Shown piece after piece: positions 1-64,000 of a stretch of 64,000 nucleotides of DNA (its first letter is position 1; each line of letters opens with the position of its first letter). Under the pieces are notes generated by a model. That model was not told the DNA's origin and did not search any database. It saw only the letters and a program-made list of their open reading frames with translations. The DNA is from Roseburia hominis (GTDB lineage Bacteria; Bacillota; Clostridia; Lachnospirales; Lachnospiraceae), in assembly GCF_021531695.1 (NCBI RefSeq), contig NZ_JADYUI010000004.1, positions 62,001 to 126,000 of the forward strand. Direction: 5' to 3'. Made by a program: the position numbers and the translations under genes.

Positions 1-1122
1 GCCACTTCCAGGAGTACCAACTACGTTCGCATTTTCCAATAAATAATCAAAGAAATCCCAGGACTTCATATTTTGCGGTGTCTTTAACCAGATATATGGT
101 GAATTCACACCACCAAATACTTCATAACCGGCATCCTTTAATCCTTCTTTAATCAAAGCAGCATTTTTCATATAATTGCCTACCTGCTCTTTTACCTGTG
201 CTTTTCCGGCATCAGAATAAACTGCTTCTCCGGCTCTTTGGATAATATAAGGTGCTCCGTTAAATTTCGTTCCGTGACGACGCGCCCACATATCATGTAA
301 AGAAACGTCTCCGCATTTTAATTCTTTCGGAACTACCGTATAACCTAATCGAACTCCGGTAAATCCTGCATTTTTTGAAAAACTCTTTAACTCAATGGCA
401 CAGGTCTTTGCCCCTTCACATTCATAGATAGAATGTGCAACATCAGACTCTGAAATATATGCTTCATAAGCAGCATCATAAATAATAACAGCTCCTACTT
501 TATTTGCATAATTGACCCATTCCTGTAACTGGGATTTCTTAATTGTAGTTCCGGTCGGGTTGTTCGGTAAACATAGATATATCATATCCGGTGCTTCCTT
601 CGGAAATTCCGGCACAAAATCATTTTCCTTTACACAAGGCATGTAAATCACATTGCTCCATGTCTGTGTATCCAGATTATAATCCCCACATCTGCCTGCC
701 ATAACATTAGAATCCACATAAACCGGATATACCGGGTCACAGACTGCGATACGATTCTCAAGGCTGAAAATTTCCTGAATATTACCGGAATCACTTTTGG
801 CTCCATCGGAAACAAAAATTTCGTCTGCAGCAATATCGCATCCTCTTGCTTCATAATCATTTTTTACAATCGCATTTCTCAAAAAATCATAGCCAAGATC
901 CGGCGCATATCCACGAAATGTCTCAGCATTTGCCATTTCGTCTACTGCTTTATGCATTGCCTCAATAATAGCCGGAGCCAATGGCTGTGTTACATCACCA
1001 ATTCCCAGTGAAATAATATTTGCATCCGGATTTTTTTCAGAGAAAGCCTTTACTTTCTTTGCAATTGTGCTAAACAAATAGCTTCCCGGTAACTTTTGAT
1101 AATTTTCATTAATCTGATACAT
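1..1122 (-). CDS. dapL: LL-diaminopimelate aminotransferase, 3' end cut by window edge
   Basis: A PLP-dependent class I/II aminotransferase that converts tetrahydrodipicolinate directly to LL-diaminopimelate in lysine and cell-wall synthesis. The frame is open from an ATG at 1120-1122, preceded by AAAGGAG, to the left edge, giving about 374 residues. The family is about 400-410 aa, so only roughly the last 30 residues are missing. Visible motifs are SLGIGDVTQPL near the N-terminus, PNNPTGT in the cofactor domain, YDAAYEAY, and the PLP-lysine region SFSKNAGFTGVRLGY, all typical of DapL rather than of general aspartate aminotransferases. It lies downstream of the glnA operon terminator and is probably a separate transcript. 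Confidence is high for the family. Confidence 0.93.
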   Translation of the reverse strand, partial: MYQINENYQKLPGSYLFSTIAKKVKAFSEKNPDANIISLGIGDVTQPLAPAIIEAMHKAVDEMANAETFRGYAPDLGYDFLRNAIVKNDYEARGCDIAADEIFVSDGAKSDSGNIQEIFSLENRIAVCDPVYPVYVDSNVMAGRCGDYNLDTQTWSNVIYMPCVKENDFVPEFPKEAPDMIYLCLPNNPTGTTIKKSQLQEWVNYANKVGAVIIYDAAYEAYISESDVAHSIYECEGAKTCAIELKSFSKNAGFTGVRLGYTVVPKELKCGDVSLHDMWARRHGTKFNGAPYIIQRAGEAVYSDAGKAQVKEQVGNYMKNAALIKEGLKDAGYEVFGGVNSPYIWLKTPQNMKSWDFFDYLLENANVVGTPGSG

Positions 1123-1246
1123 GATTTAAATTACTCCTTTCAAAAACTTATTTGATAAAATCTTTTATTGCCTTTCTGTGTTTTATATGTCCTTTTAGTA
1201 TTCCTTATTGGTACTACTATTCTTTTCTATCTCGTAGTATATCAAA

Positions 1247-1274
1247 AAAGAAGTGCCTTGTAAAGCACTTCTTT
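1247..1274 (-). terminator. Intrinsic terminator after the glnA operon
   Basis: A 10-bp perfect stem, AAAGAAGTGC pairing with GCACTTCTTT around an 8-nt loop, is followed on the minus strand by a run of T. It lies 14 nt past the stop of the ANTAR regulator gene, so it closes the hisA-glnA-regulator transcript before dapL. Confidence 0.85.
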
Positions 1275-1287
1275 GTGACATTCTTTC

Positions 1288-1839
1288 TTAGTAAACATTC
1301 ATCAGACTCAAAATCATCTGCGCTGTTTCTACCAGATCCGTTCCATTATTCATACTACGTTTTTGTAAATAACGATGTGCTTCTTCTTCTGACAGGTTAT
1401 TACGACTCATAAGCACAGATTTTGCCTCCAAAATGATACTCTTTTCTTCTTCTGACCGTTCCTTTGGCATGGCACGCTTTTTCTTTTTCCTGCGTGAAAT
1501 GGTATACTCCATCATCTCTACCGTCTGAATCAACTCATGAACCTTAAGCGGCATCGACAGACAGACAATATCCTGGATCGTCCTCTCATTGCAAACTGCA
1601 GGGGACGCTACTAAAAGCATCTGAAACTCCGGTGGTAAATATTCATATAATTCCTGATACATCATATCAATAAAATGATGACTGCAAATTATAATCCCAC
1701 CATCTAATGTATGAGAACTCTGCAATATCTGTGCCCCCGTCGTACATATATATGGAACATCATATCCACTTTTTATCAATATATTTCTAATATTCTTCGC
1801 ATTTTCCACTTTCGGGAACGCAACAATTACACTACTCAC
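1288..1839 (-). CDS. ANTAR-domain antitermination regulator (NitR-like)
   Basis: A 183-aa cytoplasmic regulator. Residues 1-115 look like a degenerate response-regulator receiver (VIVAFPKVENAKNIRNIL, then SMPLKVHELIQTVEMM). The last 60 residues form an ANTAR RNA-binding helical domain with the typical pattern ILEAKSVLMSRNNLSEEEAH and a final helical segment. ANTAR proteins bind paired hexaloop hairpins in leader RNA and prevent termination. The start is a GTG with AAGGGTG seven bases upstream; an ATG with a good ribosome site is absent. It begins 21 bp after the glnA stop. Clostridial glnA genes are known to be followed by such a regulator (NitR in C. saccharobutylicum), so a role in nitrogen control is likely. 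RNA targets here are inferred, not shown. Confidence 0.85.
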   Translation of the reverse strand: MSSVIVAFPKVENAKNIRNILIKSGYDVPYICTTGAQILQSSHTLDGGIIICSHHFIDMMYQELYEYLPPEFQMLLVASPAVCNERTIQDIVCLSMPLKVHELIQTVEMMEYTISRRKKKKRAMPKERSEEEKSIILEAKSVLMSRNNLSEEEAHRYLQKRSMNNGTDLVETAQMILSLMNVY

Positions 1840-1860
1840 TCGGCTTCACCCTTGCTAAAA

Positions 1861-3192
1861 TCAGATTTTATACAGATACTCTTCGATTTCCCATTCTGTA
1901 ACCTGTGCTCGATACGCTGTCCAATCTGCACTTTTGGCTTTTACATACTTGTCTGTAATGTGTTCCCCTAAAACTCCCCTGATAAATTCATCTTTCCGTA
2001 ATTCTTCAATTGCTTCATTTAAGTCGGATGGAAGTGCCTCTATTCCACGTCTCTTACGTTCTTCTTCGCCCATGTCAAATACATTTTCACACACGCCTTC
2101 CGGTGGCATGATTTTATTGCGAATTCCATCAAGACCGGCTGCAAGGCAGACCGCAAGTACCAAATATGGGTTTGCAGACGGATCCGGACAACGAAGCTCT
2201 ACTCTGGTCGATGCCCCTCTGGATGCCGGGATTCGAATTAACGGACTTCTGTTTGTTGCCGACCATGCAATAAAAATCGGTGCTTCATAACCCGGAACCA
2301 GACGCTTATAAGAATTAATAAGCGGATTCGTGATTGCTGTCATTCCACGCATATGCTTCATAATTCCACCGATAAAATAATATGCTTCTTTACTAAGACC
2401 ATTTTTATCCTTTTCGTCCACAAAAATATTCTCCCCATCCTTAAAGAGAGACATATTGACATGCATACCGGAACCTGCTATTCCGGATTTTGGCTTTGGC
2501 ATAAAGCTCGCAAACAACCCATGACGTTTTGCAATTGTTTTTACCGTAAGCTTAAATGTCATGATATTATCTGCTGTCTTTAATGCCTCATCATATTTAA
2601 AATCAATCTCGTGCTGTGCCGGAGCTACCTCATGATGAGATGCTTCGATTTCAAAGCCCATATCCTCTAAAGTAAGTACCATATCCCGTCTTGCATTCTC
2701 ACCCAAATCTACCGGTCCCAAATCAAAATATCCTGCTTTTTCATGGGAAATCGTAGTTGGCTGTCCATCTTCATCTGTATGGAATAAGAAAAATTCACAT
2801 TCCGGTCCTACATTGAAGGTATATCCCATCTTCTTTGCTTCTTCAATTTGTTTTCTAAGGATATAACGTGGATCACCTTCAAATGGTGTCTTATCCGGAC
2901 GATAAACATCACAGATAATTCTTGCCACTTTTCCCTGCTGTGGGCGCCACGGAAAAACTGTAAAGGTGTCCAAATCCGGGAAAAGATACATATCAGATTC
3001 TTCAATCCGTACAAAACCTTCGATGGAAGAACCATCAAACATACACTGGTTATTCAATGCTTTTTCCAACTGGCTTGCTGTAATTGCCACATTTTTTAAA
3101 GTTCCAAAAATGTCTGTAAACTGAAGACGGATAAATTCAACATCTTCTTCATCTACCATGCGAATAATGTCTTTTTTGGTATACTTACTCAT
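1861..3192 (-). CDS. glnA: Glutamine synthetase, type I
   Basis: Catalyses ATP-dependent formation of glutamine from glutamate and ammonium. The 443-aa product has the GSI alpha length, and the order of motifs fits: FTDIFG near the N-terminus, [14 protein letters not shown] in the first metal site, the ATP-site segment [10 protein letters not shown], and NRSPLIRIP. The reading frame stays open upstream, but the ATG at 3190-3192 (MSKYTKKD) has AAAGGAG ten bases before it and matches the family start, so I chose it. It starts 13 bp after the hisA stop and is followed by an ANTAR regulator, so the three form one operon. The GSI-beta adenylylation motif was not seen. Confidence 0.96.
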
Positions 3193-3205
3193 ACACTGTT
3201 CTCCT

Positions 3206-3985
3206 TTAATTTTTTTTGACATAATCAATAACTTCTTTATAAGAAAGCGTTCCCCCGAATAAATCAAGGGCACTGCCAATCGTCACATTTAAATGATTCT
3301 TTCCAAGCTCTTTAATGGTCTTTATATCATCAAAGCTATGTACACCGCCTGCATAGGTAACCGGTATCTTTCCCCAGTCACCTAACAGTTGGATCAATTC
3401 TTTTTCAACTCCATTTGCCTTTCCCTCTACATCTACGGCATGCACCAAAAACTCAGATGCATAAGAAGACAACTCCTCTAATAATTCCTCTGTCACCGGC
3501 TCATCCGTAAACTTCTGCCAACGGTCAGTAACAACATAATAGGTATCTCCCCGTTTTCTGCAACTGATATCCAGTACCAGATGCTCTCTCCCGGTTTCTT
3601 TCACCAGCTTCTTTAAATTCCCATAATGAATCTTTCCTTCTTTAAACACATAGGAAGTCACAATCACATGACTGGCTCCCGCGTCCAAAAACTCCCTTGC
3701 GTTCGCATCTGTAATCCCACCTCCGACCTGTAATCCTCCCGGATAAGTCTTAAGTGCCAGGAGTGCCTGCTCTTTTGTTTCATTGTAATATGCAGAATCT
3801 TTCCCATTCAGCAAAATAACATGCCCACCGCGAATGTTATCTTTTTTATAGAAATCTGCATAAAACGCAGCATCCTGCGTGGAAACAAAATTCTCTTCTG
3901 CCAGATCTCCCTGGTCTGCCAAAGTACTCCCTACAATTTGTTTCACTTTCCCATTATGAATGTCAATACAAGGTCTGAATTCCAT
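3206..3985 (-). CDS. hisA: HisA isomerase, eukaryotic type
   Basis: A 259-aa TIM-barrel enzyme that isomerises ProFAR to PRFAR in histidine synthesis. The sequence follows the yeast HIS6/plant subfamily rather than bacterial His[15 protein letters not shown] at the N-terminus, [35 protein letters not shown] and VTYAGGV occur in the same order as in the fungal enzyme. The first catalytic Asp is residue 8. Start ATG has AGGAG upstream. It is the first gene of the hisA-glnA-ANTAR operon, and no other his gene is nearby. The odd points are the subfamily and its coupling to glutamine synthetase; the next enzyme of the pathway, HisF/H, consumes glutamine, which may explain the pairing. Confidence 0.9.
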
Positions 3986-4189
3986 CTTGGTCTCCTGTAT
4001 GATTTATGATTTATTTTAATACATATTATTAGCTGTAGTTATAATGCTTTTTCCTTTTTTCATGATGAATTTTGTCAAAAGCAGTCGACAGGCTACTTCA
4101 GTCATCATTTAACAGAATAACACAGAGTAAAAAAAAATAAAATAGCAAATTAAATTTTTTGTTTTTTCAAAAAAGTAGATTCTTTCACA
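3986..4189. other. Divergent intergenic region, hisA / guaB
   Basis: This AT-rich stretch holds the upstream region of the hisA-glnA operon on the minus strand. I could not place a confident sigma-A promoter for hisA: a TTGACA lies at a suitable distance, but no -10 follows it at 16-18 bp. No hairpin terminator or known riboswitch consensus was recognised. Confidence 0.4.
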
Positions 4190-4218
4190 TTGACAAGGTA
4201 TCTTATTTTTGCTAGAAT
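4190..4218 (+). promoter_or_regulatory. Sigma-A promoter of guaB
   Basis: A consensus TTGACA at 4190-4195 and TAGAAT at 4213-4218 are separated by exactly 17 bp and lie about 60 bp before the guaB start. No structured leader is apparent. Confidence 0.85.
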
Positions 4219-4236
4219 TGAAAAAATCAGTTTTGA

Positions 4237-5739
<1,503 letters not shown>

Positions 5740-5755
5740 GAACAAATAAAAACGC

Positions 5756-5791
5756 AAAAAGGATGCTCTCTGTTCAGAAAGCATCCTTTTT
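5756..5791. terminator. Bidirectional terminator, guaB / lipoprotein
   Basis: The stem AAAAAGGATGCT pairs with AGCATCCTTTTT, a 12-bp match with A and T tracts at both ends. It sits between convergent genes and can stop transcription from both sides. Confidence 0.9.
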
Positions 5792-5792
5792 C

Positions 5793-6230
5793 TTATCTGG
5801 CTGTAGTAGTTCCGGTTCCATTCGCTGTATTTGCATTATCTGTTACGGTTGCATTATTTACATCAGTATTGTTATGATCTGTTGCATTTTCTACTGTATT
5901 TCCAACATCATTTGCAACATTGTCTGCAGTATCTATGACATCTCTTCCAACATCTGCGGCCCCATCTACCACATCACGTCCTGCATCGGTAACGCCATCC
6001 GCAACATCATCTACCACACCATCACCATTGGTATCCGTATTATTTGCCATTCCGTTATTTCTATCATTATCTGTTGTATTATTATTTTCACCCGTCGTAT
6101 TATTGTGTCCTGTTTCTTCCGTTGAATTTAAATTATCTCGGTTAGTGGTATCATTGTTCGTTCCACATGCTGCAAAAGACATTGTTAAAACTAACATAAG
6201 TCCCAGTGCTATTATTCTTACTTTTTTCAT
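5793..6230 (-). CDS. Acidic low-complexity lipoprotein, function unknown
   Basis: A 145-aa secreted lipoprotein. Residues 1-21 form a signal peptide and Cys22 follows the lipobox FAAC, so the mature protein should be lipid-anchored outside the membrane. Residues 23-75 are rich in Asn, Thr and Asp. DTNGDGVVDD resembles a calcium-binding EF/dockerin-type loop. Residues about 75-120 repeat DV-V/A-DGA/DVGRD units in an 11-residue-like rhythm, suggesting an amphipathic helical or LEA-like segment. A clean AAAAGGAGAAA ribosome site precedes the ATG. It ends at the bidirectional terminator shared with guaB. No enzymatic domain was recognised. Confidence 0.75.
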   Translation of the reverse strand: MKKVRIIALGLMLVLTMSFAACGTNNDTTNRDNLNSTEETGHNNTTGENNNTTDNDRNNGMANNTDTNGDGVVDDVADGVTDAGRDVVDGAADVGRDVIDTADNVANDVGNTVENATDHNNTDVNNATVTDNANTANGTGTTTAR

Positions 6231-6296
6231 TGATATTTCTCCTTTTTTGTTTTTATTGATATTACTAATATGAACCAGTCATTTCTCTTTTATGCA

Positions 6297-6653
6297 CTAT
6301 TTTTTCATTTTTGGTTCAAAAATAACAGATGCCAGATATCCAAAGATCAATGCCGCGCTGATACCGACAGCACTTGCTTCAAATCCACCCATAAATATAC
6401 CAAGGAATCCATTCTCATCTACTGCTTCTTTTACTCCTTTAAACAATAAATTTCCAAAACCAAGCAATGGTACACTGGCGCCTGCTCCTGCATACTCAAC
6501 AAATGGCTGATATATGGACAATGCACCTAAAATTGCTCCACTGCATACTAAAAGCACCATAATTCTTCCCGGCAACATTTTGGTCTTTTCCATTAAAATT
6601 TGAACGAGTGCACAAATCAATCCACCTACCCAGAACGCATTGAAATAATCCAT
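6297..6653 (-). CDS. spoVAE: Stage V sporulation protein AE
   Basis: A 118-aa integral membrane protein with about four helices (near residues 7-22, 30-50, 60-75 and 90-112). It matches SpoVAE (SpoVAEb of Bacillus) in length and in the stretch PGRIMVLLVCSGAILGAL and the glycine-rich GGFEASAVGISAA. It is part of the SpoVA channel for Ca-dipicolinate uptake into the forespore and release on germination. Start ATG has GAGGAG upstream. It lies 18 bp after spoVAD. In Bacillus the gene follows spoVAC and spoVAD directly; here spoVAC is about 10 kb away. Confidence 0.9.
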   Translation of the reverse strand: MDYFNAFWVGGLICALVQILMEKTKMLPGRIMVLLVCSGAILGALSIYQPFVEYAGAGASVPLLGFGNLLFKGVKEAVDENGFLGIFMGGFEASAVGISAALIFGYLASVIFEPKMKK

Positions 6654-6671
6654 CTTTTTCTCCTCTTTTCA

Positions 6672-7688
6672 TCATGTTTTACTTTCTGCCTCTAAAATAA
6701 CTGCATGTGCAATCCCCGGAACATTCTGCCCCTCATTAAAACTTACCGTAGACAGCAATGCTCCTGTTGGCACAAACAAGATTCTTTTCCACTCTCCATT
6801 TATTAGCTTTGGCAAAAAATGTGCACTTAAGGTAACGGCAGAACAGCCACAGCCGGAACCTCCGGAATCTGTCCCCTGCTTCTCACTGTCAAAAATCTCA
6901 ATTCCACAGTCGGTATGAACGTTACTGATATCATAGCCCTTATCCTTTAAAAGCTTAATTAAGATTTCCTGTCCGACACTGCCAAGATCTCCGGTAATAA
7001 TTTTGTCATAATCTGATGGTTTTCTGTCAAAATCCTCAAAATGATGATAAATCGTATCACACGCTGCCGGTGCCATTGCGGCTCCCATATTCATGGAATC
7101 TCTAATGCCATAATCAACAATCCGCCCGGGTGTCAACCCGCAGATTTTTACTCCTGCCTTTTCCTGCCCCAGTACAAATGCCCCACTTCCGGTCACTGTC
7201 CATGTTGCGGACATTGGTCTTTGATTTGCGTATTCAAGCGGATAACGAAACTGTTTTTCTGCACTGGCAAAATGACTGGAAGTAACTGTAAGCACTTTTT
7301 CTGCATATCCTGCGGCCACACACATTGCCCCCAGTGCCAGTGATTCCCCGGCTGTGGAACACGCTCCATATAAACCAAACAGCGGAATTTGATAATCCAT
7401 TAATCCAAACGATGTTGCAATGGTCTGTCCCAATAAATCCCCCGCAAAAATATAGCGAATATCCTTATTCTCTAATTTTGCCTTACCCATTGCAAGCGAT
7501 GCCGCCTCTTTTTGCAACGTGCTTTCCGCTTCTTCCCATGTATCAGAACCAAACTTGTCATCATCACAGATCATGTCAAATTTTGCTCCCAGAGGTCCTT
7601 CTCCTTCTTTTTTCCCTACTACGGATGCACTGGACAAAATGTACGGCGGATGTGCAAAACAAATACTTTGCTTTCCTATTGTCTGCAA
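6672..7688 (-). CDS. spoVAD: Stage V sporulation protein AD (TTG start)
   Basis: A thiolase-fold protein of the SpoVA complex that binds dipicolinic acid. Typical stretches are ASVVGKKEGEGPLG near the N-terminus, LYGACSTAGES and GGSGCGCSAVTLSAHFLPK. An upstream ATG at 7731 has no ribosome site. A TTG at 7686-7688 has AGGAGG exactly 8 bp upstream and gives 338 aa, the length of the Bacillus protein, so I chose the TTG. Its expected partner spoVAC is not upstream; instead a 350-bp region rich in hairpins separates it from queT. The gene would therefore need its own sporulation promoter, which I could not identify. Confidence 0.9.
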   Translation of the reverse strand: MQTIGKQSICFAHPPYILSSASVVGKKEGEGPLGAKFDMICDDDKFGSDTWEEAESTLQKEAASLAMGKAKLENKDIRYIFAGDLLGQTIATSFGLMDYQIPLFGLYGACSTAGESLALGAMCVAAGYAEKVLTVTSSHFASAEKQFRYPLEYANQRPMSATWTVTGSGAFVLGQEKAGVKICGLTPGRIVDYGIRDSMNMGAAMAPAACDTIYHHFEDFDRKPSDYDKIITGDLGSVGQEILIKLLKDKGYDISNVHTDCGIEIFDSEKQGTDSGGSGCGCSAVTLSAHFLPKLINGEWKRILFVPTGALLSTVSFNEGQNVPGIAHAVILEAESKT

Positions 7689-7939
7689 TCCCAATTCCTC
7701 CTTTTTGTTTTTATCTTTCTTTAATATGTGCATCTTTTTTAAACTTATACAAAGGCATCTTTAAGAATGGAACAAAATTGTGCAAAGCACACTCTCGCGT
7801 TTCAACAGACGAATCTGCACAGCTTTTGTTCCGCGCGCGAGCAGTGCCGTCAGGCTATTTTCCTCTCTGCGAGCTGTGCATTATTGCACGAAGTGCTTTT
7901 TGTTGTATAGGAAATTCCTCGAAATTTCCTATACAACAA
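7689..7939. repeat. Hairpin-rich intergenic element upstream of spoVAD
   Basis: No gene is seen here. The stretch holds a 17-bp perfect inverted repeat (7900-7916 with 7923-7939, 6-nt loop), an 8-bp pairing GCACAGCT/AGCTGTGC further left, and small tetraloop hairpins such as GCACTTCGTGC. The G+C of the central part is higher than its surroundings. It resembles the other structured intergenic islands of this window and is probably a degenerate mobile or REP-like element. Confidence 0.6.
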
Positions 7940-7940
7940 A

Positions 7941-7970
7941 AAAACTGCATGCAAATCTGCATACAGTTTT
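7941..7970 (-). terminator. Terminator of queT
   Basis: The stem AAAACTG.ATGCA pairs with TGCAT.CAGTTTT around a 4-nt loop and is followed on the minus strand by seven T in a row. It lies about 70 nt past the queT stop. Confidence 0.8.
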
Positions 7971-8033
7971 ATCGGACGTTCATCCCACAACAGTCATCAT
8001 GTGCTCAAACATGCAAGCATATTCGCACATGAT

Positions 8034-8055
8034 AACAGTTATGGCTGAACTGTGA
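8034..8055. repeat. Short palindrome C, copy 1, over queT stop
   Basis: ACAGTT and AACTGT arms flank a short spacer. On the minus strand the CAGTTCAGCCATAACTG sequence encodes the last residues and the stop of queT. A longer relative lies at 31567-31600. Confidence 0.55.
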
Positions 8056-8557
8056 TAAAAATTTGTTCTTTATATTTACTTAAAACTTTTAAAAGTATAC
8101 TTCCGAGAATACATACGGATATTACTTCGCCTGCTCCGACTGTTAATGCATAAAACGGAATAGAAAAATCCTTTCCAGCATACTCAAACACAAATCCATA
8201 TCCAAAACGTAAAATGAGCGGAACAATAACCATGTTTGAAATAACCGGTGGCAATGTACATAAAAACTTATGCTTTCGCAACAAGTATGTAAAAATTGCT
8301 CCGATTAAGGTTGCAAGACTGCCAAACACAATATCATAAATTCCGCAACCCGTCAAAAGATTTGCAAGCAGACATCCAATCCAAAGCCCCGGTATTGCTG
8401 CCGGTGTAAAATATGGCAAAACAGTCATTGCCTCGGATAATCGTACCTGTATTGTCCCGGATGCCAGATTAAACGCACTTACAAAATACGTCAGTACCAC
8501 ATAAATCGCTGCTATCATCGCTGCCTGCGTGATAAATAATACCTTTTTGTTTCTCAT
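8039..8557 (-). CDS. queT: QueT-family queuosine precursor transporter
   Basis: A 172-aa hydrophobic protein with about five or six membrane helices, matching the QueT family, the substrate-binding S component of an ECF-type transporter for queuosine precursors. Visible family features are QVRLSEAMTVLPYFTPAAIPGLWIGC and a final charged C-terminus. AAAGGAG lies 8 bp before the ATG at 8555-8557, so I prefer that to the TTG six bases upstream. The 5' leader folds into a pseudoknot-like structure consistent with preQ1 control. No ECF ATPase or T component is nearby, which is normal for group II ECF systems. The last codons lie in a dispersed palindrome. Confidence 0.88.
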   Translation of the reverse strand: MRNKKVLFITQAAMIAAIYVVLTYFVSAFNLASGTIQVRLSEAMTVLPYFTPAAIPGLWIGCLLANLLTGCGIYDIVFGSLATLIGAIFTYLLRKHKFLCTLPPVISNMVIVPLILRFGYGFVFEYAGKDFSIPFYALTVGAGEVISVCILGSILLKVLSKYKEQIFITVQP

Positions 8558-8570
8558 ATTCAATTCTCCT

Positions 8571-8630
8571 TTAGTTTTGTTTTACGAGTGGAAGGTCTCG
8601 AACACTCGGTTTATTTGCCCCTAAGACCTT
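8571..8630 (-). promoter_or_regulatory. Candidate preQ1-type riboswitch in the queT leader
   Basis: The leader RNA has a 7-bp stem, AAGGUCU with AGACCUU, whose long loop contains CGAGUG. This can pair with CACUCG just downstream and form a pseudoknot. A 3' A-rich tail with CUAA touches the ribosome site AAAGGAG, and UUAG follows the first stem arm. This resembles preQ1 riboswitch architecture, and queT is a known regulon member. The loop is larger than in classic preQ1-I, so the class is uncertain. Confidence 0.45.
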
Positions 8631-8705
8631 GTTTTTATGGGCTTTCGCAACGTTCCAAAGTATAACACAGATATTATGAAAATGCAAGAAAATCCAGAAA
8701 CATAA

Positions 8706-8742
8706 GCAGACATTTGCAATCCGCTTTGCTACTCGCTCATGA
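8706..8742. repeat. Dispersed hairpin repeat A, copy 1
   Basis: This segment is a near match to 10200-10235 and 57377-57422, sharing GACATT-GCAATCCGCTTTGC and a following CTCATG. The GCAA..TTGC arms can pair. It overlaps the stop codon of the serine hydrolase gene. Confidence 0.6.
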
Positions 8743-10180
8743 TACGGACACCATCAAATTCATATTTCATTTTCATCGCCATACTTCTATGCTTTTCTGC
8801 CTGTATCTTTATTTTATCTCCCTTAAACACAACTTCTGCCGTTACTCCAAGCGGTCCATTCAAATAGCACAACTTTAAGCACAATCTGTCATTTTCCCAG
8901 GCATACGCTCCTGCAGTATTCACCATACGAATGTCACCACAAGTATAATAAGATGCATATTTTACCCCTGCAATCCGGTTTTCTTCCCATTGTTCATAAC
9001 CATATGCTAAAGTTCTCGTTTCACCACCGGCAAAAAAGCAGGTAATATGTATTACATCTTTTTCTTCCTCTATCACAATCCTCTCAATATTTTCCTCATT
9101 TTTCTCCATCTGATAGGTTCCAGCAACGGAAATATCAGATTTTTGTTTTCCTTCGGGATATGATACATAAAATAGTTCCTTTACCGAAACATCCTTTTTG
9201 ATACTATCGTTATCCACAGGTTTGCAGGCAGGAAACAGATATTTCCACATAGCATCCATCAGACCACCCATATCCTCTGTGCCTGTTAAAGTTGCAATGA
9301 CAAGATTTTCCTTTGGTGCTACAATTGCAAATTGCCCATAAGCACCATCCCCACGATATGCCCCATCCGGAATACATTGCCAGATCTGATAACCATACCC
9401 ATACCCCCAGTTATCACCATCATCATAAACATCTCCTCCGGCAGAATTGATAAGATTTGAAGTCATACGTTTCATCCAATCACGATTCAAAATCTGTTTT
9501 CCCTGCCAGGTTCCTTCCTGTTTTAAAAAGACACCAAGTTTTGCAACTGTTTCTATTGTTACGTTAAATCCTATCCCCCCCAGGGAATTGCCTTGTGGTG
9601 ACTCATCCCAGGCATAATCTGCAATTCCAAGCGGTTCGAAAAATCTCGGTTTTAAATAATCAACCACCGTTTCTCCGGTCACTTTGGTCAAAATCGCAGA
9701 TAACATATAGGTTGCTGTTGTATCATAAAAAAAATGTGTTCCGGGCTCATAGGAAGGTTCAATTTCAAGAAATTTCCGTACCCAGTTTCCTTCTACTTCA
9801 TAATTTAAAATTGGTGGTTCACTTTCCTGACCGGTACTCATAGTCAATAAATGCTCTATCTTCATTTTTTTTGTGTTTTCTGTCAGATATTCCGGTAATT
9901 CTGCATCAAAAAAAGAAACAACTGCATCTCCGGTTGAAAGCAATCCCTCCTGTACCGCAAAGCCAACGGCAAGTGCCGTAAATACTTTACTCAAAGAATA
10001 AAGCATATGCATGTCTTCCTTCCGGTAAGGAAGCCATTGCGCCTCATAACACACCTTATCTCCCCGTACCAAAATCAAATCATGCAGTTCAATTCCTTTT
10101 TCATTTACTGCTTTCAAAAATTGATCAATGCCTTCTTTTTCTATTTTTGCCTTTTCTAAACTTGTTCTTTCTAAATCCAT
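8729..10180 (-). CDS. Beta-lactamase-family serine hydrolase
   Basis: A 483-aa protein of the class C beta-lactamase/penicillin-binding family. The catalytic SLSK motif is at about residue 66 in MLYSLSKVFTALA. A YGYGYQIW segment and the downstream YGQFAIV stretch fit the second and third catalytic regions. The last 140 residues form a separate beta-rich domain. No signal peptide is visible, so it is probably cytoplasmic and an esterase or peptidase rather than a resistance enzyme. The ATG at 10178-10180 follows AGGAGGAG, whereas the frame extends another 9 codons without a ribosome site. Repeat A copies flank the gene, at its stop and 20 bp before its start. Confidence 0.85.
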   Translation of the reverse strand: MDLERTSLEKAKIEKEGIDQFLKAVNEKGIELHDLILVRGDKVCYEAQWLPYRKEDMHMLYSLSKVFTALAVGFAVQEGLLSTGDAVVSFFDAELPEYLTENTKKMKIEHLLTMSTGQESEPPILNYEVEGNWVRKFLEIEPSYEPGTHFFYDTTATYMLSAILTKVTGETVVDYLKPRFFEPLGIADYAWDESPQGNSLGGIGFNVTIETVAKLGVFLKQEGTWQGKQILNRDWMKRMTSNLINSAGGDVYDDGDNWGYGYGYQIWQCIPDGAYRGDGAYGQFAIVAPKENLVIATLTGTEDMGGLMDAMWKYLFPACKPVDNDSIKKDVSVKELFYVSYPEGKQKSDISVAGTYQMEKNEENIERIVIEEEKDVIHITCFFAGGETRTLAYGYEQWEENRIAGVKYASYYTCGDIRMVNTAGAYAWENDRLCLKLCYLNGPLGVTAEVVFKGDKIKIQAEKHRSMAMKMKYEFDGVRIMSE

Positions 10181-10199
10181 TTTTCTCCTCCTGGGTAAA

Positions 10200-10235
10200 G
10201 CGGACATTCACAATCCACTTTGCCTGCTTATGAAT
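10200..10235. repeat. Dispersed hairpin repeat A, copy 2
   Basis: This is a more diverged copy of the repeat at 8706, reading GCGGACATTCACAATCCACT and then TTTGCCTGCTTATGA. It lies between the serine hydrolase start and the amt terminator. Together with copy 1 it gives an imperfect direct repeat around the hydrolase gene. Confidence 0.5.
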
Positions 10236-10282
10236 CATTGCTACTTCCCAGTGTAGCATTTCTGATAGGTCAATTATACAAT

Positions 10283-10326
10283 AAAAAACCGACTACCGCA
10301 AAAAAATGCAATAGCCGATTCTTTTT
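10283..10326 (-). terminator. Terminator of amt
   Basis: The stem ATCGGCTA pairs with TAGTCGGT (two G-T pairs) around a 16-nt loop, and is followed on the minus strand by six T. It lies 23 nt past the amt stop. Confidence 0.75.
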
Positions 10327-10348
10327 AAATTAATATGTGGTTTAGATA

Positions 10349-12064
10349 TTACTCTACATCTTTCAATGCTGCTAAATCTTCTTCGCCTGTACGAACTTTT
10401 ACGACTTTTGCAACATCATATACGAAAATCTTACCATCACCGATATGACCGGTGTATAATGCTTTCTTCGCTGTTTCAATAACCTCATCTACAGAAAGGT
10501 TACCAATAATAACATCTACTTTAACTTTCGGAAGTAAAGTTGCATCCATTTCAACACCACGATAGTACTCGCCGGCACCTTTCTGGATACCACAACCCAT
10601 AACCTGTGTTACTGTCATACCAGTTACACCGAGCTCATTCAATGCTTTCTTTAAAGTATCAAATTTAGAAAGTTTTACTACAATAGATACCTTATGCATT
10701 CCTGTTGTTGCCGCCGGATCTAAGTTTGTTTCTTTTACTACCTTTACTGCTGCATCAACCTGTGCAGGAGTAGCTTTTGTGATATCATCCTCACCTAAAT
10801 CTGTATTCTCATTAACATCTAAAGTACCTAAAATATCTGTAATTTCAAATCCTGAGTATGCGCTTGCAAGACCATGCTCATGAATATCAAGACCATCAAT
10901 TTCAACTTCTGCCGGAACACGTAAACCAATCGTTTTGTCAATCACTTTATAAATAATAAACATTACTATTGCTACATATGCTATAACGCTTACAACACCA
11001 AGTAACTGTACCAGGAAGAAGTGCACGCCACCTCCATAAAACAAACCATCTTCTGTTGCAAACAAGCCAGTTAAAAGCGTACCAAGTGCTCCACAAACAC
11101 CATGGACTGAAATCGCGCCAACCGGATCATCAATTTTTACTACTTTATCAAAGAATTCAACTGACAACACTACTGCAATACCTGCAAGCAAACCAATGAA
11201 AAATGCTCCAACAGGACTTACCAGATCACAACCTGCAGTAATGGCTACCAGACCTGCCAATGCTCCATTCAATGTCATGGAAACATCCGGTTTCTTATAA
11301 CGAATCCATGTAAAGATCATTACTGTACAAGTAGAAACTGCTGCTGCAAGGTTCGTTGTCATAAAGATGGAAGATGCTGAAATTAAATTCTCATCTGTAC
11401 TCATTGCTACCGTAGAACCACCATTAAATCCGAACCAGCAGAACCAGAGAATAAATACACCAAGGGCTGCCATTGCAAGGTTATGTCCCGGAATTGCACG
11501 AGGTTTTCCGTTCTTGTCATATTTACCAATACGCGGTCCAAGAATCGCTGCTCCAACACATGCTGCGGTACCACCAACCATATGTACTGCGGTACTTCCT
11601 GCAAAATCATGGAAACCTAACTGGGATAACCAGCCTCCGCCCCATACCCAGTGACCGGAAATTGGATAAACAACTGCAGAAATCAGTAAACTATAAATAC
11701 AGTAAGCACTGAAATTCGTTCTCTCTGCCATACTTCCGGAAACAATAGTTGCTGCAGTTGCACAGAACACTGTCTGGAAAACTACATAACACCAGGTAGG
11801 AAGTGTTCCAAAATCATAATCGCCACGAATCAATGGATCAAATCCACCAATCAATGCCCCACTGCCGCCGAACATGATACCAAATCCAAGTAACCAGTAA
11901 ACCGGCGTACCGATACTAAAATCCATCAGGTTCTTCATAATAATGTTACCTGTGTTTTTTGCTCTTGTCATACCTGCTTCGCACATTGCAAATCCGGCCT
12001 GCATAAAGTATACCATTGCCGCTGCAATAAGCGTCCAGATGACGTCTGCTGATGAATAAGTCAT
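10349..12064 (-). CDS. amt: Ammonium transporter fused to a PII (GlnB/GlnK) domain
   Basis: A 571-aa fusion. Residues 1 to about 400 are an Amt channel of 11 membrane helices (AAMVYFMQAGFAMCEAGM near the start, TAVHMVGGTAACVGA). Residues about 452-560 are a PII signal protein with the T-loop segment YYRGVEMDATLLPKVKVD and the B-loop and C-terminal GHIGDGKIFVYDV. Free GlnK normally plugs Amt when nitrogen is rich, so here the plug is covalently attached. The T-loop tyrosine YYRG is present. The ATG at 12062-12064 has GAGGAGG 9 bp upstream. Its long leader contains two hairpin structures. It lies close to glnA and an ANTAR regulator. Confidence 0.93.
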   Translation of the reverse strand: MTYSSADVIWTLIAAAMVYFMQAGFAMCEAGMTRAKNTGNIIMKNLMDFSIGTPVYWLLGFGIMFGGSGALIGGFDPLIRGDYDFGTLPTWCYVVFQTVFCATAATIVSGSMAERTNFSAYCIYSLLISAVVYPISGHWVWGGGWLSQLGFHDFAGSTAVHMVGGTAACVGAAILGPRIGKYDKNGKPRAIPGHNLAMAALGVFILWFCWFGFNGGSTVAMSTDENLISASSIFMTTNLAAAVSTCTVMIFTWIRYKKPDVSMTLNGALAGLVAITAGCDLVSPVGAFFIGLLAGIAVVLSVEFFDKVVKIDDPVGAISVHGVCGALGTLLTGLFATEDGLFYGGGVHFFLVQLLGVVSVIAYVAIVMFIIYKVIDKTIGLRVPAEVEIDGLDIHEHGLASAYSGFEITDILGTLDVNENTDLGEDDITKATPAQVDAAVKVVKETNLDPAATTGMHKVSIVVKLSKFDTLKKALNELGVTGMTVTQVMGCGIQKGAGEYYRGVEMDATLLPKVKVDVIIGNLSVDEVIETAKKALYTGHIGDGKIFVYDVAKVVKVRTGEEDLAALKDVE

Positions 12065-12080
12065 AAAATCATTCCTCCTC

Positions 12081-12242
12081 AAAATAAAAAAATGCGACAC
12101 TACGCCCCTTATCCACAGCTTTGTGGCTCACGTAATCCCACATATTCTAAATAGTATTTACACAACAATTTGCCCGCTTAGCGTACATCAACATTGCCGC
12201 ATATATAAGAAAAGACACTTAAGGTATTCCTTAAGCGCCTTT
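12081..12242 (-). promoter_or_regulatory. Attenuator-like leader of amt
   Basis: From a start near 12250, the RNA first forms a 14-bp stem at 12211-12242 with a 4-nt loop. About 110 nt later the arms TGCGGCA (12195-12201) and TGTCGCA (12093-12099) can pair and are followed by TTTTTTATTTT, which then runs into the ribosome site. TGTGG/CCACA arms inside offer alternative pairings. The layout is that of transcription attenuation. An ANTAR protein is encoded 9 kb away, but I could not show the paired hexaloops it needs. Confidence 0.5.
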
Positions 12243-12256
12243 GCTTTATGTTCTAA

Positions 12257-12284
12257 AGTATACTCATATTTTTAGATTTGTCAA
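12257..12284 (-). promoter_or_regulatory. Sigma-A promoter of amt
   Basis: On the minus strand TTGACA (12279-12284) and TATACT (12257-12262) are separated by 16 bp. Transcription from here would give a leader of about 185 nt ahead of the amt start. Confidence 0.75.
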
Positions 12285-12333
12285 TAGAATTTTTATACTT
12301 TTTTAATATTCTGCCTTCCCGCCAAGGCTCCTC

Positions 12334-12362
12334 TTGAAAGAATCTCAATTATACTATAAAAT
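12334..12362 (+). promoter_or_regulatory. Promoter of the sigma-like gene
   Basis: TTGAAA (12334-12339) and TAAAAT (12357-12362) are separated by 17 bp. The predicted RNA would begin at or just before the hairpin at 12372-12420. Confidence 0.55.
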
Positions 12363-12371
12363 ACTGTTAAA

Positions 12372-12420
12372 TACCAAGTTCAAGACTCACGCACGAGTCT
12401 TGGTGCGAGATCCATTGGTA
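12372..12420 (+). promoter_or_regulatory. 5' leader hairpin of the sigma-like gene
   Basis: An 8-bp perfect stem, CAAGACTC with GAGTCTTG, has a 6-nt loop, and is enclosed by TACCAA/TTGGTA arms. It lies 30 bp ahead of the start codon and within a few bases of the predicted 5' end of the RNA. It could stabilise the message or act as an operator; no known riboswitch fits. Confidence 0.4.
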
Positions 12421-12450
12421 AATAATGTTACAATAAAAAGAGGTTTTATT

Positions 12451-13488
12451 ATGTCAGATCAGGAACTTACACTTGCCATCGCACAAATCAAAAATGCCAA
12501 TCAAAATGGTTTTATTTCTTTTTATAATAAAACTTTTCATTATAATTATGTACGGGCCAAATATTTATTTCCAAATATTGTAGAATGCAGAGAATTTTTA
12601 AAGACAATCTATTTATACCATTTTTTGCATATTGCTGAACTTGAAACCGCAGAATCTACGGAAAAATGGATGTCAAAAAATATTCTTCTCTGCTACCAGT
12701 CTATCCTTACACAAAATGGAATTGATGTATTTTCAAATATTCCTTCTATTACCTCTGCCTCTACAACACTGCCGGAGGCAGATAAACCGGTCATTCACTG
12801 TGTGAACAAGGAAGACAGTGCTCCTTATCTTATGAAACAGTTGAAAGACCTTCCTGTTTTACCACGTATGATTTTCCTATGCTTTTACCACGATGGTCTT
12901 TCTGTCAATGAAATTGCCACTGCATTAAACTGCGTCAAAGAAACTGTCCTGTGGGAGTTAGAAGAAACTAAAAATACGCTCTATCAGGCATATAAACTCT
13001 GTGAACAGCAAGTGTCCAAACCTCTTTATCCTTTTAATCTACAACTTGTATACACTGCCTTAGAACTCGAAAATGAAAAATATTACAGTACAAAAGAATT
13101 TGCTCTTCTGGTATGGGAATCTGTTGCTTCCTCCCTTACTTTCCGAAAGGCAAAGAAAAAGAAAGCAATTACACTTCCTATCGTTTTCTGCTTTTCTGCC
13201 CTTATTCTTGCATTTATTGTGCTTCATATGTATGCCGGCTCTTTCGGGAAACAGCATACAAATGCAACCACAGGAAATACTGTACCGGAAAGTACGGAAA
13301 CTTCCCTATCAGAAGATAAGGAATCGGACACTTCCAGCCAATCTCCTCTTGAGGAAGATTTGACTCCTTCCTCAACCACTACCATCCGTGACGAAAATGG
13401 AAATGTAACAACCTATGATGAGAACGGAAGTGAAATCCCGACTCCTTCCTCCCATGCCGCAGAACTCTCCCCTGCAGATAAAGATTAG
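12451..13488 (+). CDS. Sigma-70-like protein with membrane anchor
   Basis: A 345-aa protein. Residues 15-90 look like a weak sigma region 2 (FISFYNKTFHYNYVRAKYLF). Residues about 134-180 carry a region-4-like helix-turn-helix (LPRMIFLCF, LSVNEIATALNCVKETV). A membrane helix follows at about residues 238-260, and the last 85 residues are acidic, Ser/Thr-rich and probably outside, ending in RDENGNVTTYDENG. The ATG at 12451 has AGAGG 7 bp upstream; the frame extends 39 codons upstream without a ribosome site. No anti-sigma gene is adjacent. It may be a self-anchored ECF-type factor or a HTH regulator; DNA targets are unknown. Confidence 0.7.
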   Translation: MSDQELTLAIAQIKNANQNGFISFYNKTFHYNYVRAKYLFPNIVECREFLKTIYLYHFLHIAELETAESTEKWMSKNILLCYQSILTQNGIDVFSNIPSITSASTTLPEADKPVIHCVNKEDSAPYLMKQLKDLPVLPRMIFLCFYHDGLSVNEIATALNCVKETVLWELEETKNTLYQAYKLCEQQVSKPLYPFNLQLVYTALELENEKYYSTKEFALLVWESVASSLTFRKAKKKKAITLPIVFCFSALILAFIVLHMYAGSFGKQHTNATTGNTVPESTETSLSEDKESDTSSQSPLEEDLTPSSTTTIRDENGNVTTYDENGSEIPTPSSHAAELSPADKD

Positions 13489-13500
13489 TGCACGAAACAA

Positions 13501-13546
13501 GCAGTCCCCCCTCCTACACTTCTACTACTTATAGGTGGGTGACTGC
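13501..13546. repeat. Palindromic repeat B, copy 1
   Basis: GCAGTC...GACTGC arms with C-rich and G-rich inner stretches flank a loop with the string TTCTAC. A second copy lies at 16064. The minus-strand reading supplies the last codons (QAVTHL) and stop of the adjacent gene. Its form resembles the subterminal hairpins of IS200/IS605 elements, but no transposase is near. Confidence 0.55.
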
Positions 13547-14377
13547 CTGAATGGTTAAAATGCTCATCCGGTAACAGATATTTCGAGCTACATCAAACGG
13601 CCAGATAAGTGGCAAGGATTCTTCAATCAGGCACTCACCCCTCTTTTGCATTTCTTTGATATCAAGAAATGCCTGATGGGCGCCCTGAATTCCGCCAGAC
13701 ATCCCGATTCTCTCTTTTTCTAATCCAAAAATAACATGCTTTTTGACACAGGAAAAAACAGCCCGGTCAAATCTTGGAATTATAATATCATTCTGTTTCT
13801 TCACATACTCAAAAACAGTATCTTCCCTTTTTCCGACTGCATCTAAATACACCTGCCACAACCAGGCAAACATATTATTAATCTGACTGTGAACCCCGAC
13901 TGCAACTGCCGCATCATAACATTTATCACCAAAAGAAAGCGGACGCTTCTCCGCTTTCTGATACAAATCTTTCATTCGTAAAATGGCATACTCTGCCACT
14001 TCATCCATGTCAGTATTTTTTCCATCAACCTGTATCATACGAAGCACATCATCCGCATATTCCCGATATTCTTCCGGTGTAATGCCAAGAAAATCCGTTT
14101 CCTTTAAAACAATATTTTCTTTTAAAGTGATATGATAAGTATCTAATGCTTCATATAAAGTCGTAATATCTCTATCATATAATACGATTTGTGAAAAATG
14201 CTGCTGTAAGCGTTTCAGGTTGATATCATTACAATTTCCTGCGCCAAAAACAGCCAGCGTGCTTTCTGGTTCTAATGTTGAAATAATATAATCTGTCAAC
14301 CGTTCTCGGTATTCCTGCCAATTGGTATACGCATCCGGTATCTTTTGTAACTTTAATAATTCATCATAAATCGACAT
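13529..14377 (-). CDS. Methyltransferase-like protein, function unknown
   Basis: A 282-aa cytoplasmic protein. The stretch ESTLAVFGAGNCNDINL at about residues 36-53 resembles the SAM-binding motif I of class I methyltransferases, and DR/TLYEALD follows as in motif II. The rest has no motif I can name. It starts 7 bp after the thioesterase stop with no clear ribosome site, so it may be translated by coupling. The last six residues, QAVTHL, and the stop are encoded by palindromic repeat B, suggesting that an insertion replaced the original C-terminus. Substrate is unknown. Confidence 0.6.
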   Translation of the reverse strand: MSIYDELLKLQKIPDAYTNWQEYRERLTDYIISTLEPESTLAVFGAGNCNDINLKRLQQHFSQIVLYDRDITTLYEALDTYHITLKENIVLKETDFLGITPEEYREYADDVLRMIQVDGKNTDMDEVAEYAILRMKDLYQKAEKRPLSFGDKCYDAAVAVGVHSQINNMFAWLWQVYLDAVGKREDTVFEYVKKQNDIIIPRFDRAVFSCVKKHVIFGLEKERIGMSGGIQGAHQAFLDIKEMQKRGECLIEESLPLIWPFDVARNICYRMSILTIQAVTHL

Positions 14378-14384
14378 GATATCA

Positions 14385-14771
14385 TTAACTTAACTTTGCA
14401 TCTGCTTTTGACTGAAATTTTTCATTCTGAATAATAAAGCGCTCATGAGTTCCTTCTCCGATTACTCCTGTCTCATCAGATGCTTTTACGGAAAATACCA
14501 GTCTTCTTCCGTCTACTTCAATCAATTCTGTCTCACAGGTAACTTTCATACCTACCGGTGTTGGTGCTGTATGTTTTACATTTAATAAAGTACCAACTGT
14601 TCCGCTTCCTTCTTCTAAGTAAGGAGCCACACTCATCCATGCTGTTTTTTCCATCAATGCAATCATTGCAGGAGTGGCAAATACCTGTAAACTTCCGCTT
14701 CCTAATGCCTTCGCTGTATTATTCTCATCTACTGTAACTTCCTGTACCCCTTTGATCCCTTTTTCTAACAT
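14385..14771 (-). CDS. Thioesterase of the FlK-like hotdog family
   Basis: A 128-aa hotdog-fold protein. The stretch ATPAMIALMEKTAW and the glycine-rich GTVGTLLNVKHTAPTPVG match the FlK-type thioesterase family, which hydrolyses short acyl-CoA esters (fluoroacetyl-CoA in the best-known member). AAGGATATG gives the start. The gene is followed by the methyltransferase-like gene at a 7-bp spacing, so they are probably cotranscribed. The natural substrate is not known. Confidence 0.8.
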   Translation of the reverse strand: MLEKGIKGVQEVTVDENNTAKALGSGSLQVFATPAMIALMEKTAWMSVAPYLEEGSGTVGTLLNVKHTAPTPVGMKVTCETELIEVDGRRLVFSVKASDETGVIGEGTHERFIIQNEKFQSKADAKLS

Positions 14772-14851
14772 ATCCTTATCCTCGCTTTTTGTTTGTATTT
14801 TTGTTTATTTTATCACAGAAAAAAAGAATCTTCCACCCCGTAAAATCCATT

Positions 14852-15061
14852 TTACTCTTTTTCTTCCGGTGCAAGAAAATGATAGACTTCCCCATATGCC
14901 TCGCTTTCTGCTTCGTTTTCTGCCGGTCTGTGTAAAAGCCCTGTACATTCCATCGTAGACACAGAATTTGCCAGGTAATCGATTTTACTACCTTCTTCCC
15001 AGACTTTTTTTCTGATACCTGTTTTTTCTTTTTCCTGTTTGCTTTCATTTTTTTCTATCAT
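14852..15061 (-). CDS. Small conserved Lachnospiraceae protein, unknown function
   Basis: A 69-aa charged cytoplasmic protein. The central block SKIDYLANSVSTMECTGLL is followed by acidic AENEAESEAYGEVY and resembles a small protein I have seen repeatedly in clostridial genomes. AAGGAG lies 10 bp before the ATG at 15059-15061. A longer reading in another frame at 14776-15048 lacks this pattern and was rejected. No function can be assigned. Confidence 0.6.
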   Translation of the reverse strand: MIEKNESKQEKEKTGIRKKVWEEGSKIDYLANSVSTMECTGLLHRPAENEAESEAYGEVYHFLAPEEKE

Positions 15062-15194
15062 ACAGTATAATCTCCTTTTTATATTGATAAATAAAACCTT
15101 AAAATTTATTTAAATTTTTAATTTTTTGTAGGTTTTCTTTCTCTAATCCGTTATAATATCCGCATAAAACATATTATCTATGAGGAGGATATAA

Positions 15195-16055
15195 ATGATT
15201 TCTTTAAACAACTTAGCAGAAAATAAAAACATGGTGGTCATTGACCAGAAAGGTGTCTTTTCCGTTTTTGAGCACCAGAAAGACATGAGTGTTTCCCCAC
15301 AATTTGCATCTGTTGCATATTTCATGCATGAAATGAATGTAAGGAAACGTCAGGTACTTTGCAATTTAAACAATTCCTCTGTTAAAGTACAGGCCGGTGC
15401 TATGCAGTGGACGGCAGGACGCGTAGATTCCGAGACCGGAGTGAAAGGTGTCGGTGATTTTTTCGGTAAAGCTTTAAAAGGAGCCGTAACCAAAGAATCC
15501 ACGGTAAAACCAATTTATCAGGGTTCCGGATTTTTGATGTTAGAACCAACCTATCGCTATATTATATTAGAAGATATCGGTAACTGGGGAAGCGGCATCG
15601 TATTAGATGACGGTCTTTTCCTCGCCTGCGATGCGTCACTTTCGGATAATGTAGTTGCCAGAAGCAATGTAAGCTCTGCTTTACTGGGTGGAGAGGGACT
15701 CTTTAATCTTTCCCTTTCCGGTCAGGGAATCGCTGTATTGGAAAGTCCGGTTCCAAGAGAAGAATTAATCGAAATCGAAGTTCAGGATGACATTGTAAAA
15801 ATTGATGGAAATATGGCAATTGCCTGGTCAGCTTCTTTACAGTTTACCGTTGAGAAATCTTCCAAAACTCTTATGGGGTCTGCCGTCAACGGAGAAGGCT
15901 TCGTAAATGTTTATCGCGGTACCGGTAAAATTCTCCTCGCCCCAACCCTTAATCCGGGAACTAGCATGTCTGATACCCATGGTCCAAAAGACAGTAATAC
16001 CACTTCTTCGAAAGGAATTGTATCAAGCGTTATGAAAAGTGCTTTAGACTTATAA
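15195..16055 (+). CDS. AIM24-family protein
   Basis: A 286-aa soluble protein of the AIM24 (DUF124) family, a double-stranded beta-helix-like fold of unclear role, named after a mitochondrial protein. Visible family features are the repeated glycine-rich strands (VKVQAGAMQWTAGRV, GSGFLMLEPTYRYI, SLSGQGIAVLESPV, VYRGTGKILLAPT). Start ATG follows GAGGAGGATATAA. A TATAAT lies 38 bp upstream but no good -35 was found. It is alone on the plus strand and ends just before palindromic repeat B copy 2. Confidence 0.85.
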   Translation: MISLNNLAENKNMVVIDQKGVFSVFEHQKDMSVSPQFASVAYFMHEMNVRKRQVLCNLNNSSVKVQAGAMQWTAGRVDSETGVKGVGDFFGKALKGAVTKESTVKPIYQGSGFLMLEPTYRYIILEDIGNWGSGIVLDDGLFLACDASLSDNVVARSNVSSALLGGEGLFNLSLSGQGIAVLESPVPREELIEIEVQDDIVKIDGNMAIAWSASLQFTVEKSSKTLMGSAVNGEGFVNVYRGTGKILLAPTLNPGTSMSDTHGPKDSNTTSSKGIVSSVMKSALDL

Positions 16056-16063
16056 ATTTGCAT

Positions 16064-16112
16064 GTCCCCTACCCCACCTACGTTTCTACAATTTAGAGGT
16101 GGGGGACTGCTT
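16064..16112. repeat. Palindromic repeat B, copy 2
   Basis: CCCCACCT pairs with AGGTGGGG around a loop containing TTCTACAATTT. The right arm reads GGGGGACTGCTTG, near-identical to GGTGACTGCCTG of copy 1, and the loop shares TAC-TTCTAC-TT. It sits directly after the AIM24 stop. Confidence 0.55.
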
Positions 16113-16135
16113 GAACGCGGAATAGGCACTCTCCC

Positions 16136-16324
16136 TCACTTTCCACTGAGTTCTGCCAGACTGTTAATTAAACTTTGCATCTCTTTTTTGGACTGCACAT
16201 TTCTTGCTGCCTCAATTACCTGCTCCTTTTCTGTTTCTTCCAATGTTGCAAAATGAAGCATTGCTTTTTCATTCATTGCCAGTCCAAATCCAAGACCAAG
16301 CGGAAGTCCATCTTCTTTTATCAT
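16136..16324 (-). CDS. Small conserved protein coupled to spoVAC
   Basis: A 62-aa protein with a glycine-rich N-terminus (PLGLGFGLAMNEKAM) and helical remainder (LEETEKEQVIEAARN, MQSLINSLAEL). Its ATG at 16322-16324 overlaps the spoVAC stop (TAATG), with GGAGG 8 bp upstream, so the two are translationally coupled. The arrangement implies expression in the same cell type, perhaps the forespore. I do not recognise the family. Confidence 0.7.
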   Translation of the reverse strand: MIKEDGLPLGLGFGLAMNEKAMLHFATLEETEKEQVIEAARNVQSKKEMQSLINSLAELSGK

Positions 16325-16788
16325 TATAATACCCTCCATATTTTAAGAATCCAATACAAAAATCCAAGCACCCAGCTCGTAAAAATACCATACAAAATAA
16401 CCGGTCCCGCAATCGTAAAAATCTTGCAGCCAATTCCAAAAACCTGTCCCTCTTTTTTAAATTCTATTGCAGGTGCTGCCACAGAATTTGCAAATCCCGT
16501 AATCGGAACCAGTGCACCTGCTCCTCCGAACTTTGCAATACTGGGATAAATATTAAAACCGGTCAGTAATATACTTAATAATATTAAAATCATACTGCAC
16601 CATGCACCTGCCATATCCTGCTCTAAACCACAGCTTTTGCATACATTTAAAACGAATTGTCCAAGTACACAGATTATCCCACCTGTGATAAATGCTTTTA
16701 ACATATTTAACGGCAGATTATGCGTTGGTGTTACTTTTTTTACATAATCATTATACTCCTCCCACAAACTTTCCCTTTTCTCGTCCAT
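16324..16788 (-). CDS. spoVAC: Stage V sporulation protein AC
   Basis: A 154-aa membrane protein with about four helices, forming the mechanosensitive channel part of SpoVA, which takes up and releases Ca-dipicolinate. The stretch PLNMLKAFITGGIICVLGQF, GFNIYPSIAKFGGAGALVPI and GFANSVAAPAIEFKKEGQ match SpoVAC closely. Start ATG has AAGGGAG 5 bp upstream. It is separated from spoVAB by a 105-aa gene with its own promoter and by a terminator, and from spoVAD by 8.6 kb, unlike the compact operon of Bacillus. Confidence 0.93.
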   Translation of the reverse strand: MDEKRESLWEEYNDYVKKVTPTHNLPLNMLKAFITGGIICVLGQFVLNVCKSCGLEQDMAGAWCSMILILLSILLTGFNIYPSIAKFGGAGALVPITGFANSVAAPAIEFKKEGQVFGIGCKIFTIAGPVILYGIFTSWVLGFLYWILKIWRVL

Positions 16789-16825
16789 TCTTCTCCCTTC
16801 CGGTATACAGCTATATCGTAAATAT

Positions 16826-16884
16826 AAAAAAACTGTACACCTTCTTTACAGATTTTTCTTTCTGTCTTATTGTGTACAGCTTTT
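16826..16884 (-). terminator. Terminator between the 105-aa gene and spoVAC
   Basis: CTGTACAC (16833-16840) pairs with GTGTACAG (16872-16879), with an inner ACAGA/TCTGT stem, and is followed on the minus strand by seven T. It would stop transcripts of the 105-aa gene before spoVAC. Confidence 0.75.
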
Positions 16885-16916
16885 ACACTTTTATGCAGTT
16901 TTAATTTCTATTTGTA

Positions 16917-17234
16917 CTATTCCTGCCACAGCCTTTGTTCCGTAAGTCCCCACTGAAACAATTCTTTCATCTGCTCATCTACCGTTTCATCCGGTTTAAA
17001 CTCCATAAATAATTGCACAAGATACGCTTCGTTCTCATTCTTAGGCTCATACTCTGTCACCGTTTTTTTTACTGCCTCGTATAATTGTTTGGGCGGAAGT
17101 TCTACATCAAATTCTACCCCTGTCAATTTGCTCACTAAACCGGCCGCATAATAAAATTCATAATTTCCAAGCATAATGGATTCTTTTAACTTACATTTGA
17201 TAACAATACTTTGTCTTGCAATTGAAGTAACCAT
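16917..17234 (-). CDS. Hypothetical 105-aa protein inside the spoVA cluster
   Basis: A soluble, mostly helical and acidic protein of unknown family. AAGGGAA precedes the ATG at 17232-17234. An internal Met at residue 21 (MLGNYEFYYAAG) lacks a ribosome site. A clear sigma-A type promoter lies at 17277-17305 and a terminator at 16826-16884, so the gene looks like an independent vegetative unit lying between spoVAB and spoVAC. Nothing in the sequence suggests a sporulation role by itself. Confidence 0.65.
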   Translation of the reverse strand: MVTSIARQSIVIKCKLKESIMLGNYEFYYAAGLVSKLTGVEFDVELPPKQLYEAVKKTVTEYEPKNENEAYLVQLFMEFKPDETVDEQMKELFQWGLTEQRLWQE

Positions 17235-17276
17235 TTCCCTTCTCCATCATCCCTTCTCTCGTTTCATATGCGAATA

Positions 17277-17305
17277 ATCTTAACGCTTTTTCAAGTAAAA
17301 TTCAA
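17277..17305 (-). promoter_or_regulatory. Sigma-A promoter of the 105-aa gene
   Basis: On the minus strand TTGAAT (17300-17305) and TAAGAT (17277-17282) are separated by 17 bp and lie about 40 bp before the start codon, after the spoVAB stop. Confidence 0.65.
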
Positions 17306-17331
17306 GCTTCTTTTGCTCATTATTTACTATA

Positions 17332-17760
17332 CTAATTTGCCGCAAGATTTCCAAAAAAGTAAAGAAATCCTCCGACCATCTTTCCAAGTGCCATAAATAC
17401 CATAAGCCACGGAAGTCCTTCTTTTACCTTGACACGCCGAAACAAAATCGGAAGTGCCTGCAAAATCTCCGCCAGTGCAACTGCAACACTTCCCACAAAA
17501 ATCCCTGCGCAAAATCCAAAAATAATGAGAAGCGGTCGTCCGAGCGGAATATGCAAATCCAAAAATACCGACAAAATATTTCCTATTACTCCACCAAGTA
17601 ATACCGCATTTTCATAACACATAATATGTTCTCCGGTATGGCTTCGTCCAATGATTCTTGGTATAACGCCTATCATAATAATAAATGCAAAGGTTCCTGC
17701 TGCAATAGACAATCCGGCAGTAAACCCAAATAAGCTGAGAAATATATGTTTAATCCACAT
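17332..17760 (-). CDS. spoVAB: Stage V sporulation protein AB
   Basis: A 142-aa membrane protein with four predicted helices, equal in length to the Bacillus protein (141 aa). The first helix FGFTAGLSIAAGTFAF and the segments GVIPRIIGRS, GGVIGNILSVFLDLHIPLGRP and LPILFRRVKVKEGL match SpoVAB. The frame extends far upstream within spoVAA, but the ATG at 17758-17760 follows GGAAGG and gives the family length. It overlaps the spoVAA 3' end by 11 bp, showing translational coupling. Confidence 0.93.
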   Translation of the reverse strand: MWIKHIFLSLFGFTAGLSIAAGTFAFIIMIGVIPRIIGRSHTGEHIMCYENAVLLGGVIGNILSVFLDLHIPLGRPLLIIFGFCAGIFVGSVAVALAEILQALPILFRRVKVKEGLPWLMVFMALGKMVGGFLYFFGNLAAN

Positions 17761-18397
17761 CCAGACTATTTCCTTCCCTTTCTGCTTCTTCGATAAAAGT
17801 CGTATCCACATCCTGTTCATATTTGCGCATCTGCACCTGAATCGGTGTCGGGTCCGGTGTAATTTTCTTTTTACCCACATGATTAAAGAATGCCAGTATT
17901 CCAACCGGAAGACCTAGGCAATAAAATATTTCCAGTTCCGTCACTCCATCTGATTTTGTTCCCATCACCTGCATATAAAATTTTTCAAATACATCATCAA
18001 TTGAGATATCATTATTAAACGCCATAATAGTAAACGCTGCACCAAAAAAGATAAGTACACAAAGAACCGCTGTCTTTAAATTCTGCCAGCCTTTGCTTTT
18101 TTCCCTCATCGGTTCATATTCCAATACAAAATCCGTTTCTCCCATATTCTGCACATCCACATTAGGATAATCCTTATGGATCAGTTCAATGATTTTTAAA
18201 ATGGAAACTACCTGGTGCTGCTTCTGTTTTTCCAATCTCCCTTTCGGTTTTGGAAAAGAATAGATTTTTTTTTGCTTTAACTGTCTTAAAATACTCTCTT
18301 CTGTACATTCCATCTTTGCAATATCACCTAAGGTTACATGATAATCATGTAACAGAATATTTTGATCTATTTTTATATAAAGTGTTTCCTGCTTCAT
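17750..18397 (-). CDS. spoVAA: Stage V sporulation protein AA
   Basis: A 215-aa protein: a soluble N-terminal domain of about 115 residues (LYIKIDQNILLHDYHVTLGDIAKMEC and VVSILKIIELIHKDYP) followed by two or three membrane helices (from residue 118, TAVLCVLIFFGAAFTIMAF). This is the SpoVAA layout, in which the N-domain is believed to help assemble the dipicolinate channel. Its ATG overlaps the stop of the upstream 55-aa gene as ATGA. It is also coupled to spoVAB downstream. Confidence 0.92.
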   Translation of the reverse strand: MKQETLYIKIDQNILLHDYHVTLGDIAKMECTEESILRQLKQKKIYSFPKPKGRLEKQKQHQVVSILKIIELIHKDYPNVDVQNMGETDFVLEYEPMREKSKGWQNLKTAVLCVLIFFGAAFTIMAFNNDISIDDVFEKFYMQVMGTKSDGVTELEIFYCLGLPVGILAFFNHVGKKKITPDPTPIQVQMRKYEQDVDTTFIEEAEREGNSLDVD

Positions 18398-18561
18398 GCC
18401 ACAATACCTCCATCTTCTATTTCCGGTATGACATATTGTACTAACACCGCATCTTCTTTTTGCTTCATTTCCTCCTCATGGTTAACATAATATATTATTC
18501 CAATACAACTAAATAGAATAATTGCCAGTAACAGGCAGATTCGGTAAACTCGTTTGGTCAT
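18394..18561 (-). CDS. 55-aa single-span membrane protein leading the spoVA operon
   Basis: A small gene of 55 codons. The ATG at 18559-18561 has AAGGAG 9 bp upstream. The product has a basic start (MTKRVYRICLLL), one membrane helix at about residues 7-26, then an acidic tail ending EIEDGGIVA. Its TGA overlaps the spoVAA ATG in an ATGA, the same coupling seen between other genes of the operon. No known family was recognised. Since the ribosome site and coupling are both good, I call it real, possibly an accessory of SpoVA or a forespore membrane peptide. Confidence 0.65.
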   Translation of the reverse strand: MTKRVYRICLLLAIILFSCIGIIYYVNHEEEMKQKEDAVLVQYVIPEIEDGGIVA

Positions 18562-18574
18562 GTCGATTCACTCC

Positions 18575-18634
18575 TTCTATAAAACTATGAGAAACACACT
18601 TTGCGAGTTTCCCAAGTTATTGCGTAAACAAAAA
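18575..18634. promoter_or_regulatory. 60-bp conserved block upstream of the spoVA genes
   Basis: This block matches 46316-46376 at about 49 of 60 positions. Both copies lie after a terminator and just upstream of the next minus-strand gene: here the 55-aa gene, there the PilZ gene. The minus strand shares AAAGTGTGTTT followed by ATAGTT. Shared promoter, operator or repeat are all possible. Confidence 0.5.
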
Positions 18635-18656
18635 CCTCCGGCAGTCTTGTCGGAGG
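18629..18656 (-). terminator. Terminator of the ABC transporter operon
   Basis: A 9-bp stem, CCTCCGACA with TGCCGGAGG (one G-T pair), has a 4-nt loop and is followed on the minus strand by TTTTTGTTT. It lies about 42 nt past the permease stop. Confidence 0.85.
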
Positions 18657-18698
18657 CTCCAAACGTAGTATGGCAATCTACACTTATTTTATACAATT

Positions 18699-19478
18699 TT
18701 AATGTACTTTTCTTTCTGTTTTTTTCCAAACAATAAAAAGTAAAATTCCGGCTATGGCTGCTAAAAACAGATAGGATTGTATCATCGGCATAAAATTATA
18801 ATTTTTTCCCGTCCAAACTGTAACAAAATCCCTTGAAATATAAGTCATTGGCAACATTTTTGCCACTGCCTGCATTCCCTTTGACATCTGGTCATAGCTG
18901 ATTCCCATCATACCGCCAAGTGCCATAAAGCCAAAATATAAAAGCATTGTTACACAATAAGTCGGCCCGAATTTTTCAAAAAGATTTGCTATCCCATGCG
19001 CAAGTATAAAGCAAATGATTCCAAGCACTATCATGCAAAGTGCATAAATAAGAACTCCCGATAACACCGGCTTTTTTAAGTCTAAGATAAATCCTGTCAC
19101 CAAAACATAAATTGCAAAGGCAATAAGCATAAATATTCCTTCCGAAATTGCCCGATTAAATAATGTCTCCTTCTTGCTGATTCCAAACAATTCCATCCTC
19201 TGCGGAATTCCTTTTTCAAGTTCCTGTGCACAGGATGCCGCATATCCAATTAAAACCGTTGCTAAGGGAATTAAGGAACCTGTTGCAAGGAAAAAACTTG
19301 TCACAATGGTAGACGCAAGGTCACTATCTTTCATTCCTGCTGTAATACTTCTTGGTAAAATCAGTGCAAAAAAGATTGGCATCCCAATTCCAAAAATATG
19401 AATAAACGGATTTCCTACTACATCTCGCAGTTCAAATAAAATCATAGAGCCTGATATCAATTTTCTCTTTTTATTCAT
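18699..19478 (-). CDS. ABC-2 type transporter permease
   Basis: A 259-aa membrane protein with six predicted helices in the ABC-2 layout. The second half has the conserved-type segment MLPMTYISRDFVTVW, common near the end of these permeases. It starts directly after the ATPase stop (TAAATG). With its ATPase it forms an exporter in an operon headed by a two-component system, the usual arrangement for peptide-antibiotic or lantibiotic defence pumps, though the substrate cannot be read from the sequence. The gene ends 42 nt before a terminator. Confidence 0.85.
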   Translation of the reverse strand: MNKKRKLISGSMILFELRDVVGNPFIHIFGIGMPIFFALILPRSITAGMKDSDLASTIVTSFFLATGSLIPLATVLIGYAASCAQELEKGIPQRMELFGISKKETLFNRAISEGIFMLIAFAIYVLVTGFILDLKKPVLSGVLIYALCMIVLGIICFILAHGIANLFEKFGPTYCVTMLLYFGFMALGGMMGISYDQMSKGMQAVAKMLPMTYISRDFVTVWTGKNYNFMPMIQSYLFLAAIAGILLFIVWKKTERKVH

Positions 19479-20366
19479 TTATTTTCTCCTCCCCTTGCTT
19501 TTTTCATAAGCCGCTTTTGCATTCACATAAATCATCTCAATATCCTGATTGCTTCTTTTGTAATTCACATTATTTTGGATAAAAAGCTCCGTCAATTCCC
19601 GTTCTTTTTCTGCATCATTACAAGATAATGCCAGTAAATGCGCCGGTGCCTCCAGCCTTTCATAAGCTGCTAAAAGTTTTTGGTTTTTCAACGAATTATC
19701 TAAAATAAAGACCGCTTTTCCACAATATTTATGGAATAATTCATCCTTATTTCCAAATGCAATGACATGTCCTTGATCTAAGATTAAAAGTTTCTCTACC
19801 AGTTGCTCCAATTCTTCATAATAATGTGATACCACACACAACCCACATTCTTTATCCCGATACCATTCCACCAGCTTTTCCACCAGTTTCTGTCTGGTTT
19901 CAAAATCAAGCCCGGAAGTCACCTCATCATAAAACGTAAGTGGTGCCTCCTGCATCATAACAAGAATAATCGTAAATCTCTGCTTTTGCCCACCGGAAAG
20001 ACTGCTATAACGCTTCCTCAAACAATCTTCAAACTCAAAATAAGAAATCAATTCAGACAATTTCTTATTTTTCCCGATTTTCGTATCTAAAATTGCTTCC
20101 ATAATATATTTTACCGGCATGCTATTTGTATATTCATTAAACTGCATATGCGTTGCCATCTCTTGGGGCTTTAATGTTGTCTGAATATTACCCTCATAAT
20201 CTGTTAAGCCCAGAATGCTCTTAATCAATGTACTTTTTCCGGCTCCGTTGGAACCTATAATCCCAACTCTGTCACCTTCTTCTATTGCAATTGGCTGGTC
20301 AATTTGAAGTGCAACATCTTTTCCATAACGCACGGTTAAATTATTAATTGATAATAATGTCTGCAT
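19479..20366 (-). CDS. ABC transporter ATP-binding protein
   Basis: A 295-aa cytoplasmic ATPase. Walker A is GSNGAGKST (about residues 38-46), the signature is LSGGQKQR (about 124-131), Walker B is APLTFYDEVTSGLD, and the switch His follows in VVSHYYEEL. The C-terminal 80 residues are an extra domain beyond the usual 215-aa cassette. AGGAGGG precedes the ATG. Its own promoter, with an operator shared with the regulator gene, lies in the gap after the kinase, so it can be activated separately. It works with the permease that follows with no gap. Confidence 0.92.
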   Translation of the reverse strand: MQTLLSINNLTVRYGKDVALQIDQPIAIEEGDRVGIIGSNGAGKSTLIKSILGLTDYEGNIQTTLKPQEMATHMQFNEYTNSMPVKYIMEAILDTKIGKNKKLSELISYFEFEDCLRKRYSSLSGGQKQRFTIILVMMQEAPLTFYDEVTSGLDFETRQKLVEKLVEWYRDKECGLCVVSHYYEELEQLVEKLLILDQGHVIAFGNKDELFHKYCGKAVFILDNSLKNQKLLAAYERLEAPAHLLALSCNDAEKERELTELFIQNNVNYKRSNQDIEMIYVNAKAAYEKSKGRRK

Positions 20367-20395
20367 ATTTTCCCTCCTCTTCTTTGCATGTTCTT

Positions 20396-20427
20396 ATTCT
20401 AGCAAATCGAAATGAATTTCATATGAA
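20396..20427 (-). promoter_or_regulatory. Promoter and tandem operator of the ABC transporter
   Basis: On the minus strand TTCATATGA-AA-TTCATTTCG is followed after 6 nt by the -10 box TAGAAT (20396-20401). The same arrangement precedes the regulator gene at 22876-22907. The boxes repeat every 11 bp, fit an OmpR-family dimer, and stand where the -35 box should be. Confidence 0.7.
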
Positions 20428-20463
20428 GATAGTTTGAAAAAGTAATATGCCTTTTGCCAAAAA

Positions 20464-22098
20464 TCATGTTGCAATTTCATCCTGCGAAAAAGAAATCTCA
20501 GTAAGCACCGCATTTTCTTCATTTTCAATCTTAACCTTAATTCCAAGCCGTTTTGCATAATAGGAAACAAAGTATAATCCAAGCCCATGCGACTTTTTCT
20601 CTTGATTGCCCGTCACAAATGGTTCAAAAATATTAGGCAGAATTTCTTCCGGTATATTAGTTCCATAATTACAAATTTGAATTTTATCTCCCCAAAACAT
20701 TATCGTAACTTTTTCTCTGTCTGGTGTCGCATCAATCGCATTTGATAATAAATTATCGACTACTTGTATTAGTATTGTTTCATCCGAAGAAACGAACATT
20801 TTCTCTATCCCTGACAGCTGAACTTCTAACTCTTTATTTTGTATTGCAATCTGATACTCTTTCAGTCTCTTCTCGAAAAGCTCTCTTACTTCGATTGAAA
20901 CCATATGAATCTCATCCCCACAATGATTTAAGTAAAGAATTTCCTCCACCATCTTGCGCATAGAAAGAAGCTGTTTTTTCACTTCCGGCAGATACTTCGC
21001 AGTATCCTTATATTTTCCGATTTCACCTATCATCCCATCCAATAAGAGCAACGCTGCCGAAATCGGCGTTTTTAATTGATGAGAAGAAGCACGTAAAAAT
21101 ATTTCCTGTCTCTTATTCTCTTCCGCCAGTTCTTCGTTTTTTTCTTCCAACGCCTCATAATTCTTTCTGATTTCCAAATACAACTCATCCATCGTTTCTG
21201 CAAGCGTTCCAACTTCGTCCCCTCTATTCTTATATTTTTCCGGTAATGGCGAAACCTCAAAATGTTCTGCATTTTTCATCTGTCTGGTATGACAGACCAA
21301 TGCTTCAATTGGTGCAACGATTCCTTTTGAATATATTTGCGAAAACAAAAGCACCAACAGTAAAATAACCCCTGCAATCATCGGCAGACTTTCTAATACC
21401 ACCGAACGTATTTCATCCATTTGCGGCTGCATCACCGGAAGTATCGAAATGATAAAAGCATCCTCTGCATTTTCCATGGCTAAATATGTTGTATAATAAT
21501 TTGTTCTATCTGAAATTCCCGCTTCAACAATTACACATTGATTTGAAATCTGATGATATTTTGTATATTCATCACAAAATGCTGTACCATCCTGATAACT
21601 TTCAAAAATTTCTCCTGAAATTTTAAATGCCTCATTTTTTTCAAATTGTCCTTGCAGTTTTTCCATACAATCCGTAAATTTCTGTTCAAACTTCTCCCGC
21701 TCATCTGTCAAATCTTCTTCCTTCTCGTCTTCTACAGCGTTTGTCTGTAGTCTGCGAAACTCATCTAAAAGTTCTATCATTGACTCCTCTTTAAGCGTTA
21801 CCTCAAAGGAAAACTGTTTTCCTACGACATAAATTGTATTTTCTTTCTTCGGAATTTTAACAGAAAAACAGGCAACCGGATTTTCCACCTGTACATTCTC
21901 ATAGCTCCCGCTCTTTACATATTCCATATGCTGCTTTTTAACAGACTCCAGGTTTGCCTGCATCCTATGATCTACATACAAAGATGGCAGCATCGAAATC
22001 ATATACACGATCAGAAAAGCAAGAAGCACCCCCACCAGCAAAATACTATAATTCAAATTCTTTTGTCCCAGTTTCTGTCCCTTTTTTTTGTGTTGCAT
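20464..22098 (-). CDS. Sensor histidine kinase
   Basis: A 544-aa kinase. A membrane helix at about residues 18-39 and a second at about 233-255 flank an extracellular domain of about 190 residues. A HAMP-like linker (GIVAPIEALVCHTRQ) and coiled coil follow, then the phosphoacceptor His340 in ASSHQLKTPISAALLL, and the HATPase domain with N-box DNLLSNAIDATPD and G-box KSHGLGLYFVSYYAKRLG. AAAAAGGAG precedes the ATG. It lies 54 bp after the regulator gene. The large outside domain suggests direct ligand sensing. Confidence 0.92.
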   Translation of the reverse strand: MQHKKKGQKLGQKNLNYSILLVGVLLAFLIVYMISMLPSLYVDHRMQANLESVKKQHMEYVKSGSYENVQVENPVACFSVKIPKKENTIYVVGKQFSFEVTLKEESMIELLDEFRRLQTNAVEDEKEEDLTDEREKFEQKFTDCMEKLQGQFEKNEAFKISGEIFESYQDGTAFCDEYTKYHQISNQCVIVEAGISDRTNYYTTYLAMENAEDAFIISILPVMQPQMDEIRSVVLESLPMIAGVILLLVLLFSQIYSKGIVAPIEALVCHTRQMKNAEHFEVSPLPEKYKNRGDEVGTLAETMDELYLEIRKNYEALEEKNEELAEENKRQEIFLRASSHQLKTPISAALLLLDGMIGEIGKYKDTAKYLPEVKKQLLSMRKMVEEILYLNHCGDEIHMVSIEVRELFEKRLKEYQIAIQNKELEVQLSGIEKMFVSSDETILIQVVDNLLSNAIDATPDREKVTIMFWGDKIQICNYGTNIPEEILPNIFEPFVTGNQEKKSHGLGLYFVSYYAKRLGIKVKIENEENAVLTEISFSQDEIAT

Positions 22099-22152
22099 AC
22101 CTTTCTCCTTTTTGACTTCTACTTTTATTCGATAATTCCAAACTCAATCATT

Positions 22153-22851
22153 CTACTTCAGTTCTGCTTCATCAAACTGATACCCTACCCCTATCACCGT
22201 TTTAATACAAGAAATCGGTAACTTCTTACGTAAATTTTTCACATGTGCATCGATTATTCTGTCATTTCCAATATAATCTTCATTAAAAATACGTAATATG
22301 AGCTGTTCTCTCGTAAACACTCTCTGGGGTTCTTTATACAATGTAAGAAATAATAAATACTCACTCAAAGTAAGTGGTAATTTCGTTCCATCCCAATATA
22401 CACAATACGCTTCCTCACATACTTCAAATTCCAGATAGCTATTCTCATGACACCCTTGTTGTTCTTTTCTTTCTTTCGGTGCAACACGACGTAAAATTGT
22501 TTCCATTCGCTTTAATAAAATAATGGGGGATACCGGTTTTATCACATAGTCATCCGCATACAGATTAAATGCTTTTACCTGTGTTTTTTCATCCTCTAAT
22601 GCGGTCAGCATAATCGTAGCTATATTAATTTTTTGCTCTTTAATATACTGAAGTACTCCAAATCCATCAATGCCCGGTACCATAATATCTAATATTGCAA
22701 TATCAAATTGCTTGGTTTTTAAAGCTTCAATTGCTTCCTCCCCACGCTCTAGCCCGGTTACTTCATAGCCGGATAATGTCATATATTCTGTTAAAACCTC
22801 TCGAATCGTAGGTTCATCCTCTAAGAAAAGAACCTGATATGCTTTCTTCAT
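22153..22851 (-). CDS. OmpR-family response regulator
   Basis: A 232-aa regulator. The receiver has acidic residues FLEDEP at 9-14, the phosphorylation site Asp55 in AILDIMVPG, and the conserved Lys in YVIKPVS. The C-terminal winged helix includes LTLSEYLLFLTLYKEPQRVF and DAHVKNLRKKL. Its own promoter has a tandem TTCATATCA operator, consistent with autoregulation. It leads an operon with the histidine kinase; the ABC genes carry a matching operator, so they are the likely target. Confidence 0.94.
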   Translation of the reverse strand: MKKAYQVLFLEDEPTIREVLTEYMTLSGYEVTGLERGEEAIEALKTKQFDIAILDIMVPGIDGFGVLQYIKEQKINIATIMLTALEDEKTQVKAFNLYADDYVIKPVSPIILLKRMETILRRVAPKERKEQQGCHENSYLEFEVCEEAYCVYWDGTKLPLTLSEYLLFLTLYKEPQRVFTREQLILRIFNEDYIGNDRIIDAHVKNLRKKLPISCIKTVIGVGYQFDEAELK

Positions 22852-22875
22852 AATGTCACCCCTTTGTTTTTTCTT

Positions 22876-22907
22876 AGTATACCATACTGATATGAATTTG
22901 ATATGAA
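22876..22907 (-). promoter_or_regulatory. Promoter and tandem operator of the regulator gene
   Basis: On the minus strand TTCATATCA-AA-TTCATATCA is followed after 6 nt by the -10 TATACT (22876-22881), 25 bp before the start codon. The two 9-bp boxes are exact direct repeats. Confidence 0.75.
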
Positions 22908-22995
22908 GATTCTAATATACAAATTATCTTTCACACCAAACCTTTTATGGATGAGAATTCACTGTCAAAAAAATTTTTTCTCCATGAAACACCAA

Positions 22996-23023
22996 GAGCC
23001 CCGCACAAATTTGTGCGAGGCTC
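22996..23023. repeat. Palindrome after etfA
   Basis: GAGCC-CCGCACAAA pairs with TTTGTGCG-AGGCTC with one mismatch and no loop. It lacks a T run on the minus strand, so it is a weak terminator candidate for etfA, or another intergenic palindrome. Confidence 0.45.
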
Positions 23024-23096
23024 CTGCTTATTCATGAATTCTATTGTATTCACGCTAAGACAATAATTCTATCCTCTTTACCGCTTGTTTTTAACT

Positions 23097-24137
23097 TTAT
23101 TCAGCCATTTCAGCCTTTAAAGCTTTTGTTAAAGCCGGAACAATCTTATTCAAATCACCAACAAGACCATAATCAGCTACATCGAAAATTGGAGCTCCTT
23201 CATCTTTGTTGATTGCAATAATAAGATCAGAATCTTCCATACCGGAAACGTGCTGAATAGCACCGGAAATACCAATTGCGAAGTAAATCTGTGGACGAAC
23301 AGTTTTACCTGTCTGACCTACCTGAAGATCAACCGGTAACCAACCATTTTCTACCGCTGCACGAGAACAACTTACTGTTCCGCCTAATACTTCTGCTAAT
23401 TCTTCCAACATCTTGAAGTTTTCTTTGGAACCAACTCCACGTCCACCGGATACTAATACTTTTGCATCCATGATATTTGCTGTATTCTTAACTGCTTTTA
23501 CAACATTTAAGATTTCAACATATCTATTGTTTGGTGTAAATCCAGGATTGTATTCAATTACTTCTGCTTTTGCACCTTTCACCGGAGTAATTTTCTGCAT
23601 AACACCAGGACGTACTGTTGCCATCTGTGGACGATTATCCGGGCAAGCGATCGTAGCAATTGTGTTACCACCAAATGCAGGACGAGTCATAAGCAACTGA
23701 TTGTGTTTCTGTTCCTGACCAGCAACCGCATTGATTGGGAAATCACCAATTTCAAGTACGGTACAGTCAGCAGTAAGACCTGTTGCTACTCTTGCAGAAA
23801 CAGTAGGACCAAGATCACGACCGATTGCAGTAGCACCTACTAACATGATTTCCGGTTTGTATTCATTGATTACAGATGCAAGTGCATGAGCATATGGCTC
23901 TGTTCTGTAGTCTTTTAATTCCGGATCATCAACAACGATAACTTTATCCGCACCGTACTCAGCTAATTCATCAACAAGACCTTTTACGTCTGAACCGATT
24001 AATACTGCTGTTACGTCTGTATTTAAATCTTTTGCTAAGTCTTTACCTTTTCCAAGTAATTCAAATGCAACGCCATCTAATACGTTGTCTACCTGCTGTG
24101 CAAAGACAAATACTCCTTTATATTCTTCTAAACCCAT
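23097..24137 (-). CDS. etfA: Electron transfer flavoprotein, alpha subunit
   Basis: A 346-aa subunit that carries FAD and pairs with EtfB to pass electrons between NADH and butyryl-CoA dehydrogenase; in clostridia this complex bifurcates electrons to ferredoxin. The C-terminal FAD-binding region is complete, with VSGGRGVGSKENF, PQIYFAIGISGAIQH and ADYGLVGDL. The N-terminal domain starts GVFVFAQQ. It begins 24 bp after the etfB stop and is the last gene of the butyryl-CoA cluster. Whether the pair truly bifurcates cannot be read directly. Confidence 0.95.
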   Translation of the reverse strand: MGLEEYKGVFVFAQQVDNVLDGVAFELLGKGKDLAKDLNTDVTAVLIGSDVKGLVDELAEYGADKVIVVDDPELKDYRTEPYAHALASVINEYKPEIMLVGATAIGRDLGPTVSARVATGLTADCTVLEIGDFPINAVAGQEQKHNQLLMTRPAFGGNTIATIACPDNRPQMATVRPGVMQKITPVKGAKAEVIEYNPGFTPNNRYVEILNVVKAVKNTANIMDAKVLVSGGRGVGSKENFKMLEELAEVLGGTVSCSRAAVENGWLPVDLQVGQTGKTVRPQIYFAIGISGAIQHVSGMEDSDLIIAINKDEGAPIFDVADYGLVGDLNKIVPALTKALKAEMAE

Positions 24138-24161
24138 CTTGTTTCACCACTCTTTCTTAGA

Positions 24162-24947
24162 TTAGATAATATGTTTCTCTTTGAATTTTCCAACTAAAGC
24201 ATTTACTAATTCTTCCGGAGAATCTCCTTTTAACATCTCACCAGCTCCTTTTGGAACTTTATCAGATGCTTTTGCAATCTTAGTAGGAGAACCTTTTAAA
24301 CCAAGGTTAGAATCATCAACATCTTTCAAATCAGCTCTGCCCCAAACAGTTACTTCGTTGTCATATGCATCAAAGATTCCGCCCGGAGTCATATAACGCG
24401 GCTCATTCAATTCAGATAATGCAGTAATTAAGCAAGGCATTTTTGCCTTTACTTCATGATATCTGTCTTCATACTGACGCTGTACGATTACAGAATCTCC
24501 TTCTACTTTAATATCCTGTGCATAAGAAATAACAGGAAGACCAAGATGTTCTGCAATCTGAGGACCTACCTGTGCAGTATCTCCATCGATAGCCTGACGT
24601 CCTGTGATTACCAAATCATAATCAAGGTTTCTGATTGCACCTGCAATTGTAGTAGAAGTAGCCCATGTATCAGCTCCACCTAATACTCTGTCTGTTACAA
24701 GGATTCCCTTGTCAGCACCCATTGCCATTGCTTCACGAAGAACTTCATCTGCTTTTGGAAGTCCCATTGTAAGTACAGTTATTTCTGCACCATACTGATC
24801 TTTTAATCTAAGTGCTGCTTCCAAACCGGCTTTATCATCCGGATTCATGATGGTAAGCATTGCAGCTCTATTCAAAGTACCGTCCGGATTAAACTTTACT
24901 CCGCCTTTTGTATCCGGCACCTGTTTTACACATACAACTATTTTCAC
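24162..24947 (-). CDS. etfB: Electron transfer flavoprotein, beta subunit (GTG start)
   Basis: A 261-aa partner of EtfA. The start is a GTG at 24945-24947 (KIVVCVKQVPDT) with AAGGAGTG 8 bp upstream; the frame stays open 20 codons further but into a repeated intergenic sequence, so the longer form is rejected. The nucleotide-binding stretch DLVITGRQAIDGDTAQVGP matches the EtfB signature. Upstream, an unusual element with two 19-bp direct repeats and a hairpin separates it from bcd. Confidence 0.95.
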   Translation of the reverse strand: MKIVVCVKQVPDTKGGVKFNPDGTLNRAAMLTIMNPDDKAGLEAALRLKDQYGAEITVLTMGLPKADEVLREAMAMGADKGILVTDRVLGGADTWATSTTIAGAIRNLDYDLVITGRQAIDGDTAQVGPQIAEHLGLPVISYAQDIKVEGDSVIVQRQYEDRYHEVKAKMPCLITALSELNEPRYMTPGGIFDAYDNEVTVWGRADLKDVDDSNLGLKGSPTKIAKASDKVPKGAGEMLKGDSPEELVNALVGKFKEKHII

Positions 24948-24989
24948 GGTAATTTCACTCCTTATATTATATTTGTAAATTCTACATTT

Positions 24990-25119
24990 CCGAATGTTCG
25001 CAAACAATTCGTCTGCTCGCGTACAGATTTACTCAAAATGCTTCGCATTTTTCGTGCGCGTTGCGCTCCCGAATGTTCGCAAACAATATTTTTTGTGCAA
25101 GCACAAAATATTGTTTTCT
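24990..25119. repeat. Direct repeats and hairpin between bcd and etfB
   Basis: The 19-bp string CCGAATGTTCGCAAACAAT occurs exactly twice, at 24990-25008 and 25069-25087. A hairpin ending at about 25116 pairs AAACAATATTTT with AAAATATTGTTT around a GTGCAAGCAC core, and AAAATGCTTCGCATTTT lies between the repeats. It sits within the butyryl-CoA operon transcript, so it could affect RNA processing or stability. The first repeat forms part of the rejected upstream extension of etfB. Confidence 0.7.
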
Positions 25120-25144
25120 CCATTCTTAATCCGCTGGATCGCGA

Positions 25145-26299
25145 CTATTTTAACAATGCGCCAGAGATAACCATACGCTGAACTTCTGATGTTCCTTCAT
25201 AGATTTCTGTAATCTTAGCATCACGCATCATACGCTCTACATCGTATTCTCTGATATATCCGTATCCACCGAACAACTGAACAACTTCTGTTGTTACAGC
25301 CATTGCTGTTTCTGCTGCAAATAATTTTGCTTTTGCAGCTTCTACAGAATATACCTTCTGTGTAGCTTTTGCCATAGCTGCTTTGTAAACCAATAACTGA
25401 GCAGCTTCAATTCTTGCAGCCATATCAGCTAACTTGAACTGTGTATTCTGCTGCTGAGCGATAGAACGACCGAACTGTTTTCTTTCTTTTGTATATTCGA
25501 TTGCTCTTTCTAAAGCGCCTTCTGCAATACCGAGTGCCTGAGAAGCAATACCGATACGTCCACCATCAAGTGTATGCATAGCGATTGGGAAACCTTTTCC
25601 TTCCGGTCCGAGTAAGTTTTCTTTCGGAATTCTGCAATCTTCGAAAATTAATTCGTATGTAGAAGATCCACGGATACCCATTTTCTTTTCTTTTGTTCCG
25701 AAGGAGAAGCCCGGAGCACCTTTCTCTACGATAAATGCAGAGAAGTTCTTTTTCTTTCTTCCTCTCTTATCTTCGGTAATACTTGTAATAGCAATTACGA
25801 TATAAACGTCTGCAACTTTACCATTTGTGATAAAGCATTTAGATCCGTTCAATACCCATTCATCACCGTCTAATACAGCCTTTGTCTGGCATCCCTGAGC
25901 ATCTGTACCAGCACCCGGCTCAGTCAGACCAAATGCGCCAAGTTTTTCACCTTTTGCAAGTGGTGTAACATATTTTTTCTTCTGCTCTTCTGTACCATAT
26001 GTCATAATCGGATCAATACAAAGAGAAGTATGTGCAGATACGATAACACCAGTAGTAGCACAAACTTTAGATAATTCCTCTACACACATAACGTAAGTTA
26101 AAGGATCACATCCCTGTCCGCCATATTCCTTTGGTACCGGAATTCCCATGAAACCATATTTTGCCATCTTATCAACAGTTCCCTGTGGGAATACTTCTGT
26201 CTCATCAACTTCCTGAGCCAGAGGTTTTACTTCATTCTCGGCGAATTCTTTAAAAAGAGTTCTCGCCATTTCATGTTTCTTATCTAAAGAAAAATCCAT
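25145..26299 (-). CDS. bcd: Butyryl-CoA dehydrogenase
   Basis: A 384-aa acyl-CoA dehydrogenase that reduces crotonyl-CoA to butyryl-CoA with EtfAB. Motifs: [15 protein letters not shown] for FAD binding, [14 protein letters not shown], and the catalytic glutamate in [19 protein letters not shown] near the C-terminus. The ATG at 26297-26299 has GGAGGAATATAGTATC upstream; the frame runs six codons further without a ribosome site. Its place between hbd and etfBA identifies the substrate as a C4 acyl-CoA. Confidence 0.93.
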
Positions 26300-26352
26300 G
26301 ATACTATATTCCTCCATTATTCATATATTTTTCATATTAAACGTAATCGTTC

Positions 26353-27225
26353 TTACTGAGCATCGATTGCTGTTTTTGTACGATCTGCATTATATACATA
26401 AAATCCTTTTCCGCTCTTTACACCAAGGTTTCCACCACGAACCATCTTACGGATCAATGGGCATGCACGATATTTGCTGTCGCCTGTTTCATTGTAAAGA
26501 ACATCCATGATTGCAAGGCAGATATCAAGACCGATGAAATCTCCTAATTCAAGAGGTCCCATTGGATGATTTGCACCAAGTTTCATTGCTGTATCAATAC
26601 CTGCAATATCAGAAACACCTTCCATCTTGATGAAAGCAGCTTCATTAATCATTGGGATTAAGATACGGTTAACAACGAATCCAGCTGCTTCATTAACCTG
26701 TACCGGTGTCTTTCCGATTTCTTCTGCAATTTTCTTAATTGCATCAACTGTTTCAACCGGTGTGTTTACTCCTGCAATAACCTCAACCAATTTCATACGA
26801 TCTGCCGGGTTAAAGAAATGCATACCAATCATTGGACGTGTTAAGCCATTTCCGATTTCTGTAATAGAAAGACTGGATGTATTAGAAGCAAAGATACATT
26901 CCGGTTTTGCAATCTTGTCCAACTCTGCAAATGTTGTTTTCTTAACTTCCATATTTTCAAATGCAGCTTCTACGATTAAATCACAATCAGCACATAAATC
27001 TTCTTTTAATCCTGGTGTGATCTTTGCAAGAATTGCATCAACCTTATCCTGTGTCATCTTTCCTTTTTCAACAAGTCTTGCATAGCCTTTTTCGATTTTA
27101 GCTTTTCCGTTCTCAGCCCACTCTTTCTTAATATCGCAAAGTGCAACCTCATAGCCGTCTACCATGGCAAATGCTTTTGCAATTCCCTGTCCCATAGTTC
27201 CTGCGCCAATAACTCCTACTTTCAT
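26353..27225 (-). CDS. hbd: 3-hydroxybutyryl-CoA dehydrogenase
   Basis: A 290-aa NAD(P)-dependent enzyme reducing acetoacetyl-CoA to 3-hydroxybutyryl-CoA. The Rossmann motif GVIGAGTMGQGIAKAFAM is at the N-terminus, the catalytic His lies in MIGMHFFNPADRMKLVE, and the C-terminal domain carries LGANHPMGPLELGDFIGLD. The ATG at 27223-27225 has AAGGAGG 9 bp upstream; the longer reading of 18 codons is rejected. No crotonase gene is found between it and bcd, unlike the classical crt-bcd-etfBA-hbd layout. Confidence 0.95.
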   Translation of the reverse strand: MKVGVIGAGTMGQGIAKAFAMVDGYEVALCDIKKEWAENGKAKIEKGYARLVEKGKMTQDKVDAILAKITPGLKEDLCADCDLIVEAAFENMEVKKTTFAELDKIAKPECIFASNTSSLSITEIGNGLTRPMIGMHFFNPADRMKLVEVIAGVNTPVETVDAIKKIAEEIGKTPVQVNEAAGFVVNRILIPMINEAAFIKMEGVSDIAGIDTAMKLGANHPMGPLELGDFIGLDICLAIMDVLYNETGDSKYRACPLIRKMVRGGNLGVKSGKGFYVYNADRTKTAIDAQ

Positions 27226-27312
27226 GAATAAAACCTCCTTGATATGATCATAATATATAACATAACATCCGGGAAGCAAAAATTACTTCCCGGGCATCAA
27301 TTTTTCTAAAAA

Positions 27313-28497
27313 TTAATCTCTTTCAACGATAGTTGAGCAACCCATACCACCGCCGATGCAAAGAGTTGCAAGACCTCTCTTAACGTCTCTCTTCTGCATT
27401 TCATGTAATAATGTAACGAGGATACGGCATCCTGAAGCTCCAACCGGATGTCCAAGTGCAATTGCACCACCATTTACATTTACTTTAGACATATCGAATT
27501 TCAAATCTCTTGCAACTGCAATAGACTGAGCAGCAAATGCTTCGTTTGCTTCGATTAAGTCCATATCATCAATAGAAAGACCTGTTCTCTCTAATACTTT
27601 TCTTGTAGAAGCAACCGGTCCAACACCCATGATTTCAGGTTCAACACCACCAAGAGCGCCTGCAACCCATGTAGCCATTGGTGTAACACCAAGTTCTTTT
27701 GCTTTTTCTTCGCTCATTACAACGATAGCTGCAGCACCATCATTGATACCGGAAGCATTACCCGCTGTAACAAGTCCGCCTTCTTTACCAGAGCAACATT
27801 TCAATTTGCTTAAAGATTCTTTTGTTGTTCCGGCACGAGGTCCTTCATCTTTTGCAAACATAACTGTTTCTTTCTTAACTTTAACCGGTACCGGTACGAT
27901 TTCATCATCAAACTTGCCTTCTGCAATAGCTTTTTCACATTTCTGCTGGCTGTTAGCTGAAAACTCATCTAATTCATCTCTAGTAATACCATATTTATCA
28001 CATACGTTCTCTGCTGTAATCATCATGTGGTAATGATTAAATGCATCTGTTAATGCATCGTTTACCATTGTATCGATGATTGTTGCATTGTTCATACGAT
28101 AACCAAAACGAGCTTTTGTCATAGCATATGGAGCCATGGACATATTTTCCATACCACCGGCAACAACGATATCTGCCTGTCCTGCTAAAATCTGAGTAGC
28201 AGCTTCGTTTACACATTTAAGACCGGAACCACATACTACATTCAATGTAACAGCCGGTACTTCAATTGGTAAACCTGCTTTAATGGAAGCCTGACGTGCA
28301 ACATTCTGTCCCTGTGCAGCCTGAATAACACATCCCATTAATACTTCATCAACCATTTCCGGTTTTACACCGGCTCTGTTCAATGCTTCTTTAATAACGA
28401 TTGCTCCTAACTCTGCTGCTGGAGTATTGCTTAATGCTCCACCCATTTTTCCGATTGCAGTACGACACGCACCTGCTAAAACAACTTTCTTTGCCAT
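27313..28497 (-). CDS. thlA: Acetyl-CoA acetyltransferase (thiolase)
   Basis: A 394-aa biosynthetic thiolase condensing two acetyl-CoA to acetoacetyl-CoA. The nucleophile Cys is in [14 protein letters not shown], the catalytic His in [11 protein letters not shown], and the second Cys in [12 protein letters not shown]. Start ATG has AAAAGGAG upstream. It is the first gene of the butyryl-CoA operon, 87 bp ahead of hbd, and its promoter is at 28604-28632. Full length compared with the family. Confidence 0.96.
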
Positions 28498-28562
28498 TGT
28501 CTCGTCTCCTTTTCATTTAACTAATTTTAGATGTTAATTTTTTAACAATCTTTTTGAAAAAA

Positions 28563-28632
28563 AATAAAAACGCCTCTTTTTTTGGCTTATTTTTACAATA
28601 TTTAGAATAGCATATTTTAGTTTTCATTGCAA
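28563..28632 (-). promoter_or_regulatory. Promoter and leader of the butyryl-CoA operon
   Basis: On the minus strand TTGCAA (28627-28632) and TATTCT (28604-28609) are separated by 17 bp. Just downstream a GCC/GGC hairpin with an A7-type loop is followed by TTTTTATTTTTTTT at 28563-28572, which looks like a weak terminator in the leader. Whether it attenuates is unknown. Confidence 0.55.
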
Positions 28633-28741
28633 GTTGAAAAATGTTTTTTTCTACATAATATTCACTTTTGTCCTTCTTCCACAAAAATCTCTCTCACTAT
28701 ATAATAGGAAGAAAAACTTTTGTGTATTGGACAAATATAAT

Positions 28742-28940
28742 CCCGAATTATTCACAGCCACCACACAGACAAGCCACAGACCAGCTACGCCAGCGTATCT
28801 GTCGCTGCTTCGCAGCTTTTGTCTGAGGCTGTGTGGTGGGTGAATCCTATTCACCCGCCAAGTGAAATCATAAATTCGGCTTACAAGCAAGCTTGACGCA
28901 CGAATTACAGATTTCACTTGGCTGCTGTGAATAATTCGGG
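28742..28940. mobile_element. 199-bp MITE-like element with 17-bp inverted ends
   Basis: The ends CCCGAATTATTCACAGC (28742-28758) and its exact reverse complement (28924-28940) are flanked by direct ATAAT copies at 28737-28741 and 28941-28945, which looks like a 5-bp target duplication. Inside are two further stems: GCCAAGTGAAATC/GATTTCACTTGGC and GGGTGAAT/ATTCACCC, plus a CCACACAG/CTGTGTGG arm. The element starts at the stop codon of the SleB gene and ends about 110 bp before the thlA promoter. No transposase is encoded. Confidence 0.75.
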
Positions 28941-28944
28941 ATAA

Positions 28945-30123
28945 TTAATAAAATACATGATTTCCAATTACAGTTCCCTGAATTACACCATTGTTGGTTC
29001 TAAAATATAAAAACTGATTCGTAATATTTCCATTTAATACTTCCTGCGCCGCCTGCATACAGGATGCCGATGTAAGTCCGGAGCCTAAAACCGTTGCAAG
29101 TCTTCCGCTGGCAACCGGCGAAAACTGTCCTCCCTGATAGATAACTCCGGAGATAGAATTCGGATAATGAGCACTTCGTACACGGTTTATGACTACGCTT
29201 CCTACTGCAAGCTGACCTTCATAGCTTTCTCCGCCTGCCTCACAATAGATTAACGCCGCAAGTAATGACAAATCCCCTTCTCCCGATGGAAGAGGTGTCG
29301 CCGTACCTGCTGCCAGCGCTGCAGCAGCTTCTTCCTCCTGACGCTTAATCTCCGCCAGACGTGCCGCATCTTCTTTTGCTTTTTGAATTTCAAGCTGTTT
29401 CTCATATTCTTTCTGCTCATTGATCTTTGCTTCCAGATCTGCTGCCACACTTTGTTGATCCGAAATATTTGCCGTATACTGTGAAATTGTATTTTGTGTG
29501 TCAGAAATCAAATTCTTTACTTCGCTCTGTTTGCTTTTCAAATCTGCTTCCAGTGCCAGAAGTTCTGTTTCTTCTGCTTCAAGTTCCGTTTTCTTATTCA
29601 CTATATCTTCCTGCGTTTTCTGATACTGTATCAGCATATCTCTGTCATAACTGCTGATTTCTTCCACATAATCCGCTTTGTTCAATAAGTCAGAGATAGA
29701 TTCTGATTCAAACAGCAATGCCATAATACTCTGATCCCCGTTTTCGTACATAAATTGAATTCTAAGTTTCATTGCTTCATACTGTGATGCTGACTTTTCC
29801 TCTGCTTTTACCAAAGCTGATTTTGTATCTTCTATCTCTTTATTTTTTGCCACAACATTATTTTGAATCTCTTCCAAAGAACCGCTGACATCCGAAAGCT
29901 TTTGATTTAAGCCACTAAGTTTTCCCTCCATGTCACTTCTTTGCTGATTCAAATCCTCAATCTGCTGCTCGGCATCTTCTTTCTGTTGTGTCAGATCATC
30001 TATCTTCTGATTTGTTGCATCAATTTTATCCTGCGTATCTGCAAATACAGGAAATGACACAAAGAATGACAAGAATAATACACTAATCATTACTTTTTTC
30101 ATATATTTAAAAAAATTATGCAT
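28945..30123 (-). CDS. Coiled-coil cell-wall hydrolase with SleB domain
   Basis: A 392-aa secreted protein. A signal peptide (MKKVMISVLFLSFFVSF, cleaved near VFA-DTQ) is followed by a long coiled coil (about residues 30-255, with many DLNQQ, EEIQN heptads) resembling PcsB/CwlO-type proteins. The C-terminal 115 residues are a SleB-like lytic domain with LAALIYCEAGGESYEGQLAVGSV, catalytic Glu in YCEAGGE, and SVVINRV. The ATG at 30121-30123 has GGAAGG upstream. The wall target or partner is unknown. Its stop lies against the 199-bp element. Confidence 0.85.
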   Translation of the reverse strand: MHNFFKYMKKVMISVLFLSFFVSFPVFADTQDKIDATNQKIDDLTQQKEDAEQQIEDLNQQRSDMEGKLSGLNQKLSDVSGSLEEIQNNVVAKNKEIEDTKSALVKAEEKSASQYEAMKLRIQFMYENGDQSIMALLFESESISDLLNKADYVEEISSYDRDMLIQYQKTQEDIVNKKTELEAEETELLALEADLKSKQSEVKNLISDTQNTISQYTANISDQQSVAADLEAKINEQKEYEKQLEIQKAKEDAARLAEIKRQEEEAAAALAAGTATPLPSGEGDLSLLAALIYCEAGGESYEGQLAVGSVVINRVRSAHYPNSISGVIYQGGQFSPVASGRLATVLGSGLTSASCMQAAQEVLNGNITNQFLYFRTNNGVIQGTVIGNHVFY

Positions 30124-30187
30124 AACCCTTCCTTCCCAATGCATCATTTAATAATCGGAAATATTACCATAAATAGATTATACATTA

Positions 30188-30216
30188 TTGTATTTCGTCT
30201 TTCAATATGCTAAAAT
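30188..30216 (+). promoter_or_regulatory. Promoter of the HD-GYP-like gene
   Basis: TTGTAT (30188-30193) and TAAAAT (30211-30216) are separated by 17 bp and lie about 70 bp before the start, which has GGAGGG 8 bp upstream. Confidence 0.6.
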
Positions 30217-30284
30217 TTACTATATGGGATTAAAAATGTAGTATTAAATATACTATTCGGCATACATAATGGAGGGTATAGATT

Positions 30285-31478
30285 ATGCAATTTGTTGAAG
30301 CAAAAGACTTAAAGCCGGGCATGCGCCTTGCAAAACCAATCTACAACAAAAACGGGGTTTTGTTATACGAACGTGACACAAAGCTGAGCGTTCAGGTTAT
30401 TAACAATATTCAAAATTTCATGCTAATTGGTGTATACATTTTAGAGCCGGCAGAACCTCTTCCACCTCTTTCAAAAGAAGAATTGGAATTTGAGCAGTTT
30501 CAGACTGTTGCCATGTTCCAGCTCCGAACCAATATTGATCTTTTAAAAAACGAAAAAGCCCCGGAATCTTTAGATTCTCTGGTTGAAGAAATTATAAAGA
30601 ATTATGGTAGTCTTGACCATAAATTACGCTTTACGCAAAATATTCGAAGTTCCGGTGATTTTGTATACAAACATGCACTCAGTGTTGCTATTCTTGCAGC
30701 AATGATCTCTCATACATTAGGAGCTTCTCACAGTATCCAACGTTCCATCGTTACCGCTGCATTGCTTTATGATTATGGATATATTTTTGTTCCTCAGGAA
30801 ATTTTAGATAAAGGTGACAATCTTACCGCAGAAGAAAGCAAGCAGATACAGAATCATCGAATTGCCGCTTATGAAGCATTAATGCGGATTTCAAATGGCT
30901 ATGAATTCCCGGATAAATCCTTAGCATACATTTCCCAGATGGTTCGCTATGGTACCGAAACCAATATGCAGAGTCTTGCCGGAGATGCTCATATTGCATG
31001 GCTGGATGGTACAAAGATTCTTCAGGTTGCTGATGTCTTTGATCGTATGACTGCAATGCGTTTGCACCGGAATCCAATTTCCGAATTGCAGGCAATCCGT
31101 TATATTAAGGGCTCACCAAAATCTTATGATAAAGATGTTGTTGCTGCCCTTGCTGCAAGTATCTGCATCCTTCCTCCTGGAAGTTGTGTAGATTTAAACT
31201 CCGGTGAAAAAGCACTGGTTATCGAAGAAAATCCGGAAGATTTCACCCGTCCTTTACTCTTAATCTTCTCAGATAATGAATTATGTGACTTAAGACAACA
31301 AGGTGCCAAACCGGGGATTCACGTTAAAGACGTTATGAAGACCATGGACAACCGTATTGTGATGGATGAAGAAACTTTAAAACAATTTATCGCAGATGAA
31401 CCTTTGAAAGAAACCGCAGAACGTTTCCGCAAGAAAAAACGTCGTCAAATTATTCGTGCAAAAGCTAAAAAAGCATAA
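30285..31478 (+). CDS. Degenerate HD-GYP-domain protein
   Basis: A 397-aa cytoplasmic protein. The N-terminal 60 residues match the small domain that often precedes HD-GYP (LKPGMRLAKPIYNKNGVLLY). The HD domain begins near residue 125. The HD motif is altered: LLYDYGYIFVP where HDIGKIGIP is expected, with His replaced by Tyr, and the usual HP is HR in QNHRIAAYEAL. ADVFDRMTAM keeps one conserved Asp. The GYP motif is not present. Metal binding and c-di-GMP cleavage are therefore unlikely; it may bind nucleotide or act as a scaffold. The C-terminal 40 residues are very basic. Confidence 0.85.
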   Translation: MQFVEAKDLKPGMRLAKPIYNKNGVLLYERDTKLSVQVINNIQNFMLIGVYILEPAEPLPPLSKEELEFEQFQTVAMFQLRTNIDLLKNEKAPESLDSLVEEIIKNYGSLDHKLRFTQNIRSSGDFVYKHALSVAILAAMISHTLGASHSIQRSIVTAALLYDYGYIFVPQEILDKGDNLTAEESKQIQNHRIAAYEALMRISNGYEFPDKSLAYISQMVRYGTETNMQSLAGDAHIAWLDGTKILQVADVFDRMTAMRLHRNPISELQAIRYIKGSPKSYDKDVVAALAASICILPPGSCVDLNSGEKALVIEENPEDFTRPLLLIFSDNELCDLRQQGAKPGIHVKDVMKTMDNRIVMDEETLKQFIADEPLKETAERFRKKKRRQIIRAKAKKA

Positions 31479-31526
31479 TTCCTAAAAGACCTGTTCCGCT
31501 TTGCACGTAAAATGTATGAAATATTT

Positions 31527-31560
31527 AAAAAAGAACTGCCGAATCCGGCAGTTCTTTTTT
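31527..31560. terminator. Bidirectional terminator, HD-GYP / carB
   Basis: AAAAAAGAACTGCCG pairs with CGGCAGTTCTTTTTT around a short loop, between convergent genes. Confidence 0.9.
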
Positions 31561-31566
31561 ATTTAC

Positions 31567-31600
31567 AGTAACAGTTATGGGCATAAGCTGAACTGTTACT
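31567..31600. repeat. Short palindrome C, copy 2, downstream of carB
   Basis: AGTAACAGTT pairs with AACTGTTACT (10 bp) around a 14-nt loop. It shares the CAGTTCAGC and CCATAACTGTTA core with 8034-8055; a half copy GACAGTTCAGCTT occurs near 62010 on the minus strand. It lies 16 bp past the carB stop. Confidence 0.6.
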
Positions 31601-31615
31601 ATTTACATATGAAAT

Positions 31616-34600
31616 TTAAAAATTTCCCTGATTTTTTACTTTTGCAATATCTATTAAGGTCAATGTTTCCTCTGCATTTTCAAGACTGGTTGCCAATGCA
31701 TTGGCTGTATCCATCGCTGTAATACAATTTACACCCGTTTCGATTGCATTTCTTCGAATCAAAAATCCATCTCTTGATTTATCACGTCCCTGCGTCGGAG
31801 TATCAATAACCAAATCAATCTTATGACCAAGAATCAAATCCATGACATTTGGAGATTCCTGAGAAATCTTATTGACGCGGAGTGCATTTACACCCTTTTC
31901 CTGTAAGAATTTTGCAGTGCTTCTGGTTGCATATATCTTATATCCTAATTTTTCAAATCGTTTTGCAACCTCAGCAGCTTCTGGCTTATCTGCATCTTTT
32001 ACCGTAATAATCATTTGCTTATACTTCGGCAACTCAACACCGGCACCAAGGAATGCCTTATACAATGCTTCATTAAATGTTTTTGCAATACCAAGACACT
32101 CACCGGTAGATTTCATTTCCGGTCCAAGACTAATCTCTGCTCCACGAATCTTCTCAAAGGAGAATACCGGCATCTTAATTGCGAAATAGTCTGCTGCCGG
32201 CTGAAGTCCCGGTTCATAACCAAGATCTTTTATCTTCTTTCCGATAATTACCTCTGTTGCAAGATCTACAATCGGAATACCTGTCACTTTACTAATATAT
32301 GGTACTGTTCTGGAAGAACGCGGATTTACTTCGATTACATAAACTTCTTCGCCCATTGCAATAAACTGAATATTGATAAGTCCGATTACATGCAACGCTT
32401 TTGCCAGTCTTCTGGAATACTCTGCAATCGTTTCTTTTACGGTATCACTGATTGTCGGTGCCGGATATACTGAAATACTGTCTCCGGAATGGACACCCGT
32501 TCTTTCAATATGTTCCATAATACCAGGAATCAGAATATCAGTTCCGTCGCATACTGCATCAACTTCTATTTCCTTACCCTGCAGGTACTTATCTACCAAA
32601 ATCGGATGATCCTGTTCATAGCGATTAATGACAGCCATAAATTCTTCGATTTCTTCATCAGAAAAGGCAATCTGCATGCCCTGACCACCAAGTACATAGG
32701 AAGGACGAACCAATACCGGATAACCAAGACGATTTGCTACTGCTTTTGCTTCTTCTGCCGTATATACCGTTCCACCTGCCGCTCTTGGAATTCCCGTTTC
32801 TTCCAGTATTTTATCAAATAATTCCCTGTCTTCGGCTGCATCGACATCTTCGGCTTTTGTTCCAAGAATCGGAACTCCCATCTTCATAAGGCTTTCCGTC
32901 AATTTGATTGCCGTCTGTCCACCAAACTGAACAACTGCTCCATCCGGTTTTTCGATATTTACAATATTCTCCACATCTTCCGGTGTAAGAGGTTCAAAAT
33001 AAAGCTTGTCTGCAATGTCAAAGTCAGTACTTACTGTTTCAGGATTATTGTTGATAATAATCGTTTCATATCCCTCTTTCGCAAATGCCCAGGTAGCATG
33101 TACAGAACAGAAGTCAAACTCGATACCCTGTCCGATACGAATTGGACCGGAACCAAGCACCAGCACTTTTTTCTTCGGATTTGTTTTTATTACTTCGTCT
33201 TCACTTCCGAAGCAGGAATAATAATATGGTGTCGTTGCTTCAAACTCAGCCGCACAGGTATCAACCATCTTAAATGCTGCCGTAATTCCATTGTCATAAC
33301 GCATTTTTTTGATTTCGTCTTCTGTCTTTCCGGTAAGTTCTGCAATGACATTATCCGGGAATTCAATTCTTTTTGCTTCTTTCAATAATTCTACGGTAAG
33401 CGGCTGTTCTTTTAATGCTTTTTCCATCTCTACCAAAATTGCTAATTTATCAATAAACCACTTATCAATTTTGGTAATTTCATGAATCTTGTCATAGCTG
33501 ACATTTCTACGGAGCGCTTCTGCAATCACCCAGATTCTTCTATCATCTACGACATGAAGCTGCTTATCTAATTCTTCATCGGAAAGTTCTGTAAAATCAT
33601 AAGACATTAAACTGTCTACATGCTGTTCCAAAGAACGAATTGCTTTCATCAGAGCACCTTCAAAGTTATTGCAAATACTCATAACTTCTCCGGTCGCTTT
33701 CATCTGTGTGGTCAAAGTACGTTTTGCCGTAATAAACTTATCAAACGGAAGTCTTGGTATCTTAACAACACAGTAATCCAGCATAGGTTCAAAACTTGCA
33801 TATGTCTTTCCGGTAATTGCATTTTTAATCTCATCCAGCGTATATCCAAGTGCTATCTTTGCTGCAACCTTTGCAATCGGATATCCGGTTGCCTTAGAAG
33901 CCAAAGCAGAAGAACGGCTTACACGTGGATTTACCTCGATAACACAATATTCAAAGGTATCCGGATTAAGCGCATACTGCACATTACATCCACCGGTAAT
34001 ATTAAGTTCAGAAATAATATTGAGTGCTGATGTACGAAGCATCTGGTACTCTTTATCGCCCAAAGTCTGGGATGGTGCAACTACGATACTGTCTCCGGTA
34101 TGCACGCCGACCGGATCGATATTTTCCATATTACATACGGTAATGCAGTTCCCATTCGCATCACGCATTACTTCGTATTCGATTTCTTTCCAACCTGCAA
34201 TACAACGCTCTACCAATACTTCACCAACACGGCTTAAGCGAAGACCATTAGAAAGAATATCAATAAGTTCCGTCTCATTGTGTGCAATTCCACCACCACT
34301 TCCTCCAAGTGTATAGGCAGGACGAAGTACTACCGGATAACCAATGGTATTGGTAAATTTAATACCATCTTCTACATTATGAACAACTAAGGATGCAGCT
34401 ACCGGCTCGCCTAACTTCTCCATGGTATCCTTAAATGCCTGACGGTCTTCCGCTCTGTAAATCGTTTCTGCTGTCGTACCGATTAATTTCACGCCCTGTT
34501 CTTCTAAAAAACCGCTCTCTGCAAGCTCCATACCAAGATTAAGACCTGCCTGTCCACCTAATGTAGGAAGGACACTGTCCGGCTTCTCCTTGATAATAAT

Positions 34601-34828
34601 CTGTTTTAATACATCAATCGTAAGCGGCTCAATATAGACCTGATCCGCAATATTTTTATCTGTCATAATGGTTGCCGGGTTTGAGTTTACCAGACACACC
34701 TCAACACCTTCTTCTTTCAAAGAACGACATGCCTGTGTACCTGCATAATCAAACTCTGCTGCCTGTCCGATGACGATAGGACCGGAACCGATTACTAAAA
34801 CTTTTTTAATCTCTTTATTTCTTGGCAT
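31616..34828 (-). CDS. carB: Carbamoyl-phosphate synthase, large subunit
   Basis: A 1070-aa enzyme that makes carbamoyl phosphate for pyrimidine and arginine synthesis. It has the two homologous ATP-grasp halves (each beginning GSGPIVIGQAAEFDYAG or GSGPIRIGQGIEFDFC) and a C-terminal MGS-like regulatory domain with YATRSTAKFLQEKGV. Length and motifs are normal. Its ATG shares a base with the carA stop (TAATG), so the subunits are translated together. Transcription is likely controlled at the carA leader. Confidence 0.97.
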   Translation of the reverse strand: MPRNKEIKKVLVIGSGPIVIGQAAEFDYAGTQACRSLKEEGVEVCLVNSNPATIMTDKNIADQVYIEPLTIDVLKQIIIKEKPDSVLPTLGGQAGLNLGMELAESGFLEEQGVKLIGTTAETIYRAEDRQAFKDTMEKLGEPVAASLVVHNVEDGIKFTNTIGYPVVLRPAYTLGGSGGGIAHNETELIDILSNGLRLSRVGEVLVERCIAGWKEIEYEVMRDANGNCITVCNMENIDPVGVHTGDSIVVAPSQTLGDKEYQMLRTSALNIISELNITGGCNVQYALNPDTFEYCVIEVNPRVSRSSALASKATGYPIAKVAAKIALGYTLDEIKNAITGKTYASFEPMLDYCVVKIPRLPFDKFITAKRTLTTQMKATGEVMSICNNFEGALMKAIRSLEQHVDSLMSYDFTELSDEELDKQLHVVDDRRIWVIAEALRRNVSYDKIHEITKIDKWFIDKLAILVEMEKALKEQPLTVELLKEAKRIEFPDNVIAELTGKTEDEIKKMRYDNGITAAFKMVDTCAAEFEATTPYYYSCFGSEDEVIKTNPKKKVLVLGSGPIRIGQGIEFDFCSVHATWAFAKEGYETIIINNNPETVSTDFDIADKLYFEPLTPEDVENIVNIEKPDGAVVQFGGQTAIKLTESLMKMGVPILGTKAEDVDAAEDRELFDKILEETGIPRAAGGTVYTAEEAKAVANRLGYPVLVRPSYVLGGQGMQIAFSDEEIEEFMAVINRYEQDHPILVDKYLQGKEIEVDAVCDGTDILIPGIMEHIERTGVHSGDSISVYPAPTISDTVKETIAEYSRRLAKALHVIGLINIQFIAMGEEVYVIEVNPRSSRTVPYISKVTGIPIVDLATEVIIGKKIKDLGYEPGLQPAADYFAIKMPVFSFEKIRGAEISLGPEMKSTGECLGIAKTFNEALYKAFLGAGVELPKYKQMIITVKDADKPEAAEVAKRFEKLGYKIYATRSTAKFLQEKGVNALRVNKISQESPNVMDLILGHKIDLVIDTPTQGRDKSRDGFLIRRNAIETGVNCITAMDTANALATSLENAEETLTLIDIAKVKNQGNF

Positions 34829-35898
34829 TATTTTGTCCCTCCCATCATCTCTATAAATCTGTCAAATAAGTAGGCTGAATCCTGTGGTCCCGGACACGCT
34901 TCCGGATGGAACTGTACGGTAAAAATATTTTTTCCTACATAACGAAGACCTTCATTCGTACCATCATTCACATTAATAAACGCCGGTTCTGCCACATTCG
35001 GATCTAACGTATCCATATCCACTACATAACCATGATTCTGGGATGAAATGTAAACGCGGTTTGTCGCAAGATCTTTGACCGGATGATTTCCTCCTCTGTG
35101 ACCATATTTCATCTTATGTGTGTCTGCTCCGGTTGCAAGTGCCATAAGCTGATGTCCAAGACAAATTGCAAAAATCGGAGTATCGGAATCATAAAGCTTT
35201 TTAATTTCTTTTATAATCTCTTTACATTCCTTTGGATCTCCGGGCCCGTTACTTAGCATAATTCCGTCCGGATTCTCTTTTAAAATCTCTTCTGCTGAAG
35301 TATGTGCCGGATAAATGGTCACTTCACATCCTCTTTTGTTTAGGGAGTTCGCAATATTATTTTTTGCTCCCAAATCAAGTAAAGCAACTCGCTTTCCTTT
35401 TCCTTCTAAGACACTTTTCTCAGTACAGGTTACTTTATCTACCACATTACCTGTCCGGTATTCTTTCAGGCGGGGAATAATTTCATCCAGATTGTAATTT
35501 TCATTGGTAGTAATCATTCCATTCATGGTACCTTTTTCACGCAAAATCTTAGTAAGGGCTCTGGTATCAATACCTGCGATTCCTGGAATGTCATATTTTG
35601 CCAGAAAATCCTGAATGGTTCCTTCACATCTGAAATTGCTCGGCATTCTGGATAACTCTCTTACAATATAGCCATCCGGCCAAGGTCTTTTTGACTCCAT
35701 ATCCGGTGTAATTCCATAATTTCCAATTAATGGATAAGTCATAACAACTGCCTGTCCGGCATAAGACGGATCTGTCAACACCTCCAAATAGCCTGTCATG
35801 GAAGTGTTAAATACGATCTCACTTATGACTTCTTTCGTAGAACCAATACTGGTTCCGGTAAATACATTCCCATCTTCGAGTATAAGAAAAGCCTTCAT
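34828..35898 (-). CDS. carA: Carbamoyl-phosphate synthase, small subunit
   Basis: A 356-aa glutaminase subunit that supplies ammonia to CarB. The C-terminal class I amidotransferase domain has the nucleophile Cys in PIFAICLGHQLMALA and the His-Glu pair in FHPEACPGP. The N-terminal domain includes FNTSMTGYLEVLTDPSYAGQ. Start ATG has GGTAAAGG upstream. It is the first gene of the operon and follows a leader of about 200 nt with a terminator-like hairpin. Confidence 0.97.
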   Translation of the reverse strand: MKAFLILEDGNVFTGTSIGSTKEVISEIVFNTSMTGYLEVLTDPSYAGQAVVMTYPLIGNYGITPDMESKRPWPDGYIVRELSRMPSNFRCEGTIQDFLAKYDIPGIAGIDTRALTKILREKGTMNGMITTNENYNLDEIIPRLKEYRTGNVVDKVTCTEKSVLEGKGKRVALLDLGAKNNIANSLNKRGCEVTIYPAHTSAEEILKENPDGIMLSNGPGDPKECKEIIKEIKKLYDSDTPIFAICLGHQLMALATGADTHKMKYGHRGGNHPVKDLATNRVYISSQNHGYVVDMDTLDPNVAEPAFINVNDGTNEGLRYVGKNIFTVQFHPEACPGPQDSAYLFDRFIEMMGGTK

Positions 35899-36100
35899 TC
35901 CTTTACCTGTCCTTTCTATTTTTTCTCAAAAAAAAAGAGTGAAACATCTCTTTTTCTTTCTTTGCAGTATGCAATTTTATCTTCTTTGGCGTATCCTTTT
36001 CTGCCTACAAACAGTATTACCAAACTGTTTTTCTCTGCAAGTTATGCCTTTCTATACAAGAAAAAGCGGCAGGCATAGTCACACCTTTTATACCTAAATT
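35899..36100 (-). promoter_or_regulatory. Structured leader with terminator upstream of carAB
   Basis: The 200-nt leader RNA has a 7-bp hairpin UAUGCCU/AGGCAUA (36043-36077), an AAACAGU/ACUGUUU hairpin (36009-36030), a long-range UUGCAG/CUGCAA pairing (35960-36041), and a final AAAAAGAG/CUCUUUUU hairpin with a long U run (35928-35955) just before the ribosome site. CUGCC could instead pair with GGCAG, so alternative folds exist. I recognise no PyrR box or known riboswitch. The stretch holds no gene. Confidence 0.55.
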
Positions 36101-36106
36101 GTAAAA

Positions 36107-36135
36107 AGTGTACCATATCTCACCGCTTTTTTCAA
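36107..36135 (-). promoter_or_regulatory. Sigma-A promoter of carAB
   Basis: On the minus strand TTGAAA (36130-36135) and TACACT (36107-36112) are separated by 17 bp, which defines the 200-nt leader. Confidence 0.75.
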
Positions 36136-36229
36136 CCTTTTGTGAAAAACAAAATGTACTTAAGATTTTTTCATTTTTTTGTTATTTTTATACATTATGC
36201 TAAACACTTATCCCACGCTATTCATTTTC

Positions 36230-37519
36230 CTATTGTTGAAGACTGTTTGCCGTACGCTCAGAATAATACTGAATCATAATTACCGTATCATTTTCATCGT
36301 AATAGAAACGAATTCCGGAGTGAACAAAATAGATATAAGAAAATACATCATCTTTCATCAGCTCATCATAATGGCTGCCAGGACCATATTCTCCATAAGC
36401 GACTGCCCTATTAAAGCACTCTGCTACACCCGGATCATTTTCTTTCAATTCTTTAAATACCGGTGAAATCGCGTTGTTAACATTTTCCAGTTTTCCGTTT
36501 GCACATTTTCCACTAATCTCTGGTTGTGTTGGACCACCCGGATTTCCATAAGCTTTGATTACATCCTGTTTTGAAGAACCAATTGTAATACCTCGATTCG
36601 TGATAAACAACTCTCCATTATGCGTCTCACTATTGGATACCCCACCGTCTGCGGTACGATAGATCAAAAGCTGGGTATCTGCTTTCTTATCCGCCTGATT
36701 TTTTACACATGTCAGGAAATTGTTATTTGGATAATTCTTTGTAATATGATTATCACCTAAAATATATAAATCATAATTAGCCAATGGAATTGATGCACCA
36801 GCCGCCGGTTCTACTGCCGGTTTTGCATTGGCATCTACCTGGAAAGCCCCAATCAGATGACCATTCGTCTCATCCATCTGATAGTAATAAGTTCCATCCG
36901 AAATCAATCCTTTTGCTACAGTTCCGTTCCAATTAAAATACACTTTTTGTCCACATGAGTTATAGCCAAAGGTATTATGTGCCAACTGACCACCCGGATA
37001 CGCATATCCAAGATTTCCATCCGCAAATGTAAACCACCCATTATTTTCCTCAACACCATATGCATTATAATAATGCGGCGTATCACCGATAAATGCCATC
37101 TCATCTACATACATATAACCATAAGTTCCAAAATAGCAATCATCATCCACTGCATCTCCTGCAATGCTTTTTGTGATATGTGCAAACTGATCAAACGCCT
37201 CATGTCCCTCTTCATCAAAATAGATGACATGCTTTCCATCCGGGTGATAGGTCAGGCGATCTTTCATCGGTGTACCATCGTTCTGCAGATAATACGTATA
37301 TGTTCCATCCGTAAAAAAGGCATTTTTTACAATCTGATTATCCTTTACATAATGGTAATTGCCCTTTTCATCCGGCTTAAATTCTCCACCATCTTCTTGC
37401 AGACTGTAATGACGTACTTCAACTGCTTTTACCTGCTCTGTTTCTGTCGCAAACATTGTCTGTGGTGCAACACATAATGCACCAACTAAGGTCAGCAAAA
37501 AAATCTTTTTTTCATACAA
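36230..37519 (-). CDS. Secreted protein with cell-wall-binding-type repeats
   Basis: A 429-aa exported protein. Residues 1-25 form a signal peptide (KKIFLLTLVGALCVAP, cut near TMFA-TET). The first 230 residues carry about seven aromatic-rich units of 20-40 aa such as FTDGTYTYYLQNDGTPM and GLISDGTYYYQMD, resembling choline-binding or glucan-binding repeats. The last 190 residues form a separate domain with a YDLYILGDNHITKNYP start and a repeat-like RIG region, of unknown role. The start codon is TTG at 37517-37519 with GGAGGG 5 bp upstream; an overlapping ATG is in another frame. Surface location likely; ligand unknown. Confidence 0.8.
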   Translation of the reverse strand: MYEKKIFLLTLVGALCVAPQTMFATETEQVKAVEVRHYSLQEDGGEFKPDEKGNYHYVKDNQIVKNAFFTDGTYTYYLQNDGTPMKDRLTYHPDGKHVIYFDEEGHEAFDQFAHITKSIAGDAVDDDCYFGTYGYMYVDEMAFIGDTPHYYNAYGVEENNGWFTFADGNLGYAYPGGQLAHNTFGYNSCGQKVYFNWNGTVAKGLISDGTYYYQMDETNGHLIGAFQVDANAKPAVEPAAGASIPLANYDLYILGDNHITKNYPNNNFLTCVKNQADKKADTQLLIYRTADGGVSNSETHNGELFITNRGITIGSSKQDVIKAYGNPGGPTQPEISGKCANGKLENVNNAISPVFKELKENDPGVAECFNRAVAYGEYGPGSHYDELMKDDVFSYIYFVHSGIRFYYDENDTVIMIQYYSERTANSLQQ

Positions 37520-37643
37520 AGTTACCCTCCTCTTTTCTCTTTTTGCTTTTTATTTTTTCATTATTGCACTTTGCGACAACACAGTATTGAAAATTTTTAT
37601 AAAATTTATTTAATATTCCCTTAAGATATTTTTTAATTCTGTT

Positions 37644-38054
37644 TTAAATTTTATTTTTACTGCCAACCTTTAAACGTTCCATAGCTCTTGCAAGAGAAGC
37701 TTTGGAGCGATAATACTCCTGAATGCTCTGCTTCTGACGCAACTGCTCCTCGGCACGTATCTTGGCTTCTTCAGCACGTCTGACATCAATTTCTTCCGGA
37801 TATTCACAGGTATCAACAATAACGGTTGCACGATTATTTATAATCTGTGCAAAACCGGTTCCGCATACACCAATAATCTGGTTACCATCTTCTTCCTCAA
37901 TCTGAATCTCACCGATTTCCACCGCAAATGCCATATTTTCATGATGTGCCTGTAAAGCTTTTTGTCCATCCGAAAGTGGTAAAATCACCTGTTTACATCT
38001 TCCATCATAAAATATTTTATCACAGGCAATGACTTTAAGACTAAATGTATTCAT
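37644..38054 (-). CDS. atpC: ATP synthase F1 epsilon subunit
   Basis: A 136-aa central-stalk subunit that inhibits and couples the F1 motor. It has an N-terminal beta barrel (FSLKVIACDKIFYDGRCKQV, DGQKALQAHHENMAFAVEIG) and a C-terminal helical pair (RAEEAKIRAEEQLRQK). It is last in the operon, 12 bp after atpD, and full length for the family. Confidence 0.95.
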   Translation of the reverse strand: MNTFSLKVIACDKIFYDGRCKQVILPLSDGQKALQAHHENMAFAVEIGEIQIEEEDGNQIIGVCGTGFAQIINNRATVIVDTCEYPEEIDVRRAEEAKIRAEEQLRQKQSIQEYYRSKASLARAMERLKVGSKNKI

Positions 38055-38066
38055 CTTTCATTCCTC

Positions 38067-40405
<2,339 letters not shown>

Positions 40406-40411
40406 GCTCTA

Positions 40412-41914
40412 TCACCTGCTTTTAAATTCTTTGACTGCCTCAATGATTTTCTTTGTCAAGTCCTCATCCAATACTTTCTTCTCATTAATGGTATCTACAA
40501 TATCACCATGTTCGTTTTTAAAGAACTCAAGCATCTGCATCTGGAATTCTTTTGTTTTTTTCGTCTCGACATCAAGTAAAAGTCTATTGTTCGCGGCAAC
40601 CAATGTAATAACCTGCTCCGCAAGACTCATTGGATGACCCAGTGGTTGTTTTAATAATTCCATCAAGCCTTTTCCGTATTGTAACTGTTCTTTCGTATTG
40701 TCATCCAAATCAGAGCTGAACTGTGTAAATACTTCCATCTCACGATACTGTGCCAGATCAATACGGACGGTACCGGAAGCCTTTTTCATTGCTTTTGTCT
40801 GGGCAGCACCGCCAACACGGGATACGGAAAGTCCGACATTTACCGCAGGTCTCATTCCGGCAAAGAACAAATCACTCTCTAAGAAAATCTGACCATCCGT
40901 AATGGAAATTACATTGGTCGGAATATAAGCAGATACATCTCCTGCCTGGGTTTCAATAATCGGCAATGCCGTAATGGAACCGCCTCCCAATTCATCACTC
41001 AACTTACTGGAACGCTCCAGCAATCTGGAATGTAAATAAAATACATCACCGGGATATGCTTCACGACCCGGAGAACGCTCTAATAATAAGGATAACGCAC
41101 GATATGCAACCGCATGTTTTGATAAATCATCATATACGATTAAAACATCCTTGCCTTTATACATAAAGTATTCTGCCAAGGCTGTACCCGCATATGGTGC
41201 AATATATTGTAAGGATGCAGAATCACTTGCCGTTGCAGAAAGCACAACCGTATAATCCAACGCATCATGCTTTGTTAAAGTATTCACAAGCTTTGCAACC
41301 GTAGAAGCTTTCTGCCCGATTGCAACATAAATACAAATAACATCTTTTCCCTTCTGGTTCAAAATCGTATCCATAGCAATGGATGTTTTACCCGTCTGAC
41401 GATCACCAATAATAAGTTCACGCTGCCCACGCCCTATCGGGAACATAGAATCAATCGCAAGAATTCCTGTTTCCAGTGGCTCATTGACCTTGCTTCTATC
41501 TACAATACTTGGTGCTTCCTCTTCAATTGCACGGTAATCATCTGCAGGAATTTCACCTTTCCCATCAATCGGCTCCCCAAGTGCATTAATAATTCTTCCA
41601 AGATAGGCATCGCCAACCGGAATTCCAGCTTTTTTCTTCGTTCTGGTTACTTTTGTTCCTTCTTTTATTTCTGTATCTTTTCCTAAAATGATACAACCTA
41701 TCTGATCTCGCCTGATATCCTGTACCATTCCCTTGACACCGTTTTCGAAGATAACGATTTCGCCATACATGGCATGCTCAATTCCATAAACAGTAGCAAT
41801 TCCGTCACCTACCCAGATGACAGTACCAACCTCCTGCCCTTCACTTACCATGTCATAGTTTTCTATTTCACTTTTCAGAATAGAAATAATTTCTTCTGAA
41901 CTTATGGAACTCAC
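40412..41914 (-). CDS. atpA: ATP synthase F1 alpha subunit
   Basis: The 500-aa non-catalytic nucleotide-binding subunit. The P loop is [13 protein letters not shown] (about residue 169), and [21 protein letters not shown] with the arginine finger region [16 protein letters not shown] follow. The N-terminal [21 protein letters not shown] is the beta barrel. Start ATG has GGAGGTGATAACGTG upstream. Complete. Confidence 0.98.
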
Positions 41915-41918
41915 GTTA

Positions 41919-42422
41919 TCACCTCCAAATCAACTTTTGCTTTAATTTATTCAAACGTCCCTTCATGCTCCAGTCTTCTTCCTCGTCCTTCACACGAATC
42001 ACAAATCCACCAATCAAATCCGGCTGTTCTATCAGCTTTACCTGTACCTCTTTTTGATTGTATTTTCTGGCAAGATATTCTTTTATCTGCGTAAGCTGAC
42101 TGTCCGTTGGCGGTGTAACATAAAATAATGTTGCACGTAAAATACCGCTTCTTGCATCAACACAATTCTCATACGCCGTAAAAATATCTGCGATTTGACT
42201 TACACTGCCATAATCACACAGCACTTTAAGAAAATTTCTTATCTCTTCCGGAAAGATTACATCAATCAGCCGTTTTTTCTCTTTTAATGTCACAACCGGA
42301 CTATTCAATACCTTCGGCAGTTCTGTGGTAAGAGAAAAAATCCTTTTTGTTTCCTCCACAATCTCTCTTGAGATACCAAGATCATAGAGAACCTCTCCAT
42401 AATTATTCGCCGTCTGTGTCAT
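41919..42422 (-). CDS. atpH: ATP synthase F1 delta subunit
   Basis: A 167-aa stator subunit linking F1 to the b subunit. The helical N-domain ([20 protein letters not shown]) and C-terminal region ([20 protein letters not shown]) fit the OSCP/delta family. The start is most likely the ATG at 42420-42422; an in-frame GTG 9 bp upstream is also possible. It overlaps the atpF 3' end by 20 bp, so translation is coupled. Confidence 0.92.
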
Positions 42423-42909
42423 TCGAATCACCTGCTTTAGCTAAAAACTGATCATACATTAACTGGTTGTTTTCGTCAGTACTATTCTGTCCAATTACTT
42501 TTCCTGCTGCTTCTAATGCAAGGCCTGCAATCTCACTATGAAGATCCTGAATGGTCTTTTCACGTTCCATTTCAATTCTCTTATGCGCATTTTCAATAAT
42601 TTTTTCTGCCTGCGCATCCGCTGCTTCAACCTTGTTGTCGTACTCTGTCTTTGCACGTTTTCTGGCATCTTCCACAATTTTTGCCGACTCATCTTTTGCA
42701 CCGGAAAGCATCTCTTCGTACTGTGTTTTCAAATCCTCTGCCTGTTTTTGCTTGTCAGCGGCCTCAGCAAACTGTCCGTCAATCATCTCCTGCCGTTTTT
42801 TCATGATTCCTGTAACTGGACCAATCAAAAACTTTTTCAATAACAAATAAAGAACAATCAGATTTATGATGGTAAAGACAACATTCCAATCGATTCTTAA
42901 TAACTGCAT
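42403..42909 (-). CDS. atpF: ATP synthase F0 b subunit
   Basis: A 168-aa peripheral stalk protein. One membrane helix (about residues 7-26, WNVVFTIINLIVLYLLLKKF) is followed by a long charged helix (KRQEMIDGQFAEAADKQKQ, KKAKTE-type repeats) that forms the stator dimer. Ends with the SDTDGE acidic tail, overlapping atpH. Positioned 28 bp after atpE, as in standard operons. Confidence 0.96.
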   Translation of the reverse strand: MQLLRIDWNVVFTIINLIVLYLLLKKFLIGPVTGIMKKRQEMIDGQFAEAADKQKQAEDLKTQYEEMLSGAKDESAKIVEDARKRAKTEYDNKVEAADAQAEKIIENAHKRIEMEREKTIQDLHSEIAGLALEAAGKVIGQNSTDENNQLMYDQFLAKAGDSNDTDGE

Positions 42910-42937
42910 TCTCTACCAAGTCCTTTCTTCTTATTTA

Positions 42938-43162
42938 TTAACCCAAGAATAAGATAATTAAGATAGCAACAACCATACCGAAGATGGCAGTACCTTCTGC
43001 CAGTGCACAACCAAGCAATAAAGCTTTTGTGATTTTTCCTTCGGCTTCCGGCTGTCTTGCGATAGCATCTACTGCTTTTGATGTGGCAAGACCAATACCG
43101 ATACCTGCACCTATACCTGTTAATGCTGCTAAACCTGCTCCAATTGCGATTAATGATGTCAT
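42938..43162 (-). CDS. atpE: ATP synthase F0 c subunit, proton type
   Basis: The 74-aa rotor-ring proteolipid with two membrane helices and the polar loop ARQPEAEGK. The ion-binding carboxylate is Glu56 in CALAEGTAIFG. At the first-helix position where Na-binding rings have Gln there is Ile (GAGIGIGLA), and the residue after the Glu is Gly rather than Ser, so coupling to protons is predicted. AAGGAG precedes the ATG. A longer frame upstream is a shadow. Confidence 0.95.
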   Translation of the reverse strand: MTSLIAIGAGLAALTGIGAGIGIGLATSKAVDAIARQPEAEGKITKALLLGCALAEGTAIFGMVVAILIILFLG

Positions 43163-43211
43163 AATGAAACAACTCCTTTTCTTCTAATTAAACTAAATCA
43201 TTTTGTTTTTG

Positions 43212-43874
43212 TTACTCAATCGTTTCTTTAATAAATAATGATGTTAAGAATACAAATACATATGCCTGAATAAACCCGTCAAAAATATCAAAATACATAC
43301 TAAACGGGATTGGCACCAATAATGGTGCTACATATTTAATCAATTCCATGATTACAAATGCACCAAGAATATTACCGAATAGTCGCATACATAACGATAA
43401 TGGACGAATAAACATCTCCAATATATTCATCGGTAACATAATCGGTATTGGCTCTGCAAAACTCTTTAAGAACTTTTTTGGTCCCTTCGCATGAACACCG
43501 GAATATTCAATCAAAACGATACTCATAAGAGCCAATGCTCCGGTAACTCCGACATCCTTCGTCGGCGACTTCATGCCAAGCAAACCAATCATGTTCGAAA
43601 ACGCAATATAAATTCCTACTGTCATAAGATACGGTATGTATCTTTTTCCTTTTTCGCCAAGAAGATCATAAAAGAAATCGTACAAAGTTCCTACAATGGT
43701 CTCTAATACAAGCTGCTTTTTGCTAACATTCTCGACGCGTAATCCACGGACCAGAACGATGGAACCTATCACTAAAATCGCCATAATTACCCATGTAATC
43801 ACAACAGATTCAGCCACCGGAATACCACCGAAAACAGGAATCGTAAATGCTGTTTTGCAATCTAATTCTTCCAT
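43212..43874 (-). CDS. atpB: ATP synthase F0 a subunit
   Basis: A membrane subunit of about 220 aa with five or six helices that forms the proton half-channels. The essential Arg is in the helix PLSLCMRLFGNILGAFVIMEL. The frame is open from a TTG at 43922, but no ribosome site precedes it. I place the start at the ATG at 43872-43874 (MEELDCKTAF), though GGAGG is 17 bp upstream, a little far; a TTG 3 bp earlier is also possible. First gene of the operon; no atpI is seen. Confidence 0.9.
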   Translation of the reverse strand: MEELDCKTAFTIPVFGGIPVAESVVITWVIMAILVIGSIVLVRGLRVENVSKKQLVLETIVGTLYDFFYDLLGEKGKRYIPYLMTVGIYIAFSNMIGLLGMKSPTKDVGVTGALALMSIVLIEYSGVHAKGPKKFLKSFAEPIPIMLPMNILEMFIRPLSLCMRLFGNILGAFVIMELIKYVAPLLVPIPFSMYFDIFDGFIQAYVFVFLTSLFIKETIE

Positions 43875-43951
43875 CAATGCTTTTGACAGTTCCTCCGTAT
43901 TAACCCTTCCTTTCCCATTCAATTTGTGTTATTATCTATAACTTTCACTGT

Positions 43952-43980
43952 ATTTTACTGAAATTCAAATCGAATGTCAA
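43952..43980 (-). promoter_or_regulatory. Sigma-A promoter of the ATP synthase operon
   Basis: On the minus strand TTGACA (43975-43980) and TAAAAT (43952-43957) are separated by 17 bp. The 43875-44245 gap otherwise holds a T-rich stretch, a small ACGAA/TTCGT hairpin near 44125 and a TATAAT at about 44204-44209 upstream of the plus-strand gene. Confidence 0.85.
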
Positions 43981-44245
43981 TTTTTGTTCAGCTTTCAAAA
44001 TTTCCCCAGTTTTTTGTGCATTTTAGCCAATAAATCACGTTGCTTTTCTTGCACTTTTTATTTCTTTTTTTACGATTTTTTCACGTTTTTTATATTTTTT
44101 TTATTTTTAGGCGAAAGCACAACGAAACTTCGTCATTTTGCCGGACGTTTTTCTATGTCCATGTTTTTCTATATTTTCCCTTATGTTTTTCTCTTTTCTT
44201 ACGATATAATATGTATAAGCAATTGCAAGAAAGGAGCCATCTGAC

Positions 44246-44839
44246 ATGAAACCGGTATCACCAACTTCTTTTACAAACTTTTCTGTTTCTTCAAACCACA
44301 AAAAAAATGCGAAAAATAAGAGTACAAAAAAATCTTTTTCTATTCATCGAAGCATGAATGAAACCGGATATTTAATGCGTCTTGCACAGGCAAAAACACC
44401 ATCCCAGGTGGCTGCTGTTGTTTCGATTGTACGAATGGATGCAAAATCTGTAAGGCAATCCTCTGAGAATTCTACTGAAATTGCAAAGGCAAAAAGAATT
44501 GCCAGATCCATTGAAAAGCAGGCAACGATAAAATCTGCTAAATTAAGACGGGAAAACCAGTTGAAAAAAGAAGCTCTGACAGAACGTGCTGCCAAAAATT
44601 TGAAACGTGCAAAAAAAACTACGGAAACACTCGTTAAAAAACGTCGTGTCAGAAAAGCGATAGAACATGTTGCCATTGCAAACAGCATTCCTTTGGACAA
44701 TAAAAAACAGGTCTCGCATATTGACACCCGCATCGATGACAATACTGACCTGTCTTTTCCAAATACTCAATCATCCTTAGCTGCTTTGGAGTCAACAGCA
44801 ACCTCTGCTTCCGGTTCTTCTGTTGATTGCTGTATTTGA
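44246..44839 (+). CDS. Basic helical protein of unknown function
   Basis: A 197-aa cytoplasmic protein, very rich in Lys, Arg and Ala. Residues about 70-150 form a continuous charged helix (KRIARSIEKQATIKSAKLRR, KNLKRAKKTTETLVKKRR), likely a coiled coil, and the C-terminus is Ser/Thr rich, ending VDCCI. AAAGGAG lies 8 bp before the ATG. The last 73 bp overlap the 3' end of the convergent PilZ gene. No domain recognised. Nucleic-acid binding is possible from the charge but not shown. Confidence 0.6.
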   Translation: MKPVSPTSFTNFSVSSNHKKNAKNKSTKKSFSIHRSMNETGYLMRLAQAKTPSQVAAVVSIVRMDAKSVRQSSENSTEIAKAKRIARSIEKQATIKSAKLRRENQLKKEALTERAAKNLKRAKKTTETLVKKRRVRKAIEHVAIANSIPLDNKKQVSHIDTRIDDNTDLSFPNTQSSLAALESTATSASGSSVDCCI

Positions 44840-46218
44840 ACCTCCACTTTCTTTTGCGGAATGAACCATGCCGGTTCTACGGAATCCTGCATTCGCTTTC
44901 CGATTCCATTCTCCAATATAATAGAATGGCTCAAATCATTTAACAGAAGATATTCTAAGGTACACAATGTACCATCAGAAAGCAGCAGTGGTCTATGCAT
45001 CACATTCATTAACATATTTTCCGCAAAAACAGCCTTTGAATCCTTTCTTTTTGTTGCAGTCTCTGAATAGCACATCCGAACTAAAAATGTGAGTGGAATT
45101 CCCGTATGATCTTTTTCATAAGCTGCAATCTGGGTGTCATATTCATTCAGAAACAAAACAATATTCTCCCACTCCTTTTGTTTTTCTAATTGTTCTTCTT
45201 CTAACTCTTTTTGCTCTTCCGTTTTTCCTGCATCCACTGTATTTTTTTCAAATGGAATCTGCATATTTACATAAAAACTCAGCAATTCTGTTATCTCAGG
45301 CATTTGCATGTGCAAATAATTTCCCCATAACACAATCAGAAGCATGACATTAAGGAAATGCCTGCTCTCCTCTTCCTCTCTCGGTCTTTCACGATAAATA
45401 CAATTAAAGATCTCCTCCTGCGTCATATCCTTAATTTTTTCCGAAATATTTTCTATAAATTCTGTTCTCTCTTCTTCTTTTGGAACATTCTCCAAAAAAT
45501 GTGTTACCTGTGCAAGTAAATGCTGATAGCCCGAATTTTTTTCCAGATTCTTCTGTAACACTTCATAAGAAGCGTTTTCCTTCAATGCGTCAACGACCCA
45601 TTCTTCCGCTGCGGATTCCGGTTCACTCTGCATAGTATTCTCATCTTTTCCCCTGCCGGAAACCAGATTCTTACATCCATATCCCCAGATACCATTCTCG
45701 TCTTTCTGCAGTCTTATTACTTCATAATCACTGGAAAAAACATTTCCTTTTAAATCTATCTGAATACGAATCTTTTCTCCTATCACAAAATTTCCTGCTG
45801 TTGCCGCAAAAAAGATACCGCTCGCACTGATATTTACAATCTGAACCGATATCATTCTTCTAAGTTTTATCTCCTGATCTGCCACAAAAACAGACTCAAC
45901 CCTTCCTTTTGTGCGCATCTCATAACGCAGGTATCCCCTGGCTTCCTTTTCTTTTCCTGCATATAACGCAATCTCCGTCTCAACACTCGATGCAGCTTTT
46001 CTTAATGTCCCTGTATATTCATATAATCCCTGATTTCCAAGAATCAGCACATTTACTTTATCCAGATCTTTGCCTTTTTGAAACAAATTCTGCCCAATTC
46101 TTATTATATTTCGTGACATATCATGAAAAAGAATTGCTGTATCTGCAATGCTTGCTCCTGTTTTTTTATCACTCACTACTGCCCGGCATCCATCGAAGCT
46201 TTTTGCATTTACTCCCAT
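44767..46218 (-). CDS. PilZ-domain protein
   Basis: A 483-aa cytoplasmic protein. A PilZ-type c-di-GMP-binding domain spans about residues 90-190: RYEMRTKGRVE is a variant of the RxxxR motif and NISASGIFFAA matches the D/NxSxxG motif. The rest is a long helical region (KENASYEVLQKNLEKNSGYQH, EEEQLEKQKEWE) and a C-terminal portion that I cannot name. It starts with ATG after AAGGGGG. The N-terminal 50 residues (VVSDKKTGASIADTAILF) form another small domain. It is a c-di-GMP effector candidate; a regulated partner is not apparent. Confidence 0.8.
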   Translation of the reverse strand: MGVNAKSFDGCRAVVSDKKTGASIADTAILFHDMSRNIIRIGQNLFQKGKDLDKVNVLILGNQGLYEYTGTLRKAASSVETEIALYAGKEKEARGYLRYEMRTKGRVESVFVADQEIKLRRMISVQIVNISASGIFFAATAGNFVIGEKIRIQIDLKGNVFSSDYEVIRLQKDENGIWGYGCKNLVSGRGKDENTMQSEPESAAEEWVVDALKENASYEVLQKNLEKNSGYQHLLAQVTHFLENVPKEEERTEFIENISEKIKDMTQEEIFNCIYRERPREEEESRHFLNVMLLIVLWGNYLHMQMPEITELLSFYVNMQIPFEKNTVDAGKTEEQKELEEEQLEKQKEWENIVLFLNEYDTQIAAYEKDHTGIPLTFLVRMCYSETATKRKDSKAVFAENMLMNVMHRPLLLSDGTLCTLEYLLLNDLSHSIILENGIGKRMQDSVEPAWFIPQKKVEVQIQQSTEEPEAEVAVDSKAAKDD

Positions 46219-46315
46219 CGTTTCTTCCCCCTTTTATCTTCCGACAGACAAAACTTCCAATTAATTTTATTCTAATTATTTTGTCGAAAAATGTCAATTA
46301 CCAGAACATTTGTCT

Positions 46316-46376
46316 TTCTATACAACTATAAAAAACACACTTTTCGATTTTCTCAAGTGTTCGCATAAATAAAAAA
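46316..46376. promoter_or_regulatory. 60-bp conserved block upstream of the PilZ gene
   Basis: This is the second copy of the block at 18575-18634, matching about 49 of 60 positions, again between a terminator and the next minus-strand gene. Both copies read AAAGTGTGTTT then ATAGTT on the minus strand. Confidence 0.5.
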
Positions 46377-46415
46377 GCCCGTTCCTCATCATATTCGATA
46401 AGTACTAAGGCTTTC
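46371..46415 (-). terminator. Terminator of serS
   Basis: AAAGCC (minus, 46409-46414) pairs with GGGCTTT (46374-46379) around a long loop and is followed by TTTTTTATTT. The loop is long and the stem short, so termination may be weak. Confidence 0.6.
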
Positions 46416-46451
46416 TACTATACACACTTGTGCTTCCACAATCCTAAAACA

Positions 46452-47741
46452 CTATTTTTTCTTTACTAATTTTTCCATTCCACCCATATATGGCTGTAAT
46501 ACCTTTGGAATACTTACGCTGCCGTCGGCATTTAGGTTATTTTCCAAAAATGCAATCAACATACGAGGTGGTGCTACTACGGTATTGTTTAAAGTATTGG
46601 CAAAATATTTATTACCATCTTTTCCTTTGACACGGATTTTAAGACGTCTTGCCTGTGCATCGCCAAGGTTCGAGCAGCTTCCTACTTCAAAGTACTTCTT
46701 CTGTCTCGGTGACCATGCCTCTACGTCACAGGACTTCACCTTAAGATCTGCCAGGTCTCCGGAACAACACTCTAAAGTACGAACCGGAATATCCATACTT
46801 CTGAATAAATCTACGGTATTCTGCCAAAGCTTGTCATACCACATTTTTGATTCTTCCGGCTTACATACAACAATCATTTCCTGCTTTTCAAACTGGTGGA
46901 TACGGTATACACCACGCTCTTCAATACCATGTGCTCCCTTTTCTTTTCTAAAACATGGGGAATAACTGGTCAAGGTATATGGCAGTTTTTCCTCATCCTG
47001 AATGGTATCAATGAACTTACCAATCATGGAATGTTCTGAAGTTCCGATTAAATATAAATCTTCGCCTTCGATTTTATACATCATCGCATCCATCTCATCA
47101 AAGCTCATAACGCCTGTTACGACATTGCTTCGAATCATAAATGGAGGAACGCAGTACGTAAATCCCCTGTTAATCATAAAATCTCTGGCATAGGAAAGAA
47201 TTGCAGAATGTAATCTTGCAATATCTCCCATCAGATAGTAAAATCCATTTCCTGCCACTTTTCCGGCTGCATCTAAATCAATCCCATCAAAGCTTTCCAT
47301 AATCTCCGTATGATACGGGATTTCAAAATCAGGAACAACCGGCTCACCAAACTTTTCGATCTCAACATTACAGCTGTCATCTTTTCCGATTGGTACGGAT
47401 GGATCAATGATATTCGGAATCACCATCATAATCTTTGTGATTCGTTCCTGCAAATCTTTTTCTTTTTCTTCTAATTCAGAAAGACGGGCAGCATTCGCAT
47501 TGACCTGTGCTTTTACCTCTTCTGCCTCATCCTTTTTTCCCTGTCCCATCAAAGCACCAATCTGCTTTGACAGTTTATTTCTGCTGGCGCGAAGGTCATC
47601 TGCCTCCTGTTTTGTCGCTCTTGCTTCTTCGTCTAGTGCAATTACCTCATCTACCATCGGTAATTTATGATCCTGAAATTTATTCTTGATATTTTGTTTT
47701 ACCACCTCAGGATTCTCTCTTAAAAACTTTAAATCAATCAT
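46452..47741 (-). CDS. serS: Seryl-tRNA synthetase
   Basis: A 429-aa class II synthetase. An N-terminal coiled-coil arm (about residues 30-105) for the tRNA long variable arm is followed by the class II core with motif 2 (SPCFRKEKGAHGIEERGVYRIHQF) and motif 3 (VVAPPRMLIAFLEN). The ATG at 47739-47741 has AAGGAGG 6 bp upstream; the frame runs eight codons further without a ribosome site. Lies 66 bp after glyA, so a glyA-serS unit links serine and glycine metabolism. Confidence 0.96.
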   Translation of the reverse strand: MIDLKFLRENPEVVKQNIKNKFQDHKLPMVDEVIALDEEARATKQEADDLRASRNKLSKQIGALMGQGKKDEAEEVKAQVNANAARLSELEEKEKDLQERITKIMMVIPNIIDPSVPIGKDDSCNVEIEKFGEPVVPDFEIPYHTEIMESFDGIDLDAAGKVAGNGFYYLMGDIARLHSAILSYARDFMINRGFTYCVPPFMIRSNVVTGVMSFDEMDAMMYKIEGEDLYLIGTSEHSMIGKFIDTIQDEEKLPYTLTSYSPCFRKEKGAHGIEERGVYRIHQFEKQEMIVVCKPEESKMWYDKLWQNTVDLFRSMDIPVRTLECCSGDLADLKVKSCDVEAWSPRQKKYFEVGSCSNLGDAQARRLKIRVKGKDGNKYFANTLNNTVVAPPRMLIAFLENNLNADGSVSIPKVLQPYMGGMEKLVKKK

Positions 47742-47807
47742 GGTTCTCCTCCTTGTGCCACACAAGGTTCATTATATACTTGTTTTTCTTCTCTTGCAAG
47801 ACTACTC

Positions 47808-49049
47808 TTATTTTAACGGATATTTTTCTGTTAATTCTTTCACAATTGCTTTTGCCTTTGGACTTCCTGCTTCGCCTTCTTTAATCATTGTTGCAATGGC
47901 TTCTGCAATTTTATCCATATCCTCTGTGTTAAGTCCTCTTGAAGTAACTGCCGGTGTTCCAAGACGTACCCCGCTTGTTACAAACGGAGATTTCGGATCA
48001 TTTGGAATCGTGTTCTTATTTGCTGTAATATTTACAGAATCCAATAATTTTTCTACTTCTTTTCCGGTAAGGTCAAAGTTCGTTAAATCTACCAACATTA
48101 AGTGATTGTCCGTACCACCGGATACAATCTTAATTCCTCTGTCCATAAGTCCTTTGCAAAGTGCCTGCGCATTGTCAACAACATTCTTTGCATATGTTTT
48201 AAACTCCGGCTGCAATGCTTCTTTAAAGCAGACTGCCTTTGCTGCGATGACATGCATCAGAGGTCCGCCCTGAATTCCAGGGAAAACTGCTTTATTTAAT
48301 TTATATTTATCTGCTGTTTCCTGTTTTGCACATAAAATCATACCGCCTCTCGGTCCACGCAATGTTTTATGTGTGGTTGTCGTTACAATATCCGCATATG
48401 GAATCGGACTCTGGTGTAACCCTGCTGCAACAAGTCCCGCAATATGCGCCATATCTACCATAAGGACTGCTCCGCATGCATCTGCAATTTCACGGAATTT
48501 TTTGAAATCAATCGCTCTTGCATAAGCAGATGCACCTGCAATAATCATCTTTGGCTTACATTCCATGGCAATTTCCATAACCTTATCATAATCAATAAAT
48601 CCTTCATCATTGACACCATAAGGTACAATATGAAAATAAGTTCCGGAGAAATTAACAGGGCTTCCATGTGTCAGATGTCCGCCATGATCTAAATTCATTC
48701 CCATTACCGTATCACCCGGTTTTAAGACTGCGAACTGAACTGCCATATTTGCCTGCGCGCCGGAATGAGGCTGAACATTTACATATTCACAGCCAAACAG
48801 TTCTTTCGCACGTTCTCTGGCAAGTTCCTCTACCACATCTACACATTCACAACCACCATAATATCTGTGTGCAGGATATCCTTCCGCATATTTATTCGTC
48901 ATAACACTTCCCATTGCTGACATAACAGCCGGGCTTACCCAGTTCTCAGACGCAATCAGCTCAATATGACTGTTCTGACGGTCAAATTCCGCGGTAATCG
49001 CATCTGCTACTTCCTGATCTACTGCTTTAATATCTTCTAATGTGTACAT
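47808..49049 (-). CDS. glyA: Serine hydroxymethyltransferase
   Basis: A 413-aa PLP enzyme interconverting serine and glycine with tetrahydrofolate, the main source of one-carbon units. Motifs: [29 protein letters not shown], and the PLP-lysine region [19 protein letters not shown]. The start is the ATG at 49047-49049 with AAAGGAG 7 bp upstream; ten upstream codons are unsupported. Begins 45 bp after secDF. Complete. Confidence 0.97.
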
Positions 49050-49094
49050 ATGTAATTCTCCTTTCAAACTAAATTTCACTCATTTTATTGATTT

Positions 49095-51275
49095 CTATTG
49101 TTTATTCTTCTTTGCATTTTTTTCTGTTTTTGCTTTCTTTCCAAAATTCTTTTTAAAAGTAAACCATAATCCTACTGCAATACAAATAGAAGAATAGGTA
49201 CCACTAATTACACCAACCATAAGTGGAAGTGCAAAATCTTTGATTGAAGTCACGCCAAGTAACCACAGTAAAAATACCATGACAAAAGTTGTAACGGATG
49301 TGTTAATACTACGTGACAGGGTCTGATTAATACTCTTATTTGCAATTTCTTTTAAGTCATCTGCATCTTTCGCCGGATTCGCATGCATATTTTCTCTGAC
49401 ACGGTCAAATATAACAATCGTATCATTAATAGAATAACCGATAATCGTAAGCATGCATGCAATAAATGTACTGCCCACAGAAATACGAAGCAATGCATAA
49501 CAGGTAAGTACAACCAAAACATCATGAAGCAATGCAAGAATTGCGCTTGTTGCAAATCGAATATCACTAAAACGGAACCAGATATAGATAAGCATACATA
49601 TAGTTGCTATCACAACCGCCCAGACCGCATCCGATGTCATTTCCGAACTAATTGTAGAACTGATATTCGTAGTTGAAATCGTAGACTCATCAACATCGAA
49701 ATTTTCTACCAGCGCTTTATTCAGAGCTTCACGCTGCTGTAAATCCAGACTCTTGGTCTTAAATACAATTTGTGTGCTGTTTTGAATCTTCTGTGTCTGA
49801 ATATCGTTATCACCGGTTACATCCTGGACATAAGGAACAATTTCACTGTCGATTTCTTCCAAAGTATAATCCTTACCAAAATCCGCTGTGGTGGAAGTAC
49901 CACCGACAAACTCAAGGCTTAAGTTCAATGCTCCCTTGCCACTTCCTTTATTGACTCCCATTCCAATAAAGCCTGCTGCAATAATTACCAGTGAAATAGC
50001 AAAAAACACATAACGTTTTCCCATAAAACCAATGGATTTTCTTTCTTTTGTTTTTCCATAAAACTTCGCATCTTTAAAACCGATTGCATACAATGCATTT
50101 AAAATCAGTCGTGTTACAACCAATGCGGTAAACATGGACAACAAAATACCAATTGCAAGTGTATACGCGAATCCTTTTACTGTACCACTGCCCTTAATTC
50201 CAAGCACTGCTGCCGCAATCAATGTTGTAATATTTCCGTCTATAATTGCAGACATTGCTTTTTTAAATCCGGTCTGTATCGATGTTCTGACCGTCTTTCC
50301 TGATGCAATTTCTTCTCTGATACGTGCAAAAATAACAACATTCGCATCTACCGCCATACCAATGGAAAGAATAATACCTGCAATTCCCGGAAGCGTCAAA
50401 GTAATTTCAAACAAATAAATAATTGCTACAACAAGTGTAGAATAAATTGCAAGTGCAATTGTTGCTGCCACACCCGCAATCCAGTAATATGCAATCATAA
50501 ATATCGCAATAAAAACAAGACCGATTGCTGCTGCCTTTAAAGAAGTAGAGATCGCTTCACTACCAAGCTGTGCTCCTACAACTTCAGATTGTAATTCCTC
50601 CAATGTCAATGACAAAGAACCGATACGGATATTAGACGCCAGATTAGCTGCCTCATCATAAGTTGACATACCGGAAATCTGTGCCTGTCCACCGGTAATT
50701 GCCTCGTCTACACGCGGTGCGCTGATTGTCTCGCTATCATAAACAATCGGACAAATCTCTCCAACATGTGCAGAAGTAAGATCCGAGAACTTCTGTGTTC
50801 CCTCTTCATTAAAGGTAAGCTCTACGACATACTGCTTATTTCCCATATCGTCCGATACGGTAGCCGGCTGTGCATCTTTTACATCATCACCCGTCAGACA
50901 TACCGTTCCGCTCGGATCCTGGAATTCCAGGGAACCCGGCGTTCCAAGTTCTTCTAAAATTTGATTTGCATCGGTAACTCCCGGAATTTCAACCGTAATA
51001 CGGTCATCTCCCTGTTGATATACCTGAGACTCTGTACTGTAAGCCTCGATACGTTTCTGTAATTTGTAAATCGTATCATTCATTTCCTCCGAAGTCGGAT
51101 TTTCATCCACTACCTGATAGGTAATGCTGACACCGCCCGCAAGGTCAAGACCAAGTTTAATATTCTGGTTCTCGCCCTTTCCGGTAGAAGAAAGAATAAT
51201 TGATGCGTAATATGCAAGTCCTGCCAGTGCCAGAAGTATGGCAACAAGAATTGCTATGCCTTTCTTTTTTTTCAT
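49095..51275 (-). CDS. secDF: Protein translocase SecDF fusion
   Basis: A 726-aa membrane protein joining SecD (residues 1 to about 400) and SecF (about 410-726) in one chain, with about 12 helices. It uses proton motive force to pull proteins out of the Sec channel. The SecD start is KLGLDLAGGVSITYQV, the first RND block has GIILSIGMAVDANVVIFARIREE, and the SecF block has SINDTIVIFDRVREN. Its location next to the SCIFF genes is typical of Clostridia. AGAGAGGTAAATG precedes the start. Confidence 0.96.
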   Translation of the reverse strand: MKKKKGIAILVAILLALAGLAYYASIILSSTGKGENQNIKLGLDLAGGVSITYQVVDENPTSEEMNDTIYKLQKRIEAYSTESQVYQQGDDRITVEIPGVTDANQILEELGTPGSLEFQDPSGTVCLTGDDVKDAQPATVSDDMGNKQYVVELTFNEEGTQKFSDLTSAHVGEICPIVYDSETISAPRVDEAITGGQAQISGMSTYDEAANLASNIRIGSLSLTLEELQSEVVGAQLGSEAISTSLKAAAIGLVFIAIFMIAYYWIAGVAATIALAIYSTLVVAIIYLFEITLTLPGIAGIILSIGMAVDANVVIFARIREEIASGKTVRTSIQTGFKKAMSAIIDGNITTLIAAAVLGIKGSGTVKGFAYTLAIGILLSMFTALVVTRLILNALYAIGFKDAKFYGKTKERKSIGFMGKRYVFFAISLVIIAAGFIGMGVNKGSGKGALNLSLEFVGGTSTTADFGKDYTLEEIDSEIVPYVQDVTGDNDIQTQKIQNSTQIVFKTKSLDLQQREALNKALVENFDVDESTISTTNISSTISSEMTSDAVWAVVIATICMLIYIWFRFSDIRFATSAILALLHDVLVVLTCYALLRISVGSTFIACMLTIIGYSINDTIVIFDRVRENMHANPAKDADDLKEIANKSINQTLSRSINTSVTTFVMVFLLWLLGVTSIKDFALPLMVGVISGTYSSICIAVGLWFTFKKNFGKKAKTEKNAKKNKQ

Positions 51276-51299
51276 TTCATTTACCTCTCTTGTATTCTG

Positions 51300-52661
51300 T
51301 TAATTAGTCTCATCTGCCAACGCTGCTTTTATCATAATCGCACATTCCACACGCTTTTTCTCTAATTCACAGCCAACTTCATACACATCATTAATATGTC
51401 CATGGAAATTGTAAGAATTTGCGGCACAACCTCCGCTGCAATAAAATCTTGCGAAACAGCTCTTGCACTTTTCCTTCGCATATACATTACAAGATTTAAA
51501 TTCATCACGAATTTCTGTATTCTTAATGCCTTCTGTCACATTACCAAGAAGGAACTTCTCATTGCCGACAAACTGATGACACGGATACAAATCTCCCCAT
51601 GGTGTTACTGCAAGATACTCTGTGCCTGAACCACAGCCGGACAAACGCTTCGCCACGCAGGGACCGCCCTCTAAGTCAATCATAAAATGGAAGAAATTAA
51701 AATCATTTCCCTCCTTATGACGTCTTACCATCTCTGCTGCAAGCTTGTCATACTCTTCAAACAACTGCGGCAGATCCTCCTTACGGATTGCATAATCATC
51801 AGTCTCCTGTGCTACGACCGGCTCTACCGATATCTGCTTAAACCCTAAATCTGCAAGATGAAGTACATCCTTGGAAAAATCAAGATTATGGTGAGTAAAA
51901 GTACCTCTCACATAATAATTATTCTGGTTTCTGCTATCTGCAAATTTCTTGAACTTCGGAACAATCACATCATAACTGCCCTGCCCGCCACGGAACGGAC
52001 GCATATAGTCATTGACTTCTTTTCGCCCGTCAATACTTAAAACGACATTTGACATTTCCTTATTGGCAAATTCCATAATGTCATCATCCAACAAAACTCC
52101 ATTTGTTGTTAATGTAAAACGGAAGTTTTTATTGTGAATCTTTTCCTGCTCACGACCATATTTCACCAAATCCTTTACGACCTGAAAATTCAAAGTCGGT
52201 TCTCCTCCAAAAAAATCGACTTCCAGATTTCTCCTGCTTCCGGAATTTGCAATCAAGAAGTCCAACGCTGCCTTTCCGACTTCGTAAGACATAAGAGCGC
52301 GTCTTCCATGATACTCTCCTTCTTCGGCAAAACAATAGCGACAGGCAAGATTGCAGTCATGTGCAATATGTAAACAAAGCGCCTTTACCACTGTTTTTCG
52401 TTGCTTAAACTCCGTAATATAATCTTCATATTCATCCGGAGTAAACAGTTCTTTCGCTTCCTTAAGTTCTTCCACCTCATCATAGGCTTCTTTTATTTCT
52501 TCTTCTTTGTACTGATTCTTAAGCTCTGCTACGATTTCTTCCTTTGTGTGCGCCTCAAATAATGAAATCACATCATAAGATACATCATCCACGACATGAA
52601 TTGCGCCGCTGTTTACATCCAGAACGATATTATAACCATTATTCTTATACTGATGAACCAC
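51300..52661 (-). CDS. scfB: SCIFF peptide radical SAM maturase (GTG start)
   Basis: A 453-aa radical SAM/SPASM enzyme that forms thioether links in the SCIFF peptide. The radical SAM CxxxCxxC is CNLACRYCFAEEGEY, and FFGGEPTLNF follows. The C-terminal SPASM region has many Cys, e.g. CNVYAKEKCKSCFARFYCSGGC. The N-terminal domain starts VHQYKNNGYNIVLDVNSGAIHVVDDV, the peptide-recognition part. I place the start at the GTG at 52659-52661 with GAGG 8 bp upstream, matching family starts; the longer frame lacks a ribosome site. Follows the SCIFF precursor across a hairpin. Confidence 0.95.
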   Translation of the reverse strand: MVHQYKNNGYNIVLDVNSGAIHVVDDVSYDVISLFEAHTKEEIVAELKNQYKEEEIKEAYDEVEELKEAKELFTPDEYEDYITEFKQRKTVVKALCLHIAHDCNLACRYCFAEEGEYHGRRALMSYEVGKAALDFLIANSGSRRNLEVDFFGGEPTLNFQVVKDLVKYGREQEKIHNKNFRFTLTTNGVLLDDDIMEFANKEMSNVVLSIDGRKEVNDYMRPFRGGQGSYDVIVPKFKKFADSRNQNNYYVRGTFTHHNLDFSKDVLHLADLGFKQISVEPVVAQETDDYAIRKEDLPQLFEEYDKLAAEMVRRHKEGNDFNFFHFMIDLEGGPCVAKRLSGCGSGTEYLAVTPWGDLYPCHQFVGNEKFLLGNVTEGIKNTEIRDEFKSCNVYAKEKCKSCFARFYCSGGCAANSYNFHGHINDVYEVGCELEKKRVECAIMIKAALADETN

Positions 52662-52696
52662 GGGGTAGTCCTCACTTTCTATACTTTCATAAACGA

Positions 52697-52732
52697 ACAA
52701 ATGACCGCACGCCTTCGCGAACGGTCGTTTGT
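52697..52732. repeat. Hairpin between scfA and scfB
   Basis: ACAAATGACCG pairs with CGGTCGTTTGT (one G-T pair) around a 14-nt loop containing GCCTTCGCGAA. It lies in the 108-nt gap between the peptide and its maturase and could set their relative expression. No T run follows, so termination is not indicated. Confidence 0.6.
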
Positions 52733-52769
52733 ATCATGATCTTTTCTTTTTTCGTAACTATTTTGCAAA

Positions 52770-52913
52770 TTATTTGCACTGCTCACAAGTCTGATTTCCT
52801 ACTGTACAGGAAGTCTTACAAGCTGACTGGCAGGATGTCTGGCATTCTCCGCATCCACCTTTTTTTACTGTATTCTGTAATTTTCTTGTATTCAATGTCT
52901 TTACATGTTTCAT
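52770..52913 (-). CDS. scfA: SCIFF ribosomal peptide precursor
   Basis: A 47-aa peptide of the 'six cysteines in forty-five' family. The leader MKHVKTLNTRKLQNTVKKGG is followed by a Cys-rich core with CGECQTSCQSACKTSC and a final CEQCK. There are seven cysteines rather than six. The ATG at 52911-52913 has AAAGGAG 11 bp upstream; the track-like upstream extension is not supported. Its maturase scfB follows after 108 bp. The natural product and function are not known. Confidence 0.93.
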   Translation of the reverse strand: MKHVKTLNTRKLQNTVKKGGCGECQTSCQSACKTSCTVGNQTCEQCK

Positions 52914-53004
52914 GATATTCGTTCTCCTTTCAAAAATCCTTTGTATAGTATAACACATCCTTTTTCATAAGAAAAGTATTTTTTTCAATATACGCCGGGA
53001 TGCA

Positions 53005-53391
53005 CTAGGAGCTTAACATTCCGCCCACCATGCCGGATGCAATGCATAAAACCAGTGTCGAAAAGAAATGTGTCATATCGCTCCCCAATCCTTTATTAAA
53101 AATCAAGGATGCTGCCATAAGAATCAGAAAATATAACCCTCCAATCAACATACCCCAGATAAATTTTCTTGCCTTTTTCACCTTCCCGATAATAAACCCG
53201 CCTAAAAATCCGGAAATAACATAAACCAATATCACTCCTATATTAATTACATTCTCACTCAGATCCATTTTGTACAAAAGAAATGCAAGCATAATCAGGA
53301 TTACTCCTGTTACGATATACATGGCAAACAATATTTTTATAATAAGAAATATCTCGTTTTGCCTCTTACCTTCATTTTGCATTTTTCCCAT
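53005..53391 (-). CDS. TIGR04086-type membrane protein
   Basis: A 128-aa protein with four membrane helices (IFLIIKILFAMYIVTGVILIM, GVILVYVISGFLGGFII, FIWGMLIGGLYFLILMA, FFSTLVLCIASGMVGGML). It matches the TIGR04086 family found next to SCIFF genes in Clostridia. Start ATG (53389-53391) has AGGGGG 9 bp upstream; a longer frame of 14 codons is unsupported. It lies 91 bp ahead of scfA. Its role in SCIFF export is a guess from position alone. Confidence 0.85.
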   Translation of the reverse strand: MGKMQNEGKRQNEIFLIIKILFAMYIVTGVILIMLAFLLYKMDLSENVINIGVILVYVISGFLGGFIIGKVKKARKFIWGMLIGGLYFLILMAASLIFNKGLGSDMTHFFSTLVLCIASGMVGGMLSS

Positions 53392-53441
53392 TGCCAAGTC
53401 CCCCTTCAACGAAAATATATGCAAAGAAGACACTCCATATA

Positions 53442-54335
53442 CTAAAAAGTCGTCAAATGCCTGACATAACGCTGCATTTTCTTTCCATCTAAATTCATTT
53501 CTTCTATCCTGGAAAATTCAAGTTTTTGTAACAACCTGATAGAAGCTTCATTTTCTTTTTCCACAAGACAATTCACCCGCTCAAATTCCAAAAATTCTTT
53601 TGCGAACGTAAGAATCGCCGAACAGACCTCAAAACCATACCCCTGTCTCTGCTTTTCTTTTGCAATGGCATATCCCATCTCAAGTTCTATTTTTCCATGT
53701 ATTTCATGATTATCAAGTCCGGCGCGCCCGATAAGCTTATTCGTTTCACGATCTATCACAAGCCACATGCCATAACCATAATAATAGTATTGATTGTCAA
53801 TATAGGCTTTCGTATAAGCTGCTTCTTCTTCTCTGTCTTCATAGAGCGGCTCCATGAATTCTGTCATTCCTTCCCCGGCATACAGAGCATATAAATCATC
53901 AAGATCATCCATTGTCATCTCCCTGAGATAACAGCGTTTCGTATCAATCACCCTCCACGGAATGTGATGCTTTCTATTATAAATACGCTCTAAGAAATAA
54001 AAATCGACTTCTTCAAATCCTTCTACCAGAATCTGTGCTTTCCGATAGGTCTGATTCTTCCACTCGGGATTCAAAAAACCAATCGTGGCAAGTCCTGTTT
54101 CCTCTGCCTGCTGCAATAAATTGTCACTCGCTGCAAGTAACAATCCGTCTTCCGGTTTTAATCCATGCTCTTTTAATGCCTGTTTTACGATATCCTTGCC
54201 TTTTTCTTTGTTTTTTTCCACAAAAACCCGTATATTATATTTATGTAAACCAGAAAGCAGTTCTTCTATCAAGCTATCCACTTTCCCACCTGTTTCAAGT
54301 TCGCTTTTCCACGCAATTACATATAAAAATCCCAT
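53442..54335 (-). CDS. GNAT acetyltransferase with N-terminal HAD-like domain
   Basis: A 297-aa protein. The N-terminal 115 residues look like the C-terminal half of a HAD-type fold (EDGLLLAASDNLLQQAEETGLATIGFLNPE). Residues about 125-297 form a GNAT domain: CYLREMTMDDLDDLYALY, the acetyl-CoA pyrophosphate loop QRQGYGFEVC, and a C-terminal RLLQKLEFSRI. This is a ribosomal-protein-type N-acetyltransferase by layout; substrate unknown. It runs on the minus strand, divergent from the cyclophilin gene. ATG start has no strong ribosome site. Confidence 0.8.
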   Translation of the reverse strand: MGFLYVIAWKSELETGGKVDSLIEELLSGLHKYNIRVFVEKNKEKGKDIVKQALKEHGLKPEDGLLLAASDNLLQQAEETGLATIGFLNPEWKNQTYRKAQILVEGFEEVDFYFLERIYNRKHHIPWRVIDTKRCYLREMTMDDLDDLYALYAGEGMTEFMEPLYEDREEEAAYTKAYIDNQYYYYGYGMWLVIDRETNKLIGRAGLDNHEIHGKIELEMGYAIAKEKQRQGYGFEVCSAILTFAKEFLEFERVNCLVEKENEASIRLLQKLEFSRIEEMNLDGKKMQRYVRHLTTF

Positions 54336-54433
54336 CGTTTCCCACTTTCCAAATTTTCTCTTTACTATTCATCTATTTTTCGTTAAAATAATAACACATT
54401 ATATCAAATAAAGTTAAGAAAGAAGGAAAAATA

Positions 54434-54955
54434 ATGGACAAGAATCCAGTTGTTACTTTTGAAATGGAAGACGGAGATATTATGAAGGCAGAATTATATC
54501 CGGAAATTGCTCCGAATACCGTAAATAACTTTATCAGCCTTGTGAATAAAGGCTTCTATGATGGTCTGATTTTTCATCGCGTCATCTCCGGCTTTATGAT
54601 TCAGGGTGGTGACCCGGAAGGAACCGGTATGGGAGGACCTGGCTACGGAATTTATGGTGAATTTGCCCAGAATGGTTTCGACAATGAATTAAAGCATACC
54701 GAAGGTGTTCTTTCCATGGCAAGAGCAATGGATCCGGATTCCGCAGGTTCCCAGTTTTTTATCATGCATAAAGATGCTCCACACTTAGATGGTGCTTATG
54801 CTGCTTTTGGTAAAATCACAGAAGGCATGGATGTCGTAAACCATATTGCAGAAACTCCTGTTGATTACAATGACCGTCCTATGACTCCACAGGTCATGAA
54901 AAAAGTTACTGTTGAAACATTTGGCGTTACTTATCCGGAACCGGAAGAATGTTAA
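54434..54955 (+). CDS. Cyclophilin-type peptidyl-prolyl isomerase
   Basis: A 173-aa cytosolic prolyl isomerase. Key family stretches: FISLVNKGFYDGLIFHRVI with the active-site Arg, FMIQGGDPEGTGMGGPGYG, GVLSMARAMDPDSAGSQFFI and YAAFGKITEGMDVVNHI. AGAAGGAAAAATA precedes the ATG at 54434. It has its own terminator (54980-55028) and divergent upstream partner. Assists folding; no signal peptide is visible. Confidence 0.95.
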   Translation: MDKNPVVTFEMEDGDIMKAELYPEIAPNTVNNFISLVNKGFYDGLIFHRVISGFMIQGGDPEGTGMGGPGYGIYGEFAQNGFDNELKHTEGVLSMARAMDPDSAGSQFFIMHKDAPHLDGAYAAFGKITEGMDVVNHIAETPVDYNDRPMTPQVMKKVTVETFGVTYPEPEEC

Positions 54956-54979
54956 TCGGGACTATCCCAAAGTTTATAT

Positions 54980-55028
54980 AAACCTCCAAACTGATGTAAG
55001 ATCAATTACTCAGTTTAGAGGTTTTATT
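54980..55028 (+). terminator. Terminator of the cyclophilin gene
   Basis: AAACCTC-AAACTGA pairs with TCAGTTT-GAGGTTT with one bulge on each side, followed by TTTTATTTAT. Confidence 0.8.
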
Positions 55029-55050
55029 TATGACAGGGAAAAATTCTATA

Positions 55051-55159
55051 GAAAAAGGGGCTGTCGCACGGAAAATCACATCTACAATATATAGTCCATT
55101 TTTCATTTAAGCATACTATATATTGTCTGATTTTTCTTAGTGCGACAGCCCCTTTTTCA
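55051..55159. mobile_element. 109-bp palindromic element, probable MITE
   Basis: A 19-bp perfect inverted repeat, GAAAAAGGGGCTGTCGCAC at 55051-55069 with its complement at 55141-55159, encloses further arms GAAAATCA/TGATTTTTC and ACAATATATAGT/ACTATATATTGT, so nearly the whole element folds back. The end sequence resembles those of IS1182-type elements by memory, but no transposase is present. It also ends in T runs on both strands, so it can serve as a bidirectional terminator for its two neighbours. Confidence 0.7.
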
Positions 55160-55165
55160 TATCTT

Positions 55166-55831
55166 TTAAGACTCCTGCTCTTTCTTTTTGTCGTCCTCGG
55201 CTTTCTTTGCCTCCAGAATCGCCTGATTTAAGGAAAGCATCTTTGCATCCAGCATAGAAACAATCTCTGCACATTCCTTTAAATCCTTACTGATATACTC
55301 CGGTGCATTTCCCTCAAACTTATAATATATTTTATGTTCCAGACTTGCCCAGAAGTCCATGGCAATGGTCCGAACCTGAATTTCTACTTTTGTATTTACT
55401 ACCCGATCTGACAAAAAAATCGGAACCGTGACTAACATATGATAGCTCTTATACCCACTGTCTTTTGGCTTTTTTATGTAATCCTTTACCCATACAACGG
55501 TAAGGTCATTCTGCTTGCCAATCATTTCCGCCAGTCTGTAAATGTCTGACGTAAAAGAACATACCACTCTGATACCTGCAATATCATTGACATACTCCAT
55601 CATATTCGCAATGGTACTCTCATATCCATTCCGTTTTAACTTCTTTACAATACTTTCCGGTGTCTTGATCCGTGATTTAATGTATTCAATCGGATTATAC
55701 TGATGCACATGCTGAAACTCGTCATTTAAAATTTCAAGCTTTGTGCCAACCTCTTTCAATGCTGAATTATATAAGAGCATTGCCGTATTCCAACTCTCAA
55801 TCCCCTCACTCAGTTGTTCCGGTGTATCCAT
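55166..55831 (-). CDS. Small alarmone synthetase (RelQ-like)
   Basis: A 221-aa RelA/SpoT synthetase-domain protein without hydrolase or TGS parts, making (p)ppGpp. Motifs: EYIKSRIKTPESIVKKLKR, NDIAGIRVVCSFTSD, KDSGYKSYHMLV and EIQVRTIAMDFWASLEHKIYYK, the synthetase active-site series. The ATG at 55829-55831 has GGAGG 8 bp upstream and is the likely start; the frame continues 35 codons further into a MITE-like element and is rejected. The C-terminus is charged (AKKAEDDKKKEQES). Control is probably transcriptional. Confidence 0.93.
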   Translation of the reverse strand: MDTPEQLSEGIESWNTAMLLYNSALKEVGTKLEILNDEFQHVHQYNPIEYIKSRIKTPESIVKKLKRNGYESTIANMMEYVNDIAGIRVVCSFTSDIYRLAEMIGKQNDLTVVWVKDYIKKPKDSGYKSYHMLVTVPIFLSDRVVNTKVEIQVRTIAMDFWASLEHKIYYKFEGNAPEYISKDLKECAEIVSMLDAKMLSLNQAILEAKKAEDDKKKEQES

Positions 55832-55917
55832 ACCAATTCCTCCATTCCCGGTGGCTTCCCCTTTATCTATTATACCATATTTTGATATTTTTGTCTTGTT
55901 TTTATCGTATAGGCTTA

Positions 55918-56226
55918 GGGTGTCAAAAGGTCGCAAGAAAATTTAATCTGTCATATTGCACAAAATGAATTTGGTATTTGTGACTTATGAAGGATATTAG
56001 ATTTTCTTAATGTTCTGTAAACTATTCCAGCAACTCAGCAACAGGATGTTGATGAGAGCCCATGCTGAGCCAGGGATGGCAAATCGTGGGCGGTTGCGGT
56101 CGTGATTCAAATACCTGCCAGAACATTTAGAAAATGTTATATCCGTAATTCGGAACAAATGACAAATTACATCTTTGTGTAATATGACAAGCAAAAAATA
56201 GTTTGCGACCTTTTGGCACCCGAATC
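55918..56226. mobile_element. 309-bp MITE-like element with a 12-bp flanking repeat
   Basis: The ends GGGTGTCAAAAGGTCGCAA (55918-55936) and TTGCGACCTTTTGGCACCC (56203-56221) are 19-bp inverted repeats with one mismatch. CGTATAGGCTTA occurs at 55906-55917 and again at 56227-56238, just outside the element, as a direct repeat of 12 bp. Subterminal arms of about 65 bp also pair imperfectly. No protein is encoded. The right copy of the flanking repeat contains the stop codon of the next gene. The gap 55832-56235 holds nothing else. Confidence 0.75.
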
Positions 56227-56235
56227 CGTATAGGC

Positions 56236-56502
56236 TTACCCCTCCTCAATTACATGAATTTCCAGATAATCAAATTCGATTTCTTCCACAAAATTATCCT
56301 GATAAAATCGTGCTTTTGCATGTCTTTTAAACTCTTCTATCGTCTTATTTAGCCAGATTGGTTTTCCAAGATCAAATGCATAGCACACTTCATCCAGCGC
56401 ATGAAATACCTTATGTGTTCTGGTATCCCCGCTCTCATCACAAACTACCATATCCTTTATCATACGATTATCCTTAAATTCTTTCGCCCACAATCGGAAC
56501 AT
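56236..56502 (-). CDS. Conserved hypothetical protein (88 aa)
   Basis: A soluble 88-aa protein (MFRLWAKEFKDNRMIKDMVV, DESGDTRTHKVFHALDEVC, LDYLEIHVIEEG at the end). The pattern suggests a small alpha/beta fold, with a conserved-looking FDLGKPIWL. I do not recognise the family. AAAAATAA precedes the ATG at 56500-56502 with no strong ribosome site. The stop lies inside a 12-bp repeat that flanks the MITE-like element, so the element stands immediately downstream. It lies 48 bp after the SpoU-family gene and is probably cotranscribed. Confidence 0.75.
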   Translation of the reverse strand: MFRLWAKEFKDNRMIKDMVVCDESGDTRTHKVFHALDEVCYAFDLGKPIWLNKTIEEFKRHAKARFYQDNFVEEIEFDYLEIHVIEEG

Positions 56503-56550
56503 TTATTTTTCCTCACTTTATCTATCCTTTTTCAATAACTGCCAAATCCG

Positions 56551-57333
56551 TCAATCATTTCTTCTGCGTTGTCTTTGAGCCTCGTACATTAAAATACCGG
56601 ATGCCATTGCAGCATTTAAGGATTCTACCTGTCCTTCCATCGGAATCCTGATATAAGTATCTGCAAGCTCTGCAAGTGCTTCGCTTAATCCATTTCCTTC
56701 ATTGCCAATCAAAAATGCACAGCTTTTTTTGTAATCAAATGCATCATACGCTTTTTCGCCTTTTAGGTGTGCAGCATAACTTTTAATATTTTTCTTCTTC
56801 ATATCGATCAACATTTGCGCCAAATTCTCTGTAATCAAAAACGGAACCCGATAAATGCTTCCCATGGTAGAACGAATTGTTTTCGGATTAAACACATCCA
56901 CGGTTTCTTTATTCATGATAATTCCGGAAATACCGGCACCTTCCGCTGTTCGAAACATCGTACCAAGATTTCCGGGGTCCTGTATACTTTCAAGCACAAG
57001 ATACATTCCATTCTCTTTGGAAAAGAACTGCTCTTTTTCATAATGTGGCATTTCTATGACACTTAAAATGCCCTGCGGTGTAACCGTATCGCTCACTGAA
57101 GAAAATACATGATCCGCAAGTACTTCATAATCAGAAGCATCAACCAGCTTTTGATTCTCCGGCTCTGTTAAAAAGCTCTCGGAAACATAAACCTCTCTTA
57201 CCCGGTCTTTTGGCGCTTCATCATACATTTTCTTTCCCTCTACCACAAACACGCCCTGATTCCGTCTTTCTTTCGCTTTCTTTACTAACTGGGCTAATTC
57301 TTTTACCCGTTTATTTCCTGTACTTGTTATCAT
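56551..57333 (-). CDS. SpoU/TrmH-family RNA methyltransferase
   Basis: A 260-aa SPOUT enzyme that 2'-O-methylates RNA ribose using SAM in a knotted fold. The N-terminal substrate-binding domain has QGVFVVEGKKM. The knot region shows YLVLESIQDPGNLGTMFRTA, FLIGNEGNGLSEAL and the C-terminal IRIPMEGQVESLNAAMASGILMYEAQR, the three SPOUT motifs. Close to RlmB/TsnR, but the exact target (23S rRNA or tRNA) cannot be decided. Start ATG with AGAGAAATG upstream. Complete. Confidence 0.9.
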   Translation of the reverse strand: MITSTGNKRVKELAQLVKKAKERRNQGVFVVEGKKMYDEAPKDRVREVYVSESFLTEPENQKLVDASDYEVLADHVFSSVSDTVTPQGILSVIEMPHYEKEQFFSKENGMYLVLESIQDPGNLGTMFRTAEGAGISGIIMNKETVDVFNPKTIRSTMGSIYRVPFLITENLAQMLIDMKKKNIKSYAAHLKGEKAYDAFDYKKSCAFLIGNEGNGLSEALAELADTYIRIPMEGQVESLNAAMASGILMYEAQRQRRRND

Positions 57334-57376
57334 TTCTCTGTGTCCTTTTCCTGCATTTATTAACCAAAAACCAGTA

Positions 57377-57422
57377 AAACGGACATTCGCAATCCGCTTT
57401 GCTGCTTGCTCATGTACCGTTT
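57377..57422. repeat. Dispersed hairpin repeat A, copy 3
   Basis: AAACGG-ACAT pairs with ATGT-ACCGTTT, with inner GCAA/TTGC arms. It shares GGACATT-GCAATCCGCTTTGC and CTCATG with copies at 8706 and 10200. The last bases overlap the stop codon of pfkA. Confidence 0.65.
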
Positions 57423-58395
57423 AAATGGCAAGATTCTTACTGATTTCATACTGATATTCTGAAATCTCTTTCTGCATTGCAAGTGCCTCGTCAATATCGT
57501 AATCTACATATTCACCATGACGATATGCCACTACACGATTGGATTTTCCCTGACATAACAAATCTACCGCATAGCATCCCATGGTAGATGCATAAACCCT
57601 GTCCTTACAGGTTGGATTTCCGCCTCTCTGCAAATATCCTAAAATCGTTGCTCTTGTTTCCACTCCGGTCGCAGCTTCTATCCGTTTTGCCATGTTGATA
57701 GAATCTCCGATTCCTTCCGCATTTATAATAATATGATGCTGTTTTCCTCTTTTTCTGCATTCAATAATATTATCAATCAGTTTTTGTTCATCATGGTCAT
57801 ATTTTTCCGGCAAAAGAATATTTTCCGCTCCATTTGCAATTCCACACCATAATGCAATATAACCGGCGCCTCTTCCCATGACCTCAACAATAGAACAGCG
57901 CTCATGGGAAGTAGAGGTATCGCGTATTTTATCTATGGCTTCCATTGCCGTATTAACTGCCGTGTCAAATCCAATCGTATAATCTGTACATGCGATATCT
58001 AAATCGATGGTTCCCGGAACTCCAATTGTATTGATTCCGAGTGCCGCTAATTTCTGTGCACCCTGAAAAGAACCGTCACCACCAATTACAATAATTCCGT
58101 CAATACCATGTTTTTCGCAGATTTGTGCGCCCTTTTTTTGTCCTTCGGATGTCATAAACTCCCTGCAGCGTGCAGTTTGCAAAATCGTACCGCCACGCTG
58201 AATAATATCAGAGACACTTCTGACACTCATATCTTCTATTTCTTCCGCAAGCAGACCGGCATACCCTCTTTTTATTCCTTTTACCTTAAGTCCTTTTGCA
58301 ATACCCTCACGTACAACCGCACGGATTGCTGCATTCATTCCCGGTGCATCTCCGCCGCTTGTCAAGACTCCGATTGTCTTTATTTCCTTTGCCAT
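57421..58395 (-). CDS. pfkA: ATP-dependent 6-phosphofructokinase
   Basis: A 324-aa glycolytic kinase phosphorylating fructose-6-phosphate. The ATP-type site VIGGDGSFQGA has Gly where PPi enzymes have Asp. The catalytic loop is PGTIDLDIACTDYTIGFDTAVN: the two Asp remain but the residue between them is Leu instead of the usual Asn. VEVMGRGAGYIALW and GDSINMAKRIE-like regions are present. AGTAGGAGG precedes the ATG. The stop overlaps repeat A. It is followed by the SpoU gene after 87 bp and lies 65 bp after dnaE. Confidence 0.95.
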   Translation of the reverse strand: MAKEIKTIGVLTSGGDAPGMNAAIRAVVREGIAKGLKVKGIKRGYAGLLAEEIEDMSVRSVSDIIQRGGTILQTARCREFMTSEGQKKGAQICEKHGIDGIIVIGGDGSFQGAQKLAALGINTIGVPGTIDLDIACTDYTIGFDTAVNTAMEAIDKIRDTSTSHERCSIVEVMGRGAGYIALWCGIANGAENILLPEKYDHDEQKLIDNIIECRKRGKQHHIIINAEGIGDSINMAKRIEAATGVETRATILGYLQRGGNPTCKDRVYASTMGCYAVDLLCQGKSNRVVAYRHGEYVDYDIDEALAMQKEISEYQYEISKNLAI

Positions 58396-58460
58396 GTAAA
58401 AACCTCCTACTTTTGTATCTTTGCTTTTATCCCCTTGTTACTCTTATTTTAGATGTTTTT

Positions 58461-61400
58461 CTACGGGTTTTCAACATTCTTTTCAACGACCTTTACATTG
58501 CCCTCTCCTAAAAAGTTTGTTAAAACATTCACAAGTCTGCTGTCTGCCTTTACGCTATGGCTTCTTGCAAGTCGTTTCATTCTTTTTTCCTGCGCGATAT
58601 AAATGATTACCTCATCATTTCCGTCTGAATCATCGAGCAGTGGGAACAGTTCTTTTTCCTTTTCCTCGTATTCCTTTAAGTTCGCAAACTGAAGCCAGAG
58701 TTCCTTTTTGGAATCGTCAAAACCATAGATTTTTTCACAGATAAGTTTTCCGTTTTTTTCTTCTTCCACATTGGCATGGCCGCGTACAAAAATTTTGGCA
58801 TCTTCCGTAAGATATGCATGATATTTTTCATAATCCCTTGGAAATACAACGATTTCCACCGTTCCGACAAGATCCTCAAGCGTAATGAACGCCATGACCT
58901 GATTGGTTTTTGTATATTTTATGGTTTTTCCGGTCAGCATCCCACCAACCACTACTTTTTGCATATCCTTTACTTTTGTCACTCCTGTTTCTTCATCCAA
59001 CAGAAAATCCGTTGTAACTGCAGATATGTTTTTACGCCATTTTTCCTCGTATGCTTCCAGTGGATGTCCGCTGATATAAACACCGAGTACCTCTTTTTCA
59101 AATGCCAGAAGCTGTTCTTTTTCAAATTCGCCTACATCCGGAAGCTTTAGTTCAAAATCAGACTTATCTTCTTCCGGCGCCAGATCAAACAATGTCATCT
59201 GTCCTGCCATGGAATTTTTCTTTTCCTGATTGATTGCCTCCAATACCGAAGAATAAATCATAAGAAGCTGCTTTCTGGTGCCGCATAAACAGTCAAGTGC
59301 CCCTGCTTTAATAAAGTTTTCAATGGTTCTCTTATTTACTTCTTTTCCTGATAAACGGGTAATAAAATCGTTTAACGTTGTAAATTTCCCTCTGATTTTG
59401 CGTTCTTCAATGATTGCTTCAATGACCGGACGCCCAATACTTTTAATGGCGGAAAGTCCATAACGGATGGCATTCCCGGACACCGAAAATCCGCTCTCCC
59501 CTTCGTTAATATCCGGTGGCAATATTTTAATTCCCATTCTCCTGCAGGTTAAAATGTATTCTGACACTTTGCTGGTATTATCCTGCACGGAAGTCATAAG
59601 TGCAGCCATAAATTCAACCGGATAATAATATTTTAAATATGCCGTCTGATAGGAAACAACCGCATAAGCTGCCGCATGGGATTTATTAAATGCATATTTT
59701 GCAAAATCAATCATTTCATCGTAAATTTTATTGGCTACTTTTTCGTCAATCCCATTTGCCACGCAGCCCGGAACACCCTCTTCTTTATTTCCGTAAACAA
59801 AGTTTTGCCGTTCCTCTTCCATGACCTTTGTCTTTTTCTTTGACATGGCACGACGCACCAGATCACTTCGTCCCCAGGTATAGCCGGCCAGATCCCTTAC
59901 AATCTGCATCACCTGCTCCTGGTAAACAATGCATCCGTAAGTAGGCGCTAAAATCGGTTCCAGCTGCGGACACTCATATGTGATAGAGTCTGCATTATTC
60001 TTTCCCTTAATGTATGCCGGAATAAAATCCATAGGGCCCGGGCGGTACAAAGAAATCCCGGCAATCACATCCTCTAAACTTTCCGGCTTTAACTCCTTCA
60101 TGAAGTTCTTCATTCCCGCACTTTCCAACTGGAAGATCCCTTCGGTCTTTCCGGTACCAAGCGAAGCCAGCACTGCCTTATCGTCATAATCAATGTGGTC
60201 GATATCGATCGAAATTCCTTTTCCCTTTTTTATCATTTTTACCGCATCATCAATGACGGTTAAGGTACGAAGTCCAAGGAAATCCATCTTTAAAAGTCCA
60301 AGCTCTTCAATCGTCGTCATGGTAAACTGTGTCGTGATAACACCCTCCGAACCTCTTGACAATGGCACATATTCTTCCATCGGTTTTTCACTGATCACCA
60401 CACCTGCAGCATGTACGGAAGTATGACGCGGCAGTCCTTCCAGGCGTTTTGACATATCAATTAACTTTTTCACCTGCTCGTCCGTTTCATACATGGTGCG
60501 AAGTTCCGGATTCATTTTTAATGCCTTTTCAATCGTGATTCCATTCTCCATCGGAATGTTTTTTGCGATTGTATCCACATAGGCATAAGGCAGGTCCATG
60601 ACACGTCCCACATCCCTAATGACACCGCGTGCCGCTAAAGTACCAAAGGTTACAATCTGTGTCACACAGTCTTTTCCGTATTTTTTAATGACATAATCAA
60701 TCACTTCCTGTCTTCTGTTGTAACAGAAGTCCACGTCAATATCCGGCATGGATACACGTTCCGGATTTAAGAAACGCTCAAAAATCAGTCCATACCGGAT
60801 CGGGTCAATATTGGTGATTCCTGTCGTATAGGAAACCAGACTTCCCGCTGCACTGCCTCGTCCAGGTCCTACCGGGATTCCATGTGTTCTGGCATAATTG
60901 ATATAATCCCATACAATCAGAAAATACTCGACATACCCCATTTCTTTAATAACCGAAAGTTCATACTCCAGTCGCGGACGGAGCTCACTCGCCTGTTCTT
61001 TGTCATATTTTTGCGCTAAGCCATCATAACAGAGCTTATTCAGATAGGTCCATGTGGTATACCCCTCCGGCACGTCAAAGTGCGGAAGCTTTGTATTTCC
61101 AAATTCAATTTCCACATGACAGCGGTCCGCAATCTTCTGTGTATTGGAAAGTGCCTCTAATGCATACGGAAACAGTTCCTTCATCTCATCTTCGGATTTT
61201 ACATAGTACTGCCCGCCTTCGTAACGCATCCGGTCTTCATCTGCCAGTTTTTTTCCTGTCTGGATGCACAGCAAAATGTCATGTGCCTCTGCATCCTCTG
61301 CATAAGTATAATGCACATCGTTTGTTGCAACTAACTCAATTCCGGTTTCTTTACTCAGTCGGAGCAGTTCCTGATTTACCATTTTCTGTTCCGGAATTCC

Positions 61401-61934
61401 ATGATCCTGAAGCTCTAAGAAGAAGTTTCCTTTGCCAAAACAATCCTGATACTTAAATGCTGTTTCTTTTGCCTTTTCATACATTCCCCTCGCAAGATAA
61501 CGCTGCACTTCTCCCGCAAGACAGGCACTTAACGCAATTACACCCTCGTGATAGGTATTTAGTACCTCCATATCCACACGCGGCTTATAATAATATCCAT
61601 CCACAAATCCTTTGGATACAATTTTCACAAGATTACTGTATCCGGTATTATTTTCCGCCAAAAGCACCAGATGATAATACCGGTCTTCACCGCTTACATT
61701 TTCCCTGTCAAATCTCGAATTTGGAGCAACATAAACTTCGCAGCCTAATATCGGATGAATCCCTGCCGCATTTGCAGCTTTATAAAAATCAATCACACCG
61801 TACATTACGCCGTGATCCGTAATTGCCGCCGCTGTCATTCCAAGTTCTTTTACCCTTGCGACATATTCTTTTATTTTATTTGAACCGTCCAAAAGACTGT
61901 ATTCCGTATGGACGTGTAAATGTGCAAATGCCAT
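58461..61934 (-). CDS. dnaE: DNA polymerase III alpha subunit
   Basis: A 1157-aa replicative-type polymerase. The N-terminal PHP domain has HLHVHTEYSLLDG, the C-family palm has VSMPDIDVDFCYNRRQEVIDYV with the catalytic aspartates, and KKTKVMEEERQNFV and FNKSHAAAYAVVSYQTAYLK follow in the finger region. The C-terminal OB fold (VKDMQKVVVGGMLTG) and tau-binding-like end complete it. GAAGGGAG precedes the ATG. Size and order fit DnaE rather than PolC. pfkA lies downstream, 65 bp away. Confidence 0.97.
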   Translation of the reverse strand: MAFAHLHVHTEYSLLDGSNKIKEYVARVKELGMTAAAITDHGVMYGVIDFYKAANAAGIHPILGCEVYVAPNSRFDRENVSGEDRYYHLVLLAENNTGYSNLVKIVSKGFVDGYYYKPRVDMEVLNTYHEGVIALSACLAGEVQRYLARGMYEKAKETAFKYQDCFGKGNFFLELQDHGIPEQKMVNQELLRLSKETGIELVATNDVHYTYAEDAEAHDILLCIQTGKKLADEDRMRYEGGQYYVKSEDEMKELFPYALEALSNTQKIADRCHVEIEFGNTKLPHFDVPEGYTTWTYLNKLCYDGLAQKYDKEQASELRPRLEYELSVIKEMGYVEYFLIVWDYINYARTHGIPVGPGRGSAAGSLVSYTTGITNIDPIRYGLIFERFLNPERVSMPDIDVDFCYNRRQEVIDYVIKKYGKDCVTQIVTFGTLAARGVIRDVGRVMDLPYAYVDTIAKNIPMENGITIEKALKMNPELRTMYETDEQVKKLIDMSKRLEGLPRHTSVHAAGVVISEKPMEEYVPLSRGSEGVITTQFTMTTIEELGLLKMDFLGLRTLTVIDDAVKMIKKGKGISIDIDHIDYDDKAVLASLGTGKTEGIFQLESAGMKNFMKELKPESLEDVIAGISLYRPGPMDFIPAYIKGKNNADSITYECPQLEPILAPTYGCIVYQEQVMQIVRDLAGYTWGRSDLVRRAMSKKKTKVMEEERQNFVYGNKEEGVPGCVANGIDEKVANKIYDEMIDFAKYAFNKSHAAAYAVVSYQTAYLKYYYPVEFMAALMTSVQDNTSKVSEYILTCRRMGIKILPPDINEGESGFSVSGNAIRYGLSAIKSIGRPVIEAIIEERKIRGKFTTLNDFITRLSGKEVNKRTIENFIKAGALDCLCGTRKQLLMIYSSVLEAINQEKKNSMAGQMTLFDLAPEEDKSDFELKLPDVGEFEKEQLLAFEKEVLGVYISGHPLEAYEEKWRKNISAVTTDFLLDEETGVTKVKDMQKVVVGGMLTGKTIKYTKTNQVMAFITLEDLVGTVEIVVFPRDYEKYHAYLTEDAKIFVRGHANVEEEKNGKLICEKIYGFDDSKKELWLQFANLKEYEEKEKELFPLLDDSDGNDEVIIYIAQEKRMKRLARSHSVKADSRLVNVLTNFLGEGNVKVVEKNVENP

Positions 61935-62088
61935 GTTCTGCTCCCTTCTGCCTCATCAAATCTCATGAATTTTATTATAACAAGACGGGAAAAAAGCGTC
62001 AATGTCGGAAGCTGAACTGTCACGATTTACTTGCATGCCAAAACAAAGATTGTTATAGTAATAGTATGAATTTTTTCGGAGGTTTTTT

Positions 62089-62946
62089 ATGAGTTTTGGA
62101 AAAAAATTAGGACATACCCTGCTTGGGCTTGCCCCTTTACCACTTTCAATTCTAATACAGTTTCTTCTTATGATTCCGGTTTGCGGAATCTTATTTGCAT
62201 ATTGTTTTATGTTTCATCCGAATTTGTACGGCACCGAACTATACGATATGCTTTATGAACTTTTTGAATCTACAGCCTTTAATACCGCTTTTCTAAGTAT
62301 CTGTGCCGCATTTATCATTCTCTATTTCGGTTGCTGGTATTTCAATGCATTTGAAGGATTCTCGTTAAAACCGGTACGATTAAAAAAGATATTTTCTCCA
62401 CTGATGATTCTGGGCATCTTTGTGCTCGCACTTGGGTTACAATACACTGTTTCCTATATCGTTTCTTTTACTGCTGCAATTAACCCGGACTGGCTTATCG
62501 CATTTGAAGAGCTTGAAGATTCTGCCGGCATCAATGATATGACACCTTTGCTTGTCCTTTACTCTGTCATTTTAGGCCCAATCAACGAAGAACTTCTTTT
62601 TCGCGGTGTATCACTCTCATACCTTCACAAAGCAATGCCTTTTTGGCTTGCCAACATAATTCAGGCTGCTTTATTTGGTATCTTTCACATGAATATGCTT
62701 CAGGGCATTTATGCCTTTGTGCTTGGACTGTTTTTGGGTTACCTTTGCAAAATCAGTAACAGCATTTTTCCATCTATGCTGTTGCACATTATTTACAACT
62801 TCCTGGCCTGCTTTTCTACTGATATTTTATTCTATGGTGACAACATTATTCTTGTCTGCTTTCGATTGATTCTTGCTGTTCTTCTTCCAATCGCAGGCAT
62901 TTATCTCTGCCTGTCTGGTGAAAAAAAAGACCTATCAGCAGCATAA
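62089..62946 (+). CDS. CPBP-family intramembrane protease
   Basis: A 285-aa membrane protein with about eight helices. The CPBP/Rce1-like motif 1 is PINEELLFRG (Glu-Glu plus Arg, residues about 164-173), motif 2 is ALFGIFHMNML with the Phe and His, and HIIYN is motif 3. Such proteins cleave or mature prenylated or bacteriocin-type substrates; the target here is unknown. CGGAGG lies 8 bp before the ATG. The last codons overlap a terminator stem. Confidence 0.9.
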   Translation: MSFGKKLGHTLLGLAPLPLSILIQFLLMIPVCGILFAYCFMFHPNLYGTELYDMLYELFESTAFNTAFLSICAAFIILYFGCWYFNAFEGFSLKPVRLKKIFSPLMILGIFVLALGLQYTVSYIVSFTAAINPDWLIAFEELEDSAGINDMTPLLVLYSVILGPINEELLFRGVSLSYLHKAMPFWLANIIQAALFGIFHMNMLQGIYAFVLGLFLGYLCKISNSIFPSMLLHIIYNFLACFSTDILFYGDNIILVCFRLILAVLLPIAGIYLCLSGEKKDLSAA

Positions 62947-62965
62947 CTACTTTATAGGTCTTTTT
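62924..62965. terminator. Bidirectional terminator, CPBP / Mrp
   Basis: AAAAAGACCTAT pairs with ATAGGTCTTTTT, a 12-bp perfect stem with an 18-nt loop. The left arm lies inside the CPBP coding sequence. Confidence 0.9.
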
Positions 62966-62970
62966 CACTA

Positions 62971-63795
62971 TTATATATTTTTTAATACGGTAACAGCTGC
63001 ATCAAATTCACTGGTATCTGCTTTGTAAAATTCACCGGCATCTGCCGCTTTTGCTTTTTCCGGTTCAATCGGAAGTTTCGCAAGCACCGGAATTGCAAGT
63101 TCTTTTGCCACTTCATCCACATGGCTCTCTCCAAAAACAGAAATTTTTTTCCCACAATCCGGACAAACAAGATAGCTGAAGTTTTCAACCACACCAAGTA
63201 CCGGAATGTGCATCATGCCTGCCATATTGAATGCTTTTTTCACAATAAGCTGTACTAATTCCTGTGGAGATGTCACTACAACAATTCCATCTACCGGAAG
63301 TGACTGGAACACCGTAAGCGGAACATCACCGGTTCCCGGCGGCATATCTACAAATAAATAATCAAGATCACCCCAGATAACATCTGTCCAGAACTGTTTT
63401 ACCGTTCCTGCAATAACCGGTCCTCTCCAGACGACCGGAGCTTCCTCATCATCCATCAAAAGATTAATGGACATGATTTTTATTCCATTCTCTGCTTCAA
63501 TCGGATTTACTCCACGCTCTGTTCCCATAGCAGGACCATGTACGCCAAACATCTTAGGAATAGACGGGCCTGTAATATCCGCATCTAAAATTCCAACTTT
63601 ATATCCTGCCTTTGCCATTGCACTTGCTAAGGATGCCGTCACAAAAGATTTTCCAACGCCTCCCTTACCACTTACAATTCCAATTACCTTTTTAATTGAA
63701 GAATCCTTATTCATTTCTTCTAAAAAACTTGTTTTTTTTGAAGAGCAGGATGCACAATCCTCTTTACTACAAGTTTCGCAACTATTTTCTGCCAT
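62971..63795 (-). CDS. Mrp/NBP35-family iron-sulfur carrier ATPase
   Basis: A 274-aa ParA-like P-loop protein that binds and transfers Fe-S clusters. The Walker A-type loop is VSGKGGVGKSFV (about residues 40-51), the switch region is YLFVDMPPGTGDVPLTVFQS, and the cluster-binding CxxC is in YLVCPDCGKKISVFG. A short N-terminal tail with four Cys (CETCSKEDCASC) resembles the NBP35 extension. The ATG at 63793-63795 has GGAGG 8 bp upstream; the frame runs 11 codons further without support. Complete. Confidence 0.94.
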   Translation of the reverse strand: MAENSCETCSKEDCASCSSKKTSFLEEMNKDSSIKKVIGIVSGKGGVGKSFVTASLASAMAKAGYKVGILDADITGPSIPKMFGVHGPAMGTERGVNPIEAENGIKIMSINLLMDDEEAPVVWRGPVIAGTVKQFWTDVIWGDLDYLFVDMPPGTGDVPLTVFQSLPVDGIVVVTSPQELVQLIVKKAFNMAGMMHIPVLGVVENFSYLVCPDCGKKISVFGESHVDEVAKELAIPVLAKLPIEPEKAKAADAGEFYKADTSEFDAAVTVLKNI

Positions 63796-63934
63796 TTTTT
63801 GACCTCCATTCATTCTGCTTTTCTGCAAACGTTTTCACATCTATATTCAATAAAAAAACAACTTCCGGCAAGAAGTATAACAAACTCATCTTGCTTTGTA
63901 AAGCAAAGCTGCCTTTGCACCTGAAACAGTACAT

Positions 63935-64000
63935 CTAAGTGTTCTGCGCCTTTATTTTTGCTGCAAGTTCCTCTAAATACTCCCAACGTTCCATTTTTTC
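63935..64000 (-). CDS. C-terminal fragment of a probable ABC-F ATPase
   Basis: Only the last 21 codons lie in the window: the product ends KMERWEYLEELAAKIKAQNT and a TAG at 63935-63937. The pattern EKxERWEYLEEL is typical of the C-terminal end of ABC-F proteins, but this is a short stretch and the call is tentative. The gene continues past the right edge. A 139-bp gap to mrp holds no clear terminator. Confidence 0.5.
   Translation of the reverse strand, partial: EKMERWEYLEELAAKIKAQNT

Follow-up and report, generated by a model that had tools for sequence, protein, structure and literature searches.

A predicted CsrA-binding RNA as putative cargo of an IS1182-type MITE in Lachnospiraceae

Results

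The window (the whole stretch of DNA analysed, 64,000 nucleotides of a Roseburia hominis contig) contains an inverted-repeat element located between two minus-strand genes. The features of the locus are listed below by window position.

55166-55831, minus strand: gene for a RelA/SpoT-region protein (PF04607, E 1.4e-32), on the left side and pointing away from the element
55906-55912: left target site duplication CGTATAG (7 bp), identical to 56227-56233
55913-55936, plus strand: left terminal inverted repeat GCTTAGGGTGTCAAAAGGTCGCAA, with ends common to other copies and genomes (GATTMGGGTGTCAAAAGG)
55937-55984, plus strand: left arm of a long palindrome; its partner is the right arm (inverted repeats I1 and I3)
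55985-56151, plus strand: TwoAYGGAY structured RNA (RF01731), full model 1-168, 114 bits, E 1.7e-21
56034-56056, plus strand: first hairpin, loop region ACAGGAUGU, GGA at 56044-56046, candidate CsrA site
56058-56091, plus strand: second hairpin, loop AGGGAU, GGA at 56074-56076, candidate CsrA site
56152-56202, plus strand: right arm of the palindrome, from inverted-repeat pairing and the fold
56203-56226, minus strand: right terminal inverted repeat TTGCGACCTTTTGGCACCCGAATC, with ends seen in other copies
56227-56233: right target site duplication CGTATAG (7 bp), equal to the left copy
56234-56238: flank GCTTA, in which the adjacent gene has its stop codon; equal to the first five bases of the element
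56236-56502, minus strand: intact gene of 88 aa, assigned to no Pfam family, with its stop codon just beyond the duplication

A preliminary description had placed here a mobile, self-folding element with inverted ends inside a 12-bp direct repeat, with the stop codon of an adjacent gene included in the right copy. The layout was confirmed: CGTATAGGCTTA is present in two direct copies (55906-55917 and 56227-56238) separated by 309 bp, the 19-bp inverted ends (55918-55936 and 56203-56221) are complementary at 18/19 positions, and the minus-strand gene at 56236-56502 ends within the right copy, its stop codon being TTA at 56236-56238. The fold energy of the element stretch was -130.4 kcal/mol (z -10.4), a value matched by 0 shuffles. 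The boundaries of the mobile element were refined by comparison with other copies to 55913-56226 (314 bp), an interval without a transposase ORF. Both flanking genes are antisense to the strand of the RNA.

The orthologous locus was compared in one congener (G001), where the neighbouring genes are adjacent and 77 bp lie between the aligned blocks, against 402 bp in the window. The element is absent there, so that a related genome has the site without it; the intergenic stretch of G001 is too diverged for the 7 bp present before insertion to be read.

Other copies with these ends were found, as expected of a mobile element, and are flanked by target duplications. In the 3.1-Mb genome to which the window belongs, the element ends gave 31 matches when 3 or fewer mismatches were allowed, and a reversed-pattern control gave 1; in genome G176 the corresponding numbers were 90 and 3. 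Copies of this type (type A) from the same genome were aligned, and their termini read GATTA, GATTC or GATGTT followed by GGG(T)GTCAAAAGG, symmetrically at both ends. The first bases of the window copy are GCTTA (one base off GATTA; the family form is GATTA/GATTC) and the last are GAATC. This comparison of termini sets the boundaries at 55913 and 56226, and with them a true duplication of 7 bp, CGTATAG. The identity of the right flank GCTTA with the left terminus of the element is due either to coincidence or to repair.

Duplication lengths were scanned in 113 non-redundant paired elements (from the same genome, G176, other genomes of the family and the GTDB matches listed). A perfect 7-bp duplication was present in 41 of the 113 (permuted mean 1.3, maximum 5), and identity at 6 or more of the 7 positions in 63. 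Among the lengths of 3-6 and 8-12 bp, none had more than 6 perfect matches, and mean identity showed no similar increase; when the family boundaries were used, none of the 113 had a perfect duplication of 10-12 bp. The duplication of 12 bp was therefore not upheld, its last 5 bp being the terminus of the element. The preferred target resembles TTTTTAT[CTTATAG]GAAA and the sites are A+T-rich; the T-run is partly imposed, since orientation was chosen by T content, and GAAA is not imposed in this way.

A scan of GTDB species with GATTMGGGTGTCAAAAGG returned at least 116 stretches, mostly from Lachnospiraceae and many at contig ends. Among the GTDB matches listed, paired ends enclosed 30-170 bp, in a few cases 230-255 bp, 290-315 bp and once 1283 bp (L237), and the class of 290-315 bp is the one that bears the RNA. 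Miniatures that have these ends but no core (38-160 bp; L026, L017, L216, L174 and others) often show perfect 7-bp duplications, and the tiniest amount to approximately two terminal repeats back to back. One copy (L032, G000:C92:137862-138175, in the same genome as the window) has inverted flanks, TGTATAG/CTATACA, and no direct repeat, which recalls the stem-loop replacement reported for IS1272; insertion by replacement of an inverted repeat was considered for the elements as a whole and set aside, as inverted flanks were not clearly above chance. A short palindrome, TATAGGAAATTYCWWGRAATTTCCTATA, adjoins several insertions in different genomes (L036, L008, L030, L237); it could represent either a favoured target or a repeat of terminator type.

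Longer elements with the same ends carry transposase genes. L237 (1283 bp) has the same ends, a DDE transposase ORF lacking its N-terminus and the duplication CTATAAA, and L209 has one end and encodes the N-terminal portion of a transposase that is 75% identical. A transposase search over 397 genomes of the family added more full elements, in which both sub-types of ends are represented. Four have the same ends around an IS1182-like transposase ORF: L304 (1.86 kb, duplication ATGACAT), L302 (1.95 kb, ATATCAT), L298 (1.05 kb, TTAATAG) and L299 (1.84 kb). The last encodes an intact transposase of 549 aa between ends GATGTTGGGGTCAAAA and has no clear duplication. The proteins contain the Pfam domains DUF772 and DDE_Tnp_1_6. 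In NCBIfam, IS1182 was the best family by far for all of them; the intact proteins scored 125-149 bits, below the 270-bit cut-off (NF033551), and for this reason they are called IS1182-like. The transposase of G176 (L294) was examined as a partner and rejected: it is related, but has no clear ends of this type around it. Searches with the ends and with the protein revealed no autonomous copy, and the latter no relative of the transposase, in the genome of the window (a 97%-complete draft); a search of plasmids for the transposase gave 0 matches at E 1e-50.

Since the same ends and 7-bp duplications are found on full-length insertion sequences that encode a transposase, the window element is classed as a non-autonomous MITE: it is short and without a transposase gene, it shares its terminal inverted repeats and a duplication of fixed length with other copies, and autonomous elements are present in related genomes. 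The window copy was apparently moved by a borrowed, IS1182-like transposase. The duplication of 7 bp and the ends of an IS1182-like insertion sequence also undo the argument of the preliminary description that an unusual duplication length pointed to a little-known family. What sets the element apart is its cargo: a structured RNA that is conserved and that the description had not recognised.

The Rfam search of the element returned RF01731 as the sole family above threshold (114 bits against a gathering score of 43, positions 1-168). The authors who described TwoAYGGAY in 2010 regarded it as a probable RNA that is likely to be neither cis-regulatory nor a riboswitch (Weinberg et al., PMC2864571), although Rfam types it as Cis-reg. 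The genome of the window has 32 matches to RF01731; the 30 copies examined are all intergenic and have mixed orientation to the genes, while 10/11 copies of type A are antisense to the gene on the left (crude ORF calls). The distribution of the family is patchy, carriers having from 1 to at least 10 copies and up to dozens per genome. It is also dispersed, in several lower-scoring copies, in three complete or nearly complete genomes from other families of Clostridia (G421, G432, G752). In another copy in the genome of the window (L007, G000:C135:61944-62456), a second long palindrome is inserted in the right half of TwoAYGGAY, giving 518 bp in total.

Forty diverse cores were aligned. The share of helix cells that were paired was 93.0%; in shuffles it was 66.5% and in slid controls 39-46%. 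Two-sided changes were seen in 29/31 pairs. The stem of the first hairpin covaries in 7/8 pairs around a nearly invariant loop, C-A-(N)-GGA-N-G, in which C, A, G, A and G do not vary across the cores; in the second loop GA is invariant. In some copies from other genera the first loop has CGA instead of GGA. Of 70 cores, 50 had at least two GGA-loop hairpins on the sense strand and 3 had them on the antisense strand, and the frequency in shuffles was about 5%; in type B copies (see below) the second site counted is frequently a GGA further out, at core position 8, as the stem of the second hairpin is short. A consensus scan of the element for a sense-strand promoter found no convincing one.

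The core is not confined to type A. A repeat of about 650-800 bp with ends AATTCTGATTTRTA (type B; for example L053, L054, L056, L058 and L060) has the same TwoAYGGAY core and accounts for 19/30 of the copies examined in the genome of the window. Core and inner arms are shared by the two types, the outer ends differ (AATTCTGATTT...), and type B copies have no clear target duplication. A further repeat, GACCGAGCTCTTTAGAGCGAGGGATGCTTCTTGTC..., adjoins several of them (L043, L056, L058, L060). In several genera (for example in G143, G241 and G131) the palindromes that contain the RNA measure about 250-340 bp and have different ends.

CsrA binding had been predicted for TwoAYGGAY from motif matches (Gardner and Eldai, 2014; PMC4333381). 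In the window copy, two candidate GGA sites (56044 and 56074) stand in hairpin loops, as looked for in a CsrA-binding RNA, and a csrA gene is present in the same genome (G000:C22:70594-70746). The CsrA consensus site is RUACARGGAUGU, which the loop sites of TwoAYGGAY resemble in sequence.

The co-occurrence of RF01731 and csrA was determined in 250 genomes of the family (one per genus, with one exception), 39 of which carry the RNA. csrA was present in 38/39 carriers and in 90/211 non-carriers (p 9.7e-12, a guide only, as the genomes are related and such p-values overstate independence). In 391 genomes of the class, csrA was found in 31/36 carriers and 94/355 others, and outside the family of the window in 25/30 carriers and 86/345 others. 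Five carriers at the class level show no csrA, three of them in genomes with a completeness of 80-88%. Among carriers of the transposase there was no such bias (csrA in 4/9). RF01731 thus tracks csrA and the transposase does not, so that csrA goes with the RNA cargo rather than with the insertion sequence.

Discussion

The locus is best explained, with a probability of about 0.72 for the explanation as a whole, by a MITE that is mobilised by an IS1182-like transposase and carries a two-site CsrA-binding RNA as cargo. The transposase of full-length elements in related bacteria would recognise the terminal inverted repeats of the MITE and insert it into A+T-rich intergenic sites, leaving a target duplication of 7 bp. 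The interior, in effect one long palindrome topped by TwoAYGGAY, would present two GGA hairpin loops of the kind bound by CsrA. When transcribed, TwoAYGGAY most likely binds CsrA through these two loops, as their sequence predicts, and each transcribed copy would then hold CsrA at two sites. The dispersed copies might jointly form a CsrA sponge in trans, or provide local landing sites for CsrA in cis where they are inserted, with a possible benefit to element or host. A role in trans needs a promoter, and no persuasive sense promoter emerged from the consensus scan.

Most parts of this arrangement have known counterparts. The match to TwoAYGGAY (RF01731, PMC2864571) covers the whole model, has the two hairpins with AYGGAY loops and comes, like the family, from Clostridiales; that family entered the literature as an RNA candidate with no known function, whereas here it forms the interior of a transposable element. 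The literature found on the family contains no description of its mobility. The idea of CsrA binding is that of Gardner and Eldai (PMC4333381), reached by them from motif matches, to which the present analysis adds a test of co-occurrence with csrA in which the transposase served as control, a comparison of the two strands and the mobile context. The predicted CsrA binding at GGA sites displayed on hairpins also calls to mind sRNAs of other bacteria. CsrB/CsrC and RsmX/Y/Z, the products of regulated sRNA genes of Gammaproteobacteria, have numerous hairpin GGA sites each, with which they bind and sequester CsrA or RsmA. The present RNA differs from these in having two sites per copy, many dispersed copies and, by consensus scan, no recognised promoter.

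Among transposases, the IS1182 family is the nearest, with a DDE protein (DUF772 and DDE_Tnp_1_6) and with several insertions beside palindromes. The partner proteins nevertheless score below the NCBIfam cut-off, and their elements leave 7-bp duplications, whereas IS1272, of the IS1182 family, is reported to replace stem-loops and to leave none (PMC5678879). NEMIS/Correia and ERIC are bacterial MITEs, that is, short, non-autonomous, palindromic, intergenic repeats with target duplications and structured transcripts (PMC2229807). The window element shares their size, lack of autonomy, palindromic form, intergenic position and target duplications; unlike them, it carries a conserved, covarying RNA domain with loops of a protein-binding type, common to elements with unrelated ends. 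What is new, as judged from sequence comparison, is that a predicted CsrA-binding RNA spreads as the cargo of an IS1182-type MITE in Lachnospiraceae.

Of the other explanations weighed, an effect in cis, by which the hairpin would alter the stability or termination of a neighbouring transcript as in NEMIS and ERIC, with or without CsrA, is the strongest, although we consider it rather unlikely. All copies examined are intergenic, the window copy lies just past a stop codon, and RNAs of bacterial MITEs can act in this manner (PMC2229807). The mixed orientation to genes speaks against it, as does the antisense position of 10/11 type A copies relative to the left gene, from which it follows that read-through would often carry the strand without the GGA loops. 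It is improbable that the fold is a by-product of a palindrome serving DNA transposition (as a cruciform or hairpin) and that TwoAYGGAY has no function as RNA. The element is palindromic along its length, IS1272 is reported to target stem-loops (PMC5678879), and elements of 38-160 bp that lack the core but have these ends moved as well, with 7-bp duplications, so that the core is dispensable for movement. The GGA loops, however, are mainly on one strand, the loops stay invariant and covariation is seen in the stems, both between genera and between types of element whose ends are unrelated, and the presence of the RNA tracks csrA, which that of the transposase does not. Repair of palindromic DNA could pair changes in the arms, but would not preserve the letters of loops on one strand.

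That these are stably inherited sRNA genes multiplied by recombination without transposition is very improbable; Rfam files TwoAYGGAY as an RNA family and mobility is not mentioned in the literature found, but the target duplications, the ends in common with transposase-bearing elements, the empty orthologous site and the patchy presence in 1 to at least 10 copies contradict it for type A elements. An unusual mobile family making 12-bp duplications accords with the exact 12-bp match around the window copy and is now barely credible: it is refuted at the family level by the prominence of 7 bp and the lack of perfect 10-12 bp duplications in the 113 paired elements, and the GCTTA that ends the left repeat is the element's own terminus (GATTA/GATTC elsewhere). 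The reading of a MITE with an RNA cargo accounts for the observations better than any of these.

With this reading, an RNA family of unproven function gains a genomic identity as the cargo of mobile repeats, and the prediction of CsrA binding is strengthened by an independent test. Two questions become testable, namely whether Clostridia control CsrA with RNAs and whether a transposase can spread and multiply a regulatory RNA within a genome. A wider proposal, which we hold tentatively and with more doubt than confidence, is that the elements form a class of mobile DNA living off host CsrA, in which the RNA would be kept for spread or tolerance by elements with several kinds of ends, and which would rewire CsrA regulation in gut Clostridia. 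If so, CsrA might be titrated, or recruited to transcripts of the element, as examples of help to the element.

In one genome (L263, G043:C54:10476-12139), a TwoAYGGAY copy and a second csrA gene, the latter adjoining flagellin, are about 1.2 kb apart.
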